Of a stretch of DNA of 64,000 nucleotides, positions 1-64,000 are shown one piece after another (position 1 is the first letter of the stretch; the number at the start of each line of letters is the position of its first letter). Under the pieces are notes generated by a model. The model had not been told where the DNA came from. It made no database searches and was given only the letters and a program-made list of their open reading frames with translations. The stretch comes from Sulfurovaceae bacterium (GTDB taxonomy: Bacteria; Campylobacterota; Campylobacteria; Campylobacterales; Sulfurovaceae). The translations under genes were made by a program, and so were the position numbers. The stretch is taken from assembly GCA_028714675.1 (NCBI GenBank), contig JAQTLV010000002.1, positions 292,008 through 356,007 of the forward strand, given 5' to 3'.

Positions 1-463
1 AGACGCTCACTAGTGTGCCATTAAATGTTTGTGTAGTATCGCTAGTAATAAAGTCTGTAGAACTCACACCTGTATCATCTGTTACAGATGCAATATCTAT
101 GGTATTAGCAGCAACGGTGGTATCAATTGTTATAGGAACATTAGTTTCCGTTGTATCACCTGTAGTATCAGTTTCTGTCACATCTGCAGTATAAGAACCG
201 TCATCAAGTGGAGTCGTTGGGGTAACCGACCAATTACCACTTGAATCAACAGTGGTAGTTAATGTTTCACCATTTATTATGACACTGATAGTTGCACCAA
301 CTTCTCCTGTTCCACTGATAGTTGGAGTAGTATCGTTGGTAATACCATCGCCTAGTACACCACTATCCGAAGCAGGATCAAGCTCAGCTGTCAGTTCAGG
401 AGAGGTATTACCGCTACCTCCACCTCCACCACCTAGTAAAGCTAATGGCGCAAGAGCAAATAT
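1..463 (-). pseudogene. Giant adhesin, repeat part beyond an in-frame stop (partial)
   Basis: The frame of the retention-module gene to its right stays open through all 154 codons from 463 to the window edge, after a single TGA at 466-464. It encodes a hydrophobic stretch (IFALAPLALL), a run of glycines, then Ig-like repeats of about 100 residues. The repeat signature DSGVLGDGITNDTTPTISG recurs as the diverged DDTGVSSTDFITSDTTQTF. This is the usual layout of a LapA/BapA-type surface adhesin secreted by a type I system and held in the outer membrane by its N-terminus. No start codon with a ribosome site is visible just after the TGA, so this part is probably untranslated unless the stop is read through or is a sequence error. 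The C-terminus lies outside the window. Confidence 0.7.
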
Positions 464-892
464 TCACATAGGGGAGCTTCCAGCCAAGTCTGAACCTAAA
501 CTTTGATAACTAAAAGTGCCATCAGAGATATTTTCAACCAAAAGAGAATCTTTGTATTCTTGTGGAATATAAGCATAATACTTTCCATCCTCCGCCATAC
601 CTATAATATTTGATGTTGATGAGTCATAATAGTTTTCTATGATGATATCTGGCTGTGTATCCTCATCTTTATATCCATCTACATCTAAATTTATCTCTAG
701 ATTTTTACCGTTACGCTTAACAAGCATTTGATCTGGTGCAAGTCTGGTATTAAAATCTTTTAACTCATATATAACATGCCCGCTATCTTTAAGAATAAGC
801 TTATTCCCTATTTTACCAGCTTCGGAAGAGATACTATATTCAGCAATGCTACCATCTTGTGTTTTTACTAATATTTTAATTATTTTTCCCAC
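464..892 (-). CDS. Adhesin N-terminal retention module, ends at in-frame TGA
   Basis: 142 residues. GTG start at 892 with a strong GGAGGG ribosome site seven bases upstream. No signal peptide, as expected for a type I substrate. Alternating short hydrophobic and acidic stretches (for example QMLVKRNGKNLEINLD and DIIIENYY) resemble the BapA/LapA-type prefix domain that plugs the outer-membrane TolC-like pore and holds the adhesin on the cell. The frame ends GSSPM then TGA, exactly where such proteins pass into a hydrophobic, glycine-rich linker, and the linker and Ig repeats follow in the same frame. One base change from TGG (Trp) to TGA would explain it. The lipoprotein gene lies 12 bases upstream, probably in the same transcript. 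Family assignment is from pattern only. Confidence 0.7.
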   Translation of the reverse strand: MGKIIKILVKTQDGSIAEYSISSEAGKIGNKLILKDSGHVIYELKDFNTRLAPDQMLVKRNGKNLEINLDVDGYKDEDTQPDIIIENYYDSSTSNIIGMAEDGKYYAYIPQEYKDSLLVENISDGTFSYQSLGSDLAGSSPM

Positions 893-904
893 TGAAATAC
901 CCTC

Positions 905-1420
905 CTATTCTGATATTTTTTTATTGTCCACTGAAACTTGACAGTCTAGTGTATTGCGGTTTATAACGCTTGATTTTTTGTCGATTGATTTCATCGATTT
1001 TTCTCCTATATCATTAGTAACTCTTGTTAGCCAAAAGCCTCCATTTTTCATTTCATCTATTTTAAAAAACATAGATTCGGTACTGTTCGCATCTATCGGT
1101 GGAAGATAATTAGTAAAGCTTATAGTGCTGCCTCTTGCTGCAACACCTACTTGTATTGTATCCGTACAAACTTTTGTCACAGCATAGCTATTGGGAAGTA
1201 TAGACCCCACAACTCTCTCTCCCATCTTTACAATAGCAACATTGTCTTTATTACCTGATTCTCTATAAAAAAATACATTAGCTTTTCCAGACTTTTTATC
1301 TTGTATAAATTTATTTGTTTTTCCAGACGATATTATATTATTTGAAATATTTTGATTTATACCACATCCAGCAAACATAAGTGCAATTACTACTATCCAT
1401 ATTATTTTAATTTTTATCAT
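905..1420 (-). CDS. DUF2846-like lipoprotein upstream of the adhesin
   Basis: ATG at 1420 chosen because it follows AGAGG and begins a clean lipoprotein signal (MIKIKIIWIVVIALMFAGC, lipobox FAGC); the frame could run further up to 1462 but that would bury the signal. The mature protein carries ANVFFYRES, then KMGERVVGSILPNSYAVTKV and IQVGVAA, the strand pattern of DUF2846-type lipoproteins (a small beta domain with a G-x-Y turn). Function is not known for this family. It sits just ahead of the type I adhesin, with only the adhesin's ribosome site between, so an envelope role linked to adhesin display is possible but is inference. Confidence 0.65.
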   Translation of the reverse strand: MIKIKIIWIVVIALMFAGCGINQNISNNIISSGKTNKFIQDKKSGKANVFFYRESGNKDNVAIVKMGERVVGSILPNSYAVTKVCTDTIQVGVAARGSTISFTNYLPPIDANSTESMFFKIDEMKNGGFWLTRVTNDIGEKSMKSIDKKSSVINRNTLDCQVSVDNKKISE

Positions 1421-1650
1421 TTTTGACCTCTTGTCTTTGACTTGAAATTCAAGCGCGTCCAAATCTAGCTTACACTAGAAAACTCATTAATTCATATATT
1501 ATATTCCTTAAAATATTAATTTAAATTAACTATAAATATGTAATAAAATAGTTTTATATAAAATGCTAATAAAATTACAATATTATGGTTTTAGTTTGAG
1601 ATTTAATAATTATAATTTTTAGTAGAGAGGACGACTAATCAGGATTATGC

Positions 1651-2337
1651 TCAATCGTTATTTTCAAAAATAGATGAGCCTATGCGTACTAAGTTTGAAC
1701 CACATTTGATAGCAAGTTCATAGTCTCCACTCATACCCATAGAGCAAATATTGGCTCCATTCTTTTGAAGTTTTTCATATATTTTATAAGTTGTCTCAAA
1801 ACTATTTTGAATTTTTTTGACATCATCACTATGTGCACCAATGGACATTATACCTTCTAAATTTATATGCGGACACTCTTCTTTAATTTGCAAGTATATT
1901 TCTGTGGAAACTTCTGGATTAACACCGCTTTTTGTATCTTCTTTTGCACTATTTACTTGAAGTAAGCAAGACAGTGATTGTTGTTTATTTGCAAGTTTTG
2001 CTTCTAGCTCTTTTGCTAATTCAAAACTATCAAGTGCTTGAAAAAGTGAAGGTTTTATCTCTAAAAGTTTATTAATTTTATTTTTTTGTAAAGTTCCTAT
2101 CATATGCCACTCGATCGGTAAATCTTTGAGTTCTAAAGACCTTTGAGCAAGTTGTTGCACATGATTTTCACCAAAAGCTCTTTGTCCAAGAGAATACAGA
2201 GTTTTTATATTTTCTATCGTAGTATATTTTCCAACAGCCACTATTTGAACTATATGATGCTCATTTAGAGCAAGTCTTGCTTGTTCAATTTTCCAAATTA
2301 CATTATCAAGATTTTTTCTTAGTAATTCTCTGTCCAT
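1651..2337 (-). CDS. YggS/PLPBP family pyridoxal-phosphate homeostasis protein
   Basis: Single-domain alanine-racemase-fold protein of about 228 residues that carries PLP and buffers the cellular B6 pool without known catalytic activity. Family marks are IVAVGKYTT with the PLP-binding lysine, GQRAFGENHVQQL, EWHMIGTLQKNK, SIGAHSDD and CSMGMSGDYELAIKCGS near the C-terminus. ATG at 2337 is preferred; a TTG at 2349 would overlap rseP by ten bases. The gene follows rseP with two bases between, at the end of the long leftward run. The usual family serine in VSK is glycine here (VGK), a mild variation. Confidence 0.9.
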   Translation of the reverse strand: MDRELLRKNLDNVIWKIEQARLALNEHHIVQIVAVGKYTTIENIKTLYSLGQRAFGENHVQQLAQRSLELKDLPIEWHMIGTLQKNKINKLLEIKPSLFQALDSFELAKELEAKLANKQQSLSCLLQVNSAKEDTKSGVNPEVSTEIYLQIKEECPHINLEGIMSIGAHSDDVKKIQNSFETTYKIYEKLQKNGANICSMGMSGDYELAIKCGSNLVRIGSSIFENND

Positions 2338-2339
2338 CT

Positions 2340-3395
2340 TTAGCCCCAAAGTCTATTTATATCATTAAATAAGCCTAAAAACATAAGACCAAATAAAATT
2401 ATCCATCCACCAATAGTTAGTCTATAAACAACGGCTTCACTTGGTGCTTTACCCCTAATCATCTCATATAGATTGAACATTATATGTCCGCCATCAAGTG
2501 CTGGAATTGGAAGTAGATTTAAAACACCTAGATTTATTGAAATTAGAGCAGTAAAAAATAGTAGTGCTAAAATTCCAGCATCACTTGCTTTAGATGTTGT
2601 ATCAAATATAGTAATAATCCCGCCAATTTCTTTTGTACCTACAACACCTGTTATGAGTTTTTGTATGCCTTTAAATATTAACAAAGATGTATCAATAGTT
2701 TGATTTGTGGCATAAGACAACGATTCTATAGGACCCAAGTGCACTATTTTAGAACTTCCAAGAGGAGCAATTCCAATCATATATCTTTTTTCTTCTTCCC
2801 CAAAAATGTTTTTTGTTGTCAAAATTTTTGGAGATATCTCAATCGTTTTTATTTTATCTTCTCTTTTGATTTTTAAAGTTAGGTTTTTGTTTTGTGTATT
2901 TTGTATTTTTCGACCTATATCTTCCCAATATAATATTGGTTCATTATCTATAGACAGTATCATGTCTTTCATCAATAAACCACTCGTTTTTGCTGGTGAA
3001 TTTGGAGAAATTTCTCCAATTTGAGGAAGTAGTTTTGGAATACCAATAAAAGTCATAATGATATATATGAAAAATGCCAATAAAAAATTTGACATAGGAC
3101 CAGCTAACAATATAATTATTTTTTGCCAAGGTTTTTTTACATTATAACTATCATTATCAAAACTTACATTAAGAGGATTTGTATCATCTTGACCTTTCAT
3201 TTTGACATAGCCGCCTAGTGGTATTGCACTCAAGCTCCATTGGGTATTCCCAATTTTTTTTGTAAGTAGTCTTTTGCCAAATCCTATACTAAAAACTTCA
3301 ACATGAACGCCAAAGAATCTTGCAGCTATAAAGTGACCTAGTTCATGAACAAATATTAAAATAGAAATAACTAATAGTGAAATCAAAAGACCCAT
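2340..3395 (-). CDS. rseP: RseP-like site-2 zinc metalloprotease
   Basis: Inner-membrane intramembrane protease of the M50 family, which cuts transmembrane segments such as anti-sigma factors and leftover signal peptides. HELGH at residues 17-21 lies in the first membrane helix, and NLLPIPALDGGHI near the C-terminus supplies the third zinc ligand. A PDZ domain occupies the middle (about 120-190), with PNSPAKTSGL as its binding loop. 351 residues, normal for the Campylobacterota form with a single PDZ domain. It directly abuts pgsA (stop and start adjacent), so the two are co-transcribed. Confidence 0.95.
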   Translation of the reverse strand: MGLLISLLVISILIFVHELGHFIAARFFGVHVEVFSIGFGKRLLTKKIGNTQWSLSAIPLGGYVKMKGQDDTNPLNVSFDNDSYNVKKPWQKIIILLAGPMSNFLLAFFIYIIMTFIGIPKLLPQIGEISPNSPAKTSGLLMKDMILSIDNEPILYWEDIGRKIQNTQNKNLTLKIKREDKIKTIEISPKILTTKNIFGEEEKRYMIGIAPLGSSKIVHLGPIESLSYATNQTIDTSLLIFKGIQKLITGVVGTKEIGGIITIFDTTSKASDAGILALLFFTALISINLGVLNLLPIPALDGGHIMFNLYEMIRGKAPSEAVVYRLTIGGWIILFGLMFLGLFNDINRLWG

Positions 3396-3935
3396 TTAAA
3401 CCCTTGAAGTTTTTTTGAAAAAATCTCTAGTATATTCATATCCAGAGTATATTGTTATAGCAACTGCTAACCAAAGAATTATATTTGCAAAAGGCCATTC
3501 CATCAGTAAAAATCCAATTGCAACCATCTGAACTACTGTTTTTACTTTTCCTGCAAAAGATGCAGCCATATCCATGCCTTGCGATACAGCTGATACTCTA
3601 AGTCCTGTTATAAAAAGCTCTCTCGTGAGTATAAGATAGATTGCCCAAGGAGATGCACGATCTAGTATCATAAGCCCTAAAAAACCAGCAAGAGTCAGCA
3701 TTTTGTCTGCAAGTGGATCTATTATTTTTCCTAAAGTTGTAATTTGGTTAAATGTTCTAGCTATATATCCATCAAAAAAATCAGTTGCACTTGCCAATAC
3801 AAAAATAAATGTTGCAAAATAGTCTAACCAACTATAATGAATACCATCAAATATATTCCTATTTACAAGCAACAAGAACATGACGGGAGCCAAAAGTAAT
3901 CTTACTATAGCTAAAATATTAGGAATATTAAACAT
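3396..3935 (-). CDS. pgsA: CDP-diacylglycerol--glycerol-3-phosphate phosphatidyltransferase
   Basis: Makes phosphatidylglycerophosphate, the committed step to phosphatidylglycerol and cardiolipin. Multi-span membrane protein of 179 residues. The CDP-alcohol phosphotransferase motif D-G-x2-A-R-x8-G-x3-D-x3-D is complete: D55, G56, A59, R60, G69, D73 and D77. Lies between the enoyl reductase and rseP genes with gaps of three and zero bases, so it belongs to the same leftward transcript. Confidence 0.95.
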   Translation of the reverse strand: MFNIPNILAIVRLLLAPVMFLLLVNRNIFDGIHYSWLDYFATFIFVLASATDFFDGYIARTFNQITTLGKIIDPLADKMLTLAGFLGLMILDRASPWAIYLILTRELFITGLRVSAVSQGMDMAASFAGKVKTVVQMVAIGFLLMEWPFANIILWLAVAITIYSGYEYTRDFFKKTSRV

Positions 3936-3938
3936 GAG

Positions 3939-4715
3939 TTACCTAAAAGTAGTTCCACCATCAACTACGATAGTTTGACCTGTTATCCAGCTTGCTTCCT
4001 CGGTACATAGAAAATATACAGTTCCTGCTATATCTTCTGGTTGACCCATGCGATTCAGTGCCGATCTTTTTATAGTTTCAGCTTTTACCTCTTCGTAGTT
4101 TACAAATGCTTTTAATGCATCAGTATCAATCGGCCCACCACTTACAGCATTTACTCTGATATTCATCTCTCCTAACTCAACAGCAGCATATCTGCTCATT
4201 GCTTCAACAGCAGCTTTATTTGTGCCATGTCCTGCATAATTATCGATGTATATAAGATTTCCAGTGCTACTCATAGTCACTATACTTCCACCACCAGTTT
4301 TTTCCATTCTTTTGGCTGCTTCTTGAGATCCAACTACAAAAGCATTTACGGTTGCAGTATATATATTGTTTAAACCTTTTGGTTTTAATCTCATAAATTT
4401 ACCATATCCACCAACAACTGCTCTTCCATAAATCATAGCATTGCTAACAAAGAAATCAACTCTATCAAAATCAGCATCAATTGCTTCAAAAAGAGGCTTG
4501 AATTCATCAGGCTCTAGTATATTAAGCGGATAAGCTTTTGCTTTTATGCCATACTCTTTTTCCCATTTTTGGGCCAGTTTGTTTGCTATTTCAGCATTTG
4601 AATTATATGTAAAAGCTATATTTACACCTTGTGAAGCGAATTTTGTTGCTATTGCTTCACCTATACCTTTTGTTGCTCCTGTTATTACTAGTGTTTTCCC
4701 TTTCATTTGACTCAT
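3939..4715 (-). CDS. FabL-like NADPH enoyl-ACP reductase (SDR family)
   Basis: Short-chain dehydrogenase of 258 residues. Cofactor loop TGATKGIG at 12-19, NAG-equivalent SNA near 92, serines at 149-150. The active-site pair is Y160 and K167, spaced Tyr-x6-Lys; ordinary SDR enzymes use Tyr-x3-Lys, whereas FabI and FabL enoyl reductases use x6. With the glycine-rich SDR fingerprint retained, the closest known type is Bacillus FabL, which completes fatty-acid elongation. Adjacent to dapA (no gap), an order also seen in Campylobacter, where the gene is usually listed only as an oxidoreductase. Function is inferred from residue spacing; a different reductase is possible. Confidence 0.75.
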   Translation of the reverse strand: MSQMKGKTLVITGATKGIGEAIATKFASQGVNIAFTYNSNAEIANKLAQKWEKEYGIKAKAYPLNILEPDEFKPLFEAIDADFDRVDFFVSNAMIYGRAVVGGYGKFMRLKPKGLNNIYTATVNAFVVGSQEAAKRMEKTGGGSIVTMSSTGNLIYIDNYAGHGTNKAAVEAMSRYAAVELGEMNIRVNAVSGGPIDTDALKAFVNYEEVKAETIKRSALNRMGQPEDIAGTVYFLCTEEASWITGQTIVVDGGTTFR

Positions 4716-5612
4716 TTATACTCCTACTATATTATAATTTTTCATTACTTCTTCAATTTTCTTCATATTCTCAAGACTTGGTGCAACCAATGGTAATCTA
4801 TATTCTAGTGTTTCTATAAGTCCTGCAATATACATAGCTGCTTTTATAGGTATAGGGTTACTTTCGCAAAACAGCACTTTATTAATTGGCAGTAGCTCCT
4901 CATTTAAAATGCGAGCTTCATCGAGTTCTCCTCTCATAGCAAGATGAATCAGTTCTGATTTTAAATCTGGAAGTAGATTTGATGTAACTGATGTAACCCC
5001 AGATCCTCCAGTCACGATAACAGAAAAGTCAATTGCATCATCGCCACTAAAAATAGCTAAGTTCGGACATTTGCTTTTGAGTTCAATTACTCTTTCTATA
5101 GATCCAGTTGCTTCTTTTATACCAAAAATATTCGGCAAATCTTCATAAAGTCTTTTGACTGTATCTGGAAGTATATCTACGCCTGTTCTACTAGGCACAT
5201 TGTATAACATAAATGGGATATCTACACTTGATGCTATTGCTTTATAGTGTTGATAAAGTCCCTCTTGACTTGGTTTATTATAATATGGACTTACGGAAAA
5301 AATTGCATCAGCACCACACTGCTCGGCATATTTTGCAATTTCTATTGCCTCATGTGTTGCATTGCTTCCAGCACCAGCAAGAACTCTTGTATTTGTTCCT
5401 TTGCAAACCTCAACTGCTATTTGTATACATCTTTTATCTTCATCATAGCTAAGTGTTGCACTTTCTCCAGTAGTTCCAACAGGGCATACAGCATCTATAC
5501 CATTGTCTATTTGTCTTTGTATAAGTTTTGCATATGTAGCCTCGTCTAATTTTCCATTTTTAAATGGCGTTATTAAAGCCGTTGTAGCTCCAGTTATTGG
5601 GTAATTATTCAT
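4716..5612 (-). CDS. dapA: 4-hydroxy-tetrahydrodipicolinate synthase
   Basis: Condenses pyruvate with aspartate semialdehyde, the first step specific to lysine and diaminopimelate synthesis. 298 residues, TIM barrel. PVGTTGES at 44-51 binds the pyruvate carboxylate, SPYYNKP near 108, Tyr137 in MLYNVP, and the Schiff-base lysine K166 in GIKEATGS. The start overlaps the end of the M16 peptidase gene by four bases (ATGA), so translation is coupled. Confidence 0.97.
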   Translation of the reverse strand: MNNYPITGATTALITPFKNGKLDEATYAKLIQRQIDNGIDAVCPVGTTGESATLSYDEDKRCIQIAVEVCKGTNTRVLAGAGSNATHEAIEIAKYAEQCGADAIFSVSPYYNKPSQEGLYQHYKAIASSVDIPFMLYNVPSRTGVDILPDTVKRLYEDLPNIFGIKEATGSIERVIELKSKCPNLAIFSGDDAIDFSVIVTGGSGVTSVTSNLLPDLKSELIHLAMRGELDEARILNEELLPINKVLFCESNPIPIKAAMYIAGLIETLEYRLPLVAPSLENMKKIEEVMKNYNIVGV

Positions 5613-6922
5613 CTACTTTTCCTTAGTATAACTGTGGTAGATTTATCATTATTAAAATAATGATTTGCTACCTTTTTTATATCATCAAGTGTAATTTTAT
5701 CCAATTTATCTTCATAGTCCAATAGAGGTTTTATATCTCCCATAGCGTAATAATCTCCAAAAAGATTTGCAACAGAACTTGAACTCTCCAAAGAGTAGAC
5801 AAATTCTGCCCTCATATTTATTTTTGCACGGTTAAGTTCATCTTTTGTAATACCATGTTTTTTTATGTCATCTAAAATCGATAGGATATTTTTTTCACCA
5901 ACTTCTGGTTTCGTTTTTTCATTTAGCATACCCATTATTAGAAATACTCCAGGGTCTTTAAGTTCCATATTGTAAGCATATATAGTATTGAATTGTCTTT
6001 TTTTATCTATAAGTTCACTATCAAATCTACTACTTTTGCCGCCACTCAATATCTGACTAATAACACTAAGTGCCATTTGGTCTTCATGAGCAAAATTTGG
6101 GATACTATAAGCTATTGCTATGGTATCAACCTTGTTGCTTTCTTTATAAAGCTCAACTCTTTTTGCACCATCAACTTTTGGTTCTACTATTTTAAAATCT
6201 GGAATTTCTTTTTTGTTTTCAAGTTTACCAAAATATTTTTTTGCTTCATTGAAAACATTTTCTGGCTCTATATCTCCAGAAACAACTAAAATCGCATTTT
6301 TTGGCTGATAATAACTCTCATAAAACTCTCTAATATCTTCTATTTTCCAAGATAATATATCTTGCATAAAACCTATAGGTAACCAATGATATGGATGATA
6401 GACAAAATGTGTATTAAAGAGTCTAAAGTATAAATATCCCATAGGATTATTATCAGTTCTAAGTCGTCTTTCTTCTGCTACAACATCTCTCTCTTTTTGA
6501 AACTCATCATCTTTTAAAAGCAAATTATGCATAAGTTCACTAAAAAGCTCTAATGTTTTAGGAAGATTTTTACTTGAAGTCTTTATATAATAGTGTGTTT
6601 TATCAAAGCCAGTAGAAGCATTATTTACTCCTCCACCTTTTTTTACAATAGTGTCAAACTCACCCTCGGCAAGATTTTTTGTTGATTTGAAACTCAGGTG
6701 TTCAAGCATATGCGCTATACCAGTTTTCCCTAATACTTCATTTTGACTACCAACTTTATAATATATATCAGATGTGATAACACCTGATTCGTTATGGAGA
6801 GGAATGACAACAATTTGCATTCCGTTATCCAATGTTTTATGAAAATGTTGAGGCAAAGAACTAGCCATTATTACTCCTGTTGTTACTATTAAAAAAAATA
6901 TGATAAATTTTATTTTTTGCAA
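5609..6922 (-). CDS. M16-family zinc peptidase, exported
   Basis: 437 residues with an N-terminal signal-like helix (residues 2-20). Inverted zinc motif HMLEH at 71-75 with the downstream glutamate region ERDVVAEERR, followed by an inactive-like C-terminal half (AIAYSIPNFAHEDQMAL). This is the two-domain M16B (PqqL/mitochondrial-processing-peptidase-like) layout; it probably degrades peptides in the periplasm. Homologues lie between pyrD and dapA in Campylobacter, as here. The start overlaps the pyrD end by 13 bases. Confidence 0.9.
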   Translation of the reverse strand: MQKIKFIIFFLIVTTGVIMASSLPQHFHKTLDNGMQIVVIPLHNESGVITSDIYYKVGSQNEVLGKTGIAHMLEHLSFKSTKNLAEGEFDTIVKKGGGVNNASTGFDKTHYYIKTSSKNLPKTLELFSELMHNLLLKDDEFQKERDVVAEERRLRTDNNPMGYLYFRLFNTHFVYHPYHWLPIGFMQDILSWKIEDIREFYESYYQPKNAILVVSGDIEPENVFNEAKKYFGKLENKKEIPDFKIVEPKVDGAKRVELYKESNKVDTIAIAYSIPNFAHEDQMALSVISQILSGGKSSRFDSELIDKKRQFNTIYAYNMELKDPGVFLIMGMLNEKTKPEVGEKNILSILDDIKKHGITKDELNRAKINMRAEFVYSLESSSSVANLFGDYYAMGDIKPLLDYEDKLDKITLDDIKKVANHYFNNDKSTTVILRKSR

Positions 6923-7977
6923 TTTGCACCTATTGCTTGTGAAATATTTGTGTAACCATCCGCTTTTAATAACTCTATAAGTCCATTATTGATATTTTTT
7001 ATTAGAGCTGGACCTTCATATACAAGCATGCTATAAACTTGTATTAGCGTTGCACCATCTTTTATTCTCTCATACGCCTCTTTCGCACTATCTATTCCAC
7101 CAACTGAAATTAATAAAGTTTTACCAAAAAATTCTTTTCCAATCGCTTTAAATAATTTTCTGCTTTTTATTTTTAACAATTCACCGCTAATTCCACCAAA
7201 GTCTTTGGCATTCGGTGTCAATGAATAATCAATAGTTGTATTTGTAGCGATTATCCCACTTGCTCCTGCAGATATAGCAATTTTACATAGATTTATAGCT
7301 TCTTTATTGTTCATATCTGGGGCGATTTTAAGCAGTATTGGTTTTTTTGTAAGTTTTTTCGCCATTGTAAAAAGAGAATTTATAAATTCTTCATTTTGAA
7401 GGTTTCTTAGTCCTGGTGTATTTGGCGAGGAGATATTTATAACCATATAATCTCCAAAATCACTCAATCTTTTTATGAGTTTTTCATAATCACTTAAAGC
7501 ATCATCTTCACTTGTAATTTTATTTTTACCAATATTTATACCTATTGGAAAATTAGAATTTTTATACTTAGCCAATACATTGGCTGTATGTTCCATTCCT
7601 TTGTTGTTAAAACCCATGGCATTTTGTATAGATTTTTCTTCTATTAGTCTAAAAAGTCTAGGTTTTGGATTGCCATCTTGTGCCAAAGGTGTGATTGTTC
7701 CAACTTCTGTAAAACCAAATCCAAGAGATTTCATTGTTTCTATATGATCACTATTTTTATCAAAACCAGCTCCTAGTCCAACTGGATTTTCAAAAGTTTT
7801 ACCAAATATATTTTGTCTTAACATTGGGCTTGATACTACATACATTTTTGATAAAATCGATTGTAAAAAAGGTAGTTTTTCTGCTAATCTTAAACAAAAG
7901 TTTATAACGCCATGAGCATTTTCTGGATTTAGTAGAAATAAAATTTTTTTAGCTGTTTGGTATGAGCATAACTGCAC
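6910..7977 (-). CDS. pyrD: Dihydroorotate dehydrogenase, quinone-dependent (class 2)
   Basis: Oxidises dihydroorotate to orotate in pyrimidine synthesis and passes electrons to membrane quinone. 355 residues with the N-terminal amphipathic membrane-binding helices of class 2 enzymes (NPENAHGVINFCLRLAEKL). FMN and substrate motifs are NPVGLGAGFDKN, GFGFTEVGTITPL, NAMGFNNKG, VINISSPNTPGLRNLQ with the catalytic serine, and SVGGIDSAKEAYERIKDGA. About 50 bases separate it from the ABC exporter upstream. Confidence 0.96.
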   Translation of the reverse strand: MQLCSYQTAKKILFLLNPENAHGVINFCLRLAEKLPFLQSILSKMYVVSSPMLRQNIFGKTFENPVGLGAGFDKNSDHIETMKSLGFGFTEVGTITPLAQDGNPKPRLFRLIEEKSIQNAMGFNNKGMEHTANVLAKYKNSNFPIGINIGKNKITSEDDALSDYEKLIKRLSDFGDYMVINISSPNTPGLRNLQNEEFINSLFTMAKKLTKKPILLKIAPDMNNKEAINLCKIAISAGASGIIATNTTIDYSLTPNAKDFGGISGELLKIKSRKLFKAIGKEFFGKTLLISVGGIDSAKEAYERIKDGATLIQVYSMLVYEGPALIKNINNGLIELLKADGYTNISQAIGANCKK

Positions 7978-8027
7978 TAAATTCTCCTGTTTTTATAAGT
8001 AATAGTATATCTAAAACTATATAAGAG

Positions 8028-9752
8028 CTATTTTTGAGCAATCTTGCTAAGCTTTTTATATCCATTGCAATTATTGATAAGATTTTCATGTGTTCCACTG
8101 CATTTTATTGAGCCGTTCGCAAAATAAAATATTTCGTCCGCATTTTGTATGCTGCTTAGCCTGTGTGCTATGGCTATTATAATCATTTCATTTCTAAGCT
8201 CAAAAACAGCATCTTTTATTTTTTGTTCACTTATGTTGTCCAAAGCCGATGTAGCTTCGTCAAGTATTAAAACGTCAGGGTTTTTATAGATAGCACGTGC
8301 TAATGCAATTCTTTGTTTTTGCCCACCAGATAGATTTGCACCTCTTTGAGCTAGTAATGTATCTATACCATTAGGGAGTTTTTCTACAAATTCAAAGGCA
8401 TGTGCTTTTTTTAGTGCATCTATAACTCTTTTACGATCTACATTTTCTCCATAAGCTATGTTTTCAGCCACAGTATCGTTAAATATGAAAATATTTTGTG
8501 TTACATAAGCAATTTTTTTGTGCAAAGAGTTCAAGGTAAAGTTTTTTATATCTTGACTATTTATCAGAACCTCTCCGTTTGATGCATCGTAAAATCTAAC
8601 AAGCAGATTAACCAGTGAGCTTTTTCCAGCTCCACTATCTCCTACAACTCCATAAAACATACCTTTTTTAAAAGAGATATTTATGTTTTTAAGAGCCACT
8701 TTTTCATCATATTTCAAAATGATATCTTTTAGAGTAATATTTTCTATCTTTTTATCTAAAACCAAATCACCACTTTTTATATCAGCTTTTATATCAAATA
8801 TTTCTCTTATTCTTTCATTTGCAGTTACTGCATCTTGTGTTTTGTTGTATAGTTTTGATAGTGCTTTAATTGGGTCATATAACATAAATAGTGCAGCACT
8901 AAAAGAAAAGAAACCACCAACACTCATATTGCCATTAATTACTTCTTTACCACCTATGAAAATTACTAAACCAATAGCAATTGAGCCTAAAATTTCCATG
9001 ATAGGCGATGTTAGATTGTTGACTTTGACTTGCTTCATTATATATTTAAAAACAGATAGATTGTCTTTTGCAAATCTAATAATTTCAAAATCTTGAGATG
9101 AGTTTGATTTTATTACTTCTATATTTGAAAATACTTCTTCTAGTCTTTTTGTCATATCTGCGTTACTTTGTTGTGATAATTTAGAATATTTTCTCATCTT
9201 TTTTGATAATTTTGAGAGTGGGAAAAGTGCCAGAGGCATGACTATAAGGAAATAAAATGCTAGTTTCGGATTTTGATATATTACATATCCAGCCAAAGCA
9301 ATTACTGTAAAGGTATCTCTTATGAGTTCTGGAATGATTTCTGATACTACGCCTTGTATTCTAGATATATCATTTGTAATTCTTGAAAGAAGTGTTCCTG
9401 AGTGATTTTTACGAAAAAAATCCATATCAAGTTTAGTTATATGAAGTAGCAGTTCTTCTCTAAGACGCCTAAGGATATCTTGTCCAATATACGAGGTATA
9501 GTATGATTGAATATATCTACCAATACCTTTTAGTGCAAAAACAAAAACAAGCATAAAAGGCACAATTAAAAGCATTTGCGCATCTTTTTTTATGAAAACA
9601 TCATCCATTACAGGTTTTATTATGTGTGCTGTTCCTGCTGTTCCTGCTGCAACGGCTATCATGCCTAAAATTGCAATAATAAATTCTCTTTTATAGTCTT
9701 TAAAATAAGGAAGATATGTAATTATAAGTTTTTTCAAGATATTTTCTCCCAA
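8028..9752 (-). CDS. MsbA-like ABC exporter (fused membrane and ATPase domains)
   Basis: 574 residues: six membrane spans over about 1-320, then a nucleotide-binding domain. Walker A GDSGAGKSS at 371-379, Q-loop YVTQNIFIF, signature LSGGQKQR, Walker B VLILDEATSALD and H-loop AHRLSS. Homodimeric half-transporter; place and length suggest the Campylobacter MsbA homologue next to pyrD, which flips lipid A core or lipooligosaccharide to the outer leaflet of the inner membrane. The substrate cannot be read from the sequence. Its start lies inside the end of cysS (19-base overlap). Confidence 0.88.
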   Translation of the reverse strand: MGENILKKLIITYLPYFKDYKREFIIAILGMIAVAAGTAGTAHIIKPVMDDVFIKKDAQMLLIVPFMLVFVFALKGIGRYIQSYYTSYIGQDILRRLREELLLHITKLDMDFFRKNHSGTLLSRITNDISRIQGVVSEIIPELIRDTFTVIALAGYVIYQNPKLAFYFLIVMPLALFPLSKLSKKMRKYSKLSQQSNADMTKRLEEVFSNIEVIKSNSSQDFEIIRFAKDNLSVFKYIMKQVKVNNLTSPIMEILGSIAIGLVIFIGGKEVINGNMSVGGFFSFSAALFMLYDPIKALSKLYNKTQDAVTANERIREIFDIKADIKSGDLVLDKKIENITLKDIILKYDEKVALKNINISFKKGMFYGVVGDSGAGKSSLVNLLVRFYDASNGEVLINSQDIKNFTLNSLHKKIAYVTQNIFIFNDTVAENIAYGENVDRKRVIDALKKAHAFEFVEKLPNGIDTLLAQRGANLSGGQKQRIALARAIYKNPDVLILDEATSALDNISEQKIKDAVFELRNEMIIIAIAHRLSSIQNADEIFYFANGSIKCSGTHENLINNCNGYKKLSKIAQK

Positions 9753-11131
9753 AATGTTCCATTTGCTGTATCCATAATATTTATATCCATTGCTTTTAAC
9801 TCATCTCGTATTTTATCAGCAAGTTCAAAATTCTTTTCCAACTTTGCTTTTGCCCTTTGTTCCAATAGGACATTTATTTGATCCTTTAATTTTGCCTCAA
9901 GCCCAAGCTGAAAATACTCAAAAGGGTTTTGATAACCAAAGCCAAGTAGTTCATTTATAAATTCGATATTTGCTAAAATTTCTTTTTTTATATTTTTATC
10001 GTTTGGATTTGCATCCAAGCCCTCATTTGATTTTGCTATCATTTCATCAATTATACTAAGAGCTACTGAAATATTAAGATCATCACTCATCGCTTCAAGA
10101 AGTGATTTTTTAAAATCCAAGCTAGGTTCACTTACACTTACATCAAATACTCTTTTTTTTAGGCGATAAAGCTTGTCTAGTCTTTTTTTACTATTTAGCA
10201 AATCTTCTTCATTAAAATTAAAATCATTTCTATAGTGAATACTTGATAGGTAGAATCTTACTATTTCTCCATTGTAAATTTCAAGCGTATCTTTAAGAAA
10301 AAAACTATTTCCTAAACTTTTGCTCATCTTTTCGCCATCGATTTGCACAAAACCATTATGCATCCAGTATTTTGCCAGTTCATGACCAGTTGCACATCTG
10401 CTTTGGCTTGCTTCATTTTCATGATGTGGGAAAAGCAAATCAGCACCACCGCCATGTATATCTATACTATACCCATCAACAGGTTTAGTATGTTTTTGTA
10501 TCATTGCTGAGCATTCTATATGCCATCCAGGTCTTCCTTTGCCAAAGCTTGCCTCAAAGCATACACTATCATTTTTACTACATGCTTTCCAAAGCGCGAA
10601 GTCCTTGACATTTCTTTTTTCACTAACACTTTCTATTCTACTAAGAGTATCTTCACTTACTTTGTTTGATAATTTGCCATAAATATTATCTTTTGATGTA
10701 TCAAAATAAATATCCCCATTTGATATTTTATAGGCTATATTTTTTTGCATCAAAATATTTATCATATCTTCCATGGCTTCTAAATTGTCAGTTGCTTTGG
10801 GAGTAAGAGTAGGGTGAGTTATACCTATGGCATCCATATCTTCATTATATCTTTGTATATAATATTCTGTAATTTCCTTGAGACTTTTACTAGAATCTTG
10901 CATTTTTTTGATTATTTTGTCATCAATGTCTGTAAAGTTTCTTATAAAATTAACACTAAATCCAAGTGACTTTAGTGTTCGAAAAAGCAAATCAAAACTA
11001 AGAGAACTTCTAGCATGTCCCAAGTGAGCATCATCATACACGGTAGGTCCGCATACATAAATAGTTGCTTCATTTGGCACTAGAGGAACAAATTTTAGCT
11101 TCTCTTTTTTTACGCTATCGTAAATATACAT
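9734..11131 (-). CDS. cysS: Cysteinyl-tRNA synthetase
   Basis: Class I synthetase of 465 residues that charges tRNA-Cys. Zinc ligand and HIGH-type region YVCGPTVYDDAHLGHA (HLGH at 36-39), second zinc region WHIECSAM with HHENEASQSRCATG, and GEKMSKSLGN as the KMSKS loop. The C-terminal helical domain ends with KLEKNFELADKIRDEL, typical of CysS. Lies seven bases after murJ in the same leftward operon. Confidence 0.97.
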   Translation of the reverse strand: MYIYDSVKKEKLKFVPLVPNEATIYVCGPTVYDDAHLGHARSSLSFDLLFRTLKSLGFSVNFIRNFTDIDDKIIKKMQDSSKSLKEITEYYIQRYNEDMDAIGITHPTLTPKATDNLEAMEDMINILMQKNIAYKISNGDIYFDTSKDNIYGKLSNKVSEDTLSRIESVSEKRNVKDFALWKACSKNDSVCFEASFGKGRPGWHIECSAMIQKHTKPVDGYSIDIHGGGADLLFPHHENEASQSRCATGHELAKYWMHNGFVQIDGEKMSKSLGNSFFLKDTLEIYNGEIVRFYLSSIHYRNDFNFNEEDLLNSKKRLDKLYRLKKRVFDVSVSEPSLDFKKSLLEAMSDDLNISVALSIIDEMIAKSNEGLDANPNDKNIKKEILANIEFINELLGFGYQNPFEYFQLGLEAKLKDQINVLLEQRAKAKLEKNFELADKIRDELKAMDINIMDTANGTFWEKIS

Positions 11132-11138
11132 CTCTTTC

Positions 11139-12545
11139 CTATCTGATAAAATCTAATAAAAATTTATTTATAAAATACAATATTGTACCAAAAAATACCA
11201 TACCGCCGATAAAGAAGAGTGTTTTTTTGCTTTTTACAATTTGCCAAAGTTTGCTAAATCCAACCTCTTTTACTGTGAGAATAAATTGTACAAATCCACC
11301 GATACTTCCAGAAAGAGCAAGTCCTGCAGCCCCCATGTTTTGCATCAGAATTATCGAGAATATAACATTTACAACAAGTGATGCAACAGCTATTTTTGCA
11401 GCTTTTATATGTTTTTGCATTGCATAAAGATATAGCGAAAATAGTTTTGCTAGACCAAAAGGAATTAACCCTATCATATACATTTGAAGTACATAAGCTG
11501 TATTTTTGGTATCTTCAAGGTCAAATGCACCTCTTTCAAAAAGAAGCCAAACGATAGGCTCACTTAATAATATACCACCCAATACTGATGCACCAAGCAA
11601 TACACTTAAAATCCAAAAAGCACGGTTTAAATTTGAAAATGCCAAATTCTCATTTTTATTTTTTATAGCTTTCGAGATAGCTGGGAATAGTGCTGTTGTT
11701 ATAGCAAGAGCAATTATTGCAAATGGAAGTTGAAAAACTCTATTTGCATAAAATAAGTAACTTACAGATCCAGCAACCAAAAATGAAGCAAGGCTCGTAT
11801 CTATAAAAGATGCTATTTGAGCAGTAGAGTTGCCGATAACTGATGGTATAAACAGTCTATTAAAATTTTTCTCTTCTTTTTTTACATCTTTTATTTTTCT
11901 ATATTTCCATCCACCTATAAATATTTTTGCAAGCCCTTTTTTTCGTATAGCGACTATATGTGTAATCACTTGCAATAAGCCGCCAGCTAATATTGAAAAG
12001 CTAAGAGCATAAACTATCATTTGAGGATCGCTTTTGGCATAAAACATAAGTGTTGCTATCATGGCGATATTTAGCCAAACTGTAGAAAATGCAGTAGTGA
12101 AAAAATGCTCTTTATACTGAAGTATCGTTCCTAGGAATGTAACTATGAAAATAAGGTCTAAATACCAAAAATTTATAACTGTAAGTGGTGCAGTTTTGCT
12201 AATTAGGTCTTTGCCCCAATCCCATGCCAAAGCTTTTGTAAATATTTCTGGGAAGAGTGTAACAATTATAGAAAAAGCCACTATAATAAACATAAATCGC
12301 ATAAAAATAGCAACAGCAAAAACACCCTTTTGGCGGCTTGCCACATAAGAAGGCATAAAACTTTGAGTAAATGAACCTTCAGCAAAAATTCTACGAAATA
12401 GATTCGGGAATTTAAATGCCATTAAAAACACATCACTCCATACGCTAGCCCCAAGAGCAGATGTCATGAGTATGTCTCTAAGTAGTCCGGTAACTCTTGA
12501 GATGAGAATGCCAAATGAATTTGAAAAAATTGATTTAAGTTGCAT
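11139..12545 (-). CDS. murJ: Lipid II flippase MurJ
   Basis: 468 residues, about 13-14 predicted membrane helices, MOP-superfamily flippase that moves lipid II to the outer face of the inner membrane for peptidoglycan synthesis. N-terminal fingerprint SRVTGLLRDILMTSALGAS, followed by FKFPNLFRRIFAEGSFTQSF, is diagnostic of MurJ/MviN. First gene of the leftward run after the divergent ruvA; the 129-base gap at 12,546-12,674 must hold promoters for both, but I see no clean consensus pair. Confidence 0.95.
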   Translation of the reverse strand: MQLKSIFSNSFGILISRVTGLLRDILMTSALGASVWSDVFLMAFKFPNLFRRIFAEGSFTQSFMPSYVASRQKGVFAVAIFMRFMFIIVAFSIIVTLFPEIFTKALAWDWGKDLISKTAPLTVINFWYLDLIFIVTFLGTILQYKEHFFTTAFSTVWLNIAMIATLMFYAKSDPQMIVYALSFSILAGGLLQVITHIVAIRKKGLAKIFIGGWKYRKIKDVKKEEKNFNRLFIPSVIGNSTAQIASFIDTSLASFLVAGSVSYLFYANRVFQLPFAIIALAITTALFPAISKAIKNKNENLAFSNLNRAFWILSVLLGASVLGGILLSEPIVWLLFERGAFDLEDTKNTAYVLQMYMIGLIPFGLAKLFSLYLYAMQKHIKAAKIAVASLVVNVIFSIILMQNMGAAGLALSGSIGGFVQFILTVKEVGFSKLWQIVKSKKTLFFIGGMVFFGTILYFINKFLLDFIR

Positions 12546-12674
12546 ATATGTCTTTTGTTAATTTGTTTGAAATTATATCCAAAACTCTATTTGGTTAAAA
12601 TATATTACAATTTGACATATTTTTTTATGATTTAAACATTTTAAGTTATACTCTTAAAAAAGATGGAGTAAGCC

Positions 12675-13232
12675 ATGATAGTAGGTATACAAGGGATATT
12701 GGAGCATAAAGAGCCAACATTTTTACACATAAATGTAAATGGTTTGATTTATGAAGTATTTGTTTCATTGAATACTTCATCTCAGATAGAATCAAAAGAT
12801 GTCAAGCTTTTTACTACTCAGATAATCAGAGAAGATGCAAATATGCTTTTTGGTTTTGCTTCAAAATATGAGAAAAAAATGTTTGATACACTACTTAAAA
12901 TTAATGGAGTTGGACCGAAAGTTGCGATTGCTATCTGCTCGACATTCGCACCAGATACTTTTGCAAAAGTTATCAATTCAAAAGATGTTTCTATGTTAAA
13001 GCGCGTTCCAGGTATTGGACCAAAGGCGGCTAGTAGAATTTTAGTTGAGCTTGCAGATTTTATAGTTGATTCTAACACTTCAAATATAGAAAATAATTCA
13101 CATATTGAAGCATCTATGGCACTGGAGGGACTAGGATTTAGAAAAGATGAGGTCAAAAAAGCCTTATCTGGGCTTAATGGAGACACCGCAACTTTGGTCA
13201 AAGATGGACTCAAGAAGTTACAGAGGTTATAA
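12675..13232 (+). CDS. ruvA: Holliday junction DNA helicase subunit RuvA
   Basis: 185 residues. OB-fold N-terminal domain ([15 protein letters not shown]), two helix-hairpin-helix elements in the middle ([15 protein letters not shown] and [16 protein letters not shown]), and a C-terminal three-helix domain that contacts RuvB. Binds four-way junctions for branch migration. ATG preceded by GGAG. Diverges from murJ and converges with the small secreted-protein gene, whose stop abuts its own. Confidence 0.96.
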
Positions 13233-13838
13233 TTAATTTATAATTCTAGGATTTAATGTATTCAATTTTTTACTCCACTCTTGCTCATTTAATTTTATAG
13301 GGCTACTTGATGGCTTGTCGTGAAAAGACCATTGTATAGTGTAAAAATTTTTCTCACTTTTTATGGCTTTTATCAATGTACTTTCACTTTGATTGCCAAT
13401 ATTTCCGCAACTAACAACAAAGTTTTTTTCATTTTTGTTTGATTGTTTATTTAAAAATAAGAAACTAAATGTATCAGGACAATGTTGTCTAAAATTTGTT
13501 TTAAAATAATTCATTGCATTTTCTGATTGGTTGGAAGAATCGACAGGGACAATGTTTGTTCCGCTTATGGTTATTATTTCATCCCAGTTATTTAATGTTT
13601 GATTATATGGAACGATTTCTAATAAAAAATTACTTTTATTTTCTTGCTTGAATCCATTTGGCAGTTTTGTGTTTGTTTTTAAAAATTTTATAGGTATATC
13701 AAATGAAATTACTTGACCAAATACATTAACAATAGATGGTATTGTATTTTGATTTTTTTCAAGTCCAGATTTTGCATTTAAAAAAGATACTCCAAATATA
13801 AAGAGCATTAACAACTTATAAATAAAATTCATTTTCAT
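13233..13838 (-). CDS. Exported protein of unknown function
   Basis: 201 residues. Signal-peptide-like start (residues 4-22, KLLMLFIFGVSFLNAKSG), so likely periplasmic. Two cysteines (about C138 and C167) could form a disulfide bond. I do not recognise the family; the string VVSCGNIGNQSESTLIKAI followed by WSFHDKPSSSP may be useful for searching. It stands alone between ruvA (stop to stop) and the divergent YbjQ pair. Confidence 0.7.
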   Translation of the reverse strand: MKMNFIYKLLMLFIFGVSFLNAKSGLEKNQNTIPSIVNVFGQVISFDIPIKFLKTNTKLPNGFKQENKSNFLLEIVPYNQTLNNWDEIITISGTNIVPVDSSNQSENAMNYFKTNFRQHCPDTFSFLFLNKQSNKNEKNFVVSCGNIGNQSESTLIKAIKSEKNFYTIQWSFHDKPSSSPIKLNEQEWSKKLNTLNPRIIN

Positions 13839-13884
13839 CCTTTTTTATCAAAAATTGAAACATTACTAAAATTATATTTTATTG

Positions 13885-13951
13885 TATCTTATGTTTTTTA
13901 AATTAGTATGGTTAGTTAAGATATGTATGATAATTTAAAAAACATAAGATA
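13885..13951. repeat. Perfect 21-bp inverted repeat in a divergent intergenic region
   Basis: Arms at 13,885-13,905 and 13,931-13,951 are exact reverse complements over 21 bases (left arm TATCTTATG then a T run, then AAATTA), with a 25-base spacer. It lies between the start of the exported-protein gene and the first YbjQ gene. Because T-rich and A-rich runs face each other it could act as a bidirectional terminator-like hairpin, a cruciform or operator, or be the remnant of a small mobile element. No terminal target duplication is evident. Confidence 0.75.
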
Positions 13952-13980
13952 TAATTTTTAATATTTAAAAAGGAGATAGG

Positions 13981-14295
13981 GTGATAATTACAAATTTAGA
14001 ATACTTACCAAACAAAGAGATAGCAGAGCATTATGGCATAGTATCAGGTTCGACTGTAAGAGCAAAACATTTTGGAAGAGATTTGGCAGCTGGTATAAAA
14101 AATGTATTTGGTGGAGAGCTTAAAGGCTATACAGAGCTTTTAAATGAATCTAGAGATGAAGCAATAAATAGAATGACAAAACAAGCTACCTCTTTGGGAG
14201 CCAACGCTATTTTAAATGTTAGATTTTCAACATCTTCCGTGGCAGCAGGAGCAGCTGAAATATATGTATATGGAACTGCTGTTAGGATAAAATAA
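13981..14295 (+). CDS. YbjQ family protein (UPF0145)
   Basis: 104 residues matching the YbjQ/DUF74 family, a homopentameric beta-barrel fold of unknown role often called heavy-metal-binding. Family marks are GIVSGSTVRAKHFGRDLAAGIKN, RDEAINRMTKQATSLGANAIL and EIYVYGTAVRI. GTG start, preceded by AAGGAG seven bases upstream. Its stop overlaps the start of a second, membrane-anchored YbjQ gene by one base. Confidence 0.92.
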   Translation: MIITNLEYLPNKEIAEHYGIVSGSTVRAKHFGRDLAAGIKNVFGGELKGYTELLNESRDEAINRMTKQATSLGANAILNVRFSTSSVAAGAAEIYVYGTAVRIK

Positions 14296-14732
14296 TGGGA
14301 AATTTGATAACCTTTTTAGTCCTATTGGTTCTTGGTTATGTTATAGGTGGATATTTAGAAAGAAGACATTATGCGTCAATAAGACAAAGAGAGGGTGAAA
14401 TCGTATCGTTGCCTTCTATAATGTTAAAAAAACCAATTTCATCCAATGAGCCATCAAATTATAAATTAGTTACTGGAAATGTAGTTATTTCTGTTGATTA
14501 TTTTAAAAAGTTTATGGCATCTTTGGTAAACTTATTTGGCGGCAGCATAGAGGCATATGAAACTTTGCTAGATAGAGCAAGAAGAGAAGCTATTCTTAGA
14601 ATGAAAGAAGATGCAAAAGGTGCTAGTGAGATTGTAAATATAAGATTAGAAACTAGCTCTATATCTACAAATTCTCAAAATAGTATAGGTGCTATTGAAA
14701 TAATGGCTTATGGAACGGCGATTTATCTATAG
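14295..14732 (+). CDS. Membrane-anchored YbjQ family protein
   Basis: 145 residues: one N-terminal membrane helix (about 3-20, ITFLVLLVLGYVIGGYL), a linker of about 35 residues, then a full YbjQ domain (VTGNVVISVDYFKKFMASL through IEIMAYGTAIYL). The domain aligns by eye to the soluble paralogue just upstream, so the pair probably arose by duplication and may co-assemble. Directly followed by an M48 peptidase. Confidence 0.9.
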   Translation: MGNLITFLVLLVLGYVIGGYLERRHYASIRQREGEIVSLPSIMLKKPISSNEPSNYKLVTGNVVISVDYFKKFMASLVNLFGGSIEAYETLLDRARREAILRMKEDAKGASEIVNIRLETSSISTNSQNSIGAIEIMAYGTAIYL

Positions 14733-15515
14733 ATGTATCAAGCAAAGCTACCAGATGAGAGTGTAAATATACCCACCACTCACCCTCTTGTTGGGTTGAT
14801 AAAATATACTTCTATCATGGGTATATTTTTGATAGTGTTATATTTTGTTTTGATATTATCTATAGATATCATAGCTTCAAATATAACTCCAGTACAAGAG
14901 AAAAAAATAGCAAAAACTTTATCTTTTGACACTATGGGTGATTCTAAAAAGAGTCTATATTTGGAGAGTATCTCTAAAAAAATCAATAAATGTGCAAATT
15001 TACCTTATGGTGTAAACATAAGGTATATCAAGCAAAAAGAGCCAAATGCATTTGCTGTTATGGGCGGTACAATATATGTTACTAGCGGATTACTTGATAT
15101 GCTTGATAGTGAAAATGAATTGGCTTTTGTTGTTGGGCACGAAGTTGGGCATTTTAAAAATAAAGACCACTTAAAGCAGATGGGATATGGTTTTGTATTG
15201 AGCATAATTAGTTCTATTATATCAAATGGAGATGATTATTCTATGCAAAGCCTATTTGGTTTCGCACAATCAAAATATTCTCAAAAAGCAGAGTTTAATG
15301 CAGATAAAACAGGGCTTGATCTCTTGGTTTGCAGTTATGGCAATGCTTCTGATGCATCCAAATTGTTTAAGAAAATGGATAAAGATAGTTCTGATTGGGA
15401 GTATTTTGGCTCATCTCATCCAAGTTTTAAAGATAGGATAAAGAGTATAGAGAACAGAATAAAGGAAAATCATTATGATATTTCTACAAAACCATTACCT
15501 CTGAAGAAGATTTAA
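14733..15515 (+). CDS. M48-family membrane zinc peptidase
   Basis: 260 residues. One membrane helix near 25-50, then an M48 domain with HEVGH at 136-140 and the third ligand in AEFNADKTGLDLL near 190. The order membrane-anchored YbjQ then M48 peptidase hints at a membrane quality-control unit, since other M48 enzymes (HtpX, BepA, LoiP) act there; this is inference. Begins right after the YbjQ stop codon. Confidence 0.9.
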   Translation: MYQAKLPDESVNIPTTHPLVGLIKYTSIMGIFLIVLYFVLILSIDIIASNITPVQEKKIAKTLSFDTMGDSKKSLYLESISKKINKCANLPYGVNIRYIKQKEPNAFAVMGGTIYVTSGLLDMLDSENELAFVVGHEVGHFKNKDHLKQMGYGFVLSIISSIISNGDDYSMQSLFGFAQSKYSQKAEFNADKTGLDLLVCSYGNASDASKLFKKMDKDSSDWEYFGSSHPSFKDRIKSIENRIKENHYDISTKPLPLKKI

Positions 15516-15520
15516 ATTTT

Positions 15521-16192
15521 TTAAGATGGCAGTACTCTTTTTGCTCCAACAAATATATTCGCGTAACTGCCATAGTTTAGCGGTGAGACAATGATACCTT
15601 TGTCTTTTCCAGCAGCATGTATAAACTCACCATTTCCTAAGTATATTCCCACATGAGTTACTGGAATCCCTCTAGATTTATCTGTTAAGAAAAATAGTAA
15701 ATCCCCAGCTCTTAAATTGTTTTTATCTATATATTGTCCCATTTTTGATTGAGCTAGTGCAGTTCTAGGAAGATTGATACCATGTTTGTTATATATATAT
15801 TGAACATAACCAGAGCAGTCAAATCCAGCAGGTCTAGTTCCTCCCCAGACATACTTTCCACCTTTAAATTGTTTGGCATTTTGCGTAATTGAACCTATGG
15901 TTGTATTGCAATAAGTTGATTGATCTTGTTGTGTTGTCGTTTTTGAATTTGCATTGCCATTTAAACCATTTTCTCTAACACTTGCCATTTGTGCTTCAAG
16001 TGCAGCAATTTTCTCTTTTTGCAAGTCAGCATAAAATGCTTGATATGAATATTCTTTTGCATTTTGGTTTAATGATTGGTTATATTTATGTTTTATTTTC
16101 TTTTGAATTGTCTTGCCATTACTATCTGTAAATGTAAAAGAATTTGATGCGAAAACAATAGAAAAAATAGATATAAACCAAATAATTCTCAT
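15521..16192 (-). CDS. NlpC/P60 cell-wall hydrolase, exported
   Basis: 223 residues. Signal peptide (1-15, MRIIWFISIFSIVFA), a coiled-coil-like stretch near 50-75 and a low-complexity linker, then the NlpC/P60 domain: catalytic C126 in FDCSGYVQ, H180 in THVGIYLG, and H192 in EFIHAAGKDKG as the third polar residue. Probably cuts gamma-D-Glu-diaminopimelate bonds in the peptidoglycan stem. Converges with the M48 gene and diverges from the flavoprotein gene. Confidence 0.92.
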   Translation of the reverse strand: MRIIWFISIFSIVFASNSFTFTDSNGKTIQKKIKHKYNQSLNQNAKEYSYQAFYADLQKEKIAALEAQMASVRENGLNGNANSKTTTQQDQSTYCNTTIGSITQNAKQFKGGKYVWGGTRPAGFDCSGYVQYIYNKHGINLPRTALAQSKMGQYIDKNNLRAGDLLFFLTDKSRGIPVTHVGIYLGNGEFIHAAGKDKGIIVSPLNYGSYANIFVGAKRVLPS

Positions 16193-16248
16193 TTTTTAGA
16201 CCAACATATTTTTTGATATTATAACATAAAATTGGCTATAATCGCCAT

Positions 16249-17394
16249 ATGAGTAATATTTTTGATGTAGTTGTAGTTGGTGGAGGTGCAAGTGGCTTGA
16301 TGTTTTCTTCTCTACTTAAGGACAAAAAAGCCGCACTTATTGAGCATAATAACAAACTTGGAGCCAAAATACTTATAAGTGGTGGTGGCAAATGTAATAT
16401 TACCAATGAGTTTATAAATGAAAAGTATTTTTTAGGAGATTCTAGCTTTATAAAGAGTGTATTAAGAAGCTTTGATCAAAATGTAACTTTACGATATTTT
16501 CACCAAAAAGGTCTAAAAACCATAAAAATAAAAAATAATCAATATTTTTGTGAGAATAGTGCCAAAGATTTTCTTGATATATTAGTCAATGAATGTAAAA
16601 AACACACCATTTTGCTTGGTGAAGAGTTATTGGATGTTAGTAAAGTTGGCGATATTTTTTATGTCAAAACCTCAAAGAGAGAACTTAATGCAAAAAATGT
16701 TGTCGTTTCATCTGGCGGGCTTAGTTATAGTAGCGTTGGAGCAAGTGATATAGGCTATAAAATAGCTAGTAAATTTGGGCATAAAATAGTAAAAACAGCT
16801 CCAGCTCTTGTTGGATTGACTTTGCAAAAAGAGCAATTTTTCTTTAAAGAGCTTAGTGGTATATCATGTGATGTTAGTATAAAAGTGGGTGAACGTATTT
16901 GCAAGGGTTCACTTTTGTTTGCGCATAAAGGTGTAAGTGGACCAGCTGTTTTAGATACATCTTTATATTGGGAAAAAGGAGAGATAAATATCGATTTTTT
17001 GCCAAATACAAAGCTAGAAGATTTTAGGAATTCAAATAAAAATATAAGCAGTGTTTTGCCTATATCAAAAAGATTAGCTACAGCGTTTTTGTCGCATTTA
17101 GATTTAGACGACAAAAAGGTTGCATCATTGTCTAAAAGTGAGTTTGAAAAGCTAAAAAATATCAAAAATTATCGTTTTGCTCCTGCAGGTACTTTTGGAT
17201 ATAATAAGGCGGAAGTTACCAAGGGTGGTGTGGATACAAGCGAACTAAACCCAAAGAGCATGATGAGTATAAAATGTCAAGGTTTATATTTTATAGGCGA
17301 AATTCTTGATGTTACAGGACAGCTTGGTGGATATAATATACAGTGGGCATTGTCAAGTGCATTTGTAGCTGCAAATAGTATCAACAAAGAATAA
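16249..17394 (+). CDS. HI0933/YhiN-family FAD-dependent oxidoreductase
   Basis: 381 residues. N-terminal dinucleotide fold VVVGGGASGLMFSSLL, HI0933 signature ILISGGGKCNITN, and C-terminal FAD contact YFIGEILDVTGQLGGYNIQWA. In this family the enzyme is often called aminoacetone oxidase, but its physiological substrate is unclear. Followed by an alpha/beta hydrolase and murF on the same strand. Confidence 0.92.
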   Translation: MSNIFDVVVVGGGASGLMFSSLLKDKKAALIEHNNKLGAKILISGGGKCNITNEFINEKYFLGDSSFIKSVLRSFDQNVTLRYFHQKGLKTIKIKNNQYFCENSAKDFLDILVNECKKHTILLGEELLDVSKVGDIFYVKTSKRELNAKNVVVSSGGLSYSSVGASDIGYKIASKFGHKIVKTAPALVGLTLQKEQFFFKELSGISCDVSIKVGERICKGSLLFAHKGVSGPAVLDTSLYWEKGEINIDFLPNTKLEDFRNSNKNISSVLPISKRLATAFLSHLDLDDKKVASLSKSEFEKLKNIKNYRFAPAGTFGYNKAEVTKGGVDTSELNPKSMMSIKCQGLYFIGEILDVTGQLGGYNIQWALSSAFVAANSINKE

Positions 17395-17427
17395 AAATTA
17401 ATTAAAGATGGGAATTATATAGATTAA

Positions 17428-18156
17428 ATGGCACAAAGAGATATAAATTATAAAAAGAATATTTTCAATATAGCATATGATATAGTCAATCCATCAAAAG
17501 AAAACACTATATTGATACTTCATGGATGGGGTAGCAATAAAGAGATTATGAAACAAGCTTTTGCTAAACAAATGAGTGATTTTAAACATGTGTATGTAGA
17601 TATGCCTGGATTTGGTAAAAGTACTAATCCGATTGTTTTAGTAACAGAAGATTATGCTCAGATTATGAAAATATTTTTAGAAGATATAGGCGTAGAGGCT
17701 GATATAATCGCTGGTCATTCTTTTGGTGGTAAAGTTGCTACTCTACTAAAACCAAAATGCCTTGTACTGCTATCATCTTCTGGGATACGAGTTCCTAAAG
17801 AGTTGGCTGTGAGAATAAAAATTGCTCTTTTTAAGATACTTAAACCATTCAAGTTAGATAGACTTCATCAACTTTTTGTGAGCGACGATGCCAAAGGGAT
17901 GAATCACGAGATGTATGAAACTTTTAAGAATGTTGTAAATGAAGATTTTGAACCAAATTTTTCTCATATTAAAGGCAAAACATTGCTGTTTTGGGGCAAA
18001 AGCGATACAGCTACACCACTTTGGACAGCTGAAAAAATAAACTCCATTATAAAAAAATCAAAGTTATATCCGCTAGATGGTGATCATTATTTCTTTTTAA
18101 AACATTCTAAATTTATATCAGATACAATTGTTGAGTATTACAAGGAGCATAAATAA
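17428..18156 (+). CDS. Alpha/beta hydrolase
   Basis: 242 residues. Oxyanion region LHGWGSNKE, nucleophile elbow GHSFGGK, acid in WGKSDTATPLW and histidine in LDGDHYFF, giving a complete Ser-Asp-His triad. The substrate is unknown. It overlaps the murF start by one base, and related hydrolases sit next to murF in other Campylobacterota, so a cell-wall or lipid-precursor role is plausible. Confidence 0.9.
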   Translation: MAQRDINYKKNIFNIAYDIVNPSKENTILILHGWGSNKEIMKQAFAKQMSDFKHVYVDMPGFGKSTNPIVLVTEDYAQIMKIFLEDIGVEADIIAGHSFGGKVATLLKPKCLVLLSSSGIRVPKELAVRIKIALFKILKPFKLDRLHQLFVSDDAKGMNHEMYETFKNVVNEDFEPNFSHIKGKTLLFWGKSDTATPLWTAEKINSIIKKSKLYPLDGDHYFFLKHSKFISDTIVEYYKEHK

Positions 18157-19559
18157 TGGTTGAATTCTTAGGTTATTTTTTGTTTGTAATTGCAAGTGGT
18201 TATTATTTAATTACAAATCTTCAATGGTATAGCTATAAATTGCAAAGAGTTGTACTTCATCATACAAAACCTATGTGGAATATTATCTATTTTATTATTC
18301 CTTTTATTGTATTTGTTGTTATTGCTAAAATATTTGGGCTTGGCGTTATAGTTTCACTTGTTTATATTGGAGTGTTATATCTTTGGTTTAAAGGACTAGA
18401 TAAACCTTTAGTTTGGACTGGTAGGGTCAAAAGATTTTTTGTACTGCTTGTATTGTTTGCAATTCTTTTATGGTTTGTTGCAAAATGCACCTTTGTTTTA
18501 GCTCCATTTATCTTGGCATTTATAGTTTCGCTTGTTGTTGAAAAAGTTCTTTTTTTAGGTTTCAAAGCAAAAGCAAAAGCAAAAATAGAAAATTCTAAAA
18601 ATATGAAAATAGTTGGGATTACAGCAAGTTATGGCAAAACTAGTATCAAAAACTTCTTAAATCATATATTAGAGGGTAGTTTCAGAACATATGCAACACC
18701 AAGGTCAGTAAATACTCTTGGCGGCATTATAAAAGATATAAATGATGATTTGCCTGATAATACCGAAGTTTATATAGTAGAAATGGGGGCAAGAGTAAAA
18801 GGTGATATAGCCGAAATTGCAACATTTGTAAATCCGCAGTATGTGGTAGTAGGAAAAATTGGTCCAGCACATATAGAGTATTTTAAAACAATAGAAAATA
18901 TTGTAAATACTAAGTTGGAGATATTGAAAAGTGCTAATCTTAAAATTGCTTGGCTTCATGATAGTACAAAGGTAAGTCCAAGTGAGAAATTACATATTTT
19001 TGGCTCGAATATCTCAAATGTTACAGCAACATTAGATGGAACATCTTTTGATCTTGATGGCGAGAGATATGAAGTGCCTATTTTGGGAGAATTTCATGCC
19101 ATAAATTTAGCTGGAGCTATTGATGTAGCACTTGCTTTGGGTGTTGATAAAGAGACTATCAAAAAGCGTCTCAAGACACTCAAAGCGACACCTCATAGAT
19201 TGCAAAGAATTGATGCTGGCGGAAAAATCATACTTGATGATAGTTTCAATGGTAATATTGATGGTATGCTTGGTTCATTTGACTTGGCTTCAACCTACAA
19301 TGGAAGAAAAGTTGTTATAACTCCAGGACTTGTTGAAGTTGATGAAGAGTTAAATGTACAAGTTGCCAAAAGAGCAAATGAAGTGTTTGATTTGGTTATA
19401 GTAAGTGGTAATTTAAATTGGGATATATTTAAAAAGTATATTGATGAGAGTAAACTTCTGAGAATGGAGCAGAAATCACAAATGCAAGATATGCTTATAG
19501 AGCATACAAAAGCAGGGGATTTGATACTATTTGCAAATGATGCCCCAAGTTTTGTGTAG
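18156..19559 (+). CDS. murF: MurF ligase with an N-terminal membrane domain
   Basis: UDP-N-acetylmuramoyl-tripeptide--D-alanyl-D-alanine ligase, last cytoplasmic step of the peptidoglycan precursor. The first 145 residues hold four to five hydrophobic helices, absent in E. coli MurF but seen in Campylobacterota. The Mur ligase core follows: P-loop GITASYGKTSIKN, VEMGARVKGDIAEIA, VVGKIGPAHIEYF, and C-terminal HRLQRIDAGGKIILDDSFNGN. 467 residues in all. The membrane segment should place the ligase beside MraY and MurG. Confidence 0.93.
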   Translation: MVEFLGYFLFVIASGYYLITNLQWYSYKLQRVVLHHTKPMWNIIYFIIPFIVFVVIAKIFGLGVIVSLVYIGVLYLWFKGLDKPLVWTGRVKRFFVLLVLFAILLWFVAKCTFVLAPFILAFIVSLVVEKVLFLGFKAKAKAKIENSKNMKIVGITASYGKTSIKNFLNHILEGSFRTYATPRSVNTLGGIIKDINDDLPDNTEVYIVEMGARVKGDIAEIATFVNPQYVVVGKIGPAHIEYFKTIENIVNTKLEILKSANLKIAWLHDSTKVSPSEKLHIFGSNISNVTATLDGTSFDLDGERYEVPILGEFHAINLAGAIDVALALGVDKETIKKRLKTLKATPHRLQRIDAGGKIILDDSFNGNIDGMLGSFDLASTYNGRKVVITPGLVEVDEELNVQVAKRANEVFDLVIVSGNLNWDIFKKYIDESKLLRMEQKSQMQDMLIEHTKAGDLILFANDAPSFV

Positions 19560-19570
19560 GAAGTTTTAAG

Positions 19571-20500
19571 TTGCAAATAATGAATAGATATTTCGGTGTG
19601 TGGATTCCTGCCTTCGCAGGAATGACAAGATTCGTCGTACTCGCACTTGATGCGGGTATCCAAAGAAACAGCTTAAGGTCTCATTTTCACTCTTTTTGGA
19701 AGATTGCTTGCATATTATTTCTATTGCCCTTTTTTCTTTTTGCCCAGCCTTCGATTACCAAAGAGCAGGCAAACTATATTGCTAGCAAAGTTTGGCAAAA
19801 TGAAGGTGCTTGGCAGGATAAATATCTAGTTCATTGGAACGATGGGGAAGATTTTGCATCTTTGGGAATAGGACATTTTATATGGTTTCCAAAAGGACAT
19901 ACAGAAAAATTTCGTGAAGTTTTTCCTATGGTTTTAAAATCAATGGAAGATAAAAATGTATCTATGCCAAAATGGCTAGATAGCAAAACTCCATGCCCTT
20001 GGAATAATAAAGCACAGTTGTTTGAGGCAAAAGCCAAAAATGACAAACAATATATTGAGCTTTTTCTTTTTATAAAACAGACTATGCCAGAGCAAGCTAT
20101 GTTTATGAGTCAAAGAGCGTTTGATGCTTTACCTCTAATGTTATCTACTCTAAATGATTATAAGAGTAAAAATATCGTAAAAACTAGATACAACAAGATT
20201 TTATACAATAAAGACGGTACCATAAATGAACATGGATTATATATACTTATAGATTATGTTAATTTCAAAGGCGAAGGTACGCTAGAGAGCGAAAGATACA
20301 ATGGACAGGGATGGGGATTGCTCCAAGTTTTACAAAATATGGATTATAAGGAAAAAGATAGATTCAAAGCTTTTAGTGATAGTGCAAAAGCTATGCTAAG
20401 CCATCGCATCGAAAATTCTCCAAAAGCAAGAGGCGAAGAGAGATGGAGAATAGGGTGGAATAAAAGACTTGATACATATTTATTGAAAGAGCAAGAGTGA
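19571..20500 (+). CDS. Exported lysozyme-like protein of unknown function; N-terminus runs through a repeat
   Basis: 309 residues from a TTG at 19,571 that follows AGGAAG; an ATG at 19,622 inside the repeat is the alternative start. The first 31 or so residues (WIPAFAGMT, DAGIQRNS) are translated repeat DNA, followed by a hydrophobic signal (IACILFLLPFFLFAQ). The mature part has a glutamate in NEGAWQ and the string FASLGIGHFIWFPKG, which recalls the Glu and GIGH region of T4-type lysozymes, but the family is not one I can name. Next to murF and ahead of a thioredoxin-like gene, so an envelope role is likely. Confidence 0.75.
   Translation: MQIMNRYFGVWIPAFAGMTRFVVLALDAGIQRNSLRSHFHSFWKIACILFLLPFFLFAQPSITKEQANYIASKVWQNEGAWQDKYLVHWNDGEDFASLGIGHFIWFPKGHTEKFREVFPMVLKSMEDKNVSMPKWLDSKTPCPWNNKAQLFEAKAKNDKQYIELFLFIKQTMPEQAMFMSQRAFDALPLMLSTLNDYKSKNIVKTRYNKILYNKDGTINEHGLYILIDYVNFKGEGTLESERYNGQGWGLLQVLQNMDYKEKDRFKAFSDSAKAMLSHRIENSPKARGEERWRIGWNKRLDTYLLKEQE
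19601..19662. repeat. REP-like dispersed repeat made of two small hairpins
   Basis: Bounded by TGGAT at the left and ATCCA at the right. The first hairpin has arms ATTCCTGC and GCAGGAAT (19,604-19,611 and 19,616-19,623). The second has arms TACTCGCA and TGCGGGTA with one G-T pair (19,638-19,645 and 19,651-19,658). Units of this kind are dispersed in many bacterial genomes and give the well-known false peptide WIPAFAGMT. Its GC-richer bases stand out from the neighbourhood. It lies inside the 5' end of a real gene. Confidence 0.85.
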
Positions 20501-20994
20501 ATACATTTAAAAAATGGTCAAAAGAGATATTATTGTCTTTGATATTTCTCTTTTTTGCAAGTATAATTATCAATATCATAAAACAGCCAGATATTCCAAA
20601 TAATTCACTCCAATTTTTAGAAACAAACATAGTAGGAAAACAAGATACAATCTACAAAGCACCCAAAGATAAGGCATTTGTAGTGGTTTTTTGGGGTAGT
20701 TGGTGTCCGATTTGCAAACAAGATTTGGGAAATTTTAGTAAAGTTGCAAATAAATATGATGTTATCGGAGTTGGCGTAAATTCTGGAAGTGATAGCGATA
20801 TCACAAAATTTCTCAAAGTTAATGATATCGTTTTGCAAACTATAAATGATGACAATGGCGAGATCGCACAAAAGTTTAATGTATCAACATACCCAACAAC
20901 TTTGATTTATGATAAAGATGGCAATCTAAAATTTACTGAAGTTGGATACATAACGACAGCAGGACTCAAAGCTAGATTAAAATTAATAGAGTAA
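20497..20994 (+). CDS. TlpA-like membrane-anchored thioredoxin
   Basis: 165 residues, GTG start overlapping the previous stop (GTGA). One N-terminal membrane helix, then a thioredoxin fold with active site WCPIC and the cis-proline loop STYPTTLIYDKDG. Faces the periplasm, probably as a reductant for cytochrome c maturation or disulfide repair, similar to ScsD/TlpA-type proteins. Confidence 0.88.
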   Translation: MNTFKKWSKEILLSLIFLFFASIIINIIKQPDIPNNSLQFLETNIVGKQDTIYKAPKDKAFVVVFWGSWCPICKQDLGNFSKVANKYDVIGVGVNSGSDSDITKFLKVNDIVLQTINDDNGEIAQKFNVSTYPTTLIYDKDGNLKFTEVGYITTAGLKARLKLIE

Positions 20995-21028
20995 AATACA
21001 CTCCAAGAAACACAAATAAAGGATAAAT

Positions 21029-21376
21029 ATGAAGCAGATGCCAAAATGCCCAAAATGTGGTAGTGAATATACATACGAGGATGGCAATCTTTATATTTGC
21101 CCTGAGTGTGCCTTTGAGTGGGGTAAAGAAGAGAATAGTGAAGAAGCCCAAACAGGTTTGGTTGTAAAAGATGCTAACGGTAATATCTTGCAAGATGGTG
21201 ATACTGTTACTGTTATAAAAGATTTAAAGGTCAAAGGAAGTAGTGACGGAATCAAGGTAGGTACCAAGATTAAAGGTATCCGCCTTGTTGAAGGTAATGA
21301 TGGACACAATATCGACTGTAAAGTACCTGGTGTTGGTGCCATCAAGCTCAAACAAGAATTTGTAAAAAAGGCATAA
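21029..21376 (+). CDS. yjdM: YjdM (PhnA-type) zinc-ribbon protein
   Basis: 115 residues. N-terminal zinc ribbon [21 protein letters not shown], then the typical core [27 protein letters not shown] and IKGIRLVEG with C-terminal [13 protein letters not shown]. Widely conserved, formerly called PhnA although it does not hydrolyse phosphonoacetate; role unknown. Full length. Confidence 0.95.
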
Positions 21377-21418
21377 TTGGTAACAATCTTTTTATCATAT
21401 TGTTAAATCTATATCTCG

Positions 21419-21440
21419 TTCCACCTCTTCCAAGGTGGAA
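21419..21440 (+). terminator. Hairpin downstream of yjdM
   Basis: Stem TTCCACCT (21,419-21,426) and AGGTGGAA (21,433-21,440), loop CTTCCA. The T-run expected of an intrinsic terminator is poor (tgcaatgatttt), so it may be a weak terminator or an mRNA-end stabiliser. A weaker stem, TAACAAT/ATTGTTA, lies at 21,381-21,405. Confidence 0.4.
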
Positions 21441-21498
21441 TGCAATGATTTTATATAATATGTGCCAATAAATAGTGAGACTTTAGCAAGGATAAATT

Positions 21499-22503
21499 AT
21501 GTATACAGATGAAGATTTAGACTTTGCAGTAGATAAAGGGATTTTTACTGCCAAATCTGTTGAGGAGTTTCGATGTTTGCAATCATCATCAAAAAATTCA
21601 CCCTCCGTTGATGAAGAAAATTTCAGACTAATTGGTGGATTCAATGATATTTTTATAGTCATAGCATGTTTGTTGCTTCTATTTTCTTCATTGTGGGTTC
21701 TAGAGAAGATAGATCAAAATTTAGGATATTTTGTCTTTATTGCTTTATCATGGTGGTTGTCTGAATTTTTTGTTCGAAAAAGAAAAATGGCACTTCCTGC
21801 CATCGTTCTTCTTATTTCATTTCTTGGCGGGATTTTTGCGTTATCTATGTCTCTTCTGACTCCTTTTCTTTCAGAGGCATCTTTGCTTTTTGCCGCTGCG
21901 ATAGTAGTGATGTTTGCATACTTACATTGGTTGCGTTTTAATGTTCCTATTACTATAGCTGTTGGTGCATTAGCAGGAGTTGTTGCATTGGTTTTAGTTA
22001 TTATGAGTATCTTTCCTAGCATAAAAGAGTGGTTCTCGACCATTATATTTGTATGTGGCATTATAGTGTTTTTATTTGCTATGTATTGGGATTCTTCTGA
22101 TACTAATAGGACTACTCGTAGATCAGATGTGGCTTTTTGGTTGCATCTTCTTTCAGCCCCGCTTATCATTCATCCAGTTTTTTCAAGCTTAGGCATCTTA
22201 AATGGAGAGGAGAATTTAGGGAGTATAGCTATAGTTATAGTTTTGTATTTGCTCGTAACCTCGATATCTATCGTTATTGATCGGCGTGTATTTATGGTCT
22301 CTTCTCTGGTTTATGTTCTTTATGCACTTTCTAGTTTGATTGAGACATATGGTGGAGTTGGTTATGGTTTTGCACTCACTGGCATTCTCATCGGTGGTTC
22401 GCTTTTGTTACTCTCTGCATATTGGCATAGCGTAAGAGCAAGTCTGGTTAGTAAGTTACCTATTCAAATAAAAAATCATATACCAAAAGTTAAAGATAAA
22501 TAG
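21499..22503 (+). CDS. DUF2157-like multi-span membrane protein
   Basis: 334 residues. A soluble N-terminus of about 45 residues (DEDLDFAVDKGIFTAKSVEEF) precedes some nine to ten hydrophobic helices. The layout, a short acidic start then many paired helices, resembles DUF2157-type proteins of unknown role. Ends before a small hairpin shared with the convergent recO. Confidence 0.75.
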   Translation: MYTDEDLDFAVDKGIFTAKSVEEFRCLQSSSKNSPSVDEENFRLIGGFNDIFIVIACLLLLFSSLWVLEKIDQNLGYFVFIALSWWLSEFFVRKRKMALPAIVLLISFLGGIFALSMSLLTPFLSEASLLFAAAIVVMFAYLHWLRFNVPITIAVGALAGVVALVLVIMSIFPSIKEWFSTIIFVCGIIVFLFAMYWDSSDTNRTTRRSDVAFWLHLLSAPLIIHPVFSSLGILNGEENLGSIAIVIVLYLLVTSISIVIDRRVFMVSSLVYVLYALSSLIETYGGVGYGFALTGILIGGSLLLLSAYWHSVRASLVSKLPIQIKNHIPKVKDK

Positions 22504-22562
22504 CTCAAGCGATAGTATATACTTCTCGTTTCACTTCAGAAAAGGTGCAAAGGAAGAATGGA

Positions 22563-22580
22563 TATGCCTCAAGCGGCATA
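22563..22580. terminator. Small hairpin between convergent genes
   Basis: Stem TATGCC (22,563-22,568) and GGCATA (22,575-22,580) with loop TCAAGC, followed on the plus strand by an A-rich stretch rather than Ts. It sits between the stops of the membrane protein and recO, so it could end either transcript, but it lacks a clear T-tract. Confidence 0.3.
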
Positions 22581-23198
22581 CTAAAAACCCTTCATGATGA
22601 TATCATATAGATATTCTATCTCGTCATCTTCAAGATAAAGTGTCGATTTTGTTTTAAAAAATTCCAAGATTTTACTCTTTTGTATGGATGAGCCATATAT
22701 ACATTGGCTATGTGCAGGTAAAAAAGAATGCATGAGAGAGATGCTTTCGCCAAGTTCCATTTCACATATATAACACTTTTGAGGATAGTGCAATCTGCCT
22801 TCGCGTTCAATCATTTCGAGATAACTTTCGCAAATAATGCGCTTTGGATTTTGTTTATCCCATTTTTTTGCTGATTCTAAGATAATATCAAAATATAAAC
22901 TATCAATATCGTCTATACCACTCAAATGCTTTCCAAATAGCATTATAAACTTGTGCCATAGAAGGAGCTTGTTTTTATCAAATATCCAAGGAAATGACAT
23001 ATGTGATAAATTTCTAAGCCTAGGCATAAATTGACTATGTTCGTCTTCTAGTTCAAAATCAATTAAATATCCAATTTGAAGTATTGAGTGCCTAGCACCA
23101 AAAAATCGATAATATGACTTTATGCTATTTTTGGTTAAAACGATAGCAATCATATCTTCATTTTTTGCTTTTTTTAAATCTACTATGAAGCCTTTAAT
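22581..23198 (-). CDS. recO: Recombination protein RecO, probable ATT start
   Basis: Epsilon-type RecO: N-terminal OB fold, GARHSILQIGYLIDFELEDE, FPWIFDKNKLLLW, and a zinc site from CYICEM and the later AHSQC region. RecO loads RecA at gaps together with RecR. The first ATG (23,153) would cut off the first strand of the OB fold. Fifteen more codons (IKGFIVDLKKAKNED) are open upstream and match the usual RecO start (M-x-G-F-I-L-x5-K-x-x-D). The only well-placed initiator is ATT at 23,198, six bases after AAAGGA; no ATG, GTG or TTG lies there. The start is inference from homology and ribosome-site spacing. Confidence 0.75.
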   Translation of the reverse strand: MKGFIVDLKKAKNEDMIAIVLTKNSIKSYYRFFGARHSILQIGYLIDFELEDEHSQFMPRLRNLSHMSFPWIFDKNKLLLWHKFIMLFGKHLSGIDDIDSLYFDIILESAKKWDKQNPKRIICESYLEMIEREGRLHYPQKCYICEMELGESISLMHSFLPAHSQCIYGSSIQKSKILEFFKTKSTLYLEDDEIEYLYDIIMKGF

Positions 23199-23249
23199 CT
23201 TTATTCCTTTAAAAAAATAATAAAATAATTATAGCAAGTAAGCATTATA

Positions 23250-23289
23250 AGTAGGTTTTTACCATATTTTTTATATAATCGAACCTACT
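23250..23289 (+). promoter_or_regulatory. Candidate gltB promoter inside an inverted repeat
   Basis: AGTAGGTT (23,250-23,257) and AACCTACT (23,282-23,289) are exact reverse complements 24 bases apart. A consensus -10 TATAAT lies at 23,274-23,279 between them, and the left arm falls where the -35 would be. Such an arrangement suggests a repressor or activator site controlling glutamate synthase. The regulator is unknown. Confidence 0.5.
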
Positions 23290-23339
23290 AGAACGCATGT
23301 TTTCACTAGTCCTATCAAAAATAAACTAAAGGTTGGCTT

Positions 23340-26300
23340 ATGCAAAAATTGTTTACATCTTTTAAAGATAACTGTGGTTTTGGTTTGTTGGCTTCTATAG
23401 ACAACAAACCAAGCCATAAAAATTTAGAAGACGCAATCACAGCACTATCAAGAATGATGCACAGAGGTGCTATCGCTGCAGATGGAAAAACTGGAGATGG
23501 GAGCGGATTACTTCTATCTATTCCTAAAAAGTTTTTTTCTAAAGTTGCGAAAAAAGAAGATATTATATTACCAGAAAGCTATGCTGTATGTATGGTTTTT
23601 AGTAAAAACGATAGTGATTTTGATGTAATTAATGATATATGCCAAAACAATGATTTAAGAGTTGTGTTTACTAGAGTTGTTCCAGTAGATACGGATGCAT
23701 TAGGAGTTCAAGCTCTTGAAATGTTACCAAATATAAAACAAATTTTTGTAACTCCAAATTCGCTTATGGGTGCAAGAAGATTTGATGCACTTGTTTATCT
23801 TTCGAGAAGAGAGATAGAGGCCAAATTAAAAGATGATAAACATTTTTATGTTCCATCATTTTCAACTTCTGTTGTTTCTTATAAAGGGCTTGTTATGCCT
23901 ACTCACATCAAAGAGTTTTATAAGGATTTAGCAGATAAAGATTTTGAGATATCTTTTGGATTATTTCACCAAAGATTTTCAACAAATACACTACCACAAT
24001 GGAAATTGGCTCAACCATTTAGAATGATTGCACACAATGGGGAAATAAACTCAGTTGAAGCAAATAGATTTAATGTAGCAGCCAAAAGCGAATTTCTAAA
24101 AAGTGAAATTTTTTCTGATGAAGAGATCAAAAAACTACTTCCTATAATTCAAGATGGTATGAGTGATAGTGCCAGCTTGGATAACTTTTTTGAATTTTTG
24201 ATAATAAATGGTGTCGATTTTTTCAAATCGGCAAGATCGCTTATCCCTGCACCTTGGCAAAATGCCCCACATATGGATGCAAAATTAAGAGCATTTTATG
24301 AGTATGTAAGTACATGTTTTGAAGCTTGGGATGGGCCAGCAGCTGTGAGTATGACAAATGGCAGATATATAGGATGTGTATTGGATAGAAATGGACTCAG
24401 ACCATCAAAATATATCATCACAAAAGACAATAGACTTATAATTTCATCTGAATATGGTGTTCTTGATATTGATGAAGAGGACATAGTAGAAAGAGGAAGA
24501 CTTCAGTCTGGCCAAATGATGGGTGTTGATTTGAAATATGGAAAAGTTCTTAAAAATTGTGATATAGATAAGTACCTAAAAAATAGAGAACCATATGACA
24601 AATGGCTAAATGAAAATATGACATATCTTCAAGAACATATGATAGACCCATTTTCGCATATAGATATTCCTCAAAAAGAAGAGATGGAAGCAAGACAGAG
24701 ATTTTTCAATATTACACTAGAAGTTCAAGAACAGGTTTTGGCATCTATGGCAGAGGAAGGGAAAGAGGCAACCGCATCTATGGGAGATGATACTCCTCTC
24801 GCCGCATTTTCTAACGCCCAAAGAAATTTTTCTGATTTTTTTAGAGAAAAATTTGCTCAAGTTACAAATCCACCAATAGACCCAATAAGAGAAAAAGTTG
24901 TAATGAGTTTAAATACAGGCTTTGGAGAAGCTAGAAATATATTAACTGATGATGCATTTCATGCAAAAAGATTAAAAACAGTTTCGCCTATTTTATCTTT
25001 AGAAAAACTTGAGATTCTTAAAGCCTTTGGAAATGACAAAGATGCAAGATACGATGCTAATTATAAGGCAAAAACATATAGTACAGTATTTACATCTGAT
25101 TTGAGAAAATCATTACAAAAGTTAATTAACAAGATAGCTGATGATGTCAAGAAAGAAGGCATTAGAACAATTGTTTTAGATGATAGAGATTTAGATAAAG
25201 ATCACAATGTTATTCCTATGTTAATGGTTGCAGGCGCATTAAATGAAAAATTGCTAAAAACAGGTGTTAGACATTTAACAAGTGTTGTTGTAGTAAGTGG
25301 TGAAGTTTATGATTCACATATGGCAGCTTGTATGATTGCTTTTGGCGCCGCAGCTATATATCCTTATATGATGTATCAAAGTATAGCAGTTATGGAAAAA
25401 AGAAAAGATGAAAATGTTGATTTGGCTCCAATTTTGAAAAAAGTTAGAAAAGCTATAAATGCAGGACTACTCAAAATTATGTCAAAAATGGGTATCGCAA
25501 CTATTGCAAGTTATAGAAACTCGAGCTTATTTGATGTTATAGGATTATCAAAAGAGATAGTAGAAGAGTGTTTTGGTGGAGCATATTCATTACTTCATGG
25601 CTTAACTTATGAAGATATAGAGTATAGAGTTCAAAAGGCACATAGAGAAGCTTTTTGTGAAAATGTAAAATATAGATTATATCCTTTAAATATAGGCGGA
25701 TTTTATAAATACTTAGATGGTGGAGAGTATCATGATTATGCACCTTCGACAGTTCACGCTATACATGCTTTATCAAAAAGTGGTAAAAAAGAAGATTTTG
25801 AAAAGCTGAAAAATATTATCAACAAAAGAGACAAGAAATATATCCGTGATTTTTTTGATTTAAAAAGTGATAGAAAATCTATAGATATCAAAGAAGTTGA
25901 ACCAAAAGAAAGTATTTTTCTAAGATTTTCAACCGCTGCAATGAGTTTAGGTTCAATTTCCCCAGAAGCTCATGAGTGTTTAGCTGAAGCTATGAATACA
26001 ATAGGCGCAAAAAGCAACTCTGGCGAAGGTGGAGAAGATGCAGCTAGATTCGGAACCATTAAGAATTCAAAGATAAAACAAATCGCATCAGGTCGTTTCG
26101 GTGTAACACCAGCATATCTTAGATCAGCAGAAGAACTTCAGATAAAAGTTGCACAAGGTGCAAAACCAGGTGAGGGCGGTCAACTTCCAGGACATAAAGT
26201 AAGTCCACTTATTGCAAGACTTCGTCATACAATACCAGGTGTTACACTTATTTCCCCACCTCCACATCATGACATATATTCTATAGAAGATCTTGCACAG

Positions 26301-27761
26301 CTCATTTTTGATCTAAAACAAGTAAATCCAGAGGCTAAAATAGCAGTTAAATTGGTTTCTACTGCTGGCGTTGGCACTATTGCAGCTGGTGTTGCAAAAG
26401 CATATGCTGATAAGATTATCATATCTGGAGCAGATGGTGGAACTGGAGCAGCTCCCATAGGATCTATCAAGTTTGCTGGTAACCCTTGGGAGCTTGGACT
26501 TATAGAAGCCCATAATGCATTAAAAGCAAACAATCTAAGAGGTCAAGTTGAGATAGAAACTGATGGTGGATTGAAAACAGGTCTTGATGTAGTCAAAGCT
26601 GCTATTTTTGGTGCAGAGAAGTTTGCTTTTGGAACAGGAGTTTTAACTGTTGTTGGATGTAAGATACTTAGAATTTGCCATCTAAACAAATGTAGTGTTG
26701 GAATTGCTACTCAAGATGAAAATTTAAGAGATCATTATGAAGGAACAGTAGAGAGAGTTATAAATTACTTTACTTTATTGGCAGAAGATGTTAGAGAAAT
26801 ACTTGCAAGTCTAGGATATAAATCACTTGAGGATATAGTAGGCAAAAATGAACTCTTAGAGATAATAAATGATGATTTTGCTAAGAAATTCTCTTTTGAG
26901 GGACTGATTCATAGACTTGATGGTCCAAATACTCATCAAGTTGAGTCTAATGATCCATATGATAAAAATGAGTTTGAAAAAGATATGTTAGCCAAAATCT
27001 TACCTGTGATAAAAAATCCAGGGGAACCTATAGTAATAGAGAGTGAAATATCAAATCTAAACAGAAGCTTTGGCGCTAGAATTTCTGGCGAGATAGCTAA
27101 ATATTATGGCGACAAAGGTTTGCCTAGTGGGACTATAGATATTAGGCTAAAAGGAACAAGTGGTCAATCTTTGGGAGCATTTTTGATAAATGGTATTTCT
27201 ATACATGTAAATGGAGCTGGTAATGATTATATTGGCAAAGGTATGCATGGTGGTAGAATTGTAATTACATCTGATAAAGCTAGAGAAGGGTATTCTTTAG
27301 GCGGAAATACATGTTTGTATGGTGCAACAGGCGGAAAACTATATGTTGGTGGTTTGGTTGGAGAGAGATTTGGGGTTAGAAACTCAGGCGCTATAGCTAT
27401 AGTAGAAGGAACTGGAGACCATCCTTGTGAGTATATGACTGGTGGTGTTGTGGTAATTTTAGGTAAAACTGGTGTAAACTTTGGCGCTGGCATGACAGGT
27501 GGTGTTGCATTTGTTTATGATAGAACCCATGATTTTGTGGAAAATATAAATCAAGAATTAGTAGAAGCAAGAAGAATCGATACAGATGATACTGACATAG
27601 AGAGATACTATCTCAAAAAATTACTAAAAGATTATTACAATGAAACAAAAAGCGTTATAGCTAAAGGTATAATTGACAATTTTAGAGTAGAAATAAGAAA
27701 CTTCTGGATGGTGAGACCAAAAGATATCAAGGGTCCTTTAAAGATTGGAGCAGGGGAGTAG
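23340..27761 (+). CDS. gltB: Glutamate synthase large (alpha) subunit
   Basis: 1473 residues, full length. Type 2 glutamine amidotransferase domain whose catalytic Cys12 (FKDNCGFG) becomes the N-terminus after loss of an 11-residue propeptide. A central domain follows, then the FMN-binding synthase barrel (SGEGGEDAARFGTI, KPGEGGQLPGHKVS, GADGGTGAAPIGSIK). The 3Fe-4S cysteines are in GCKILRICHLNKC, and the C-terminal beta-helix has GGRIVI and GGVAFVYD. Converts glutamine and 2-oxoglutarate to two glutamates with electrons from the small subunit encoded next. Confidence 0.98.
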   Translation: MQKLFTSFKDNCGFGLLASIDNKPSHKNLEDAITALSRMMHRGAIAADGKTGDGSGLLLSIPKKFFSKVAKKEDIILPESYAVCMVFSKNDSDFDVINDICQNNDLRVVFTRVVPVDTDALGVQALEMLPNIKQIFVTPNSLMGARRFDALVYLSRREIEAKLKDDKHFYVPSFSTSVVSYKGLVMPTHIKEFYKDLADKDFEISFGLFHQRFSTNTLPQWKLAQPFRMIAHNGEINSVEANRFNVAAKSEFLKSEIFSDEEIKKLLPIIQDGMSDSASLDNFFEFLIINGVDFFKSARSLIPAPWQNAPHMDAKLRAFYEYVSTCFEAWDGPAAVSMTNGRYIGCVLDRNGLRPSKYIITKDNRLIISSEYGVLDIDEEDIVERGRLQSGQMMGVDLKYGKVLKNCDIDKYLKNREPYDKWLNENMTYLQEHMIDPFSHIDIPQKEEMEARQRFFNITLEVQEQVLASMAEEGKEATASMGDDTPLAAFSNAQRNFSDFFREKFAQVTNPPIDPIREKVVMSLNTGFGEARNILTDDAFHAKRLKTVSPILSLEKLEILKAFGNDKDARYDANYKAKTYSTVFTSDLRKSLQKLINKIADDVKKEGIRTIVLDDRDLDKDHNVIPMLMVAGALNEKLLKTGVRHLTSVVVVSGEVYDSHMAACMIAFGAAAIYPYMMYQSIAVMEKRKDENVDLAPILKKVRKAINAGLLKIMSKMGIATIASYRNSSLFDVIGLSKEIVEECFGGAYSLLHGLTYEDIEYRVQKAHREAFCENVKYRLYPLNIGGFYKYLDGGEYHDYAPSTVHAIHALSKSGKKEDFEKLKNIINKRDKKYIRDFFDLKSDRKSIDIKEVEPKESIFLRFSTAAMSLGSISPEAHECLAEAMNTIGAKSNSGEGGEDAARFGTIKNSKIKQIASGRFGVTPAYLRSAEELQIKVAQGAKPGEGGQLPGHKVSPLIARLRHTIPGVTLISPPPHHDIYSIEDLAQLIFDLKQVNPEAKIAVKLVSTAGVGTIAAGVAKAYADKIIISGADGGTGAAPIGSIKFAGNPWELGLIEAHNALKANNLRGQVEIETDGGLKTGLDVVKAAIFGAEKFAFGTGVLTVVGCKILRICHLNKCSVGIATQDENLRDHYEGTVERVINYFTLLAEDVREILASLGYKSLEDIVGKNELLEIINDDFAKKFSFEGLIHRLDGPNTHQVESNDPYDKNEFEKDMLAKILPVIKNPGEPIVIESEISNLNRSFGARISGEIAKYYGDKGLPSGTIDIRLKGTSGQSLGAFLINGISIHVNGAGNDYIGKGMHGGRIVITSDKAREGYSLGGNTCLYGATGGKLYVGGLVGERFGVRNSGAIAIVEGTGDHPCEYMTGGVVVILGKTGVNFGAGMTGGVAFVYDRTHDFVENINQELVEARRIDTDDTDIERYYLKKLLKDYYNETKSVIAKGIIDNFRVEIRNFWMVRPKDIKGPLKIGAGE

Positions 27762-27762
27762 T

Positions 27763-29145
27763 ATGCAAAAGTTTGTAGATATAGTAAGGGTTGATGCAAA
27801 AAAAAGAGATGTTGTTGAAAGAATAAAAGATTTTGATGAAATTTATGAAGTTTTCGCTCCAATTAAATCATCAGAGCAATCTGTAAGATGTATTCAATGT
27901 GGAGATCCATACTGTCACGATGGTTGCCCTTTGCATAACTTAATACCGCAATGGCTTAGTGCAACAGCAAGCAAGGATTTAGAGCTTGCATTTATGCTTT
28001 CAAATGAATTTTCTCCATTCCCAGAAGTTATGGGGAGGGTTTGTCCTCATGATAGGCTATGCGAAGGTGCTTGTACCTTAAATGATGGGTATGGAGCTAT
28101 TACGATAGGTTCAATTGAAACATTCATTAATGAAGAGGGATTTAAAAAAGGGCTAAAACCTAAGTTTGCAGAAGAAAAATCGAATAAAAAAGTTGCTATA
28201 GTTGGTGCTGGCCCAGCAGGCTTGTCTTGTGCTACTTTTTTGCTTAGATATGGGATAAATGTTGAAGTTTTTGATAAACAATTAAGAGCAGGTGGATTAC
28301 TCACATATGGCATACCAGGATTTAAACTTGATAAAAATATAGTTGCAAGAAGAGTAAAATTACTTGAAGAAGCAGGTTGTGTATTTCATCAGAATGTCGA
28401 GGTAGGTAAAGATGTAACTTTTGAAGAGTTGCTTGAAAATTTTGATTCTGTATTTATAGGTGTTGGAGCTACAAAAGGTAAAAAAGCTTCTATAGCAAAT
28501 GAGGATGCACAAAATGTATATCTTGCTATGGATTTTTTAACAAACATACAAAAAAATATTTTTGGAGAAAAAACAGCAAAAATTATTGATGTAAAAGATA
28601 AAAATGTTGTTGTTGTTGGTGGTGGTGATACTGCTATGGACTGTGTTAGAACCTCTCTTAGAGAGAAAGCAAAAAGTGTAAAGTGTTTATATAGAAGAGA
28701 TGCTTCAAATATGCCAGGAAGCAAAAAAGAGTATATAAATGCAAAAGAAGAGGGAGTTGAGTTTGAATTCTATGTAGCACCTAAAAATTTGATTACAAAT
28801 GACAAATCAGAAGTTGTTGGCATTGAGATGGTTAAAACAAAATTATCCATTGGCGAAAATGATGGAAAACAAAAAATAGAAGAAGTTGTTGGTAGTAATT
28901 TTAATATTGAAGCCGATGTTGTTATATTTGCATTAGGTTTTGATACTCAAGAATATAGCTTTTTGGCATCAAATGGCATAGAAACAGATAAATGGGGTCA
29001 AATTCTAGTAGATGAAAATTATGAAACAACAAAAACTGGAGTTTACGCTGGTGGCGATTGTCAAAGAGGTGCAGATTTGGTTGTTACTGCCGTTAGAGAT
29101 GGTAGAGATGCTGCTCGTGCTATAATAAAAAAACTTTTAAAATAA
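27763..29145 (+). CDS. gltD: Glutamate synthase small (beta) subunit
   Basis: About 460 residues from ATG 27,763, one base after gltB and preceded by GGGGAG. N-terminal 4Fe-4S cysteines in CIQCGDPYCHDGCPLHN and CPHDRLCEGAC, FAD fold AIVGAGPAGLSCATFL, NADPH fold VVVVGGGDTAMDCVRT, and C-terminal GVYAGGDCQRGADLVVTAV. Feeds NADPH electrons to GltB. Confidence 0.97.
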   Translation: MQKFVDIVRVDAKKRDVVERIKDFDEIYEVFAPIKSSEQSVRCIQCGDPYCHDGCPLHNLIPQWLSATASKDLELAFMLSNEFSPFPEVMGRVCPHDRLCEGACTLNDGYGAITIGSIETFINEEGFKKGLKPKFAEEKSNKKVAIVGAGPAGLSCATFLLRYGINVEVFDKQLRAGGLLTYGIPGFKLDKNIVARRVKLLEEAGCVFHQNVEVGKDVTFEELLENFDSVFIGVGATKGKKASIANEDAQNVYLAMDFLTNIQKNIFGEKTAKIIDVKDKNVVVVGGGDTAMDCVRTSLREKAKSVKCLYRRDASNMPGSKKEYINAKEEGVEFEFYVAPKNLITNDKSEVVGIEMVKTKLSIGENDGKQKIEEVVGSNFNIEADVVIFALGFDTQEYSFLASNGIETDKWGQILVDENYETTKTGVYAGGDCQRGADLVVTAVRDGRDAARAIIKKLLK

Positions 29146-29149
29146 CAAA

Positions 29150-29887
29150 ATGAATGATTTTTTATTAGCTACGCTCAAAGCAAACAAGGAAATTTTTGAA
29201 GCGATTAATTCAATCGATAAAAAATCAATGTATGCAAAGCATTCACAAGGTGCAGGCGGAGATATAAGCAGTGGTTTTGACCTTGCTGCCGAAAAGATTT
29301 TTTATGAAAATCTAAATGAGTTTGGCAGCATAGAGTCAGAAGAATCTGGCGTAATGAATGAAGGGAAATGCAAAATAATCATAGACCCTATTGATGGCAG
29401 TGATAATATAGTTTCAAATTTTAGTTATTATGGCACATCTGTTGCGAAACTAAACAGTGATGGTGTATTGGAAGATGCAATGGTATGTAATCTTGCAACA
29501 AAGGAAGTGTTTTGGATATCATCTCAAGAGGTTCCAATGTATGGTAAATTGTTTGAAGATAAATGGAATATAGTAGAAGAGAATAATTTTAGTAAAATAG
29601 GTATTTTTGAAAGAGCTTATGATAATCCTAAAATAGTCAAAATACTAAAAAATAACAAAATCAAATTTAGATCCCCAGGTGCCATTGCACTCTCTTTAGC
29701 ATATGCTAGATGGGTAGATTTTGTACTTTTTGTAGGTCCAATTAGAATATATGATGTTGCTGCTGGATTGGCTCTCTGCAAAGGACTCGAAGTGTTAATA
29801 CAAGAAGATTTTGCTATAGTTTCAAAGGACAAAAAAATTTCTGGTAAACTATTTGACATAATAGCCAAAAATTTCGCAGGAGAATAA
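29150..29887 (+). CDS. Inositol-monophosphatase-family phosphatase
   Basis: 245 residues. Metal site SEESGV, then IIDPIDGSDNIVSNFSYYGTSVA (D-P-I-D-G-S in place of the common D-P-L-D-G-T) and the third aspartate in YDVAAGLAL. The family includes inositol monophosphatases, fructose-bisphosphatases and CysQ-type nucleotidases; which activity applies here is unclear. A homologue precedes accD in Campylobacter too. Stop and accD start are adjacent. Confidence 0.88.
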   Translation: MNDFLLATLKANKEIFEAINSIDKKSMYAKHSQGAGGDISSGFDLAAEKIFYENLNEFGSIESEESGVMNEGKCKIIIDPIDGSDNIVSNFSYYGTSVAKLNSDGVLEDAMVCNLATKEVFWISSQEVPMYGKLFEDKWNIVEENNFSKIGIFERAYDNPKIVKILKNNKIKFRSPGAIALSLAYARWVDFVLFVGPIRIYDVAAGLALCKGLEVLIQEDFAIVSKDKKISGKLFDIIAKNFAGE

Positions 29888-30727
29888 ATGAAATTTAGTA
29901 ATCTATTTAAAAAAGCTACGCCCAAAGAAGAAGTTCTTAGCGTACAAAATCAGTGGATAAAGTGTCCAAACTGCTTGTCACTGGTTTATTATAAAGAGAT
30001 AGAAGCAAAAAATGAAGTATGCCCAAAATGCCATCATCATTTTAGAATAAGTAGCGATAAAAGAATTTCTATTTTAGCAGATGAAGGGACATTTGTAGAG
30101 CACGATAGTACGCTTGCTCCTACTGATCCTCTTGATTTTTCTGATAAAAAAAGTTATAAAAAAAGATTAGAAGAGAGCAAAGCAAAGACAGGTAAAACAT
30201 CATCCGTTGTTAGCGGAAGTTGTAAGATAAATGGAGAAAGTGCAGAGCTCGTAGTATTTGATTTTGCTTTCATGGGCGGAAGTCTTGGGTCTGTTGAGGG
30301 CGAAAAGATAGTAAGAGCTGTTAATAGAGCGATTGAAAATAGAACAGGCGTAATTATAATAAGTGCAAGTGGTGGGGCTAGAATGCAAGAGAGTACATAC
30401 TCTTTGATGCAAATGAGCAAAACATCTGCCGCATTAAATCATCTTGCTGCCGCTAAGCTGCCTTTTATATCCATCTTGACAGATCCTACTATGGGTGGAG
30501 TTAGTGCATCATTTGCCATGCTTGGCGATATCATTATGGCAGAGCCTGGGGCACTTGTTGGTTTTGCGGGCGCTAGAGTTATAAAACAAACTGTTGGTGT
30601 TGATTTGCCAGAAGGATTCCAAAGATCAGAATTTTTGCTTCAACATGGACTTATAGATATGGTTGTCAATAGATTTGAGATGAAAAAAACTTTATCAGAT
30701 TTCTTGAAATTTTTCAAAAATAAATAG
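29888..30727 (+). CDS. accD: Acetyl-CoA carboxylase carboxyltransferase beta subunit
   Basis: 279 residues. N-terminal zinc finger WIKCPNCLSLVYYKE with EVCPKCHHHFR, then the crotonase-like carboxyltransferase core (GSLGSVEGEKIVRA, ISASGGARMQES, DPTMGGVSASFAMLGD, GFAGARVIKQT). Works with AccA to make malonyl-CoA. Confidence 0.97.
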   Translation: MKFSNLFKKATPKEEVLSVQNQWIKCPNCLSLVYYKEIEAKNEVCPKCHHHFRISSDKRISILADEGTFVEHDSTLAPTDPLDFSDKKSYKKRLEESKAKTGKTSSVVSGSCKINGESAELVVFDFAFMGGSLGSVEGEKIVRAVNRAIENRTGVIIISASGGARMQESTYSLMQMSKTSAALNHLAAAKLPFISILTDPTMGGVSASFAMLGDIIMAEPGALVGFAGARVIKQTVGVDLPEGFQRSEFLLQHGLIDMVVNRFEMKKTLSDFLKFFKNK

Positions 30728-30734
30728 GATATGT

Positions 30735-31259
30735 ATGCTTAAAAAATTAATAATTTTAGTTGTATTGATGCTTGTCGTTATCGTTGGGTTTATAGGTTTT
30801 GGCAGCAAAGAGATATTTAATCAAGAGGGATACTTCACAAAATCGACAAATGGATTAAAATTAAATTCAAATATCGATTTTGCATTGCCAGATCAGCGTA
30901 ATAAGTTATATTCATTAAATAGTGATACAAAGAAAGTTATTTTTGTATTTTCTAAACCAATGAGTCATATAGTTAAGAATTATCTTTCAAATCAACCAAA
31001 AGAGTTTCTATCTTCAAAAAATATGTTGTTCGTTGCAGATATCAGCCCAATGCCTGTAGCCATAAGAAATATGGTAGCTATGCCTGATTTGAAAAAAAGC
31101 AAATATTCTGTTTTGCTTATGTTTAAACCAGATTTGGCAAAAACATTTATAGATGAAAATACAAAAGATAAAATAATGATAGTAAATTTAGAAAACAAAA
31201 AGATTACAAATATTACTTTAGCAATTAACGAAGAAGAACTTATAGACGCTATAAAATAA
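30735..31259 (+). CDS. Membrane-anchored redoxin-like protein lacking active-site cysteines
   Basis: 174 residues, one N-terminal membrane helix (5-22). Core string IDFALPDQRNKLYSLNSDTKKVIFVFSK has the look of a thioredoxin-fold or redoxin start, but no CxxC or peroxidatic Cys is present. ADISPMPVAIRNMVAMPDL follows. Probably a periplasmic, non-redox derivative of that fold. I do not recognise a named family; its place between accD and psiE-like genes gives no clear hint. Confidence 0.7.
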   Translation: MLKKLIILVVLMLVVIVGFIGFGSKEIFNQEGYFTKSTNGLKLNSNIDFALPDQRNKLYSLNSDTKKVIFVFSKPMSHIVKNYLSNQPKEFLSSKNMLFVADISPMPVAIRNMVAMPDLKKSKYSVLLMFKPDLAKTFIDENTKDKIMIVNLENKKITNITLAINEEELIDAIK

Positions 31260-31267
31260 GGTATAAA

Positions 31268-31654
31268 ATGGATAAAAAATTAGCAAAATATTTTGAAAAG
31301 TATTTGGCTGTAATTATCGCAACGGTTGTATTATCATCAATTTTATTTTTTGGAATGGAATTTTATAAAGCAGTTACTTTGATGCTTGAATTTGTAGTTC
31401 TTATAGAAGTTGTTCGAATGATACTCGATTTTATAGAAAAAAAGACATTACAGATAAGATTTGTAATGGATATTTTTATCATATTTCTTACAAGAGATGT
31501 TGTTATAAACGTAACGCAACCTGTTATTAATCAAAATAAAGTTGTTTTTTTGATTTTTGTAATTTTTGTATTTTTTCTATTTAGAATTTTGTCCATGTAT
31601 TTTAGTCCAACCAATACACCAAAAAATATAAATAAAAATAGTCCTTTAGAATAA
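31268..31654 (+). CDS. PsiE-like small membrane protein
   Basis: 128 residues with four hydrophobic helices. The string EFVVLIEVVRMILDFIEKKTLQIRFVMDIFI followed by LTRDVV matches the layout of PsiE, a phosphate-starvation-inducible membrane protein of unknown role in E. coli. Regulation by phosphate cannot be judged here. Confidence 0.75.
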   Translation: MDKKLAKYFEKYLAVIIATVVLSSILFFGMEFYKAVTLMLEFVVLIEVVRMILDFIEKKTLQIRFVMDIFIIFLTRDVVINVTQPVINQNKVVFLIFVIFVFFLFRILSMYFSPTNTPKNINKNSPLE

Positions 31655-31667
31655 ATGATGTAAAAAT

Positions 31668-32132
31668 ATGAAAATAACAATAGCTACTATAGATAAAGGC
31701 GGCAAAGACAAGCTCTATTTACCACTAGTTGACCACTATAGTAAGCTAATTAACTCTTATTCAAAAATAGAAATAGTTGATGTTTTTGACAATAAAATAT
31801 CAAAAGCACAAGATATATCTCCTACGCTTGCACAACAAAGTTATTCAAATGCTTTTAAGCCATATTTTTCAAGAAATACAACAACAATTGTTTTAGATCC
31901 ATCCTCAAAAGAGGTAGATAGCTTCGATTTTGCTTTTTTGCTTAAGAATAGAGCAGACATAACATTCTTTGTAGGCGGTGCATACGGACTTGAAAGGACT
32001 TTTGTCGACCAATGCAACATTGCTATTTCTTTTGGTAAAATTACACTTTCACATAAACTGATTAAAGTTGTATTGCTAGAACAGATTTTTAGAGGACTAT
32101 CAATAAACAATAATCACCCATATCATAAATAA
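31668..32132 (+). CDS. rlmH: 23S rRNA pseudouridine-1915 N3-methyltransferase
   Basis: 154 residues, SPOUT methyltransferase. FFVGGAYGLERT forms part of the SAM knot, KITLSHKLIKVVLLEQIFR the helix after it, and the C-terminus NNHPYHK is the diagnostic RlmH tail that contacts the ribosome. Lies directly before the dksA-like gene, as in Campylobacter. Confidence 0.97.
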   Translation: MKITIATIDKGGKDKLYLPLVDHYSKLINSYSKIEIVDVFDNKISKAQDISPTLAQQSYSNAFKPYFSRNTTTIVLDPSSKEVDSFDFAFLLKNRADITFFVGGAYGLERTFVDQCNIAISFGKITLSHKLIKVVLLEQIFRGLSINNNHPYHK

Positions 32133-32147
32133 AAAAGGCTATAAAGC

Positions 32148-32516
32148 ATGTTAACAAAAGATGAATTAAAAGATTTCGAAACTAAATTAATGACAAGAAA
32201 AGAAAAAATAGAAGCAAATCTAGATAAAACCTCAACTGAATTAGATGACATTAGAGAATTAGAACTCAATGATGAAGCTGATTTCGCTTCTATCTCAACA
32301 AATACAGCAATAGATAATGCAATATTAGAACAACAAAGACATGAATTATCTGAAATTGACCTAGCTTTGGATAAAATTAAAAAAGGCATTTATGGTATTT
32401 GCGAAATGTGCGAAGAACCAATAGGAAAAGCAAGGCTCCAAGTTAAAAATTTTGCAAGGTACTGTATAGTGTGTAGAGAAATTGTTGAAAAAAATAAAGC
32501 AAAGGATAATCAGTGA
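32148..32516 (+). CDS. dksA: DksA/TraR-family zinc-finger protein
   Basis: 122 residues: N-terminal coiled-coil helices (1-75) and a C-terminal C4 zinc finger, CEMCEEPIGKARLQ then YCIVC. Binds the RNA polymerase secondary channel and supports the stringent response in relatives. An acidic helix turn (NDEADFAS) occurs where DksA has its DxxDxA tip, fitting true DksA rather than TraR. Overlaps the next gene by four bases. Confidence 0.9.
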   Translation: MLTKDELKDFETKLMTRKEKIEANLDKTSTELDDIRELELNDEADFASISTNTAIDNAILEQQRHELSEIDLALDKIKKGIYGICEMCEEPIGKARLQVKNFARYCIVCREIVEKNKAKDNQ

Positions 32517-33550
32517 GAATAGGTTTATATATATTTTCATCAATAGTATTTTTGATAATTGTTTCAGTTTTAACATTTTTGGTAAATGCTAGTTTTTATA
32601 ATCTACAAGCTTTTGGTATTGGATTAAGCCTTCCTATTGCTTTATGGGTAACACTACCAGCATTTATACTTTTAATTCTTAGTGTTTTGCATATGGCTTA
32701 TTATAGTGCTAAAAATTTCTTTGTTCTAAGACGATGGCAAAAAGATTCTGAGACATTAGAAGATTTAGCTTATTGGTCAATTTTAAATGAACCTAGAGAA
32801 AACCATATAATTACAGAAAACCTAAAAAATATAGCTTCAATTTTAAGCAATTCATCAATTATTGTAAAAGAAGATCTTGAGTCAAGCAATGAAAAAATAA
32901 AAGATATGATAAATATTGTGAAATTGATTAATAGTGGAGCATATGTTGATTTGAAAGCAAAAAAAGTATCTAAACAATTATCAAATACCAATCCATTGGC
33001 CATAAAAAATTCTATCAATAGACTTCAAAGTGATGCAAAATTTGCCATGGAAGTATTGGCAAATGAGAAAGAATATGACAGCAGTGTTGTTTCTGAAGCT
33101 CTAAATATTATTACTAAAACACAAAATATGGACAAGATAAAGAAATATTTACCTTTAATGAATGTTGCAAATTTAGAAAATATTTTCACAAGATTAAATA
33201 GTGGCGATAAAGTTGGTATAAATGAAGAAAACATCAAAGAGATAGTAAACTCAATAACCCTTTCATGCAAAGACTACATAAATTTGGCAAGTAGTGCTAT
33301 GAAATTTTTAGATCCAAAGACAATACTCAGTCTATTTAAAAATTTTGAACAAAAAGATGAAAATGCTGAGATGGCTTATCTTTATCTATTATTGGAGTAT
33401 GAAATGATGGATAATGCAAAGGAATTTATCAATTCAAATCCAGAAAACAATTTCAAAAAGCTAAAAATATTCTTTGATTTAAAACAAAAACAAAATAATT
33501 TAAAATTACAAGATATTGTAAGTTTAGATTCTCTTTGTGAAGATGCTTGA
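32513..33550 (+). CDS. Conserved membrane protein of unknown function
   Basis: 345 residues, GTG start in GTGA overlap with the dksA-like gene. Two membrane helices within the first 70 residues, then a long soluble, mainly helical region (70-345) with acidic repeats. A gene of this size holds the same place between dksA and dus in Campylobacter. Function unknown. Confidence 0.8.
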   Translation: MRIGLYIFSSIVFLIIVSVLTFLVNASFYNLQAFGIGLSLPIALWVTLPAFILLILSVLHMAYYSAKNFFVLRRWQKDSETLEDLAYWSILNEPRENHIITENLKNIASILSNSSIIVKEDLESSNEKIKDMINIVKLINSGAYVDLKAKKVSKQLSNTNPLAIKNSINRLQSDAKFAMEVLANEKEYDSSVVSEALNIITKTQNMDKIKKYLPLMNVANLENIFTRLNSGDKVGINEENIKEIVNSITLSCKDYINLASSAMKFLDPKTILSLFKNFEQKDENAEMAYLYLLLEYEMMDNAKEFINSNPENNFKKLKIFFDLKQKQNNLKLQDIVSLDSLCEDA

Positions 33551-34475
33551 TTTTTCAAAGCCACTTTATGTTTTAGCCCCATTGGCCGGTTATACAGATC
33601 TGCCATTTAGATCTCTTGTTAAACAATTTGGCGTTGATTTGACCGTTAGCGAAATGATTAGTGCAAATGCACTTGTCCATAATAGTAAAAAAACACTTCA
33701 TATGCTCAAAAAAAGCCCATTAGAAACTCCTTATGCAGTACAAATAGCTGGGTCTAATCCAAATGTTATAAAAGGTGCAGTTGAGATACTAAATGATTTT
33801 GATTATATAGATATTATCGATTTGAATTGTGGATGTCCTGCCCCAAAAATAGTAAATAACCTATCTGGTAGTTCGCTTTTGACAGATTTGCCTGCTATGG
33901 GGAAGGCGATAGAGACTATCAAAAGGCATTCAAATAAACCATATACATCTGCAAAAATAAGATTAGGGTTTAATGAAAAGAATCATTTAGAGATAGCTAG
34001 GGTTTGCGAACAAAGTGGAGCAGATTTTATAGCAGTACATGGAAGAACAAGGTCTGGTAGATTTAAAGCCCCCGTAGATTACGATGCTATTGCTGAGATA
34101 AAGTCTGCCATTTCTATACCAGTAATTGCCAATGGTGATATAGATAGTGTTGAAAAATCAAATTGGGTGATAGAGCATACAAAGTGCGACGGGATAATGA
34201 TAGGTAGAGCAGCCGTTGGAAAGCCTTGGATTTTTAGCCAAATAAAAGGTCTTGACGATATAGATGAAAAAGAGTTGATAAAAAAAGCTGTTATAGAACA
34301 TTTTCATCAAATGATAAGCCATTATGGAGATTATGGCGCTATTATGTTTAGAAAGCATCTGCACACATACTCAAAAGCAGGATATGTGGGAGCTAGTGCA
34401 TTTAGAGATAAGATAAATAGAGAAGATAACCCAGAGATAATGTTAGAATTAATAAAATCTTTTTTTAGTGACTAA
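33543..34475 (+). CDS. dus: tRNA-dihydrouridine synthase
   Basis: About 310 residues. FMN TIM-barrel with LAPLAGYTDLPFRSL, the catalytic cysteine in LNCGCPAPKI, VHGRTRSGRFKAP, IPVIANGDIDS and GIMIGRAAVGKPWIF; DusB-like. Reduces uridines in the tRNA D loop. ATG 33,543 is preferred; a GTG at 33,537 would add two residues. It overlaps the end of the preceding gene by eight bases. Confidence 0.95.
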   Translation: MLDFSKPLYVLAPLAGYTDLPFRSLVKQFGVDLTVSEMISANALVHNSKKTLHMLKKSPLETPYAVQIAGSNPNVIKGAVEILNDFDYIDIIDLNCGCPAPKIVNNLSGSSLLTDLPAMGKAIETIKRHSNKPYTSAKIRLGFNEKNHLEIARVCEQSGADFIAVHGRTRSGRFKAPVDYDAIAEIKSAISIPVIANGDIDSVEKSNWVIEHTKCDGIMIGRAAVGKPWIFSQIKGLDDIDEKELIKKAVIEHFHQMISHYGDYGAIMFRKHLHTYSKAGYVGASAFRDKINREDNPEIMLELIKSFFSD

Positions 34476-34529
34476 AATATTTAAATTTTGTGATACAATA
34501 ACTCAAAATGCACATAAGGATTTTTAAAA

Positions 34530-34982
34530 GTGAATAGTTTTCATTTACTTGGGTGGAGGGAATGGATATCTCTGCCAGAACTTGGAATAGATGAATTAAA
34601 GTGTAAAGTTGATACAGGTGCAAAAACATCAGCACTTCATGCTTTTTATGTAGATTCTTTTATGGTTGATGACCAAAAAATGATACGATTCGGGATACAT
34701 CCAGTACAAGGTAATCCTACTATTATAAAACACTGTGAAGCAAAGGTCATTGATGAGAGAGTGGTAACTAGCTCTGATGGCAATAAAACGCTTAGATATG
34801 TTATTGAAACTACTATGATCTTAGGTAATATAAACAAAAAGATAGAAGTTACTTTAACAAATAGAGATAATATGAGATTTAGAATGTTGCTAGGTAGACG
34901 CGCAATAGACAAAAATTTCATAGTAAATCCTTCTCTTTCATATCAAAATGGCAAAATAGTAAATATTCAAGGTCAAGTATGA
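34530..34982 (+). CDS. rimB: RimK-associated retropepsin-like zinc protease (RimB type)
   Basis: 150 residues, GTG start. Active-site string [13 protein letters not shown] is the hallmark of the ATP-dependent zinc protease/RimB family, with [14 protein letters not shown] near the C-terminus. In species studied RimB trims the poly-glutamate tails that RimK adds to ribosomal protein S6. Overlaps the rimK start by four bases, strong support for a working pair. Confidence 0.9.
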
Positions 34983-35899
34983 AAATAGCCATTCTTTCTA
35001 GAAATAAAAATCTTTATTCAACAAAAAGATTAGTTGACGCAGCCCAAAAAAGGGGACATGAAGTAAGAGTGATAGATCATCTAAGATGTTATATGAATAT
35101 AACCTCACAAAAACCTATGATGCACTATAAAGGTGAAAGTCTAGATGGTTTTGATGCTGTGATTCCACGTATCGGAGCTTCCGTTACATTTTATGGTACG
35201 GCAGTTCTTAGACAATTTGAGATGATGGGTGTATATCCGCTAAATGAATCAGTAGGTATAAGTAGATCTAGAGATAAGCTTAGAAGTATGCAATTGCTTT
35301 CTAGAAAAGGTGTTGGCTTGCCAATTACTGGGTTTGCTAGAAATCCAGATGATATAGATGACCTTATCCAAGAAGTTGGTGGAACACCACTTGTTATAAA
35401 ATTACTAGAAGGTACGCAAGGGATTGGTGTAGTTTTGGCTGAAACTAAAAAAGCAGCAGAATCCGTCATACAAGCCTTTATGGGGTTAAGTGTGAATATT
35501 ATGGTTCAAGAGTTTATCCAAGAAGCAAACGGAGCTGATATAAGATGTTTTGTGATTGATGGCAAAGTAGTTGCAGCCATGAAAAGACAAGGACCAGATG
35601 GCGAGTTTAGGTCAAACTTGCATAGAGGCGGTAGTGCAGAACTTATCAAGATAACATCAGAAGAGAGAGCTGTTGCAATATCCGCAGCAAAAGTAATGGG
35701 TCTTAATGTTTGTGGCGTGGATATGCTAAGATCATCAAGAGGACCACTCGTTATGGAAGTAAATTCATCTCCAGGATTAGAAGGTATAGAAAAAGCAAGC
35801 GAAAAAGATATAGCCGATATGATAGTAGCTGTAATTGAAAAAAAAGTAATTGAAAACTTATCGAATCCAAACAAAACAAAAACTAGAGGTAAGGGATAA
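34979..35899 (+). CDS. rimK: RimK-type alpha-L-glutamate ligase
   Basis: 306 residues, ATP-grasp ligase. [66 protein letters not shown], and metal-binding [14 protein letters not shown]. In E. coli it adds glutamates to the end of ribosomal protein S6. Forms an operon with the RimB-like gene. Confidence 0.95.
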
Positions 35900-35965
35900 T
35901 ATTTAAGAAAAAATATAAAAAAATATTTTATAATTTCTAAAGTATAAAACATTTCAAGAGGGCAG

Positions 35966-36187
35966 ATGAAGATTGATGACATTTTGTTTGAATTAGAATC
36001 GAATTATATAGACGAAAAAGATATAAAGATTATAAAAAATCATATCAATGAAAATGGGATAAAGCTAGAAGAAATTGATTCTATGTTGGAAAATATGGGT
36101 TATGATGCCATATTTGATGATTTTGAAGCATCATCTTCTTATACTGGAGTACAGAAGATAAGCACTAAAAAACATTTGTCTGACTAA
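35966..36187 (+). CDS. Small acidic protein of unknown function
   Basis: 73 residues, ATG with GAGGG upstream. Acidic, helical, with the repeated pattern IKIIKNHINENGIKLEEID; no motif recognised. Its stop is three bases from the stop of the convergent peptidase gene. The gene is supported by its ribosome site and base composition only. Confidence 0.6.
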   Translation: MKIDDILFELESNYIDEKDIKIIKNHINENGIKLEEIDSMLENMGYDAIFDDFEASSSYTGVQKISTKKHLSD

Positions 36188-36190
36188 TTA

Positions 36191-37243
36191 CTAACTTAGA
36201 TACAAATTTTTTAGTGCTCGAAGCGCTTTGATGATGCTGTCTATCTTGGCAGTTTCTTCTACTGTATGATAACCAGTTGTTGGTACCTGCAAGGTTGTTC
36301 CTTGGATTTTATTTTTTGAAGCCACTATGAGTCTACCAAGTTCTGTTGAACCAATTGAGCTAGGCTTGTTGCCATCTGCAATCATTTGTTTGTTTCTTTC
36401 TTTTATGTATCTATCTTTATAATCATATGATATTTTATTTTTACGACAAAATTTAATCAACTGTTTTTGTAATGGAGATTTGAATCTCGCATGAGAGTCT
36501 CTGCGTCTAAAAACAACATCAAGCTTTTCTATCATTGATATATCCGAATAAGGGCTAGTATCTAATATCAGCAATTTATCTGTACTTATATCAAATCTTT
36601 GAAACCACTCAAGTAGATACCTCCAGCTTTTTCCTGCCTCTTCTTCTGCGGTGAAAAATGCTGTTCCTTGATATCCTAATTGATAAAGATATATAATCAT
36701 AGCATTTGTTATAACATTATCCAATTGCGCTATAACAAAGTTGTCTTTTAATGTGAGTTTGTCCAAAAAAGCAACAGGAGTGTTTGGTATGAGGTATTCT
36801 AATCCCTCAATTTCAAATATCAAGTTGCCTCGTCTCTCACATATGTATGTAGTTTTGATAGTTCCCATACCTAGATAATTTCCAGAGCATGGGCTATATG
36901 CTTGGACCTTTTGATCTTTAAATCTCTCATTCATATTTTTATATGTCTGTTCAGATATAGAGTTGCCAGTCAAATCGCCTCTATTTTTACTTATATAAGC
37001 TGCATATTGAAATTCATTTGGACCAGTACATATAAGTCCATGTCTATCCGTGTGAGAAGATATGTATCCACTATCTGGATTATTTCCTTGTGCTACAAGT
37101 AGCCCTTCATATAGTGTAGTTTTTATCCCAAGGTCTTCGAGTTCTCTTTTAAGAGTCATAAAGTATGGATTTTCTGCACCAACAACGGATGGTGTTCTTA
37201 TAAGTTGTTTTAATAAATCAAAATAGCTTTCAAATTGTTCCAT
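36191..37243 (-). CDS. M42/M20-like zinc aminopeptidase
   Basis: 350 residues. Metal-binding strings SSHTDRHG, AQLDNVITN, FTAEEEAGKS with the catalytic glutamate pair, LILDTSPY and TTGYHTVEE follow the order of the M28/M42/M20 clan of co-catalytic zinc peptidases. Cytoplasmic (no signal). Substrate unknown. Transcribed away from the symporter gene; the 205-base gap between them holds a direct repeat. Confidence 0.85.
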   Translation of the reverse strand: MEQFESYFDLLKQLIRTPSVVGAENPYFMTLKRELEDLGIKTTLYEGLLVAQGNNPDSGYISSHTDRHGLICTGPNEFQYAAYISKNRGDLTGNSISEQTYKNMNERFKDQKVQAYSPCSGNYLGMGTIKTTYICERRGNLIFEIEGLEYLIPNTPVAFLDKLTLKDNFVIAQLDNVITNAMIIYLYQLGYQGTAFFTAEEEAGKSWRYLLEWFQRFDISTDKLLILDTSPYSDISMIEKLDVVFRRRDSHARFKSPLQKQLIKFCRKNKISYDYKDRYIKERNKQMIADGNKPSSIGSTELGRLIVASKNKIQGTTLQVPTTGYHTVEETAKIDSIIKALRALKNLYLS

Positions 37244-37380
37244 GTAAACCTATAAACTTAAAGTATTAGATTAATTATCTCTAAAAAGGGCTTAAAGACG
37301 AATTCATTTGATTTTTTGTAATGATATATCTTTTGCAGTTTGATTATAGATTTTCATTTTATACATTTATAGTGTTATAA

Positions 37381-37420
37381 TTTAACATAAATATTGTAAA
37401 AATTTAACATAAATAGTGTA
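37381..37420. repeat. Two direct repeats upstream of the symporter
   Basis: TTTAACATAAATATTGTA at 37,381-37,398 and TTTAACATAAATAGTGTA at 37,403-37,420 differ at one base. Their 22-base phase, two helical turns, is typical of paired regulator sites. They lie 30-70 bases before the symporter start and may be operator or activator sites. Confidence 0.55.
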
Positions 37421-37448
37421 TATTATTTTATAAATTATAATAGAAAGG

Positions 37449-38861
37449 ATGTTTTTGGATTATATATTGCTCTCATTCGGCACAACAATGCTATTATTTG
37501 TGATAGTCGGGTTATTATCTATGAGAAAATCAAAACATACCAGCCAAGATTATTTGACTGCATCTAGAAGTGTGCCACCATGGCTTGCTGGTTTGTCAGC
37601 AGTTGCGACGAATAATAGTGGTTATATGTTTGTTGGTATGATAGGGTATACTTATACAGTTGGGCTGCCTTCAATTTGGTTGATGATAGGATGGATTGTA
37701 GGAGATTTTATAGCGTCCATTAATGTACACAAAGCCCTCATAATGAAATCACAAGAAGTTCATGCTCATAGTGTCGGTGGATTGATAGCTAATTGGCAGG
37801 GCAAGGATTATTTTGTTCTTAGAAAAGCGATAGGTGTATTGATTGTACTTTTTTTGATAGTATATACTGCTGCACAACTAGGTGCAGGAAGTAAAGCATT
37901 AACAACAATTATGGGTTGGGATAGAAATATTGGTACGATACTTGCAGCACTTATAATACTTTTTTATTCATTTTCTGGCGGTCTTCGTGCATCAATATGG
38001 ACAGATGCTTTGCAATCTTTTATTATGATTATATCCATGTTTATGCTACTTTTTGTAAGTATTGATTCAATAGGTGGGTATAGTGTCTTTATGGAAAAAA
38101 TATTTATGATTAAGCCTGGATATATGGATTGGTTTCCTAGCGAAATGAAAAATAACTATATCAGTATTTTTGGATTTGTTATTGGGTGGTTTTTTGGCGG
38201 TATTGGAGTTGTTGGACAACCACATATACTAATTCGCTATATGGCACTTGATAGTGTAAACTCACTTAATCGTATGCGAGCTTATTACTATATATGGTTT
38301 ACTTTATTTTATGCGGCTACAATTTGTGTTGGTTTGATATCGCATATTGCTATACCTGAAGTACAAAACTTTGATCCAGAGACAGCACTTTTGGTTCTTT
38401 CTCAACAGACTTTAACACCGATATTTATCGGTATTATGTTAGCTGGATTATTTGCAGCAACAATATCAACTGCTGATTCATTAGTGCTTAGTTGTTCGGC
38501 TTCTTTGACAAGAGACTTTACTTTGATTCCCATTGAAAATTATAAATCGGTTAAAATTGGAACATTGTTTGTAACTATATCAGCTTTGCTAATTGCTACA
38601 TTAAATAACAAAACAATATTTGCACTCGTTTTAGATGCTTGGGGTGTATTTGCATCTACTTTGGGGCCTATTATATTTTTATTGGCAAAAGGACATAAAA
38701 TATCTGAAAATAAAGCACTAATTCTTATGTTTGTAGGTATTGTATCATTTTATGGATGGAATTTTTTTGGAACGTCAACAATTTATGCCATCGCTCCAGC
38801 ATGGTTAATTGTTTTTATTTTGTATTATATATTAACATTGAATATTGAAAAACGGCACTGA
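37449..38861 (+). CDS. Sodium:solute symporter family transporter
   Basis: 470 residues, about 13 membrane helices, SSS/PutP type. The string SGGLRASIWTDALQSFIM is the family signature; GQPHILIRYMALDSVNS and FAATISTADSLVLSCSASLTRD are also typical. The solute (proline, pantothenate, acetate or similar) cannot be told. AAGG lies right before ATG 37,449, so a TTG at 37,455 may be the true start. Last chromosomal gene before the prophage. Confidence 0.9.
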   Translation: MFLDYILLSFGTTMLLFVIVGLLSMRKSKHTSQDYLTASRSVPPWLAGLSAVATNNSGYMFVGMIGYTYTVGLPSIWLMIGWIVGDFIASINVHKALIMKSQEVHAHSVGGLIANWQGKDYFVLRKAIGVLIVLFLIVYTAAQLGAGSKALTTIMGWDRNIGTILAALIILFYSFSGGLRASIWTDALQSFIMIISMFMLLFVSIDSIGGYSVFMEKIFMIKPGYMDWFPSEMKNNYISIFGFVIGWFFGGIGVVGQPHILIRYMALDSVNSLNRMRAYYYIWFTLFYAATICVGLISHIAIPEVQNFDPETALLVLSQQTLTPIFIGIMLAGLFAATISTADSLVLSCSASLTRDFTLIPIENYKSVKIGTLFVTISALLIATLNNKTIFALVLDAWGVFASTLGPIIFLLAKGHKISENKALILMFVGIVSFYGWNFFGTSTIYAIAPAWLIVFILYYILTLNIEKRH

Positions 38862-38900
38862 TTTGGTTTTTTGTGATTTTGTAGATACAAAAGAAAGTTA

Positions 38901-38945
38901 TGGTGGGTCCTCAGGGACTCGAACCCTGGACCACTCGGTTATGAG
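38901..38945 (-). tRNA. 3' fragment of a CAT-anticodon tRNA (attL)
   Basis: Read on the minus strand: anticodon loop CTCATAA, 3' half of the anticodon stem CCGAG, variable loop TGGTC, a perfect T arm (CAGGG TTCGAGT CCCTG), acceptor strand AGGACCC, A73 and encoded CCA. The 5' side has no matching CTCGG stem or D arm, so this is a remnant of at most 45 bases and not a working gene. A CAT anticodon means tRNA-Met or the lysidine-modified tRNA-Ile2. It marks the attachment core; the int gene starts 131 bases away. Confidence 0.9.
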
Positions 38946-39052
38946 GCAATTTAACCTATTATTACTACATACCAAATAATTATATTGTGCCATATATGTG
39001 TATGTTATTATACTATCTTAAGCTATCTCGTTATATCATAACAAATCTAAAT

Positions 39053-39072
39053 TGAACACCTAAGTGAACACC
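39053..39072. promoter_or_regulatory. Paired TGAACACC sites before the integrase
   Basis: TGAACACC occurs at 39,053-39,060 and 39,065-39,072, twelve bases apart, just ahead of the int start at 39,077 and about 110 bases inside the attachment core. Candidate arm-type binding sites for integrase or excisionase; int has no clear ribosome site, so they may also control it. Confidence 0.4.
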
Positions 39073-39076
39073 CAAA

Positions 39077-40138
39077 ATGATAAATAAAGACGATTATAAA
39101 AATAAAGTAGCGTTGAATTTGTGGGCTGATGATGAATATAGGAAGTTTTTTTATAATTTTACAATAGAAAAAAAGAGATATAGGGGGTTAATATATTGTA
39201 CCCCTCCAGGATGGGCGAAAAGAGATAGAATAGCTTATGCTATCCGTGAGCTTGACGCCATAAGAGAAAAAAAGAAAGAGAGAATAGACGATAGCATTTC
39301 CGTAGATGCTGCAGTGGATCTGCATTTTAGTGTTTTAAAAATAACACCATTCAACAAAGCTCTTAAAAGCCACTACGAAAGATATGTAAAAAAGTTCGTT
39401 GGAAATAAAAAAATAGTAGATTTACGGCCCATACACATCAAAAAATCAATTCAATCTCAATACGAACAAGGACTCAAAGATAGGACAGTTAAACAAACTC
39501 TTGAGTTATTAAACCCAGTTTGCAAAATGGCCATAGATAATAGAGTGATGGTTTATAATCCTTGTGATAGCGTCAAGGTGAAGCTGCCAAAAACTAAAAA
39601 AATTGTTGTTAATGCCAAAGATAGATTAAAAGAAATACTTGAAGTCATAGTTGATGAGTTTAAAGATGAGCCTTATTACCTAGCTTTCTACCTATTTGCA
39701 GTTCAAGGTAGGCGTAAAAGTGAAATATTAAAACTTAGATGGGAAGATATGGGAGAGGATTATTACTTGCTGCGGACTACGAAAAATACTGAGACTCAAA
39801 AGCACTATTTACCGCCTTTTATCGCAAACATAATCGGTAAAATACCAAAATTCAATGAGTGGATCTTTGCTGCCAAAAATGGCCATTGGCAAAATGTAGA
39901 GAAAACTACAAATAGAATAAAGAAAAGAGTTGATGGCTTCACACTTCACTATCTACGAAATGTCATCTCATCAGCAATGGGAGAGGACGGAATGGCTACT
40001 ACACACTTAAGCGGTGCGTTAGGACATGCAAACACCCACACGATAGACGCATATTTGTCACTTAATTATCTTCAAGGTTCTCGTCTCGCGTGGGATGTTG
40101 TTGAGACTGTACTCGATGTTGATCAAGCCAAGTCTTGA
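39077..40138 (+). CDS. int: Tyrosine-recombinase integrase
   Basis: 353 residues. SAM-like core-binding domain (about 75-165) then catalytic domain: R212 in QGRRKSEIL, H291 and R294 in HYLRN, H317 in GHANTHT and nucleophile Y326 in DAYLSL. The ATG follows no visible Shine-Dalgarno site. Points away from the attachment scar. Its 3' end overlaps the convergent excisionase gene by 77 bases. Confidence 0.95.
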   Translation: MINKDDYKNKVALNLWADDEYRKFFYNFTIEKKRYRGLIYCTPPGWAKRDRIAYAIRELDAIREKKKERIDDSISVDAAVDLHFSVLKITPFNKALKSHYERYVKKFVGNKKIVDLRPIHIKKSIQSQYEQGLKDRTVKQTLELLNPVCKMAIDNRVMVYNPCDSVKVKLPKTKKIVVNAKDRLKEILEVIVDEFKDEPYYLAFYLFAVQGRRKSEILKLRWEDMGEDYYLLRTTKNTETQKHYLPPFIANIIGKIPKFNEWIFAAKNGHWQNVEKTTNRIKKRVDGFTLHYLRNVISSAMGEDGMATTHLSGALGHANTHTIDAYLSLNYLQGSRLAWDVVETVLDVDQAKS

Positions 40139-40277
40139 CATCTTCTACCTTATACCATATCAACTTACCTATCTTGATATATGGTAAGCCTTTTTTCTTT
40201 AGATTGTCCACAGTAGAAGAGGAAACATTGAGATATTTGCTTACCTGTTCTCTATTCATATAGTCATTTGCGCTCAT
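40062..40277 (-). CDS. xis: Excisionase-like HTH protein (AlpA/MerR type)
   Basis: About 71 residues from ATG 40,277, preceded by AAGGGGG. MNREQVSKYLNVSSSTVDNL is a winged helix-turn-helix, with LPYIKIGKLIWYKVEDVKTWL as the wing, typical of AlpA/excisionase DNA-binding proteins. Last gene of the leftward early operon and convergent with int, so expression of the operon would also place antisense RNA over the int end. Confidence 0.8.
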   Translation of the reverse strand: MSANDYMNREQVSKYLNVSSSTVDNLKKKGLPYIKIGKLIWYKVEDVKTWLDQHRVQSQQHPTRDENLEDN

Positions 40278-40288
40278 CTTCAACCCCC

Positions 40289-40477
40289 TTATAGCTTTCT
40301 AATTATTTTGCTTGGCTTTAAAATAAAATCATTCCAACCAAAGAGACTTATTTCTATTCCTAAACTACTAATATTTCTTATCTTCCTAATAGCTTTTTTA
40401 TATCCTATTCTATAGTGCAGTGCTTTGACTTCTATAGTGTCCCCAACTTTCAATTTTTTCATTTCGGATTTTGTCAT
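40289..40477 (-). CDS. Small phage protein of unknown function
   Basis: 62 residues, basic. KKLKVGDTIEVKALHYRIGYKKAI suggests a small SH3-like or KOW-like beta barrel, but no family is recognised. Overlaps the DUF5131 gene by four bases (ATGA). Confidence 0.6.
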   Translation of the reverse strand: MTKSEMKKLKVGDTIEVKALHYRIGYKKAIRKIRNISSLGIEISLFGWNDFILKPSKIIRKL

Positions 40478-41445
40478 TGTGTATTTCCAATTATTTCTCT
40501 ATATTCTTCTCCATCTATAAGATGTCCTGCTATTTTCTTGCCTACTTTCCAAAATCCTTTCCAACTTCCACCATCTGCTATAGCTTCTTCTTCTGTGGCT
40601 ATATGTCCGTATGTATTCATATATAAAGTTGGCTCTTTTTGATACGAAGTAGGCATTTCAAACGCCCACTCGCCCCATTGTTTAAAGAAAAATGGTGTTT
40701 TAGTATCTTGACATTGGTCTCTAAGACTTCTTACCCAATGTGGGTGCATCGGTCTTGCATTCACTCCTGTTTCTCCGCCACAGATAACCCAATCAATTTT
40801 TTGACAATCTATTATGTTTAAAAAATCAGCATTCCCTATACTTTTATGTTCTGTTAAAGAATTGATTTGCGTTCTAATACCTGCGTAATCATTTATAATG
40901 CACTTTAAATCAATCTTTCCAATCATCGGCTCAATACTAACAAATCGTTTATGTGCTGGAGTATCTAATAGAAGTGGTATTCTAATATCTGCTTGTTCTT
41001 GATTTTCGGCTGTTACACCAAGCCATATATTTGGTGCTGGGAGAGTAACTCCGTTTGGGAAATACTCTTCAATTAGTTCTTTTGGTCTTTCAAAATATTG
41101 TTTCATACGCTCTGGTCTTTTAGTCAATATCTGAAATGTATGATGAGAATTGTGAATCATGGTTGCAAAAATATCATCAATAAACTCAAAAGGCACATCA
41201 TCATGAAATAAATCACCCATACTGCACACGAAGTACATAGTAGGTTTTTTGCGTTTTGTCGGCTCATCAAGTCTATCTGGGTGCAATGTAACAGCAAAGC
41301 CGTTTTCATAGCCTCTCGTTCCCATTGCTTGAAGTCTTTTAGCCATTTTCTCAGCATAACAGTTTTTGCAACCATCGCTTATCTTGTCACATCCGCTAAC
41401 TGGATTCCAAGTGGCTTCCGTCCATTCTATTTTTGATTTGCTCAT
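40474..41445 (-). CDS. Phage Gp37/Gp68-type protein (DUF5131)
   Basis: 323 residues. Starts SKIEWTEATWNPVSGCDKIS and continues DGCKNCYAEKMAKRL, the signature of the Gp37/Gp68 family; MYFVCSMGDLFHDDVP and TFQILTKRPERM also fit. The C-x6-C-x2-C cluster at the N-terminus resembles iron-sulfur sites of radical-SAM-like proteins, and CGGETGVNARPMHPHWVRSLRDQC is conserved. Reaction unknown. Common in phage early regions. Start has AGGAG upstream. Confidence 0.9.
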   Translation of the reverse strand: MSKSKIEWTEATWNPVSGCDKISDGCKNCYAEKMAKRLQAMGTRGYENGFAVTLHPDRLDEPTKRKKPTMYFVCSMGDLFHDDVPFEFIDDIFATMIHNSHHTFQILTKRPERMKQYFERPKELIEEYFPNGVTLPAPNIWLGVTAENQEQADIRIPLLLDTPAHKRFVSIEPMIGKIDLKCIINDYAGIRTQINSLTEHKSIGNADFLNIIDCQKIDWVICGGETGVNARPMHPHWVRSLRDQCQDTKTPFFFKQWGEWAFEMPTSYQKEPTLYMNTYGHIATEEEAIADGGSWKGFWKVGKKIAGHLIDGEEYREIIGNTQ

Positions 41446-41688
41446 CTATTGCTCCTGTTCATAAAATTCATGTTCATATTCTTGTAATTCTTTACTATAA
41501 ACAAAATGTTTAATGTCTTTTTCATCAAACTCCAATATGGCATTAAAGTATCTTACATATACTTCGTAGTGTATTCCTCTTTTGCTACCAGTAGAACTTG
41601 CACCCCAAGTTTTTACGATTACGCCTATCTTATCTTCCATTACAACAACGACATTACTGAATTGAAATTTTGGTATATTGTTTTCCAT
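41446..41688 (-). CDS. Small phage protein of unknown function
   Basis: 80 residues, acidic, ATG after AAGGAG. GVIVKTWGASSTGSKRGIHYEVYVR suggests a small beta fold. No family recognised. Stop abuts the DUF5131 start. Confidence 0.65.
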   Translation of the reverse strand: MENNIPKFQFSNVVVVMEDKIGVIVKTWGASSTGSKRGIHYEVYVRYFNAILEFDEKDIKHFVYSKELQEYEHEFYEQEQ

Positions 41689-41698
41689 TTTTTTCTCC

Positions 41699-42010
41699 TT
41701 AATATACTAATCGTCTTTTTTTTATCTTTGATCTTAGACTATATATATTCATTTTTTTAATAGTCCCAAGAGCATTTGACATTTCCATATATATAGATGG
41801 TAGTGTTAATAGATGTGGGTATTTACGATAATCATTGTCTAAACCATTATCTTGATTAGAAAATATCTTTATAGCCAGTCTATTTTTAATGTACTCTCTT
41901 AGTTCATATGCTGATAATGAAGTTCTAGATTCTATTCTTTTTGCTATTTTTTCTATTCTTGCACCAAAGCTTTCTGCTTTTTTTAATGCGGATGGGAAAT
42001 CATTACTCAT
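41699..42010 (-). CDS. Small phage protein of unknown function
   Basis: 103 residues, helical and strongly basic at the C-terminus (RSKIKKRR). No motif recognised. Overlaps the zinc-ribbon gene by eight bases. Confidence 0.6.
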   Translation of the reverse strand: MSNDFPSALKKAESFGARIEKIAKRIESRTSLSAYELREYIKNRLAIKIFSNQDNGLDNDYRKYPHLLTLPSIYMEMSNALGTIKKMNIYSLRSKIKKRRLVY

Positions 42011-42272
42011 TTTTTGCTCCAGCTATTGAAGTCTTATTATTATCTGTATCTTCATCCCATTGATATTTACAAATCAAGCAATTAATTTTTAAATATTCTT
42101 TATCAGATATAATACAATAGTAATCCTCCCCAAAAATATTTCTGTAATGATATACTTTGCTATTATCTTTATTATCTTTTGGGATATGATTAGTATATAC
42201 TTTCTCTCCAATCGCTATATATTCTATATCTAAATGCGTGCTACCACATTTAGGGCATTTTCTTTCATTCAT
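42003..42272 (-). CDS. Zinc-ribbon phage protein
   Basis: About 89 residues. CPKCGSTHLDIEYIAIGEKV and, some 55 residues later, CLICKYQW form a split C4 zinc ribbon. ATG 42,272 is chosen over 42,284 because GGAG lies six bases before it and it gives an ATGA overlap with the upstream gene. Function unknown; perhaps nucleic-acid binding. Confidence 0.65.
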   Translation of the reverse strand: MNERKCPKCGSTHLDIEYIAIGEKVYTNHIPKDNKDNSKVYHYRNIFGEDYYCIISDKEYLKINCLICKYQWDEDTDNNKTSIAGAKNE

Positions 42273-42502
42273 GCTTTGCTCCATTTTTCTTCATTTGAAT
42301 TAAAGTTATCAATAAAATCATCAACTGTATATTTCAAGGAATTGTATGCGTCTTCTAATGGTTCTTCTGTATAGCTACTAACAATAAAGAATCCATCTTT
42401 GGTTATTGCTGTAATATCTACTGTAGACCAACCCCCCAAACATACATCTTCTACGGCTTTTATTTCTATACCTCTATATATTGATTTAATACTACTCATC
42501 AT
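42269..42502 (-). CDS. Small phage protein of unknown function
   Basis: 77 residues, acidic; GWSTVDITAITKDGFFIVSS is predicted beta, the C-terminus helical (EDAYNSLKYTVDDFIDNF). Preceded by AAGGAG. No family recognised. Confidence 0.6.
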   Translation of the reverse strand: MMSSIKSIYRGIEIKAVEDVCLGGWSTVDITAITKDGFFIVSSYTEEPLEDAYNSLKYTVDDFIDNFNSNEEKWSKA

Positions 42503-42509
42503 CTTCTCC

Positions 42510-42947
42510 TTATTCTTGTATTCCTGTTATTTTAAAATTACTAATAGAACCAAATATCTGGTTCCTTATTTTTCTATTATCTAAAAATTCATATAGCCTT
42601 AAACCTTTTGCATTGTTAAAAATAGTAACATAAATTTCACATTCTAATGCATGAAAGAGCGTATCTCCACCATTGCCATCTTCACTAAGACTTGCAAATA
42701 TCCTCAAATCTTTTTCTCCGTTTGGCAATAGTCTATTGCTGTCGCTTGCGAGCATAGTTGGGAAGTGTATTGCTAGTGTTGATTCATCTATGATTTCTCT
42801 TTTATTTTTATAAAAATCTGTAATTTCATACCATTCTGATTTTAATTGATTCATTACGATATGTTGATGTTTTGATAACATTCCTACAAGATAATCATTT
42901 TCTGTACCTGCTATTAATGCTCTGCAAATTGGTATTTGTGTTGTCAT
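42510..42947 (-). CDS. Phage protein of unknown function
   Basis: 145 residues, no membrane segment. CRALIAGTENDYLVGMLSKHQHIVMNQLKSEW at the start and FHALECEIYVTIFNNAKGLRLYEF near the end are the distinctive strings. I do not recognise the family. Lies just below the PAPS-reductase-like gene in the early operon. Confidence 0.6.
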   Translation of the reverse strand: MTTQIPICRALIAGTENDYLVGMLSKHQHIVMNQLKSEWYEITDFYKNKREIIDESTLAIHFPTMLASDSNRLLPNGEKDLRIFASLSEDGNGGDTLFHALECEIYVTIFNNAKGLRLYEFLDNRKIRNQIFGSISNFKITGIQE

Positions 42948-42973
42948 TTTGTTATTTCTCCTTTTAGATTTTT

Positions 42974-43759
42974 CTACTTACACATACAAGATACATCTTG
43001 ATCATTCCAGTTTAATTGGAATTGTGGAGTATTTTGTAGTCTTTTTAGTCTCTGCTCAAATTTTTGCTCAAGCACCTCAAGTGGTAAATTTTGAACAAAA
43101 GTTTTGATAACTGCATCATCTTTTGTTGCTCTTTGTTCCCAACTCTTTGCAATATTCCAATCATCTCGATGATAAGAATATAAAGCAAACCAACTATCTC
43201 TTGATTGCTTTGGACAAAATTTACATCCTGTGCGAGTAAAATGATCATAAAGCTTGTTATATAAAGTTTTATCTTTTAAATAATTACTTACTTCGTTTTC
43301 GTTCCAATCCCAATCAACTAAAGGATATTTGTTTGTTATATATTTTTTATCGCTGTCATGCATTCTTTTTCTCTCTCGAGCAACATAGCCAAGATAAACA
43401 CAACAATCATCATTAAGCGATTTACAAAATCTATCTGATATGTTTTTCTTTAGATCACGAGTGCAAAAGCTCATCATGGAAGCATAAGGCATACCTCTGA
43501 TTTGTCCTTTTCGTTCTCCCCTGGTGAAAGGAGAAAAAACCAAACTCTCAAGTGTATGTTTACCTTTTAGTCTTGTAATGCCAATACTAAATTTATTTTT
43601 AAGATACAAATCAAGCCTATCAAGATATTCATACATCTCATCAAACTCATTACCAGTTTCGCAAAAGATAATATAATCTATTTGCATACCAAGTTCTAAC
43701 ATTCTAACAGTCATCGCTGTACTATCTTGACCGCCACTAATTGAGATAATGTGTTTCAT
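42974..43759 (-). CDS. PAPS-reductase-family protein (PP-loop ATPase)
   Basis: 261 residues. PP-loop SGGQDSTAMTVRMLELG at 8-24, IIFCETGNEFDEMYEYLD, and a cysteine pair in TGCKFCPKQSRDSWF near 180 that recalls DndC-like and phage PAPS-reductase-like proteins; the C-terminus ends CMCK. Such proteins adenylate or sulfur-transfer on small molecules or nucleic acids; true sulfate assimilation is unlikely since no partner genes are present. Overlaps the next upstream gene by four bases. Confidence 0.85.
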   Translation of the reverse strand: MKHIISISGGQDSTAMTVRMLELGMQIDYIIFCETGNEFDEMYEYLDRLDLYLKNKFSIGITRLKGKHTLESLVFSPFTRGERKGQIRGMPYASMMSFCTRDLKKNISDRFCKSLNDDCCVYLGYVARERKRMHDSDKKYITNKYPLVDWDWNENEVSNYLKDKTLYNKLYDHFTRTGCKFCPKQSRDSWFALYSYHRDDWNIAKSWEQRATKDDAVIKTFVQNLPLEVLEQKFEQRLKRLQNTPQFQLNWNDQDVSCMCK

Positions 43760-44037
43760 ATAGCCTCCATTAACTCATTTAAAACATGATCTAAAATTAG
43801 GTCAATATGTTTCTCTTTTTTGATAACTAAAGAAGCATTTGTAACGGTATCTCCATATAGCGTCAAGCAAAAAGATTTGTTTTTAGTTTGAACTCTCAAA
43901 TATGGAATTGGCAAAATAGAGCGACTTTCAAAATCTGCTCTCTTGATAATCAGGAAATGTTGTAAATATTTCACGACTGGAACATCACGCCCAGCATCAG
44001 GCAAAAAATCATATATTTTTTTTAGCTTGTTTTTCAT
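43756..44037 (-). CDS. Small phage protein of unknown function
   Basis: 93 residues, mixed alpha and beta (SFCLTLYGDTVTNASLVIKKEKHIDLILD). No motif recognised. Between the methylase and the PAPS-reductase-like gene, coupled to the latter by an ATGA-type overlap. Confidence 0.6.
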   Translation of the reverse strand: MKNKLKKIYDFLPDAGRDVPVVKYLQHFLIIKRADFESRSILPIPYLRVQTKNKSFCLTLYGDTVTNASLVIKKEKHIDLILDHVLNELMEAI

Positions 44038-44046
44038 ATTACATCC

Positions 44047-44892
44047 TTATATACAAAATAAATTGTCTTGTTGTTTACAATTTGGCGATATCCAAATGCA
44101 CTCTTCTCTAATAACAGTTCCTGCCTTTGAGCTTGCCCTTGCTGAAAATGTAAGTAATTTCCAATCTTTTAGTGCATCCATATAAAGATCTGTTCTATAT
44201 CCGCTAATGATACACATGCCCTGGATCTGCAATACTTTTTCTAGCAGCTTAATATGATCTTCATCCGTCATCTCATGTCGATAATATTTTTGCGAATTTG
44301 TAACAGATGATCTAGTTTCATGCATATATGGTGGGTCCAGATAGAAAAGTGTATCTTTCTGGTCTGCTGCATCAATAAGGCAAAGAGCTGGTTTGTTTTC
44401 TAGGATAACACCCTGCAATCTATCTATAATTGCATATAGTGCTTTTGGTAATTCCATCCATTGTTTTGCTGGAGAACTGTAACTTCCCTCATAACAATCA
44501 AGACCACGAAAACCAGTACGGCCCTTAGTTGCTCCAGCACTTCCAAATCCCATTTGTGACCTTACAATAGTTCTACGAGCTTGCTCTATAATGTCATCAG
44601 TTTCTTCCCATGCAAGTTTCATTTCATCTCGTGCAAATGGTGTTAGTTCTAGCAGCTTAAGAAGTTTTTTGGATTGTTCTTTGTTTCTAAGTACTTTAAA
44701 AACATTAACTATATCTCCATCAAGATCATTATATATTTCATTTTTTGCACGAGGCTTGCGAAGTAGTATAGATGCTCCGCCTCCATATAGTTCACAGTAG
44801 GTCTTATGTACTGGAAAGTGTGGAATGATATGTTGTGCCATTCGCCATTTACCCCCATGGTATCTTAATGGTGGCCGTGTAGGTTTTTTCAT
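44047..44892 (-). CDS. D12-class DNA adenine N6-methyltransferase
   Basis: 281 residues. LRYHGGKWRMAQHIIPHFP and YCELYGGGASILLRKP form the SAM pocket (equivalent of FxGxG), and FYLDPPYMHETRS is the catalytic DPPY. Dam-like, with a target that cannot be predicted here. No restriction partner is next to it, so an orphan phage methylase for protection or regulation is likely. Overlaps the HD gene by four bases. Confidence 0.93.
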   Translation of the reverse strand: MKKPTRPPLRYHGGKWRMAQHIIPHFPVHKTYCELYGGGASILLRKPRAKNEIYNDLDGDIVNVFKVLRNKEQSKKLLKLLELTPFARDEMKLAWEETDDIIEQARRTIVRSQMGFGSAGATKGRTGFRGLDCYEGSYSSPAKQWMELPKALYAIIDRLQGVILENKPALCLIDAADQKDTLFYLDPPYMHETRSSVTNSQKYYRHEMTDEDHIKLLEKVLQIQGMCIISGYRTDLYMDALKDWKLLTFSARASSKAGTVIREECIWISPNCKQQDNLFCI

Positions 44893-45431
44893 GATGTTAA
44901 TTCCAAATATTTTTTGATAAACATTTTTTTTGCATCAAAAGGATTGATATCAAAATCAGTTATAAACATAATCTCTGGTATGTCATTTGGTATCTTAATC
45001 CCCCATGTTTTTAAATCTTCATTAGGATATAAATGAGAGGCTTCTATAAAAAGTGCAAGGTCATCGGCTTCTTTGATAATAGGATTTGAAAAATCCACAT
45101 CAAACGATTTTTCTATATGTCCATGAAGTCTATCTTCTATATCTCTGTATTGTTGAAGTTGATTTTTTAGCGGACGAGTTACATCGCCCAGGTATGCTTC
45201 CGTTGCGTCATGTAATAGTCCTGCTAATGCAAATTCAGGTGGAAGTAGATTGGCTACAAGTATGCTATGTTCAGCAACACTATAATATCTTTTACAATGT
45301 CCTGCAAACCTACATATTCTAGACAATGCTATTGCGATATCTTCTATATGAAGTTGATTTTTTTCTATATCTTTCATATAGAATTTTCTGCCTGTTGATG
45401 TAACTATAAAGTCATAATCTTGTTTTGCCAC
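44889..45431 (-). CDS. HD-domain phosphohydrolase (YfbR-like)
   Basis: 180 residues. HD motif ALAGLLHDATEAYLGDVTRPLK with the upstream histidine in SVAEHSILVANLL, as in YfbR-type deoxynucleoside 5'-monophosphatases. Probably adjusts nucleotide pools for phage replication. Confidence 0.85.
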   Translation of the reverse strand: MAKQDYDFIVTSTGRKFYMKDIEKNQLHIEDIAIALSRICRFAGHCKRYYSVAEHSILVANLLPPEFALAGLLHDATEAYLGDVTRPLKNQLQQYRDIEDRLHGHIEKSFDVDFSNPIIKEADDLALFIEASHLYPNEDLKTWGIKIPNDIPEIMFITDFDINPFDAKKMFIKKYLELTS

Positions 45432-45435
45432 TTGC

Positions 45436-45702
45436 TTACTCCTTAATTTCTACCAAAATATCTAAATCTGGTATGTAAATATGACTTGGCTCATTGATGC
45501 ATTTAACCGTAGCGTTGTTTATCATGATAATTCTATATGCTGGTGTAGTTGCTGTGGTGTCATTAAAATATTCATTTATAAGAACATTATTAACACAATA
45601 AAATCTTGAAGTTGTATAGTATTTATCGAGATAGGATTTATATTCTTTTGTTTCAGCCGTACATCCTGCTAAGAACATCGTTAACAATATTAAGATTTTC
45701 AT
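45436..45702 (-). CDS. Small phage lipoprotein
   Basis: 88 residues from ATG 45,702 (AAGGA upstream). MKILILLTMFLAGCTAE is a clear lipoprotein signal with lipobox LAGC. Two further cysteines (FYCVNN, VKCINE). A prophage lipoprotein in the lysogeny-side operon could act in superinfection exclusion, but this is speculation. Confidence 0.7.
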   Translation of the reverse strand: MKILILLTMFLAGCTAETKEYKSYLDKYYTTSRFYCVNNVLINEYFNDTTATTPAYRIIMINNATVKCINEPSHIYIPDLDILVEIKE

Positions 45703-45715
45703 TCGTTTTTCCTTT

Positions 45716-45919
45716 TTATAAGTCATCTATATCACCATCTACTGCCATGGCATTTGTTTTATCAAGTTGTTGTTCTCTTGCATCACAAGCTCTATACAAG
45801 AAGTCCTTTGACAATTTGTCACAAGTGCTGGTACTGATGGTGTATCTCATCTTTTCTATCTCTTTGGCACCCATAGAAGCAATACGCCCAATGTGGTATT
45901 TAAGTGCTTCTTTGGTCAT
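45716..45919 (-). CDS. Small phage protein of unknown function
   Basis: 67 residues, helical; TKEALKYHIGRIASMGAKEIEKM. No motif recognised. Overlaps the HTH-NUMOD gene by four bases. Confidence 0.55.
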   Translation of the reverse strand: MTKEALKYHIGRIASMGAKEIEKMRYTISTSTCDKLSKDFLYRACDAREQQLDKTNAMAVDGDIDDL

Positions 45920-46437
45920 AATATATCCCTATGCTCAAATCTATATCCCATTGCTGTATTTCTGTGCTTATGGGGCAATAAACAATCTCTAATATATTCT
46001 CTTTTTATTTTTAGAATATCAGCCATTTGAGATATACTATCTGCTTCTGCAATTTGTTTTTTGCCATTTGCTTTAAAAGCTATTACTGCTTTTCTAGTTG
46101 GTTGTGATACTCTCACATTATGTCGCCATGTGCCTCTGCGGACTGCTTGATTATTTCCTGTTGTGATACCAAAATTCTTTTTTTGTAGTCCATATTTTGT
46201 AATACATTTATTAATATGTCCTGGGGAACATCCCATAACTTCTGCAATCTCATAAAAAGATAATTGCTTATCGATATACATTTCTTTTAGATCTCTATAA
46301 CTAATGCCTGTTATAATTCCTAAATTAATCAATGATTGTTCTATAATATCTTCATCTATAAGCCCTTTGAAATCTTCAAACATAGTGTTAATGATATACT
46401 CACGGCTATATCTTTTATTGCTGATGCTACTACTCAT
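45916..46437 (-). CDS. HTH protein with NUMOD1-like C-terminus
   Basis: 173 residues. The middle (60-85) is a sigma-region-4-like helix-turn-helix, SFYEIAEVMGCSPGHINKCI. The C-terminal string SISQMADILKIKREYIRDCL and GYRFEH matches the NUMOD1/IENR repeat found at the end of homing HNH nucleases. No HNH or GIY-YIG catalytic motif is visible. Probably a DNA-binding regulator or a relic of a homing nuclease. Confidence 0.65.
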   Translation of the reverse strand: MSSSISNKRYSREYIINTMFEDFKGLIDEDIIEQSLINLGIITGISYRDLKEMYIDKQLSFYEIAEVMGCSPGHINKCITKYGLQKKNFGITTGNNQAVRRGTWRHNVRVSQPTRKAVIAFKANGKKQIAEADSISQMADILKIKREYIRDCLLPHKHRNTAMGYRFEHRDIL

Positions 46438-46438
46438 T

Positions 46439-46714
46439 TTAGACTCTTTTCAAACCAGCAGGCTCAAATACTAAACAATCATTCTTGGTAACACTCTCAT
46501 CATTGCGAATCATAATGATGTTGAATCTAATCTGTTTAAATTTTTTCGATGCTCTAACAATAACATTCTTTAAAATATAATATATTCTGATATTACTTCT
46601 TTTAATATGTCTTAGTGTATCGCTTCCTAAATATTTGATTTTGTTCTCGATATAGTCCTTGTGAAACAATTTAAACGCCCAAGAACTCAAAAAGGCTTCT
46701 ATATTTTTATACAT
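46439..46714 (-). CDS. Small basic phage protein
   Basis: 91 residues, strongly basic (RHIKRSNIRIYYILKNVIVRASKKF). No family recognised; the sequence has the look of a small nucleic-acid-binding protein. Confidence 0.5.
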   Translation of the reverse strand: MYKNIEAFLSSWAFKLFHKDYIENKIKYLGSDTLRHIKRSNIRIYYILKNVIVRASKKFKQIRFNIIMIRNDESVTKNDCLVFEPAGLKRV

Positions 46715-46725
46715 TTTTACCCCTT

Positions 46726-47304
46726 TTACTTTGTATAGTTTTCGGTAGCAACTCTCATAATCCTAATAACATCTAGAGCATCTTCTATTGCGGTGTGTGC
46801 CACACTTTTTTCAAGTCCACACATTATTTTGCAGTCTTCAAGCGTTGGCAACTCATCATTACATTTCCAATCCATACATAAAACAGCAGGATCTATAGCT
46901 CTATGAGCAAATCTAACTAGAGATTTAAGTTCTGGAAGCTGCTCCAAAAATAGCTTATCGAACGCATTAAAATTTTTACCAGCAGGTGTTATTTTTATAT
47001 AGTTATTTTTAGGTGGAAAATATTGTGATAACCAGCCATATACATAAGTTGCTACCTGCTCCTCTTTGAGTATCTGATATTTTTCGGTATCGTTTTCTAC
47101 TATTTTTTGGATGATATCTCTGTTCATATTGATGGCATAAGCATTACCTATTATCTCGTTATGTTTTATATAACAGTGAAATCGAGGTAATTTCTCAATA
47201 GGTAAAATATTGTTTGTGTCTTCTATCACCATTCCTATCTCTAAAATCTGATTATCCAATGGGTCTAGTCCTGTTGTTTCTATATCTATGCTAACATATT
47301 TCAT
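46726..47304 (-). CDS. DnaQ-like 3'-5' exonuclease
   Basis: 192 residues from ATG 47,304 (AAGGAG upstream); the frame extends further but overlaps the next gene. DEDDh exonuclease: Exo I SIDIETTGLDPLDNQI, Exo II NFNAFDKLFL region, Exo III HTAIEDALDVIRIM. Likely a replication or recombination exonuclease of the phage. Confidence 0.9.
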   Translation of the reverse strand: MKYVSIDIETTGLDPLDNQILEIGMVIEDTNNILPIEKLPRFHCYIKHNEIIGNAYAINMNRDIIQKIVENDTEKYQILKEEQVATYVYGWLSQYFPPKNNYIKITPAGKNFNAFDKLFLEQLPELKSLVRFAHRAIDPAVLCMDWKCNDELPTLEDCKIMCGLEKSVAHTAIEDALDVIRIMRVATENYTK

Positions 47305-47728
47305 TCTTTTCTCCTTTTCCAAATATATTTTTAGTATTCCAGCCTGTAGGCTTAGCCTCCACCATGTCTGACGATAAAAACTTTGCGACTTCAGGTAACA
47401 TGAATTGCACTTTGTCACCATTTTTCTTATAGTCAGGCAATGCTCCTCCGTTGTAGAGTCGATGATTGATAGTGTGTTTACTGATGCCGAGTACCTCTGC
47501 CAACTCTTCTTTGTTGATAGAAACTCTAGACGGATATTTGTTCGTTAGAAGATTTAATATCTCTTCGTAAGAGTTAAAAACCAATCCGAACTCATTATCT
47601 GCTGGCATAGTCTCATATCGCTCAAAAAACAGTTCGCAAAGGGTATCTGCCATTATCTGATCATCGGTGTAAAAACAGCCAAATTGACCGTCTTTACTAT
47701 AACCTTGCACTTTAATGTGTTTGCGCAT
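47291..47728 (-). CDS. HTH-domain phage regulator
   Basis: 145 residues. NKEELAEVLGISKHTINHRLYNGGALPDY is a helix-turn-helix that chooses a promoter or recombination site; the first 60 residues have no recognised fold. Overlaps the exonuclease start by 14 bases and is coupled to a 39-residue protein upstream by TAATG. Confidence 0.7.
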   Translation of the reverse strand: MRKHIKVQGYSKDGQFGCFYTDDQIMADTLCELFFERYETMPADNEFGLVFNSYEEILNLLTNKYPSRVSINKEELAEVLGISKHTINHRLYNGGALPDYKKNGDKVQFMLPEVAKFLSSDMVEAKPTGWNTKNIFGKGEKNEIC

Positions 47729-47847
47729 TATCTACCACCTGCTAAAAGAAACTGATTTTCTCTCAAAAAGAGTGCAAATGCTCCTATAGTTTTTATGCCT
47801 CTTGTTTTAGCAAGTGATATGTTAAATTTGAGAAGTTTTGCGTTCAT
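47728..47847 (-). CDS. 39-residue early leader protein
   Basis: ATG at 47,847 after a strong AAAGGAG, first frame after the leftward promoter. Sequence starts MNAKLLKFNISLAKTRGIK and ends LLAGGR; basic N-terminus, hydrophobic middle. Its stop overlaps the next start (TAATG), so it may serve to couple translation. Function unknown. Confidence 0.6.
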   Translation of the reverse strand: MNAKLLKFNISLAKTRGIKTIGAFALFLRENQFLLAGGR

Positions 47848-47884
47848 GATTTCTCCTTTGGTTATTTTTTTCGTTTTATAACCT

Positions 47885-47913
47885 TTTACAACCAAACTAT
47901 AATGTGTTATAAT
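47885..47913 (+). promoter_or_regulatory. Candidate repressor-maintenance promoter
   Basis: -35 TTTACA (47,885-47,890), 17-base spacer, -10 TATAAT (47,908-47,913). It would start a rightward transcript near 47,920 that crosses the left operator before the repressor ATG, so repressor bound there could block its own transcript. It also overlaps the 5' end of the leftward transcript. TATAAT-like hexamers nearby (47,899 and 47,926) make the exact start uncertain. Confidence 0.5.
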
Positions 47914-47947
47914 CTGTTTATAATGAGTAATAAAAAGTTATGATTGA

Positions 47948-47977
47948 ATTATAGACAAATTGTTTTGTCTTTGTCAA
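47948..47977 (-). promoter_or_regulatory. Leftward early promoter with operator
   Basis: On the minus strand: -35 TTGACA (47,977-47,972), 18-base spacer, -10 TATAAT (47,953-47,948). The palindrome AGACAAATTGTTTTGTCT (47,953-47,970; 7-base arms, 4-base centre) covers the spacer and touches the -10. The same string lies in the rightward promoter at 49,588. It should drive all genes down to xis and be shut by the repressor. Confidence 0.8.
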
Positions 47978-48004
47978 GTCTTTTTGTATAAAAAAAGGAA
48001 AAAT

Positions 48005-48661
48005 ATGAATAATTGGGGTTTAAGGTTAAAAGAAATACGCGAAAAAAAAGAATTATCACAAAATGACATAGCAGTTCGGCTACAAAAAGATGTAACACAA
48101 ATAAGCAGATATGAGCGTGGACAAGGGGCTTCAAAAATGCCAAAATCTTTTAAGGAAGATTTAAAAGAAATTTTCACAAATGGCGAATTAAAATATATTG
48201 CTGAGGGCGGAGAATTAATTGAAGATGCGTCCAATATCATCATGCTTCCATATTACCCCGAATCATATGCAGGAGCAGGTGGTGGTGCGTTTTCGTATCT
48301 AGATAATAGTCAGCCTATGAGTTTTACCAAGGACTTTTTGGAACTCCACCTAGGACTAAGAAGCTATAAAAATATATTTATCATCAATGCTACAGGTGAC
48401 AGCATGGAGCCAACATTTAAAAATGGTGCATTACTTTTTATCAATCCGTATGAGAATGAAGATTGTAAATTAAGAGATGGTGGAATATATGTTATGTATG
48501 TTGATAATACGATATTGGTTAAAAGAGTAACATATAATCCAACAGAAGAGACACATACGCTTATTAGTGATAATACTGTATATGGAAGTATAAAAGTACA
48601 TAAATGGGCAGAGTCTGCTAAATTTATCGGCAGGGTTGTTGGTTTTTTTGACAGGGTTTAG
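48005..48661 (+). CDS. CI-like repressor (XRE HTH plus S24 peptidase)
   Basis: 218 residues from ATG 48,005 (AGGA eight bases before); an upstream in-frame ATG at 47,960 lies inside the operator and is rejected. HTH residues 5-40 (LKEIREKKELSQNDIAVRL). S24 peptidase-like C-terminal domain with Ser133 in GDSMEPTF and Lys173 in LVKRV. AGAGGG near residue 89 could be the Ala-Gly self-cleavage site used in SOS induction. Overlaps the next gene's stop by four bases, convergent. Confidence 0.9.
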   Translation: MNNWGLRLKEIREKKELSQNDIAVRLQKDVTQISRYERGQGASKMPKSFKEDLKEIFTNGELKYIAEGGELIEDASNIIMLPYYPESYAGAGGGAFSYLDNSQPMSFTKDFLELHLGLRSYKNIFIINATGDSMEPTFKNGALLFINPYENEDCKLRDGGIYVMYVDNTILVKRVTYNPTEETHTLISDNTVYGSIKVHKWAESAKFIGRVVGFFDRV

Positions 48662-49257
48662 AACTTTGGCATAATAATAGGATCAATAGGACAAAAAATA
48701 ATTAATGCTTTATATATTTTACAGCCATTAGTATTACCTAAATCACATGCTCTTCCTGCAAATTCTTTTGCCTTGCAATAATTTTGGCGTGTTAAGTTGC
48801 CTTGAGAATATTCATATGATGCCATTATACAACACTGTGAACTTCCGTTTGTACATCCAATTTCATTAAGCTCAAAGGCTATTTTTCTATCTTTCTTTAC
48901 TTTGCTACCATTATAATATGCGTAAGCTAAGACCTCACATCCTTTTGCACTTCCCATATCACAAGTAACATCCAAAATTTTATACCCCAAATCTATATCT
49001 TTATTAGTTTTTTTATTTCCCTTAATATATAAGTATGCAATATTCAAGCATTCATCAATTCCAATAATTTCACATGACTTTTTAGCATAGTCTTTAGATA
49101 TTTCATAGTCGTTTGTAATAAGCTTTGCAATGGTCATACATGCTACTGCGTTACCTTTTGTGCAATTATTGTCAAATTCTTGCATAATATTTTTATTGTC
49201 GGATATTAAAAATAATGGTAACATTAATATAAATATAAATATCCTTTTATTTGACAT
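48658..49257 (-). CDS. Exported Sel1-like cysteine-rich repeat protein
   Basis: About 199 residues from ATG 49,257. Signal peptide, then four to five Sel1-like helical repeats, each closing with a cysteine pair: CTKGNAVACM, CDMGSAKGCE, CTNGSSQCC, CDLGNTNGC. This is the pattern of Helicobacter cysteine-rich proteins (Hcp), secreted disulfide-rich repeat proteins. Together with the zinc-ribbon membrane gene before it, it lies between the repressor and the right operator and reads opposite to the repressor: the usual place for a lysogenic-conversion (moron) gene. Confidence 0.85.
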   Translation of the reverse strand: MSNKRIFIFILMLPLFLISDNKNIMQEFDNNCTKGNAVACMTIAKLITNDYEISKDYAKKSCEIIGIDECLNIAYLYIKGNKKTNKDIDLGYKILDVTCDMGSAKGCEVLAYAYYNGSKVKKDRKIAFELNEIGCTNGSSQCCIMASYEYSQGNLTRQNYCKAKEFAGRACDLGNTNGCKIYKALIIFCPIDPIIMPKF

Positions 49258-49258
49258 A

Positions 49259-49543
49259 TTAAGCCTCCACAAAGCCCATATCATTAATCAGCTTTTTACC
49301 TCTTGGTGTATCGACTTTGACTACTTTACCACCACATTTCTTGCAAACAGAAACAGCTCTTGTACGTCTGCTTATAGAATACCCTATTGGCACAATTAAA
49401 GAAAAACCAAGCGTTATAATGGCAAATATAATCCCAAATATATATAAAAGCATTTCAACCCAAAAAACTCCTGCTACCTTAGTTGTAGCAAATCCAATAG
49501 TACCACAATCTTCACAGATAATATCTCCTCTTATTCTGGCCAT
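49259..49543 (-). CDS. Zinc-ribbon membrane protein
   Basis: 94 residues. CEDCG and, after a hydrophobic hairpin (about 28-55), CKKCGG, forming a C4 ribbon split by membrane segments, so both halves face the cytoplasm. Function unknown. One base separates it from the Sel1 gene, so they are co-transcribed, presumably in the lysogen. Confidence 0.65.
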   Translation of the reverse strand: MARIRGDIICEDCGTIGFATTKVAGVFWVEMLLYIFGIIFAIITLGFSLIVPIGYSISRRTRAVSVCKKCGGKVVKVDTPRGKKLINDMGFVEA

Positions 49544-49587
49544 ATATATCCTTTTATTAAAATTTTATAACTTTTTATAACAAACAC

Positions 49588-49617
49588 TTGACAAAAACAA
49601 AACAATTTGTCTATAAT
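49588..49617 (+). promoter_or_regulatory. Rightward early promoter with operator
   Basis: -35 TTGACA (49,588-49,593), 18-base spacer, -10 TATAAT (49,612-49,617). The spacer holds AAACAAAACAATTTGTCT (49,595-49,612), one base from the palindrome in the leftward promoter. Drives the replication operon. TTATAAC-like motifs just upstream (49,565-49,580) also occur on the left side and may bind a second regulator. Confidence 0.8.
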
Positions 49618-49700
49618 CTCAAAAGATATTCACATTTGAGTATCTGGGCGAATGCTATCGATGTCCTTATAGTTAGCACTTTGGTGCAATACTCCTTTTA

Positions 49701-49733
49701 AGAGGCGGTCAGTCCATAGGATGTTCCGCCTCT
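49701..49733 (+). other. Structured leader of the rightward early transcript
   Basis: Stem AGAGGCGG (49,701-49,708) and CCGCCTCT (49,726-49,733), perfect over 8 bases, loop of 17. GC-rich compared with the surroundings and about 75-110 bases after the predicted start of transcription. It lacks a T-tract, so antitermination or RNA stability is more likely than termination. The last 26 bases before the first gene hold the ribosome site TAGGAG. Confidence 0.5.
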
Positions 49734-49759
49734 GAGTGGTTATTTAAATAGGAGTTAAT

Positions 49760-49975
49760 ATGATCTTAACCATCGATATTAAAACTACTATGAGAAAAAA
49801 TACAATTTTTAGACGCTTCAAAAAAGCATTTAAAAATAAAAACACGGCTGTTTTAGAAAATTTATCTAAAACCCATCTTTTTGAATTGCGACTCTATGTC
49901 ACTAATGGTCTTTTTAAAATCATCCGCGTTAAATACAGCCCCGTATCTGGAGCATTTATAGCTGTTGATGTTTAA
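49760..49975 (+). CDS. Small basic phage protein
   Basis: 71 residues, ATG after AGGAG. Very basic N-terminus (MRKNTIFRRFKKAFKNKN) then a beta-rich end (FELRLYVTNGLFKIIRVKY). First gene of the rightward operon, the place of N- or Cro-type regulators; no HTH is visible. Function unknown. Confidence 0.6.
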   Translation: MILTIDIKTTMRKNTIFRRFKKAFKNKNTAVLENLSKTHLFELRLYVTNGLFKIIRVKYSPVSGAFIAVDV

Positions 49976-50003
49976 AGGCTTCCTTTATAAAAATTGTAAA
50001 AAA

Positions 50004-50037
50004 CTGAGCAGTTCATCCGCCAAGACTACCTGCTCAG
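50004..50037 (+). other. Second structured element in the early transcript
   Basis: Stem CTGAGCAG (50,004-50,011) and CTGCTCAG (50,030-50,037), loop of 18 bases, no T-tract. Same architecture as the leader stem at 49,701 (8-base stem, 17-18-base loop), between the first gene and the CII-like gene. Confidence 0.5.
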
Positions 50038-50049
50038 ACACAACACAAA

Positions 50050-50160
50050 ATGAGGTGCTTCATATTGTACTTGAAGCTGGCTAAAAGAATGTTTATGTAT
50101 GCCTCTTATGATTCTATTTACCCAAATGGCGTAAGCGGCAGACATAAACCCAAAGGGTAA
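50050..50160 (+). CDS. Possible 36-residue peptide
   Basis: Open frame starting MRCFILYLKLAKRMFMYASY and ending HKPKG, directly ahead of the CII-like gene and with its stop three bases before that gene's start. No Shine-Dalgarno site, so it may be chance; a tight gap is the only support. Confidence 0.25.
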   Translation: MRCFILYLKLAKRMFMYASYDSIYPNGVSGRHKPKG

Positions 50161-50163
50161 AAT

Positions 50164-50682
50164 ATGAAAAACAAAAGAGTTTATACAGCGATTGCCAACG
50201 CTATCGAGAAATGTGGCAAAGAACATGGTTTTCATGGGCGAAAACATATTGCTCAAGCGATAGGACTACAAGGCAACAATGCCGACAAGCAATTATCTGC
50301 AATTCTAAATACCACTTCTTATAATCCAGCAAATCCAAAACGCATGAGCATAGATATGTTTATCGATATAGCCTATGAGCTTGACGATAATTTCACCCTA
50401 ATGATGTTGAATGCGTTAGCTGAAGAGTTTGGATTTTGTGTTTCAAAGCAAAAAGACTATACCGCCGCCGAAACAGGCACAAAACAGATTTATATATCTG
50501 TTTTAGAGTTGGCCCATGAACATGGAGAATTATCCCATGCTATAAATGAGAGCTTAAAAGACGGAGAGATTACCGAAAAAGAAAAGCTTGATTTACTTAA
50601 AGAGTTAGCAGATATTAAGGCTGTTGTAAGAAAGATTGAGGAGGCGATATCATGCGCAAGAAAGATTGAGGAGGCATTATAA
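50164..50682 (+). CDS. Phage regulatory protein, CII (CP76-like) family
   Basis: 172 residues, preceded by AAAGGG. KHIAQAIGLQGNNADKQLSAIL and NPANPKRMSIDMFIDIAYEL match the CII/CP76 regulator family of P2- and Mu-like and other temperate phages (HTH then the NPxxPxR signature). C-terminal part is a helical coil ending in a short tandem repeat (RKIEEA twice). Likely controls the lysis-lysogeny choice. Confidence 0.75.
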   Translation: MKNKRVYTAIANAIEKCGKEHGFHGRKHIAQAIGLQGNNADKQLSAILNTTSYNPANPKRMSIDMFIDIAYELDDNFTLMMLNALAEEFGFCVSKQKDYTAAETGTKQIYISVLELAHEHGELSHAINESLKDGEITEKEKLDLLKELADIKAVVRKIEEAISCARKIEEAL

Positions 50683-50987
50683 TGAGTGAAAGTATTGTAA
50701 ATAAACTTGATTTTAACATCCCTTTTGATGAGCAAGTGAGCAAGATAAAAACTAAAAAAGGCGGTCATTTGGTCGTAGGCTCACATAACTACTATATCCT
50801 AAGAGCACTTTTTTATGGCAACACCATTGATGATTATGAAAAAGCTCCGTTTGGCAAAAACAACAGACGCATTCGTAATATCAGAAGCAGAATAGCTCAA
50901 CTACGAAATGAATGGTGCATACCAATAGAGTCTAGTAAGGGTGAAGATGGCAGAACAAGTGAATACCGTTTAATTGGTGCACTTTAA
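50682..50987 (+). CDS. Winged-helix phage protein
   Basis: 101 residues. GSHNYYILRALFYGNTIDDYE followed by RIRNIRSRIAQLRNEWCIPIES and TSEYRLIG is a winged-helix pattern common in proteins beside phage replication genes. Stop-start overlaps of one base on both sides. Confidence 0.7.
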   Translation: MSESIVNKLDFNIPFDEQVSKIKTKKGGHLVVGSHNYYILRALFYGNTIDDYEKAPFGKNNRRIRNIRSRIAQLRNEWCIPIESSKGEDGRTSEYRLIGAL

Positions 50988-52246
50988 TGAATGTCTTATA
51001 CAACCTAAACATAGAGCGCGCACTACTCTCAAGTATCGTATTTACTCCATATGATGATAGTACATTATCACTTCTTTTTGACCTAACACCAGCAGATTTT
51101 TATTTGCCTTCACACCAGTATTTTTTCTCTGTATGTGTAGAACTATATAAACACGAAAAACCTATCACGGAAGAGTTTATCATCTCTGATCTACAAAAGA
51201 ACCAGAATTATGATGAAACAGCTATACTTGATATACTCTCTGCAAGTCCAATAACAGATATACAGGCATATAAAAAAGAGCTTATAGCCCTCAAGCAAAA
51301 AAGAGATCTTATAAGTCTTGGCACAACAGTAAAAAAACAGATTATAGAAGATGGAGCTTCTGCTATGGAAGTCTGTGATGAACTAATCAAGAAAGTTGAG
51401 ATAGTGGCGGAGCATGGCTCATTGTCTATCAGAAAGAAAAATATTCGCGATATGGAACCAAAAGAACCAGGGTTTATCTGTAAAGATTGGTTGCCAATAC
51501 CAGAAGCTACCACATCAATGATAGTAGCCCCAGGTGGGACGGGTAAAACATGGCTTGCATTACAATTAGCACTTAGAGCTGCTAAAGAAAACTCCAAAAT
51601 GAAAATATTTCTATGGATGAGCGAAGACCCAGAGGGTACAATCAAAAGTAGATATAACTCTGTTAAACATAAGATACTAAGTGGTGCACTTGATAGTATA
51701 GATAATCAAATAACTGTAAGTACTGAAGACCCAATATTACTCATAGAAACACAAGGCAATACAGCCAAATTATCATCAAAATTTTATGCACTAAAAAGAG
51801 AACTAAGAGAATATAACTTGATTATATTGGATCCGTTGATTGCTTTTTTTGGCGGCGATGAAAACAATAACTCCCAGGCACGCGTTTTTATGCAGCCATT
51901 TTTAAATTGGGCAAGAAATGAAAATAAAAGCATTATATTTTTACATCATTCGACAAAGGCAGATGGCACTGGTGCATCAAAAGCTAGAGGAGCAGGAGCG
52001 ATTATAGATGCTGTTAGACTTGTATATGATATGGAAAAAATTATGCACAAGAGAAATGATAAGTTTGTTCCAGATGAAAATAGGACAGAGTATCGCAAGT
52101 TTGTTGTCACCAAAGACAATTATGGTGCACTTAAATATTTAGATAACTTTATCTTTGAGAGAGTAATAACTCCAAAAGGTAGTTCAAAACATGTAGAAAT
52201 AATATATGAGCAAGATAAAAATAGATTGGAGTTACCTATGATATGA
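50987..52246 (+). CDS. Replicative helicase: DnaB-type N-domain fused to RepA-like ATPase
   Basis: 419 residues. First 130 residues resemble the DnaB N-terminal domain (NIERALLSSIV, DFYLPSHQYFF). A RecA-fold ATPase of the RSF1010 RepA/AAA_25 kind follows: Walker A APGGTGKTW at 181-189, Walker B LIILDPLIAF, then FLHHSTKADGTGASKARGAGAI. Probably the phage hexameric helicase. Confidence 0.88.
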   Translation: MNVLYNLNIERALLSSIVFTPYDDSTLSLLFDLTPADFYLPSHQYFFSVCVELYKHEKPITEEFIISDLQKNQNYDETAILDILSASPITDIQAYKKELIALKQKRDLISLGTTVKKQIIEDGASAMEVCDELIKKVEIVAEHGSLSIRKKNIRDMEPKEPGFICKDWLPIPEATTSMIVAPGGTGKTWLALQLALRAAKENSKMKIFLWMSEDPEGTIKSRYNSVKHKILSGALDSIDNQITVSTEDPILLIETQGNTAKLSSKFYALKRELREYNLIILDPLIAFFGGDENNNSQARVFMQPFLNWARNENKSIIFLHHSTKADGTGASKARGAGAIIDAVRLVYDMEKIMHKRNDKFVPDENRTEYRKFVVTKDNYGALKYLDNFIFERVITPKGSSKHVEIIYEQDKNRLELPMI

Positions 52247-52998
52247 AAAAGATGTACATGAATATCCCAGTTGAATATATAAGTAAACTTATTAATGGAA
52301 ATAATAGAAGTAAAGCACGGTGTTTTATGGAGTATTATTATGATATGGAGAATGATGAGATAAACAGTGTAGAGTTTTATCGCATATCATGGGGACTCAC
52401 AAGTAAAGGAAGCACACATAAATGGATAGGTGAATTTAAAAGCGAGATAGAAAAATATCATAACTTTATGATCCTTAAAAACAATGCTCACTATAACTCT
52501 GTCAAAAATTCAAGTGAACGCAAAGTGAACGCAAACTTACCAACACATCGAGAGAATAAGCCAAGTAGTGAACGCAAAGTGAACGAAGACTTAAATATAA
52601 TAGATATAGATAAAGAGACAAAAAATCGTTTTAGAACTATATTTAGTCTATTTGGATTTTTTAGAATGTCAGGAAAAGAAAGTGAAGCTCTCGAAGCTTT
52701 TTTAAATGTTGACGATATAGAGTTTGATAATCTTGTATATTCTGTAAGAATGTTCTTGCAAGATACAACTATTACACATAAGCAATGGATGCCTAACTTC
52801 TTAAAAGAAAAGAAATATGTAAACTATATGAAACAAACCCTTGCTATTCTTAGAAATGGTAAATGGATAACAGGAGAATATAACTCTGAGAATGAAACTT
52901 TTATCACACCAACTCAAAAATATAATCTTTCGAAATCGCGAATGCTCGAATTACTTGATAAACAAGAGTTGAAATTTAGTATAGGAGCTGTTGCATGA
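52243..52998 (+). CDS. O-like replication protein carrying the origin
   Basis: 251 residues. N-terminal about 90 residues are a likely winged-helix (FMEYYYDMENDEINSVEFYRISWGLTSKGS) and the C-terminal part helical (FLNVDDIEFDNLVYSVRMFL, KQWMPNFLKEKKYVNYM). Between them the DNA holds four iterons, seen in the protein as the twice-occurring SSERKVN. Position directly after the helicase and the iterons suggest a lambda O-like initiator. No family assignment was possible. Confidence 0.6.
   Translation: MKKMYMNIPVEYISKLINGNNRSKARCFMEYYYDMENDEINSVEFYRISWGLTSKGSTHKWIGEFKSEIEKYHNFMILKNNAHYNSVKNSSERKVNANLPTHRENKPSSERKVNEDLNIIDIDKETKNRFRTIFSLFGFFRMSGKESEALEAFLNVDDIEFDNLVYSVRMFLQDTTITHKQWMPNFLKEKKYVNYMKQTLAILRNGKWITGEYNSENETFITPTQKYNLSKSRMLELLDKQELKFSIGAVA
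52513..52585. other. Iteron array, candidate phage replication origin
   Basis: AGTGAACG occurs four times: 52,513-52,520, 52,524-52,531, 52,567-52,574 and 52,578-52,585. Spacing within each pair is 11 bases, one helical turn; the pairs are 54 bases apart. A run rich in A and T follows (about 52,590-52,650), as an unwinding element would. The array lies inside the gene of the presumed initiator, as in phage lambda. Confidence 0.6.
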
Positions 52999-53285
52999 CT
53001 ATATTATTACATGATGGGTATTTTCTTGGGACTTGGTTAGCTAGATTTTTGGGACTCAATGACACATATTTTTCTAAAGCATATAGACATAATATACCAA
53101 CTCTTCTTCAAGATGTAAAGATAGAAAAGTTTAGTGGGATTATATTTGTTAAGCCTCCCCAAGATGTTCATAGATTAATAGAGCAAAACTATATTGCAGT
53201 TAAGATCATGCCAGGAGATGACATCAACCAGTATGATTACATACTCAATCTAACTAAAGATACCAAGATAGGATTTTGGAAATGA
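52995..53285 (+). CDS. Small phage protein of unknown function
   Basis: 96 residues. DTYFSKAYRHNIPTLLQDV and IIFVKPPQDVHRLIEQNY; no family recognised. ATGA overlap with the O-like gene and overlap with the HNH gene show that it is translated with them. Confidence 0.6.
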   Translation: MTILLHDGYFLGTWLARFLGLNDTYFSKAYRHNIPTLLQDVKIEKFSGIIFVKPPQDVHRLIEQNYIAVKIMPGDDINQYDYILNLTKDTKIGFWK

Positions 53286-53692
53286 AAAGACTTTGTCCAA
53301 TACATGGGATATATGCTGAAGATAGATGCCCTAAGTGCAACAAACAAACAGCTAAAACATATGATAAAACAAAGAGAAAAAATTCAAATTTTTATCATTC
53401 CAAACAATGGAAAGAAGTCAGAGATATACAACTAAAAAGAAATCCTATATGTTGCGTAGAAGGATGTGACAAACCAGCAGTAATAGTGGACCATATCATA
53501 GAGATAGAAGACGGCGGATGTAAATTATGTCTTGATAATCTGCAATCCATGTGCATATCTTGCCACAATATCAAAACCAAAGAGACTGCAGCAGCTAGAG
53601 GGGGGCGGTCTAAATCTCTACAGAACTCAAGCACAAACACCGACGCCCCTTCTAGATTTTTACAAAGTCCATTTCACGGGGGTACCCTATGA
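53282..53692 (+). CDS. HNH endonuclease
   Basis: 136 residues from ATG 53,282. N-terminal CPIHGIYAEDRCPKC is a zinc knuckle, then WKEVRDIQLKRNPICCVEGC, VVDHIIEIEDGG, and NLQSMCISCHNIKT complete an HNH fold with H-N-H residues. HNH enzymes next to TerS and TerL assist cos cleavage in HK97-type phages; this position agrees. Its stop overlaps the TerS start. Confidence 0.93.
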   Translation: MKRLCPIHGIYAEDRCPKCNKQTAKTYDKTKRKNSNFYHSKQWKEVRDIQLKRNPICCVEGCDKPAVIVDHIIEIEDGGCKLCLDNLQSMCISCHNIKTKETAAARGGRSKSLQNSSTNTDAPSRFLQSPFHGGTL

Positions 53693-54315
53693 GTATAACA
53701 GAACATAACAAGTCTTATACCAATGACGATATCATCGATTGGGAATCTGCAAAATGGGATTTTGAAAACACAAAATGCAGCTTTAATAAAATAGCCAAAA
53801 AATATGGCACTTATGCTATGAATGTACTGCGAAAATCAAAAGAGGAAGGGTGGGTTAAGTTTAAACACAATGCTAAAGAGGTGCAAGCAGCTATTGCAAA
53901 ATTTGATGAGAAGCAAGCGTCGACCAATAAGCCAACAGCAATGCTTGGTACTGTTGGTGTGCGAAAAGTGCAAGAGATAGTCAAGGAACTAGGCATCAAT
54001 TACTCTGTTGTAGATGAGCCACTAGTTATAGCTTACGCAGAGAGCTATGAGAGATATCTCAAACTTGCAGAAGAGGTAAATACCCAAGGCGAGGTTCTTA
54101 TAAGTCCTAAAACTGGTGGAGAGTACTTAAGTCCTAAGTTTAACGCCATGCAATCCGTTAAAAACGATCTTATCAAATTTGGTAATCAACTAGGGCTTTC
54201 TATAGCTGCTAGAAAAAGGTTATCTCTTAGTTTTGGGGATAATGAAGAGGCTGAATCAATTTTTGACATGGTAAAGACATTGTCAACTAGTAATACGGAC
54301 GAAGTGATTATATGA
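53689..54315 (+). CDS. terS: Terminase small subunit (P27-like)
   Basis: 208 residues. N-terminal HTH-like region (CSFNKIAKKYGTYAMNVLRK), C-terminal SVKNDLIKFGNQLGLSIAARKRL typical of P27-family small subunits. Recognises the packaging site. Overlaps HNH and TerL by four bases each. Confidence 0.85.
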   Translation: MSITEHNKSYTNDDIIDWESAKWDFENTKCSFNKIAKKYGTYAMNVLRKSKEEGWVKFKHNAKEVQAAIAKFDEKQASTNKPTAMLGTVGVRKVQEIVKELGINYSVVDEPLVIAYAESYERYLKLAEEVNTQGEVLISPKTGGEYLSPKFNAMQSVKNDLIKFGNQLGLSIAARKRLSLSFGDNEEAESIFDMVKTLSTSNTDEVII

Positions 54316-55961
54316 CAGAGATAATACCATATTACGAGAAGACATTTGAGCGTCATCGTCGTGACATTGAAGCCGTAGAGCTTGGAGAGAAGCCAAATCT
54401 TCGATTTAATGAACCGCTTGGAATGGCATATATAACTATATTAGAAACTTTTAAACACTACAAGGGAGTGAAGGCAAATAAAAATTTTATACTTGAGTTA
54501 TGGCAAAAAAAAGCAGTATTAATATGGGCAGGATGGGAGAGATTTAATTCAGATGGCGAATGGGTAAGAAGATTTGATGAATCTTTTTGGTTTTTACCTA
54601 AAAAAAATGGCAAGACCATACTTGGATCTGGATTAGGAATAGCAGATACGATATTAAGAGGTGAAATTGGTGGAGAGGTATATGCTTTTGCAACAGTAAA
54701 AAAACAAGCTGAACTAGCATGGACTGGTTTTAAGGAGTTGTTACAAAGACACGATGAGTTAAAAAAATATACTTCAATAGCATATAATACCATCACTTTA
54801 TCACAAAAAGATACCACCTTCCAAATGTTTGGTCGCGATGCAGATACAGTTGAGGGAGTAAGCCCAACATTTGCATTGTCTGATGAGCGTCACATCCAAA
54901 AAGATAATTCCGTCCGTGACAATATAAAAACAGCTATGATAGCTCGAAAACAACCCCACCTAATGGACATTACAACTGCTGGAGATGATATAGAGTCTGT
55001 TTGTTATGTCGATTATGAATATGCCAAAAAAGTCGTAGAGGGAATATTAGAGGATGATAATCTTTTCGTGTTTATAGCAGAGGCACCAAGAAAACCAGAA
55101 GGGCAGGGGTATGATGACTGGTGGTTTAGAGAAGAAGTATGGAGAGCAGCTAATCCAAACTATGGAGTATCAGTAACCAAAGATGGAATGGAAAAAGCAG
55201 CCAAAAAAGCCCAAGAAAAAAGCGACCAATTGCCTAGTTTTTTAAGGAAGCATCTTAATATATGGAGGTCAGAAGATGATGGCTTCATAACGAAAGAAGA
55301 ATGGGATGCATGTAGAGTAGCAGAACTTAATTTGTTGGGGAGAAAAATTGTTGGATTAGATCTATCTTTTCGTGATGATTTTTCTGCAAGAGTAGATGTA
55401 TATCAGAATGGAGAATACTTCGATATCGTTCCAAGATCTTATATCCCAGAAGGGAAGATATATGAGAGAGAAAGAGAACTCAGAGTGCCTCTGTATGATT
55501 GGATTAACAGAGATTTAATAACTGCAACAAAAGGGGTAACAATAGACCAGCAATATATTCTTGATGATATAGTAGATGGGCTAGATATTACTGATTTTAT
55601 AGGATATGACCCAACTTATGCAAAATGGATAATTAATAAAATAGAATCTAATTATAATTTTCAAAATTCAGTTATGGTGCGACAGACAACATGGGGCCTT
55701 AGCCTTGCAACAATTTTTTTTAGAGATTTAGTCAGAGAAAAACGAGTGCGTCATTTAGGTGACCCAATAATGAATTGGCACATAAGTAATGTGTCTCTAG
55801 CAAAAGACAATCAAGGCAATATAAAGCCAGACAGAACAAATGTAAGAAAAAAAGTAGATCTAGTAGCTGCGGTGATAAATGCTTTTGCTTGTATAGCAAC
55901 TGGAGAACCAGTAAAACAGGAAAAATCAGTCTATGAAGAGCGCGGACTTAGAGAATTGTAG
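54312..55961 (+). CDS. terL: Terminase large subunit
   Basis: 549 residues. ATPase: Walker A PKKNGKT at 96-102 and Walker B FALSDERH near 190, then coupling motif ITTAGDDIESV. C-terminal RNase-H-like nuclease starts VGLDLSFRDDFSA. HK97-type motor that packs and cuts phage DNA. Confidence 0.95.
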   Translation: MTEIIPYYEKTFERHRRDIEAVELGEKPNLRFNEPLGMAYITILETFKHYKGVKANKNFILELWQKKAVLIWAGWERFNSDGEWVRRFDESFWFLPKKNGKTILGSGLGIADTILRGEIGGEVYAFATVKKQAELAWTGFKELLQRHDELKKYTSIAYNTITLSQKDTTFQMFGRDADTVEGVSPTFALSDERHIQKDNSVRDNIKTAMIARKQPHLMDITTAGDDIESVCYVDYEYAKKVVEGILEDDNLFVFIAEAPRKPEGQGYDDWWFREEVWRAANPNYGVSVTKDGMEKAAKKAQEKSDQLPSFLRKHLNIWRSEDDGFITKEEWDACRVAELNLLGRKIVGLDLSFRDDFSARVDVYQNGEYFDIVPRSYIPEGKIYERERELRVPLYDWINRDLITATKGVTIDQQYILDDIVDGLDITDFIGYDPTYAKWIINKIESNYNFQNSVMVRQTTWGLSLATIFFRDLVREKRVRHLGDPIMNWHISNVSLAKDNQGNIKPDRTNVRKKVDLVAAVINAFACIATGEPVKQEKSVYEERGLREL

Positions 55962-55974
55962 AAAATAAAAAACC

Positions 55975-55996
55975 AGCGGTCACGAAAATGACCGCT
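55975..55996 (+). other. Intergenic hairpin, copy 1 of a repeated element
   Basis: Stem AGCGGTCA (55,975-55,982), loop CGAAAA, stem TGACCGCT (55,989-55,996). The core CGGTCACGAAAATGACC is repeated exactly at 61,154-61,170. No T-tract. Lies between terL and the small membrane gene. Confidence 0.7.
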
Positions 55997-56031
55997 AAAA
56001 ACATTATGCTTTGGAAAAAGTAAGGTGTTTT

Positions 56032-56211
56032 TTGCAAAATATAATCATAATGACGCTCATCTTAGCACTATTATTTGCCGTATCTTTGCTGTTTGGCAAT
56101 GGTGTAGAACTCTTATTTGGGGTAAATATTGGGAATATAGCTAAAGGGTTAATACAAATTATATCTGCCATTGTAGTTTTATATTTACTTATCGATGATA
56201 TGCGAGATTAA
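56032..56211 (+). CDS. Small membrane protein between terminase and portal
   Basis: 59 residues with two hydrophobic helices (IIIMTLILALLFAVSLLFG and IIQ-to-YLLI region), holin-like in size but not in place. TTG at 56,032 follows AAGG by six bases; an earlier TTG at 56,011 has none. Function unknown. Confidence 0.55.
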   Translation: MQNIIIMTLILALLFAVSLLFGNGVELLFGVNIGNIAKGLIQIISAIVVLYLLIDDMRD

Positions 56212-56213
56212 TA

Positions 56214-57413
56214 ATGAGCATAATCGGTAAATATCTTAATTTAGCTCCAATGATAATGCCTTCAAAGGGTAGTGGCTTTAGCTTTTTTGGTTTTGGTAGT
56301 AGCAAAACTATAACCGTAGATAATGCGATGCAGCATACAACTGTATTTGCTTGCAATCGTGTAATAGCTGAGACGCTAGGCTCGATAGCTTTAGAGGTTT
56401 TTAAGACCACAGATAAAGGCAAAGAAAAAGCTACAGAACATCCATTATTTAATATCCTAAAACTTCAACCAAACCCACTAATGACATCTGTTATGTGGCG
56501 AGAGATGATAGTACAAGACTTAAATACTAGAGGTAATCACTATAGTCAAATTATTAGAAATCGTCTTGGTGAAGTGATAGCACTATATCCTCTTAAGTCT
56601 GCATCTATGGAAGTAGTGTTGGATGAAAACACAAAAATACATTATATCTATAAAGTCGGTTCCAAAACATATGAAGTAGAAGCAAAAGATATATTGCATA
56701 TCAGAGGATTGCCAAGCACGGATGGCATAAAAGGACTGAGTCCTATAGAATATAACCGCAGGGCAATACAACTAAGTGATACAGCTCAAGAGTTTGGAAT
56801 TAATTTTTTTGAAAAAGGTGCCAATGGTACAGGAGCTTTTATAATACCTAGTGAGTTAAGTGAAACATCCTACAACAGGCTTAAAAAAGATATCACAGAT
56901 AAATATGCTGGAATAAATAATAGTGGTAAGCCTTTATTGCTTGAAGGTGGGTTGAAATTTGAACGCTTCACTATTCCGAATAATGACTCACAATTTCTGG
57001 AAACTCGCAAATATCAAAAAGAGGACATCGCTTCTATATTTCGTGTACCTATGCATATGATAAATAGCCTAGAAAATGCGACATTTTCTAATATAGAGCA
57101 TCAAAGTTTGGAATTTGTGCAGTTTACCATGCTTCCATGGATCAAACGAATTGAGCAGGCTCTCACTACATCACTATTAAGCACTATAGAGCAGGAACTA
57201 TATAGTATCAAATTTAATGTAGATACTTTACTACGAGGAGATTTTAAGACCAGAACAGAGGGGTATAGAGCATTATTAAGCAACGGAGTAATGAATATAA
57301 ATGAAGTAAGAGCTCTTGAAAATTTAAATGGCATTGGACCAAATGGAGATGAATATAGAGTACAACTCAACACAACAGCAGTAGGAGAAACAAATGACAA
57401 TACTAAAAATTGA
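56214..57413 (+). CDS. HK97-type portal protein
   Basis: 399 residues. TTVFACNRVIAETLGSIALEV, MTSVMWREMIVQDLNTRGNHYSQ, ILHIRGLP, and FRVPMHMINSLENATFSNIE are standard for phage_portal. Forms the dodecameric gate for DNA at one capsid vertex. The protease gene starts 20 bases before its end. Confidence 0.95.
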   Translation: MSIIGKYLNLAPMIMPSKGSGFSFFGFGSSKTITVDNAMQHTTVFACNRVIAETLGSIALEVFKTTDKGKEKATEHPLFNILKLQPNPLMTSVMWREMIVQDLNTRGNHYSQIIRNRLGEVIALYPLKSASMEVVLDENTKIHYIYKVGSKTYEVEAKDILHIRGLPSTDGIKGLSPIEYNRRAIQLSDTAQEFGINFFEKGANGTGAFIIPSELSETSYNRLKKDITDKYAGINNSGKPLLLEGGLKFERFTIPNNDSQFLETRKYQKEDIASIFRVPMHMINSLENATFSNIEHQSLEFVQFTMLPWIKRIEQALTTSLLSTIEQELYSIKFNVDTLLRGDFKTRTEGYRALLSNGVMNINEVRALENLNGIGPNGDEYRVQLNTTAVGETNDNTKN

Positions 57414-58116
57414 TGGCGTAATAGGTTGGGATGTAACAAGTGCCAGCTTTATATCAGAGCTTGAGCAATGTGATGGCGATGTAGAGATACAAATAAACTC
57501 AGGCGGAGGTGCTGTGTTTGATGGCATTAGTATATTTAATGCCATCAAAAACTATGACAAAGGTAAAGTAACGATAGTCATCACTGCTTTTGCCGCATCA
57601 ATGGCTAGTTATATAGCTTTGGCAGGCGATGAGCTAAAAGCATACGACAATGCAACCTATATGATTCACAACCCATGGACGCTATCTATAGGCGATTATC
57701 GCCAGCTCAAAAAGGATTCTGATGTTTGCTATGGCTTAGCAAAAATACTTAGTAAAACATATAGTCACAAAAGTCAAAAGAGTCAAAAAGAGATCGCGAA
57801 GCTGATGGATGAAGAGAGTTGGTTTTATGGGGAGGAGATAGTAGATGCAGGGTTTGCTGATGTTTTACTCAAAGGCAATGAAGATAAACCAAAAGAGCAA
57901 GCTTTAGCACTTGCTTCTCAAGCGTTGGCATATGCAAAAGATAAAACAAGAGAGAGTTCTAATAATGACATATCTCTTGTTGCTGCATTAGTAGCAGACA
58001 CGGAAGAGCCGAAGCCGTTAAAAGAAGGTGTGCAAGAAGAGGTGGTTGGAGAAAAAAACCAACTAAAAGTGAATGCAATTAAAGCAAGATTGAAATTGAA
58101 AGGAAAGAACATATGA
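57394..58116 (+). CDS. ClpP-type prohead protease
   Basis: 240 residues. ClpP fold: EIQINSGGGAVFDGISIFNAI, nucleophile in ITAFAASMASYIALAG (about Ser69), histidine in YMIHNPW (H92). Matures the capsid shell in HK97-like assembly. Overlaps portal and capsid genes. Confidence 0.93.
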   Translation: MTILKIDGVIGWDVTSASFISELEQCDGDVEIQINSGGGAVFDGISIFNAIKNYDKGKVTIVITAFAASMASYIALAGDELKAYDNATYMIHNPWTLSIGDYRQLKKDSDVCYGLAKILSKTYSHKSQKSQKEIAKLMDEESWFYGEEIVDAGFADVLLKGNEDKPKEQALALASQALAYAKDKTRESSNNDISLVAALVADTEEPKPLKEGVQEEVVGEKNQLKVNAIKARLKLKGKNI

Positions 58117-59264
58117 CAAAGCAAGAAGAATTAGCGGCGCTATTTGCTCAAATGAGTGCATTTACTGATGCACACCCAAACATGAGCGACGAGGATATAG
58201 TTGAATTTGAGGCTATGGAGTCAAAATTTGACAAACTAAAAGCAGACATCGAAAGAGATGAAAAAAACACAAAAAGAGCTAACTTTATGAAGTCTGCTAC
58301 AACAACACCAATAGTGGGTGGAGAAGAGGATGACCCTAAAACTGGTACTTCTAGCAAAGAGTATAAAGCTGCGTTTGATAATTATATAAGAGGAAATGAA
58401 GCTTCTACTTACCGAGCAGAGATGACAAAAGCAGTAGATGCTGATGGTGGGTATACGGTTCCTGTAGAGTATCAAAAAGAGGTATTCACAAGACTAAATA
58501 CGCTTTCTGCTACAAGAAGTATCTCTACTGTAATTGGTACCATGTCCACAAAAAATATTCCAATAGAGGGTGAAGCTCCTACTTTTACATGGATAGATGA
58601 AGGTGCAGCATACGGCGAAACAAAATCAACTTTTGGCAATAAACAATTGGGAGCCTACAAGTTGGGGGGGATTATTAAAGTATCCGAGGAATTGCTTAAT
58701 GACACTATGATAAATTTTGATTCATATATGTCAGGACAAATCGCTATTGGGATTGATAAGGCAGAAGCCCCAGCATTTTGTACAGGCGATGGCAATCAAA
58801 AACCGAGCGGCTATCTTCTTGGGCTAACAGCAACAGTAGATACGACACTTGCAGCAACTAATGCAATTTCTGAGACTGAGATAGTAAAAATATTCTATGC
58901 ACTTCCTGAAGCCTATAGAAAAAGAGCTACATGGAGATTCAATACCAAAACTCTTCAAAAAATTAGAAACATAAAAGATAACAATGGTGTGAGTATCTAC
59001 AAAGAAGAGATAAAAAATGGAACGATTGAGGGTAGACCATTTGTCTTAGATGAAAATATGGCTGATATGGCTGCATCAGCGAAGCCTATTGTATTTGGAG
59101 ATTTTAGTTTTTACCAAATAGGGGATAGAGGTGAAATGACAATGCAGCGATTGAACGAAAAATATGCAGACTATGGTCTAGTAGGGTTTAAGGTACATGT
59201 TAGACTTGATGCAAAAAGAATGTTGGACGAAGCATTTGTGGTTGTTCAAAATGCTGCATCGTAA
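58113..59264 (+). CDS. HK97-type major capsid protein
   Basis: 383 residues. A helical N-terminal delta region (1-90, coiled; probably cut by the protease) precedes the shell domain that begins KAVDADGGYTVPVEYQKEV; LSATRSISTVIG, KLGGIIKVSEELLNDTMI, and FGDFSFYQIGDRGEMTMQRL follow, all typical of phage_capsid. The domain seems complete. Confidence 0.95.
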   Translation: MTKQEELAALFAQMSAFTDAHPNMSDEDIVEFEAMESKFDKLKADIERDEKNTKRANFMKSATTTPIVGGEEDDPKTGTSSKEYKAAFDNYIRGNEASTYRAEMTKAVDADGGYTVPVEYQKEVFTRLNTLSATRSISTVIGTMSTKNIPIEGEAPTFTWIDEGAAYGETKSTFGNKQLGAYKLGGIIKVSEELLNDTMINFDSYMSGQIAIGIDKAEAPAFCTGDGNQKPSGYLLGLTATVDTTLAATNAISETEIVKIFYALPEAYRKRATWRFNTKTLQKIRNIKDNNGVSIYKEEIKNGTIEGRPFVLDENMADMAASAKPIVFGDFSFYQIGDRGEMTMQRLNEKYADYGLVGFKVHVRLDAKRMLDEAFVVVQNAAS

Positions 59265-59274
59265 AGAGTAGATC

Positions 59275-59862
59275 ATGAAAGTGATAATGATTGAAAGCCT
59301 TTCTGGCGATGATATCTATGAGATAGGCAAAGAGTACAATATTTCAGAGTCTGATGCTATCCGATGGGTAGCAGCAGGTATTGCAAAGCCTAAAAATAAA
59401 GATGATTATGAGCGTGCCATAGCTAAAGCAGAAATCATCAAGGCTGAACAAGAAGAAAAGCAGGCACAAATCATAGCAATTGAAAAAAAGGAAGAGTTGA
59501 TAAACGAAGCAGATACTTTGCTAGAAAATATACTAGCAATTGTTGCCACTTTGAATAGTAATGATCCTGAGTTTAAAGATAGATTTTTAGAGGACTTCCA
59601 TGAAAAATGGATAGATACATTCCCAGAAGATGACGCAGAAGCCAAAGCTGCTAAAGAAAAAGCAGACGCAGAAGCCAAAGCTGCTAAAGAAAAAGCAGAC
59701 GCAGAAGCCAAAGCTGCTAAAGAAAAAGCAGACGCAGAAGCCAAAGCTGCTAAAGAAAAAGCAGACGCAGAAGCCAAAGATGCTAAAGAAAAAGCAGACG
59801 CAGAAGCCAAAGCTGCTGTAGGAGTCCAGGATGAAAACAAAACTGATCCAGCTACTAAATAA
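59275..59862 (+). CDS. Phage head protein with an 11-residue tandem repeat
   Basis: 195 residues. The first 45 residues (MIESLSGDDIYEIGKEYNI, DAIRWVAAGIAKPK) resemble small head proteins next to the capsid gene. The last third is an 11-residue repeat AEAKAAKEKAD, five full units and a partial, predicted as a long helix or coiled coil. Possibly a head decoration or scaffolding-like protein. Overlaps the following connector gene by 32 bases. Confidence 0.7.
   Translation: MKVIMIESLSGDDIYEIGKEYNISESDAIRWVAAGIAKPKNKDDYERAIAKAEIIKAEQEEKQAQIIAIEKKEELINEADTLLENILAIVATLNSNDPEFKDRFLEDFHEKWIDTFPEDDAEAKAAKEKADAEAKAAKEKADAEAKAAKEKADAEAKAAKEKADAEAKDAKEKADAEAKAAVGVQDENKTDPATK
59635..59817 (+). repeat. 33-bp tandem repeat within the head-protein gene
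   Basis: Units start at 59,635, 59,668, 59,701, 59,734 and 59,767, with a partial sixth at 59,800-59,817. The first four units are identical base for base; the fifth has one change (GCT to GAT). Near identity points to recent slippage or expansion. The period is in frame, so the protein varies only in length. Confidence 0.95.
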
Positions 59863-60379
59863 TGAAGTAGTTTCTTTAGTTGACGCGAAATCATATTATC
59901 GTGTTTTGGGTGATGAATCAAATGTTGATATACAGATGACCATTGATGCGGCGGTTAATAAAGCAGAGCAGATGACAAATCGTCAGCTTTGTAAGGCTAC
60001 ATATGAGGGTTATCTTGATAATTTCAAGGATTCTAAAATACCAAAACCTCCTTTGGTGAGCGTAACTAAGGTTGAGTATCTTAATACAGATGGCGAGCGA
60101 GTGGCATATACCGATTATGAAGTAGACGCTATATCTGTGCCTGCTGTTATCAGTTTTAGTTCAACCCCGTCGGACTATAAGGGCGGCAAAAACAGCGTCA
60201 TTGTAACTTTTGAGTGTGGATATGAGACTGTGCCTGCTGCCATCAAGCAGTGGATATTTATAAACGGGCTTACATATTTCGAAAACCGCGAAAATATCGT
60301 GGTTGGTGCTACAGTAAGCACTGATAATAAAAAATACACTGACCATTTATTGGATGATTATAGGATTATACCAGTATGA
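59831..60379 (+). CDS. Head-tail connector protein (gp6-like)
   Basis: 182 residues. VVSLVDAKSYYRVLGDESNVD and IDAAVNKAEQMTNRQLC, PPLVSVTKVEYLN, and a C-terminal helix AAIKQWIFINGLTYFENREN, a standard phage_gp6 connector. Starts within the end of the repeat protein. Seals the portal on the tail side. Confidence 0.88.
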   Translation: MKTKLIQLLNNEVVSLVDAKSYYRVLGDESNVDIQMTIDAAVNKAEQMTNRQLCKATYEGYLDNFKDSKIPKPPLVSVTKVEYLNTDGERVAYTDYEVDAISVPAVISFSSTPSDYKGGKNSVIVTFECGYETVPAAIKQWIFINGLTYFENRENIVVGATVSTDNKKYTDHLLDDYRIIPV

Positions 60380-60699
60380 GAGTAGGACCGCTTAATCGTT
60401 TTATAACCATAGAGCAATCCCAACAAACGCGTGATGGAGCTGGCGGTTTTATAAATACATGGAGCGAATTTACCAAAGCGTGGGCAGCCATCAATCCTGT
60501 GAGCGGTAGTTCTAAATATGTATCAGCTGAACGACACTCAGAGGCGACACATCAAATAACCATCAGATGGTTAGATGGAGTGACACCTAAAATGAGAGTG
60601 GTTTATGGCACTAGAATTTTTGAGATCCTATCTGCTCCTAATATCGCTGAGCGAAATAAGCAGATAATAATAATAGCAAAAGAGGTGCTAGATGACTGA
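60376..60699 (+). CDS. Head closure protein (SPP1 gp16-like)
   Basis: 107 residues. VGPLNRFITIEQSQQTRDGAGG, KAWAAINPVSGSSKYVSAERH and THQITIRWLDGVTPKMRVVYG are the typical head-closure fold strings. ATGA overlap with the connector gene. Confidence 0.93.
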   Translation: MRVGPLNRFITIEQSQQTRDGAGGFINTWSEFTKAWAAINPVSGSSKYVSAERHSEATHQITIRWLDGVTPKMRVVYGTRIFEILSAPNIAERNKQIIIIAKEVLDD

Positions 60700-61147
60700 T
60701 GGATTTGCAGAAGTTAAAAAAGCATTGAGCCAATTACCTACTCATCTACAAGAGAAAGTGATGGTAGGAGCTACTAGAGCAGCAGCACAAGTCATCGCTA
60801 CCGAAGCCAAACATAATGCGCCTGAAGATACAGGATTGCTCAAAAAAAGTATAGGTGTAGCAAGAGCAAAAAGAAAAGATACTAAACCTGGACACATTAA
60901 GTTTTATGTAGTGCCTAAATCAAAAGTACAAGGTACTGCAAAGGTGAGTGTGAATGGTCAAAAAGGGAAGATAAGATACAAGATACATAGCTGGTATGCC
61001 CATTTTGACGAGTTTGGGACTTCTAAGATGGCTGCAAAGCCTTTCTTGAGACCTGCATTCGAAAATAGCGCTTCAAGCTCAGTAGAAGCTTTCCAAAAAT
61101 ACGCACTTAAACGCGTAGATATAGAGATAGCAAAATTGAGAAAATAA
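60692..61147 (+). CDS. HK97 gp10-family neck/tail-completion protein
   Basis: 151 residues. QVIATEAKHNAPEDTGLLKKSIGV and WYAHFDEFGTSKMAAKPFLRPAF are diagnostic of gp10-type proteins (HK97_gp10). Adapts the tail to the head. Confidence 0.93.
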   Translation: MTDGFAEVKKALSQLPTHLQEKVMVGATRAAAQVIATEAKHNAPEDTGLLKKSIGVARAKRKDTKPGHIKFYVVPKSKVQGTAKVSVNGQKGKIRYKIHSWYAHFDEFGTSKMAAKPFLRPAFENSASSSVEAFQKYALKRVDIEIAKLRK

Positions 61148-61153
61148 TAACAA

Positions 61154-61170
61154 CGGTCACGAAAATGACC
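61154..61170 (+). other. Intergenic hairpin, copy 2 of the repeated element
   Basis: GGTCA, loop CGAAAA, TGACC, with the flanking C identical to copy 1 at 55,978-55,994. The stem is shorter than copy 1 (the outer pairs are not kept), yet loop and core are identical, in a gap just before the tail-terminator gene. Confidence 0.65.
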
Positions 61171-61193
61171 ACATCAAAAGGTAAACTAAAAAA

Positions 61194-61544
61194 ATGATAG
61201 AGATAGAACTCATTAATCATCTGAAACTTCAATTACCCATTTTGGCTGAGAGGATTTATCCTCAGTTGATGCCACAGGGGTGTGTGAAGCCTGCATTGGT
61301 CTATACTATAGTCAATAGCAGTGATAACCAGGGATTAGAGGGATGTGTATCATCAGAAAATACGAGGGTGCAGATAGATGTGTATGCAAACAACTATCTA
61401 GAGGCAAAGACAATAAAAAACGAGGTGAAAGCTGCTCTTTATTCTTTTAGTTCTATCCCATATGCAATGAATAGCAGGGATGGAGCGTATGAAGAAGAGA
61501 CAGGGCTTTTTAGACAAATAATTGACTTTAAGATAAGGAAATAA
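61194..61544 (+). CDS. Tail terminator/completion protein (DUF3168-like)
   Basis: 116 residues. NHLKLQLPILAERIYPQLMPQG, PALVYTIVNSS and RVQIDVYANNYLEAKTIKNEV match the DUF3168/gpU-type tail terminator layout. Confidence 0.82.
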   Translation: MIEIELINHLKLQLPILAERIYPQLMPQGCVKPALVYTIVNSSDNQGLEGCVSSENTRVQIDVYANNYLEAKTIKNEVKAALYSFSSIPYAMNSRDGAYEEETGLFRQIIDFKIRK

Positions 61545-61545
61545 C

Positions 61546-62010
61546 ATGGCATCAACAGAAGAAACCAATTATAAAGGAACGGTCGTAGAAGTAGCAAAAA
61601 ACGGAACGACTACATGGGACAAATTCGTATGTAATGAAAACGCTATTGAGATAGACTTTGGCACTGATACAACATCTTCTAAAATATGTCTTGAGACTGG
61701 AGATGAAATAGTTGGTGCTGGATCAACTACATACGGTGAGCAAGAGATAGAGTATGTATGGACGCAGGCATTGACAAATGCAGCCGATACAACTATCCAA
61801 AATGCAAAAATAGCTACAGCAATTGCTGATAAAAAAGTGAATCTTAGAATCACAATGAACAACAAGACAGGAGTTGAAGTTAAAGGAACTATATACATCA
61901 TCCCTTTCATTGTGACAGGATACAAACATTTAGGAGCTAAAGATGGTGTATGGACGACAAAAGCAAAAGTCAAACAAATAGGCGTTCCAGTAGAAACACC
62001 TGCAGAATAA
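61546..62010 (+). CDS. Tail tube protein
   Basis: 154 residues, ATG right after the terminator stop. WDKFVCNENAIEIDFGTDTTSSKICLE and EGTI-like beta strands, TYGEQEIEYVWTQAL, fit the TP901-1-type/gpV major tail tube. Located just before the tape-measure chaperones. Confidence 0.85.
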   Translation: MASTEETNYKGTVVEVAKNGTTTWDKFVCNENAIEIDFGTDTTSSKICLETGDEIVGAGSTTYGEQEIEYVWTQALTNAADTTIQNAKIATAIADKKVNLRITMNNKTGVEVKGTIYIIPFIVTGYKHLGAKDGVWTTKAKVKQIGVPVETPAE

Positions 62011-62074
62011 TAAAGTCGGGTTTTAATCCTTTCCTGACACCTCTAAAAAAGGAACATTTAAAAAAGGATAAAAA

Positions 62075-62470
62075 ATGGCACAAAAAACAATGATAACAAA
62101 AGAAGAGCTGTTTAGCAAGTTTAAAAATGAAGAAAAAACGCTCCATGTTGAAGCATGGGAGGCAGATGTCAAAATAAGACGACTTACTATCAAAGAAGCC
62201 GACGAGGTATCTGCTCTGATGCTTGGTGAACTTACCAATGAAAAGTTTGCCAATATACAAAACAATGAGATGACATTAAGTGCTGACAGCTTTAGCCAGT
62301 CACAGTACCTAACTGTCAGTCATGCACTTGTAGATCCAAAGATGACAAGTGAAGAATTAGGGGCACTCGCAGGTAATTCCGCTAAGGCTGGCGTACTAGA
62401 AATATACTCTGCCATTCAAGAGTGGGATAAGCCAAAAAAGTTAAAGGACGAGAAAACCTCTTTAGAATAG
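62075..62470 (+). CDS. Tail assembly chaperone G
   Basis: 131 residues, start after AAAGGA. VEAWEADVKIRRLTIKEADEVSALM and the C-terminal AIQEWDKPKKL lead to a run of As. Gives the short G form, and by -1 frameshift at A AAA AAG (62,434-62,440) the long G-T form. Binds the tape measure during tail assembly. Confidence 0.85.
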   Translation: MAQKTMITKEELFSKFKNEEKTLHVEAWEADVKIRRLTIKEADEVSALMLGELTNEKFANIQNNEMTLSADSFSQSQYLTVSHALVDPKMTSEELGALAGNSAKAGVLEIYSAIQEWDKPKKLKDEKTSLE

Positions 62471-62727
62471 CAGGGATATTAGGCAAAACGGTGCATTGGC
62501 TCGAAAATAATATGAGTCAAAGCGAACTACTGGAATGGGGAGAGTATCTCTCAACTGTTCCAGATAAGAACGAAATACAGATGGCAATGTTGCTTTCAAT
62601 AGCAAACAGCTTTATAGGCGGCAAGCGTAGTTTTGATGATTTTATGATCACCAAAACCAATCAAGCAAATAAAAGAGACATATCCACAGCGTCAGCTGCA
62701 GATATAAACAAACTAGCAGGAGTTTAA
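62431..62727 (+). CDS. Tail assembly chaperone T, reached by -1 frameshift
   Basis: The -1 frame is open from 62,431 without any good start. It runs RIAGILGKTVHWLENNMSQSELLEWGEYL and continues to the tape measure start; the string is typical of phage T proteins. A GTG at 62,491 has no ribosome site and lies inside the conserved part, so expression as a G-T fusion is likely. Confidence 0.75.
   Translation, partial: AKKVKGRENLFRIAGILGKTVHWLENNMSQSELLEWGEYLSTVPDKNEIQMAMLLSIANSFIGGKRSFDDFMITKTNQANKRDISTASAADINKLAGV
62434..62440 (+). promoter_or_regulatory. Slippery heptamer A AAA AAG
   Basis: In the frame of G the codons are CCA AAA AAG, giving A AAA AAG, the most efficient known bacterial -1 site. 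The shift would continue as VKGRENLFRIAG. A weak stem (AAAGG with CCT-x-TTT, 62,443-62,463) lies downstream as a possible stimulator. Confidence 0.75.
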
Positions 62728-62730
62728 AAT

Positions 62731-64000
62731 ATGGCAAGTGTTGGAACGGTAGTAATCGAAGTTGATGCTAATGTTGCAAAGCTTGTAGAGGGCATGAAAC
62801 AGGCAAAAAGCCAAGTTTCAGCCTTGCAAAAAAACTTTAATACTGCAAAAAGAGATATAGCAGATTTTGCAAAAGCAGTTGTAGGTATATATGCCTTAAA
62901 ACAAGGGCTTGATGTAGCTAAAGCAGCAGCTATTAGTTTTGTAAATATAGCTTCTGATTTTGAACAGATGAAAATAGGACTTGCTTCACTTATAGCAGTT
63001 AATAGTTCCAATGTAACATCTTTGGGCAAGAGCATAACAGAAACAGAAAAATATGCTTTGGCTCAAGGAAGAGCTGCTGAAGCAGTAAATTTACTCCGTA
63101 GAGCAAATATAGATACTCCAGCAACACTTAATGAGCTAGTAGCAGGATTTCAAGCAACACTTGGTCCTGCAATGCATTTAAATTTTACTATAGAACAAAC
63201 TGTTAAATATACTACATTGATGACTCAAGCAGCAGCAGCTATGAGAGTACCAATGAATCAATTGAGTCAGGAGATGAGAAGCGTTCTTGCTGCTAATATA
63301 GATAATAACTCAATAATTGCAAAAACACTAGGAATTACAAATGAGCAAATAAAAATGCACATAAAGCTTGGTGATACTTATGATTTTCTAACTAAAAAAT
63401 TAGAAGGTTTTGCTGCATCTGGTGAAGATATGTCAAAAAGTCAAGAAGGCATAATATCTAATATGCAAGATAGTTGGCAAGGATTTCAATTAGGAGTAAT
63501 GGATAGTGGATTATTTGACTATATAAAAGCTACAGAATTAACTATAAGCCAAGAACTTACTAAAGCTTTTTTAGATGCAGATCAAGGTGTGAAAATTTTT
63601 TCAACCAGTGCTATAAGTGGATTTGAAGGAATAATCAATGCTATCGGATTTACTTATGATTCTATCACAGGTATTCAGTTGGCGTGGGAATTTGTCAAAA
63701 CAACATTTAATGGAGTTGTTGCATTTATAGTTGGCGGTATAAATTATTTCATAAAAGCTTGGGACTGGGCAGGCGTTAATTTGCAAAATACATTTAAAAT
63801 AATCGTTGAGACCATTGGTAATATGTGGAATGGAATGATAAATTTTATGATTGATGGTTTAAATAAACTTGCATCAGGTGCTATATTTGGGGGATTAGGT
63901 GGAGCTCTTGAGCTAATAGGTCAAAAAAATCCGTTTAAACTTATAAATGTACATTTGGGAGAATTTAACTCAGGCATTAAAACAGCTAAAATGTCCACAA
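62731..64000 (+). CDS. Tape measure protein (partial, runs off the window)
   Basis: 423 codons visible with no stop. N-terminal helical coil (AKLVEGMKQAKSQVSALQKNF), then SDFEQMKIGLASLI, RRANIDTPATLNELVAGFQATLG and SMNQLSQEM-like strings of the TMP N-terminal domain, and hydrophobic segments near residues 320-400. Sets tail length. Starts four bases after the T stop. Confidence 0.93.
   Translation, partial: MASVGTVVIEVDANVAKLVEGMKQAKSQVSALQKNFNTAKRDIADFAKAVVGIYALKQGLDVAKAAAISFVNIASDFEQMKIGLASLIAVNSSNVTSLGKSITETEKYALAQGRAAEAVNLLRRANIDTPATLNELVAGFQATLGPAMHLNFTIEQTVKYTTLMTQAAAAMRVPMNQLSQEMRSVLAANIDNNSIIAKTLGITNEQIKMHIKLGDTYDFLTKKLEGFAASGEDMSKSQEGIISNMQDSWQGFQLGVMDSGLFDYIKATELTISQELTKAFLDADQGVKIFSTSAISGFEGIINAIGFTYDSITGIQLAWEFVKTTFNGVVAFIVGGINYFIKAWDWAGVNLQNTFKIIVETIGNMWNGMINFMIDGLNKLASGAIFGGLGGALELIGQKNPFKLINVHLGEFNSGIKTAKMST

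Follow-up and report, generated by a model that had tools for sequence, protein, structure and literature searches.

A probable lambda-type G/GT tail assembly chaperone pair, with T predicted to be reached by -1 frameshifting, in a Sulfurovaceae prophage

The slip site of phage lambda, where a -1 shift late in G leads into the T frame, is G GGA AAG. In that phage the first part of T lacks a start codon, T belongs to the Phage_tail_T family and the tape measure gene comes next. The products, G and GT, serve as chaperones in tail assembly (Levin 1993; Xu 2004, 2013, 2014; cited in PMC5009743) and occur at a G to GT molar ratio of 30:1; the G part binds the tape measure, and the tail subunit is bound by the T part (PMC5009743). 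G-T frameshifting is said to be shared widely by long-tailed phages (PMC5009743), and in an HK97-like cluster it was measured at 6-7% (PMC3711429). In Escherichia coli, where a single tRNA-Lys decodes both AAA and AAG, the heptamer A_AAA_AAG ranks with the sites most prone to shifting (PMC5009743); the E. coli dnaX gene shifts at this heptamer with the help of an upstream Shine-Dalgarno element and a 3' hairpin.

Here we describe a locus from a Sulfurovaceae bacterium, contained in a stretch of 64,000 nt with a GC content of 33% (contig JAQTLV010000002.1, assembly GCA_028714675.1; hereafter, the window). With a probability of about 95%, we read it from its sequence as a prophage-borne pair of lambda-type G/GT tail assembly chaperones, T being reached by a minority of ribosomes through a -1 slip at A AAA AAG. 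The reading frames, the conserved slip site, the selection on T before any start codon, the family membership of the proteins and the tRNA set of the host are the basis of this reading.

Organization of the G-T region

Two overlapping open reading frames, the second in the -1 frame, lie between the genes for a probable major tail protein and the tape measure protein (Table 1), giving the order major tail - G - T - tape measure, in which the major tail assignment itself is weak. The bases immediately upstream of G are AAAAAAGGATAAAAA. Around the heptamer the frame of G reads GAT AAG CCA AAA AAG TTA AAG, and after a -1 slip the following codons would be GTT AAA GGA (V K G), with ...WDKPKK -> VKGRENLF... 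as the predicted joint between the two proteins. A previous sequence-only reading had proposed a programmed frameshift spanning 62434-62727, coordinates that are correct from the first base of the heptamer to the last base of the T stop codon, and had the -1 frame opening three bases ahead of the heptamer, as it does directly after an in-frame TAA. It had also placed A AAA AAG exactly at the end of G in the right phase; the phase is as described, whereas the heptamer is followed by nine further codons of G (LKDEKTSLE) before its stop.

Table 1. Positions in the window of the G-T pair, its slip site and the flanking tail genes
Feature	Position	Strand	Remarks
Probable major tail protein (lambda V position)	61546-62010	+	Weak phrog_158 match (E=0.032) and position
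G, predicted tail assembly chaperone	62075-62470	+	131 aa, 0 frame, stop included; ATG 62075, TAG 62468-62470
TAA in -1 frame, closing the T frame upstream	62428-62430	+
T, -1 open frame	62431-62727	+	Stop included (TAA 62725-62727); predicted to be reached by frameshift
Slippery heptamer A AAA AAG	62434-62440	+	In the frame of G; X XXY YYZ phase
GTG, first in-frame start within T	62491-62493	+
ATG, further in-frame start within T	62512	+
Tail tape measure protein	62731-64000	+	Continues past the window to G000:C2:358253; phrog_10093, E=4e-16

That the -1 frame encodes a typical T protein, as had been suggested, was borne out by the matches to phrog_337 (tail protein), which were obtained with the window sequence (E=6.6e-12) and with 15 of 15 family members. 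All 15 members also matched Pfam Phage_tail_T (best 3.8e-15); the window T gave 0.0094 and, taken alone, stayed under the family cut-off (16.8 vs 25.9 bits). The G protein is strongly diverged from that of lambda, as a Pfam search with the window G gave no match. It showed a weak similarity to phrog_344, annotated as a tail assembly chaperone (E=0.0012), a family matched by 10 of 15 members with a best value of 2.2e-28. A profile of G matched no chain among the PDB sequences. The AlphaFold model of G (mean pLDDT 76) had as its best solved match in Foldseek the HK97 tail assembly chaperone 2OB9 (prob 0.99, E=0.042, TM 0.46/0.54), with 14% identity over the structural match, a similarity that is supportive rather than conclusive as evidence for the identity of G. 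Family profiles and the structural model indicate that G has a tail assembly chaperone domain, the statistical support from the window alone being modest.

The neighbouring genes encode a terminase, a portal protein, a ClpP-like protease, an HK97-type capsid, a neck protein, a tail terminator and the tape measure protein, the portal, protease and capsid being of the HK97 type. The tape measure protein would have approximately 1170 aa in full (open frame 3-2354 in locus L114). The prophage apparently begins with an integrase-like ORF at 39077, recognized by eye, and continues past the tail genes almost to the contig end (G000:C2:362746). The ORF that directly follows the capsid gene (59275-59862) repeats a KADAEAKAAKE-like unit about five times in tandem.

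Conservation of the slip site among relatives

Relatives of T were found in other Campylobacterota genomes, in phages of Campylobacter, Moraxella and Psychrobacter, and in IMG/VR contigs. The closest one (L003/L030, 63% identical) belongs to Sulfurovaceae bacterium isolate STA_1, a metagenome-assembled genome of the same genus, in agreement with the Campylobacterota origin assigned from the sequence alone. The IMG/VR relatives were identified by a pattern search from a two-sequence alignment, the broad T alignment being too diverse for that search; neither T nor G used as a single-protein query gave a match in IMG/VR, and a tblastn search of phages with G was likewise negative. Two matches in Meiothermus (L032 and L033) were false, as no G-T pair is present there, and were excluded from the resulting set of 46 distinct G-T sequences, which includes the window.

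Within the G/T overlap, 44 of these 46 sequences had a correctly phased XXXYYYZ heptamer; many of the loci are related to one another and do not represent 44 independent events. The heptamer varied between groups (AAAAAAG, AAAAAAC, GGGAAAG, GGGAAAC, CCCAAAG and GGGAAAA), while its place and phase were constant, and it was conserved even though the relatives are only 16-45% identical to the window in G and 29-59% in T. The two exceptions (L008 and L011; reverse strand) are of the Campylobacter type and carry GCCAAAG and ACCAAAG (N CCA AAG) where close relatives have CCCAAAG; at these sites only the A-site tRNA, tRNA-Lys, can re-pair well, and their group has a strong hairpin after the site. One further locus (L010, ~1758-1817, minus strand) retains the slip site and a full T, but most of its G is gone, with only 20 G codons open, and it looks like a prophage remnant.

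This conservation bears on the possibility of a chance heptamer. In the AT-rich window AAAAAAG occurs 91 times, against 49 expected from dinucleotide shuffles, and with the window ORFs taken as background, A AAA AAG was found in the slippery phase 10 times in 19,073 codons, that is, in about 0.5% of 10-codon overlaps. A single in-phase copy taken alone is therefore only suggestive; its retention in phase in 44 of the 46 sequences rules out chance. A second in-phase A AAA AAG lies near the end of the ORF at 21029-21376, where the frame entered stops after 35 codons; inspection of the frame beyond that heptamer gave no sign of a frameshift gene.

Homopolymer sites are error-prone and the genome is a draft of 18 contigs, conditions under which a single gene could appear split at the A6 run, whether through an error in sequencing or through a frameshifting mutation. 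The same split, in the same phase, in 45 other distinct sequences, complete phage genomes included, already refutes this explanation, to which we attach a negligible probability. The A6G run might also cause RNA polymerase to slip, so that the fusion would be translated from a mixed mRNA pool, and transcriptional slippage is a known alternative to ribosomal frameshifting (PMC5009743). Against this, the GGGAAAG, GGGAAAC, CCCAAAG and N CCA AAG sites of the relatives are not long homopolymers, and the phase of a ribosomal slip is always kept among them. Six As are, moreover, short for polymerase slippage, and we consider this origin of the fusion highly improbable.

Selection on T ahead of its start codons

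The sequence-only reading had described T as having no start of its own, and this was confirmed for the N-terminal part of the protein but not for the rest, where a GTG and an ATG are in frame (Table 1). Their presence raises the possibility that T is a separate protein made from GTG 62491, or from ATG 62512, with no frameshift, which is how GenBank entries of the Campylobacter CJIE4 phages present their T; depositors gave T a gene of its own in KF751795, MZ047271 and NC_023734. We therefore consider the codons that such a protein would leave out. When 13 relatives, the window included, were aligned from the slip site, 17 T codons preceded the position of the window's GTG, and the pN/pS of these codons was 0.335, compared with 1.06 and 1.69 in the other two frames, which contained 31 and 15 stops over the same stretch. 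In the ten relatives whose G stops at the slip site, so that these codons are free of overlap with G, the value was 0.334. These ratios indicate that purifying selection acts at the protein level on this 17-codon stretch of T.

Ten of the 13 relatives had no ATG, GTG or TTG within the 17 codons and eight had none before codon 20; the first T start varied from codon 9 to codon 33 after the slip, and a GTG at the position of 62491 was shared only by the window and its nearest relative (L030). Initiation at GTG 62491 or ATG 62512 would remove conserved N-terminal residues, and in CJIE4 the open T frame runs for 37 codons before its first ATG, which already falls within the conserved domain. An internal start would, in addition, leave the conserved slip site unexplained. 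An independently initiated T thus seems very unlikely, if slightly less so than transcriptional slippage. Protein-level selection on codons that no start reaches is indirect evidence, best accounted for by entry into T from G, and translation of T as a G-T fusion is the best explanation of these sequence data.

The Campylobacter prophages CJIE4 and PC10 illustrate the consequences for annotation. Their T is 39% identical to that of the window and has the same overlap and phase; in contrast to the window, the slip site is CCCAAAG (GCCAAAG or ACCAAAG in close relatives) with a strong downstream hairpin, and the records give separate genes and no frameshift. In both records (L014 and L015, 4106-4321 in each) T is a truncated hypothetical protein, begun at an internal ATG that follows 37 codons of the open frame, and the conserved N-terminal part is missing from it. 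The comparison suggests that the shortened, separate T of the Campylobacter phage records should be corrected.

Context of the slip site and predicted expression of GT

In the host genome 37 tRNA matches were detected, of which 36 were typed by ARAGORN, the 37th being a partial match at a contig end. The typed genes include two tRNA-Lys(UUU) and no tRNA-Lys(CUU), which, by analogy, is the tRNA-Lys configuration under which E. coli shows the strongest slippage at A AAA AAG. The stimulators of dnaX, a different gene, are weak or absent in the window: Shine-Dalgarno-like pairing upstream of the site is weak (-4.4 kcal/mol), and a search for a stable hairpin of the dnaX type after the heptamer found no strong one within 60 nt downstream (z +1.44; +0.59 for 50 nt). 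Hairpins do follow the site elsewhere, in CJIE4 (z -3.6), in the Moraxella Mcat phages (z -2.8) and in several other relatives; in the Sulfurovaceae-type set, RNAalifold predicted no shared downstream structure and covariation was equal to that of shuffles. As neither a strong downstream hairpin nor a shared stem was detected, frameshifting in the window probably depends mainly on the heptamer.

On the upstream side, the -1 frame is closed by a stop at a mean distance of 2.4 codons from the slip site in 23 representatives, whereas 6.8 codons would be expected at random positions of G and 4.4-5.2 with the local codon order shuffled; none of 1000 codon-order shuffles reached the observed value. 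As the sequences are related, this is only suggestive: the close stop could discard ribosomes that slipped early, or it could simply reflect common ancestry. It is doubtful, though conceivable, that such a stop, together with the A-site-only re-pairing at GCCAAAG/ACCAAAG before a strong hairpin in some Campylobacter relatives, gives the cassette features undescribed in the literature consulted.

The gene order, the membership of both protein families, the conserved in-phase site and the purifying selection on T before a usable start together uphold the parallel with the lambda G/GT design that had been drawn from the sequence; the window differs from lambda in its A AAA AAG heptamer. In the proposed mechanism most ribosomes would read G through to its stop, while in a minority, perhaps a few percent, the two lysine tRNAs on AAA AAG would slip by -1 to pair anew with AAA AAA, and translation would run on in T, producing a fusion of approximately 217 aa. 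If the parallel with lambda extends to function, the tape measure protein would be coated by G and the major tail protein recruited through the T part of GT, and neither G nor GT would be in the virion.

Given the wide conservation stated for G-T frameshifting in long-tailed phages (PMC5009743), the finding is an expected one and no surprise, a clear but ordinary example of a widespread mechanism. It would add Sulfurovaceae prophages to the range of a textbook phage frameshift, and it indicates that related phages of Campylobacter, Moraxella and Psychrobacter carry the same design, although public records show G and T as separate and often hypothetical proteins. Its practical value lies in better annotation and in slip sites and stimulators that vary naturally and can be compared.
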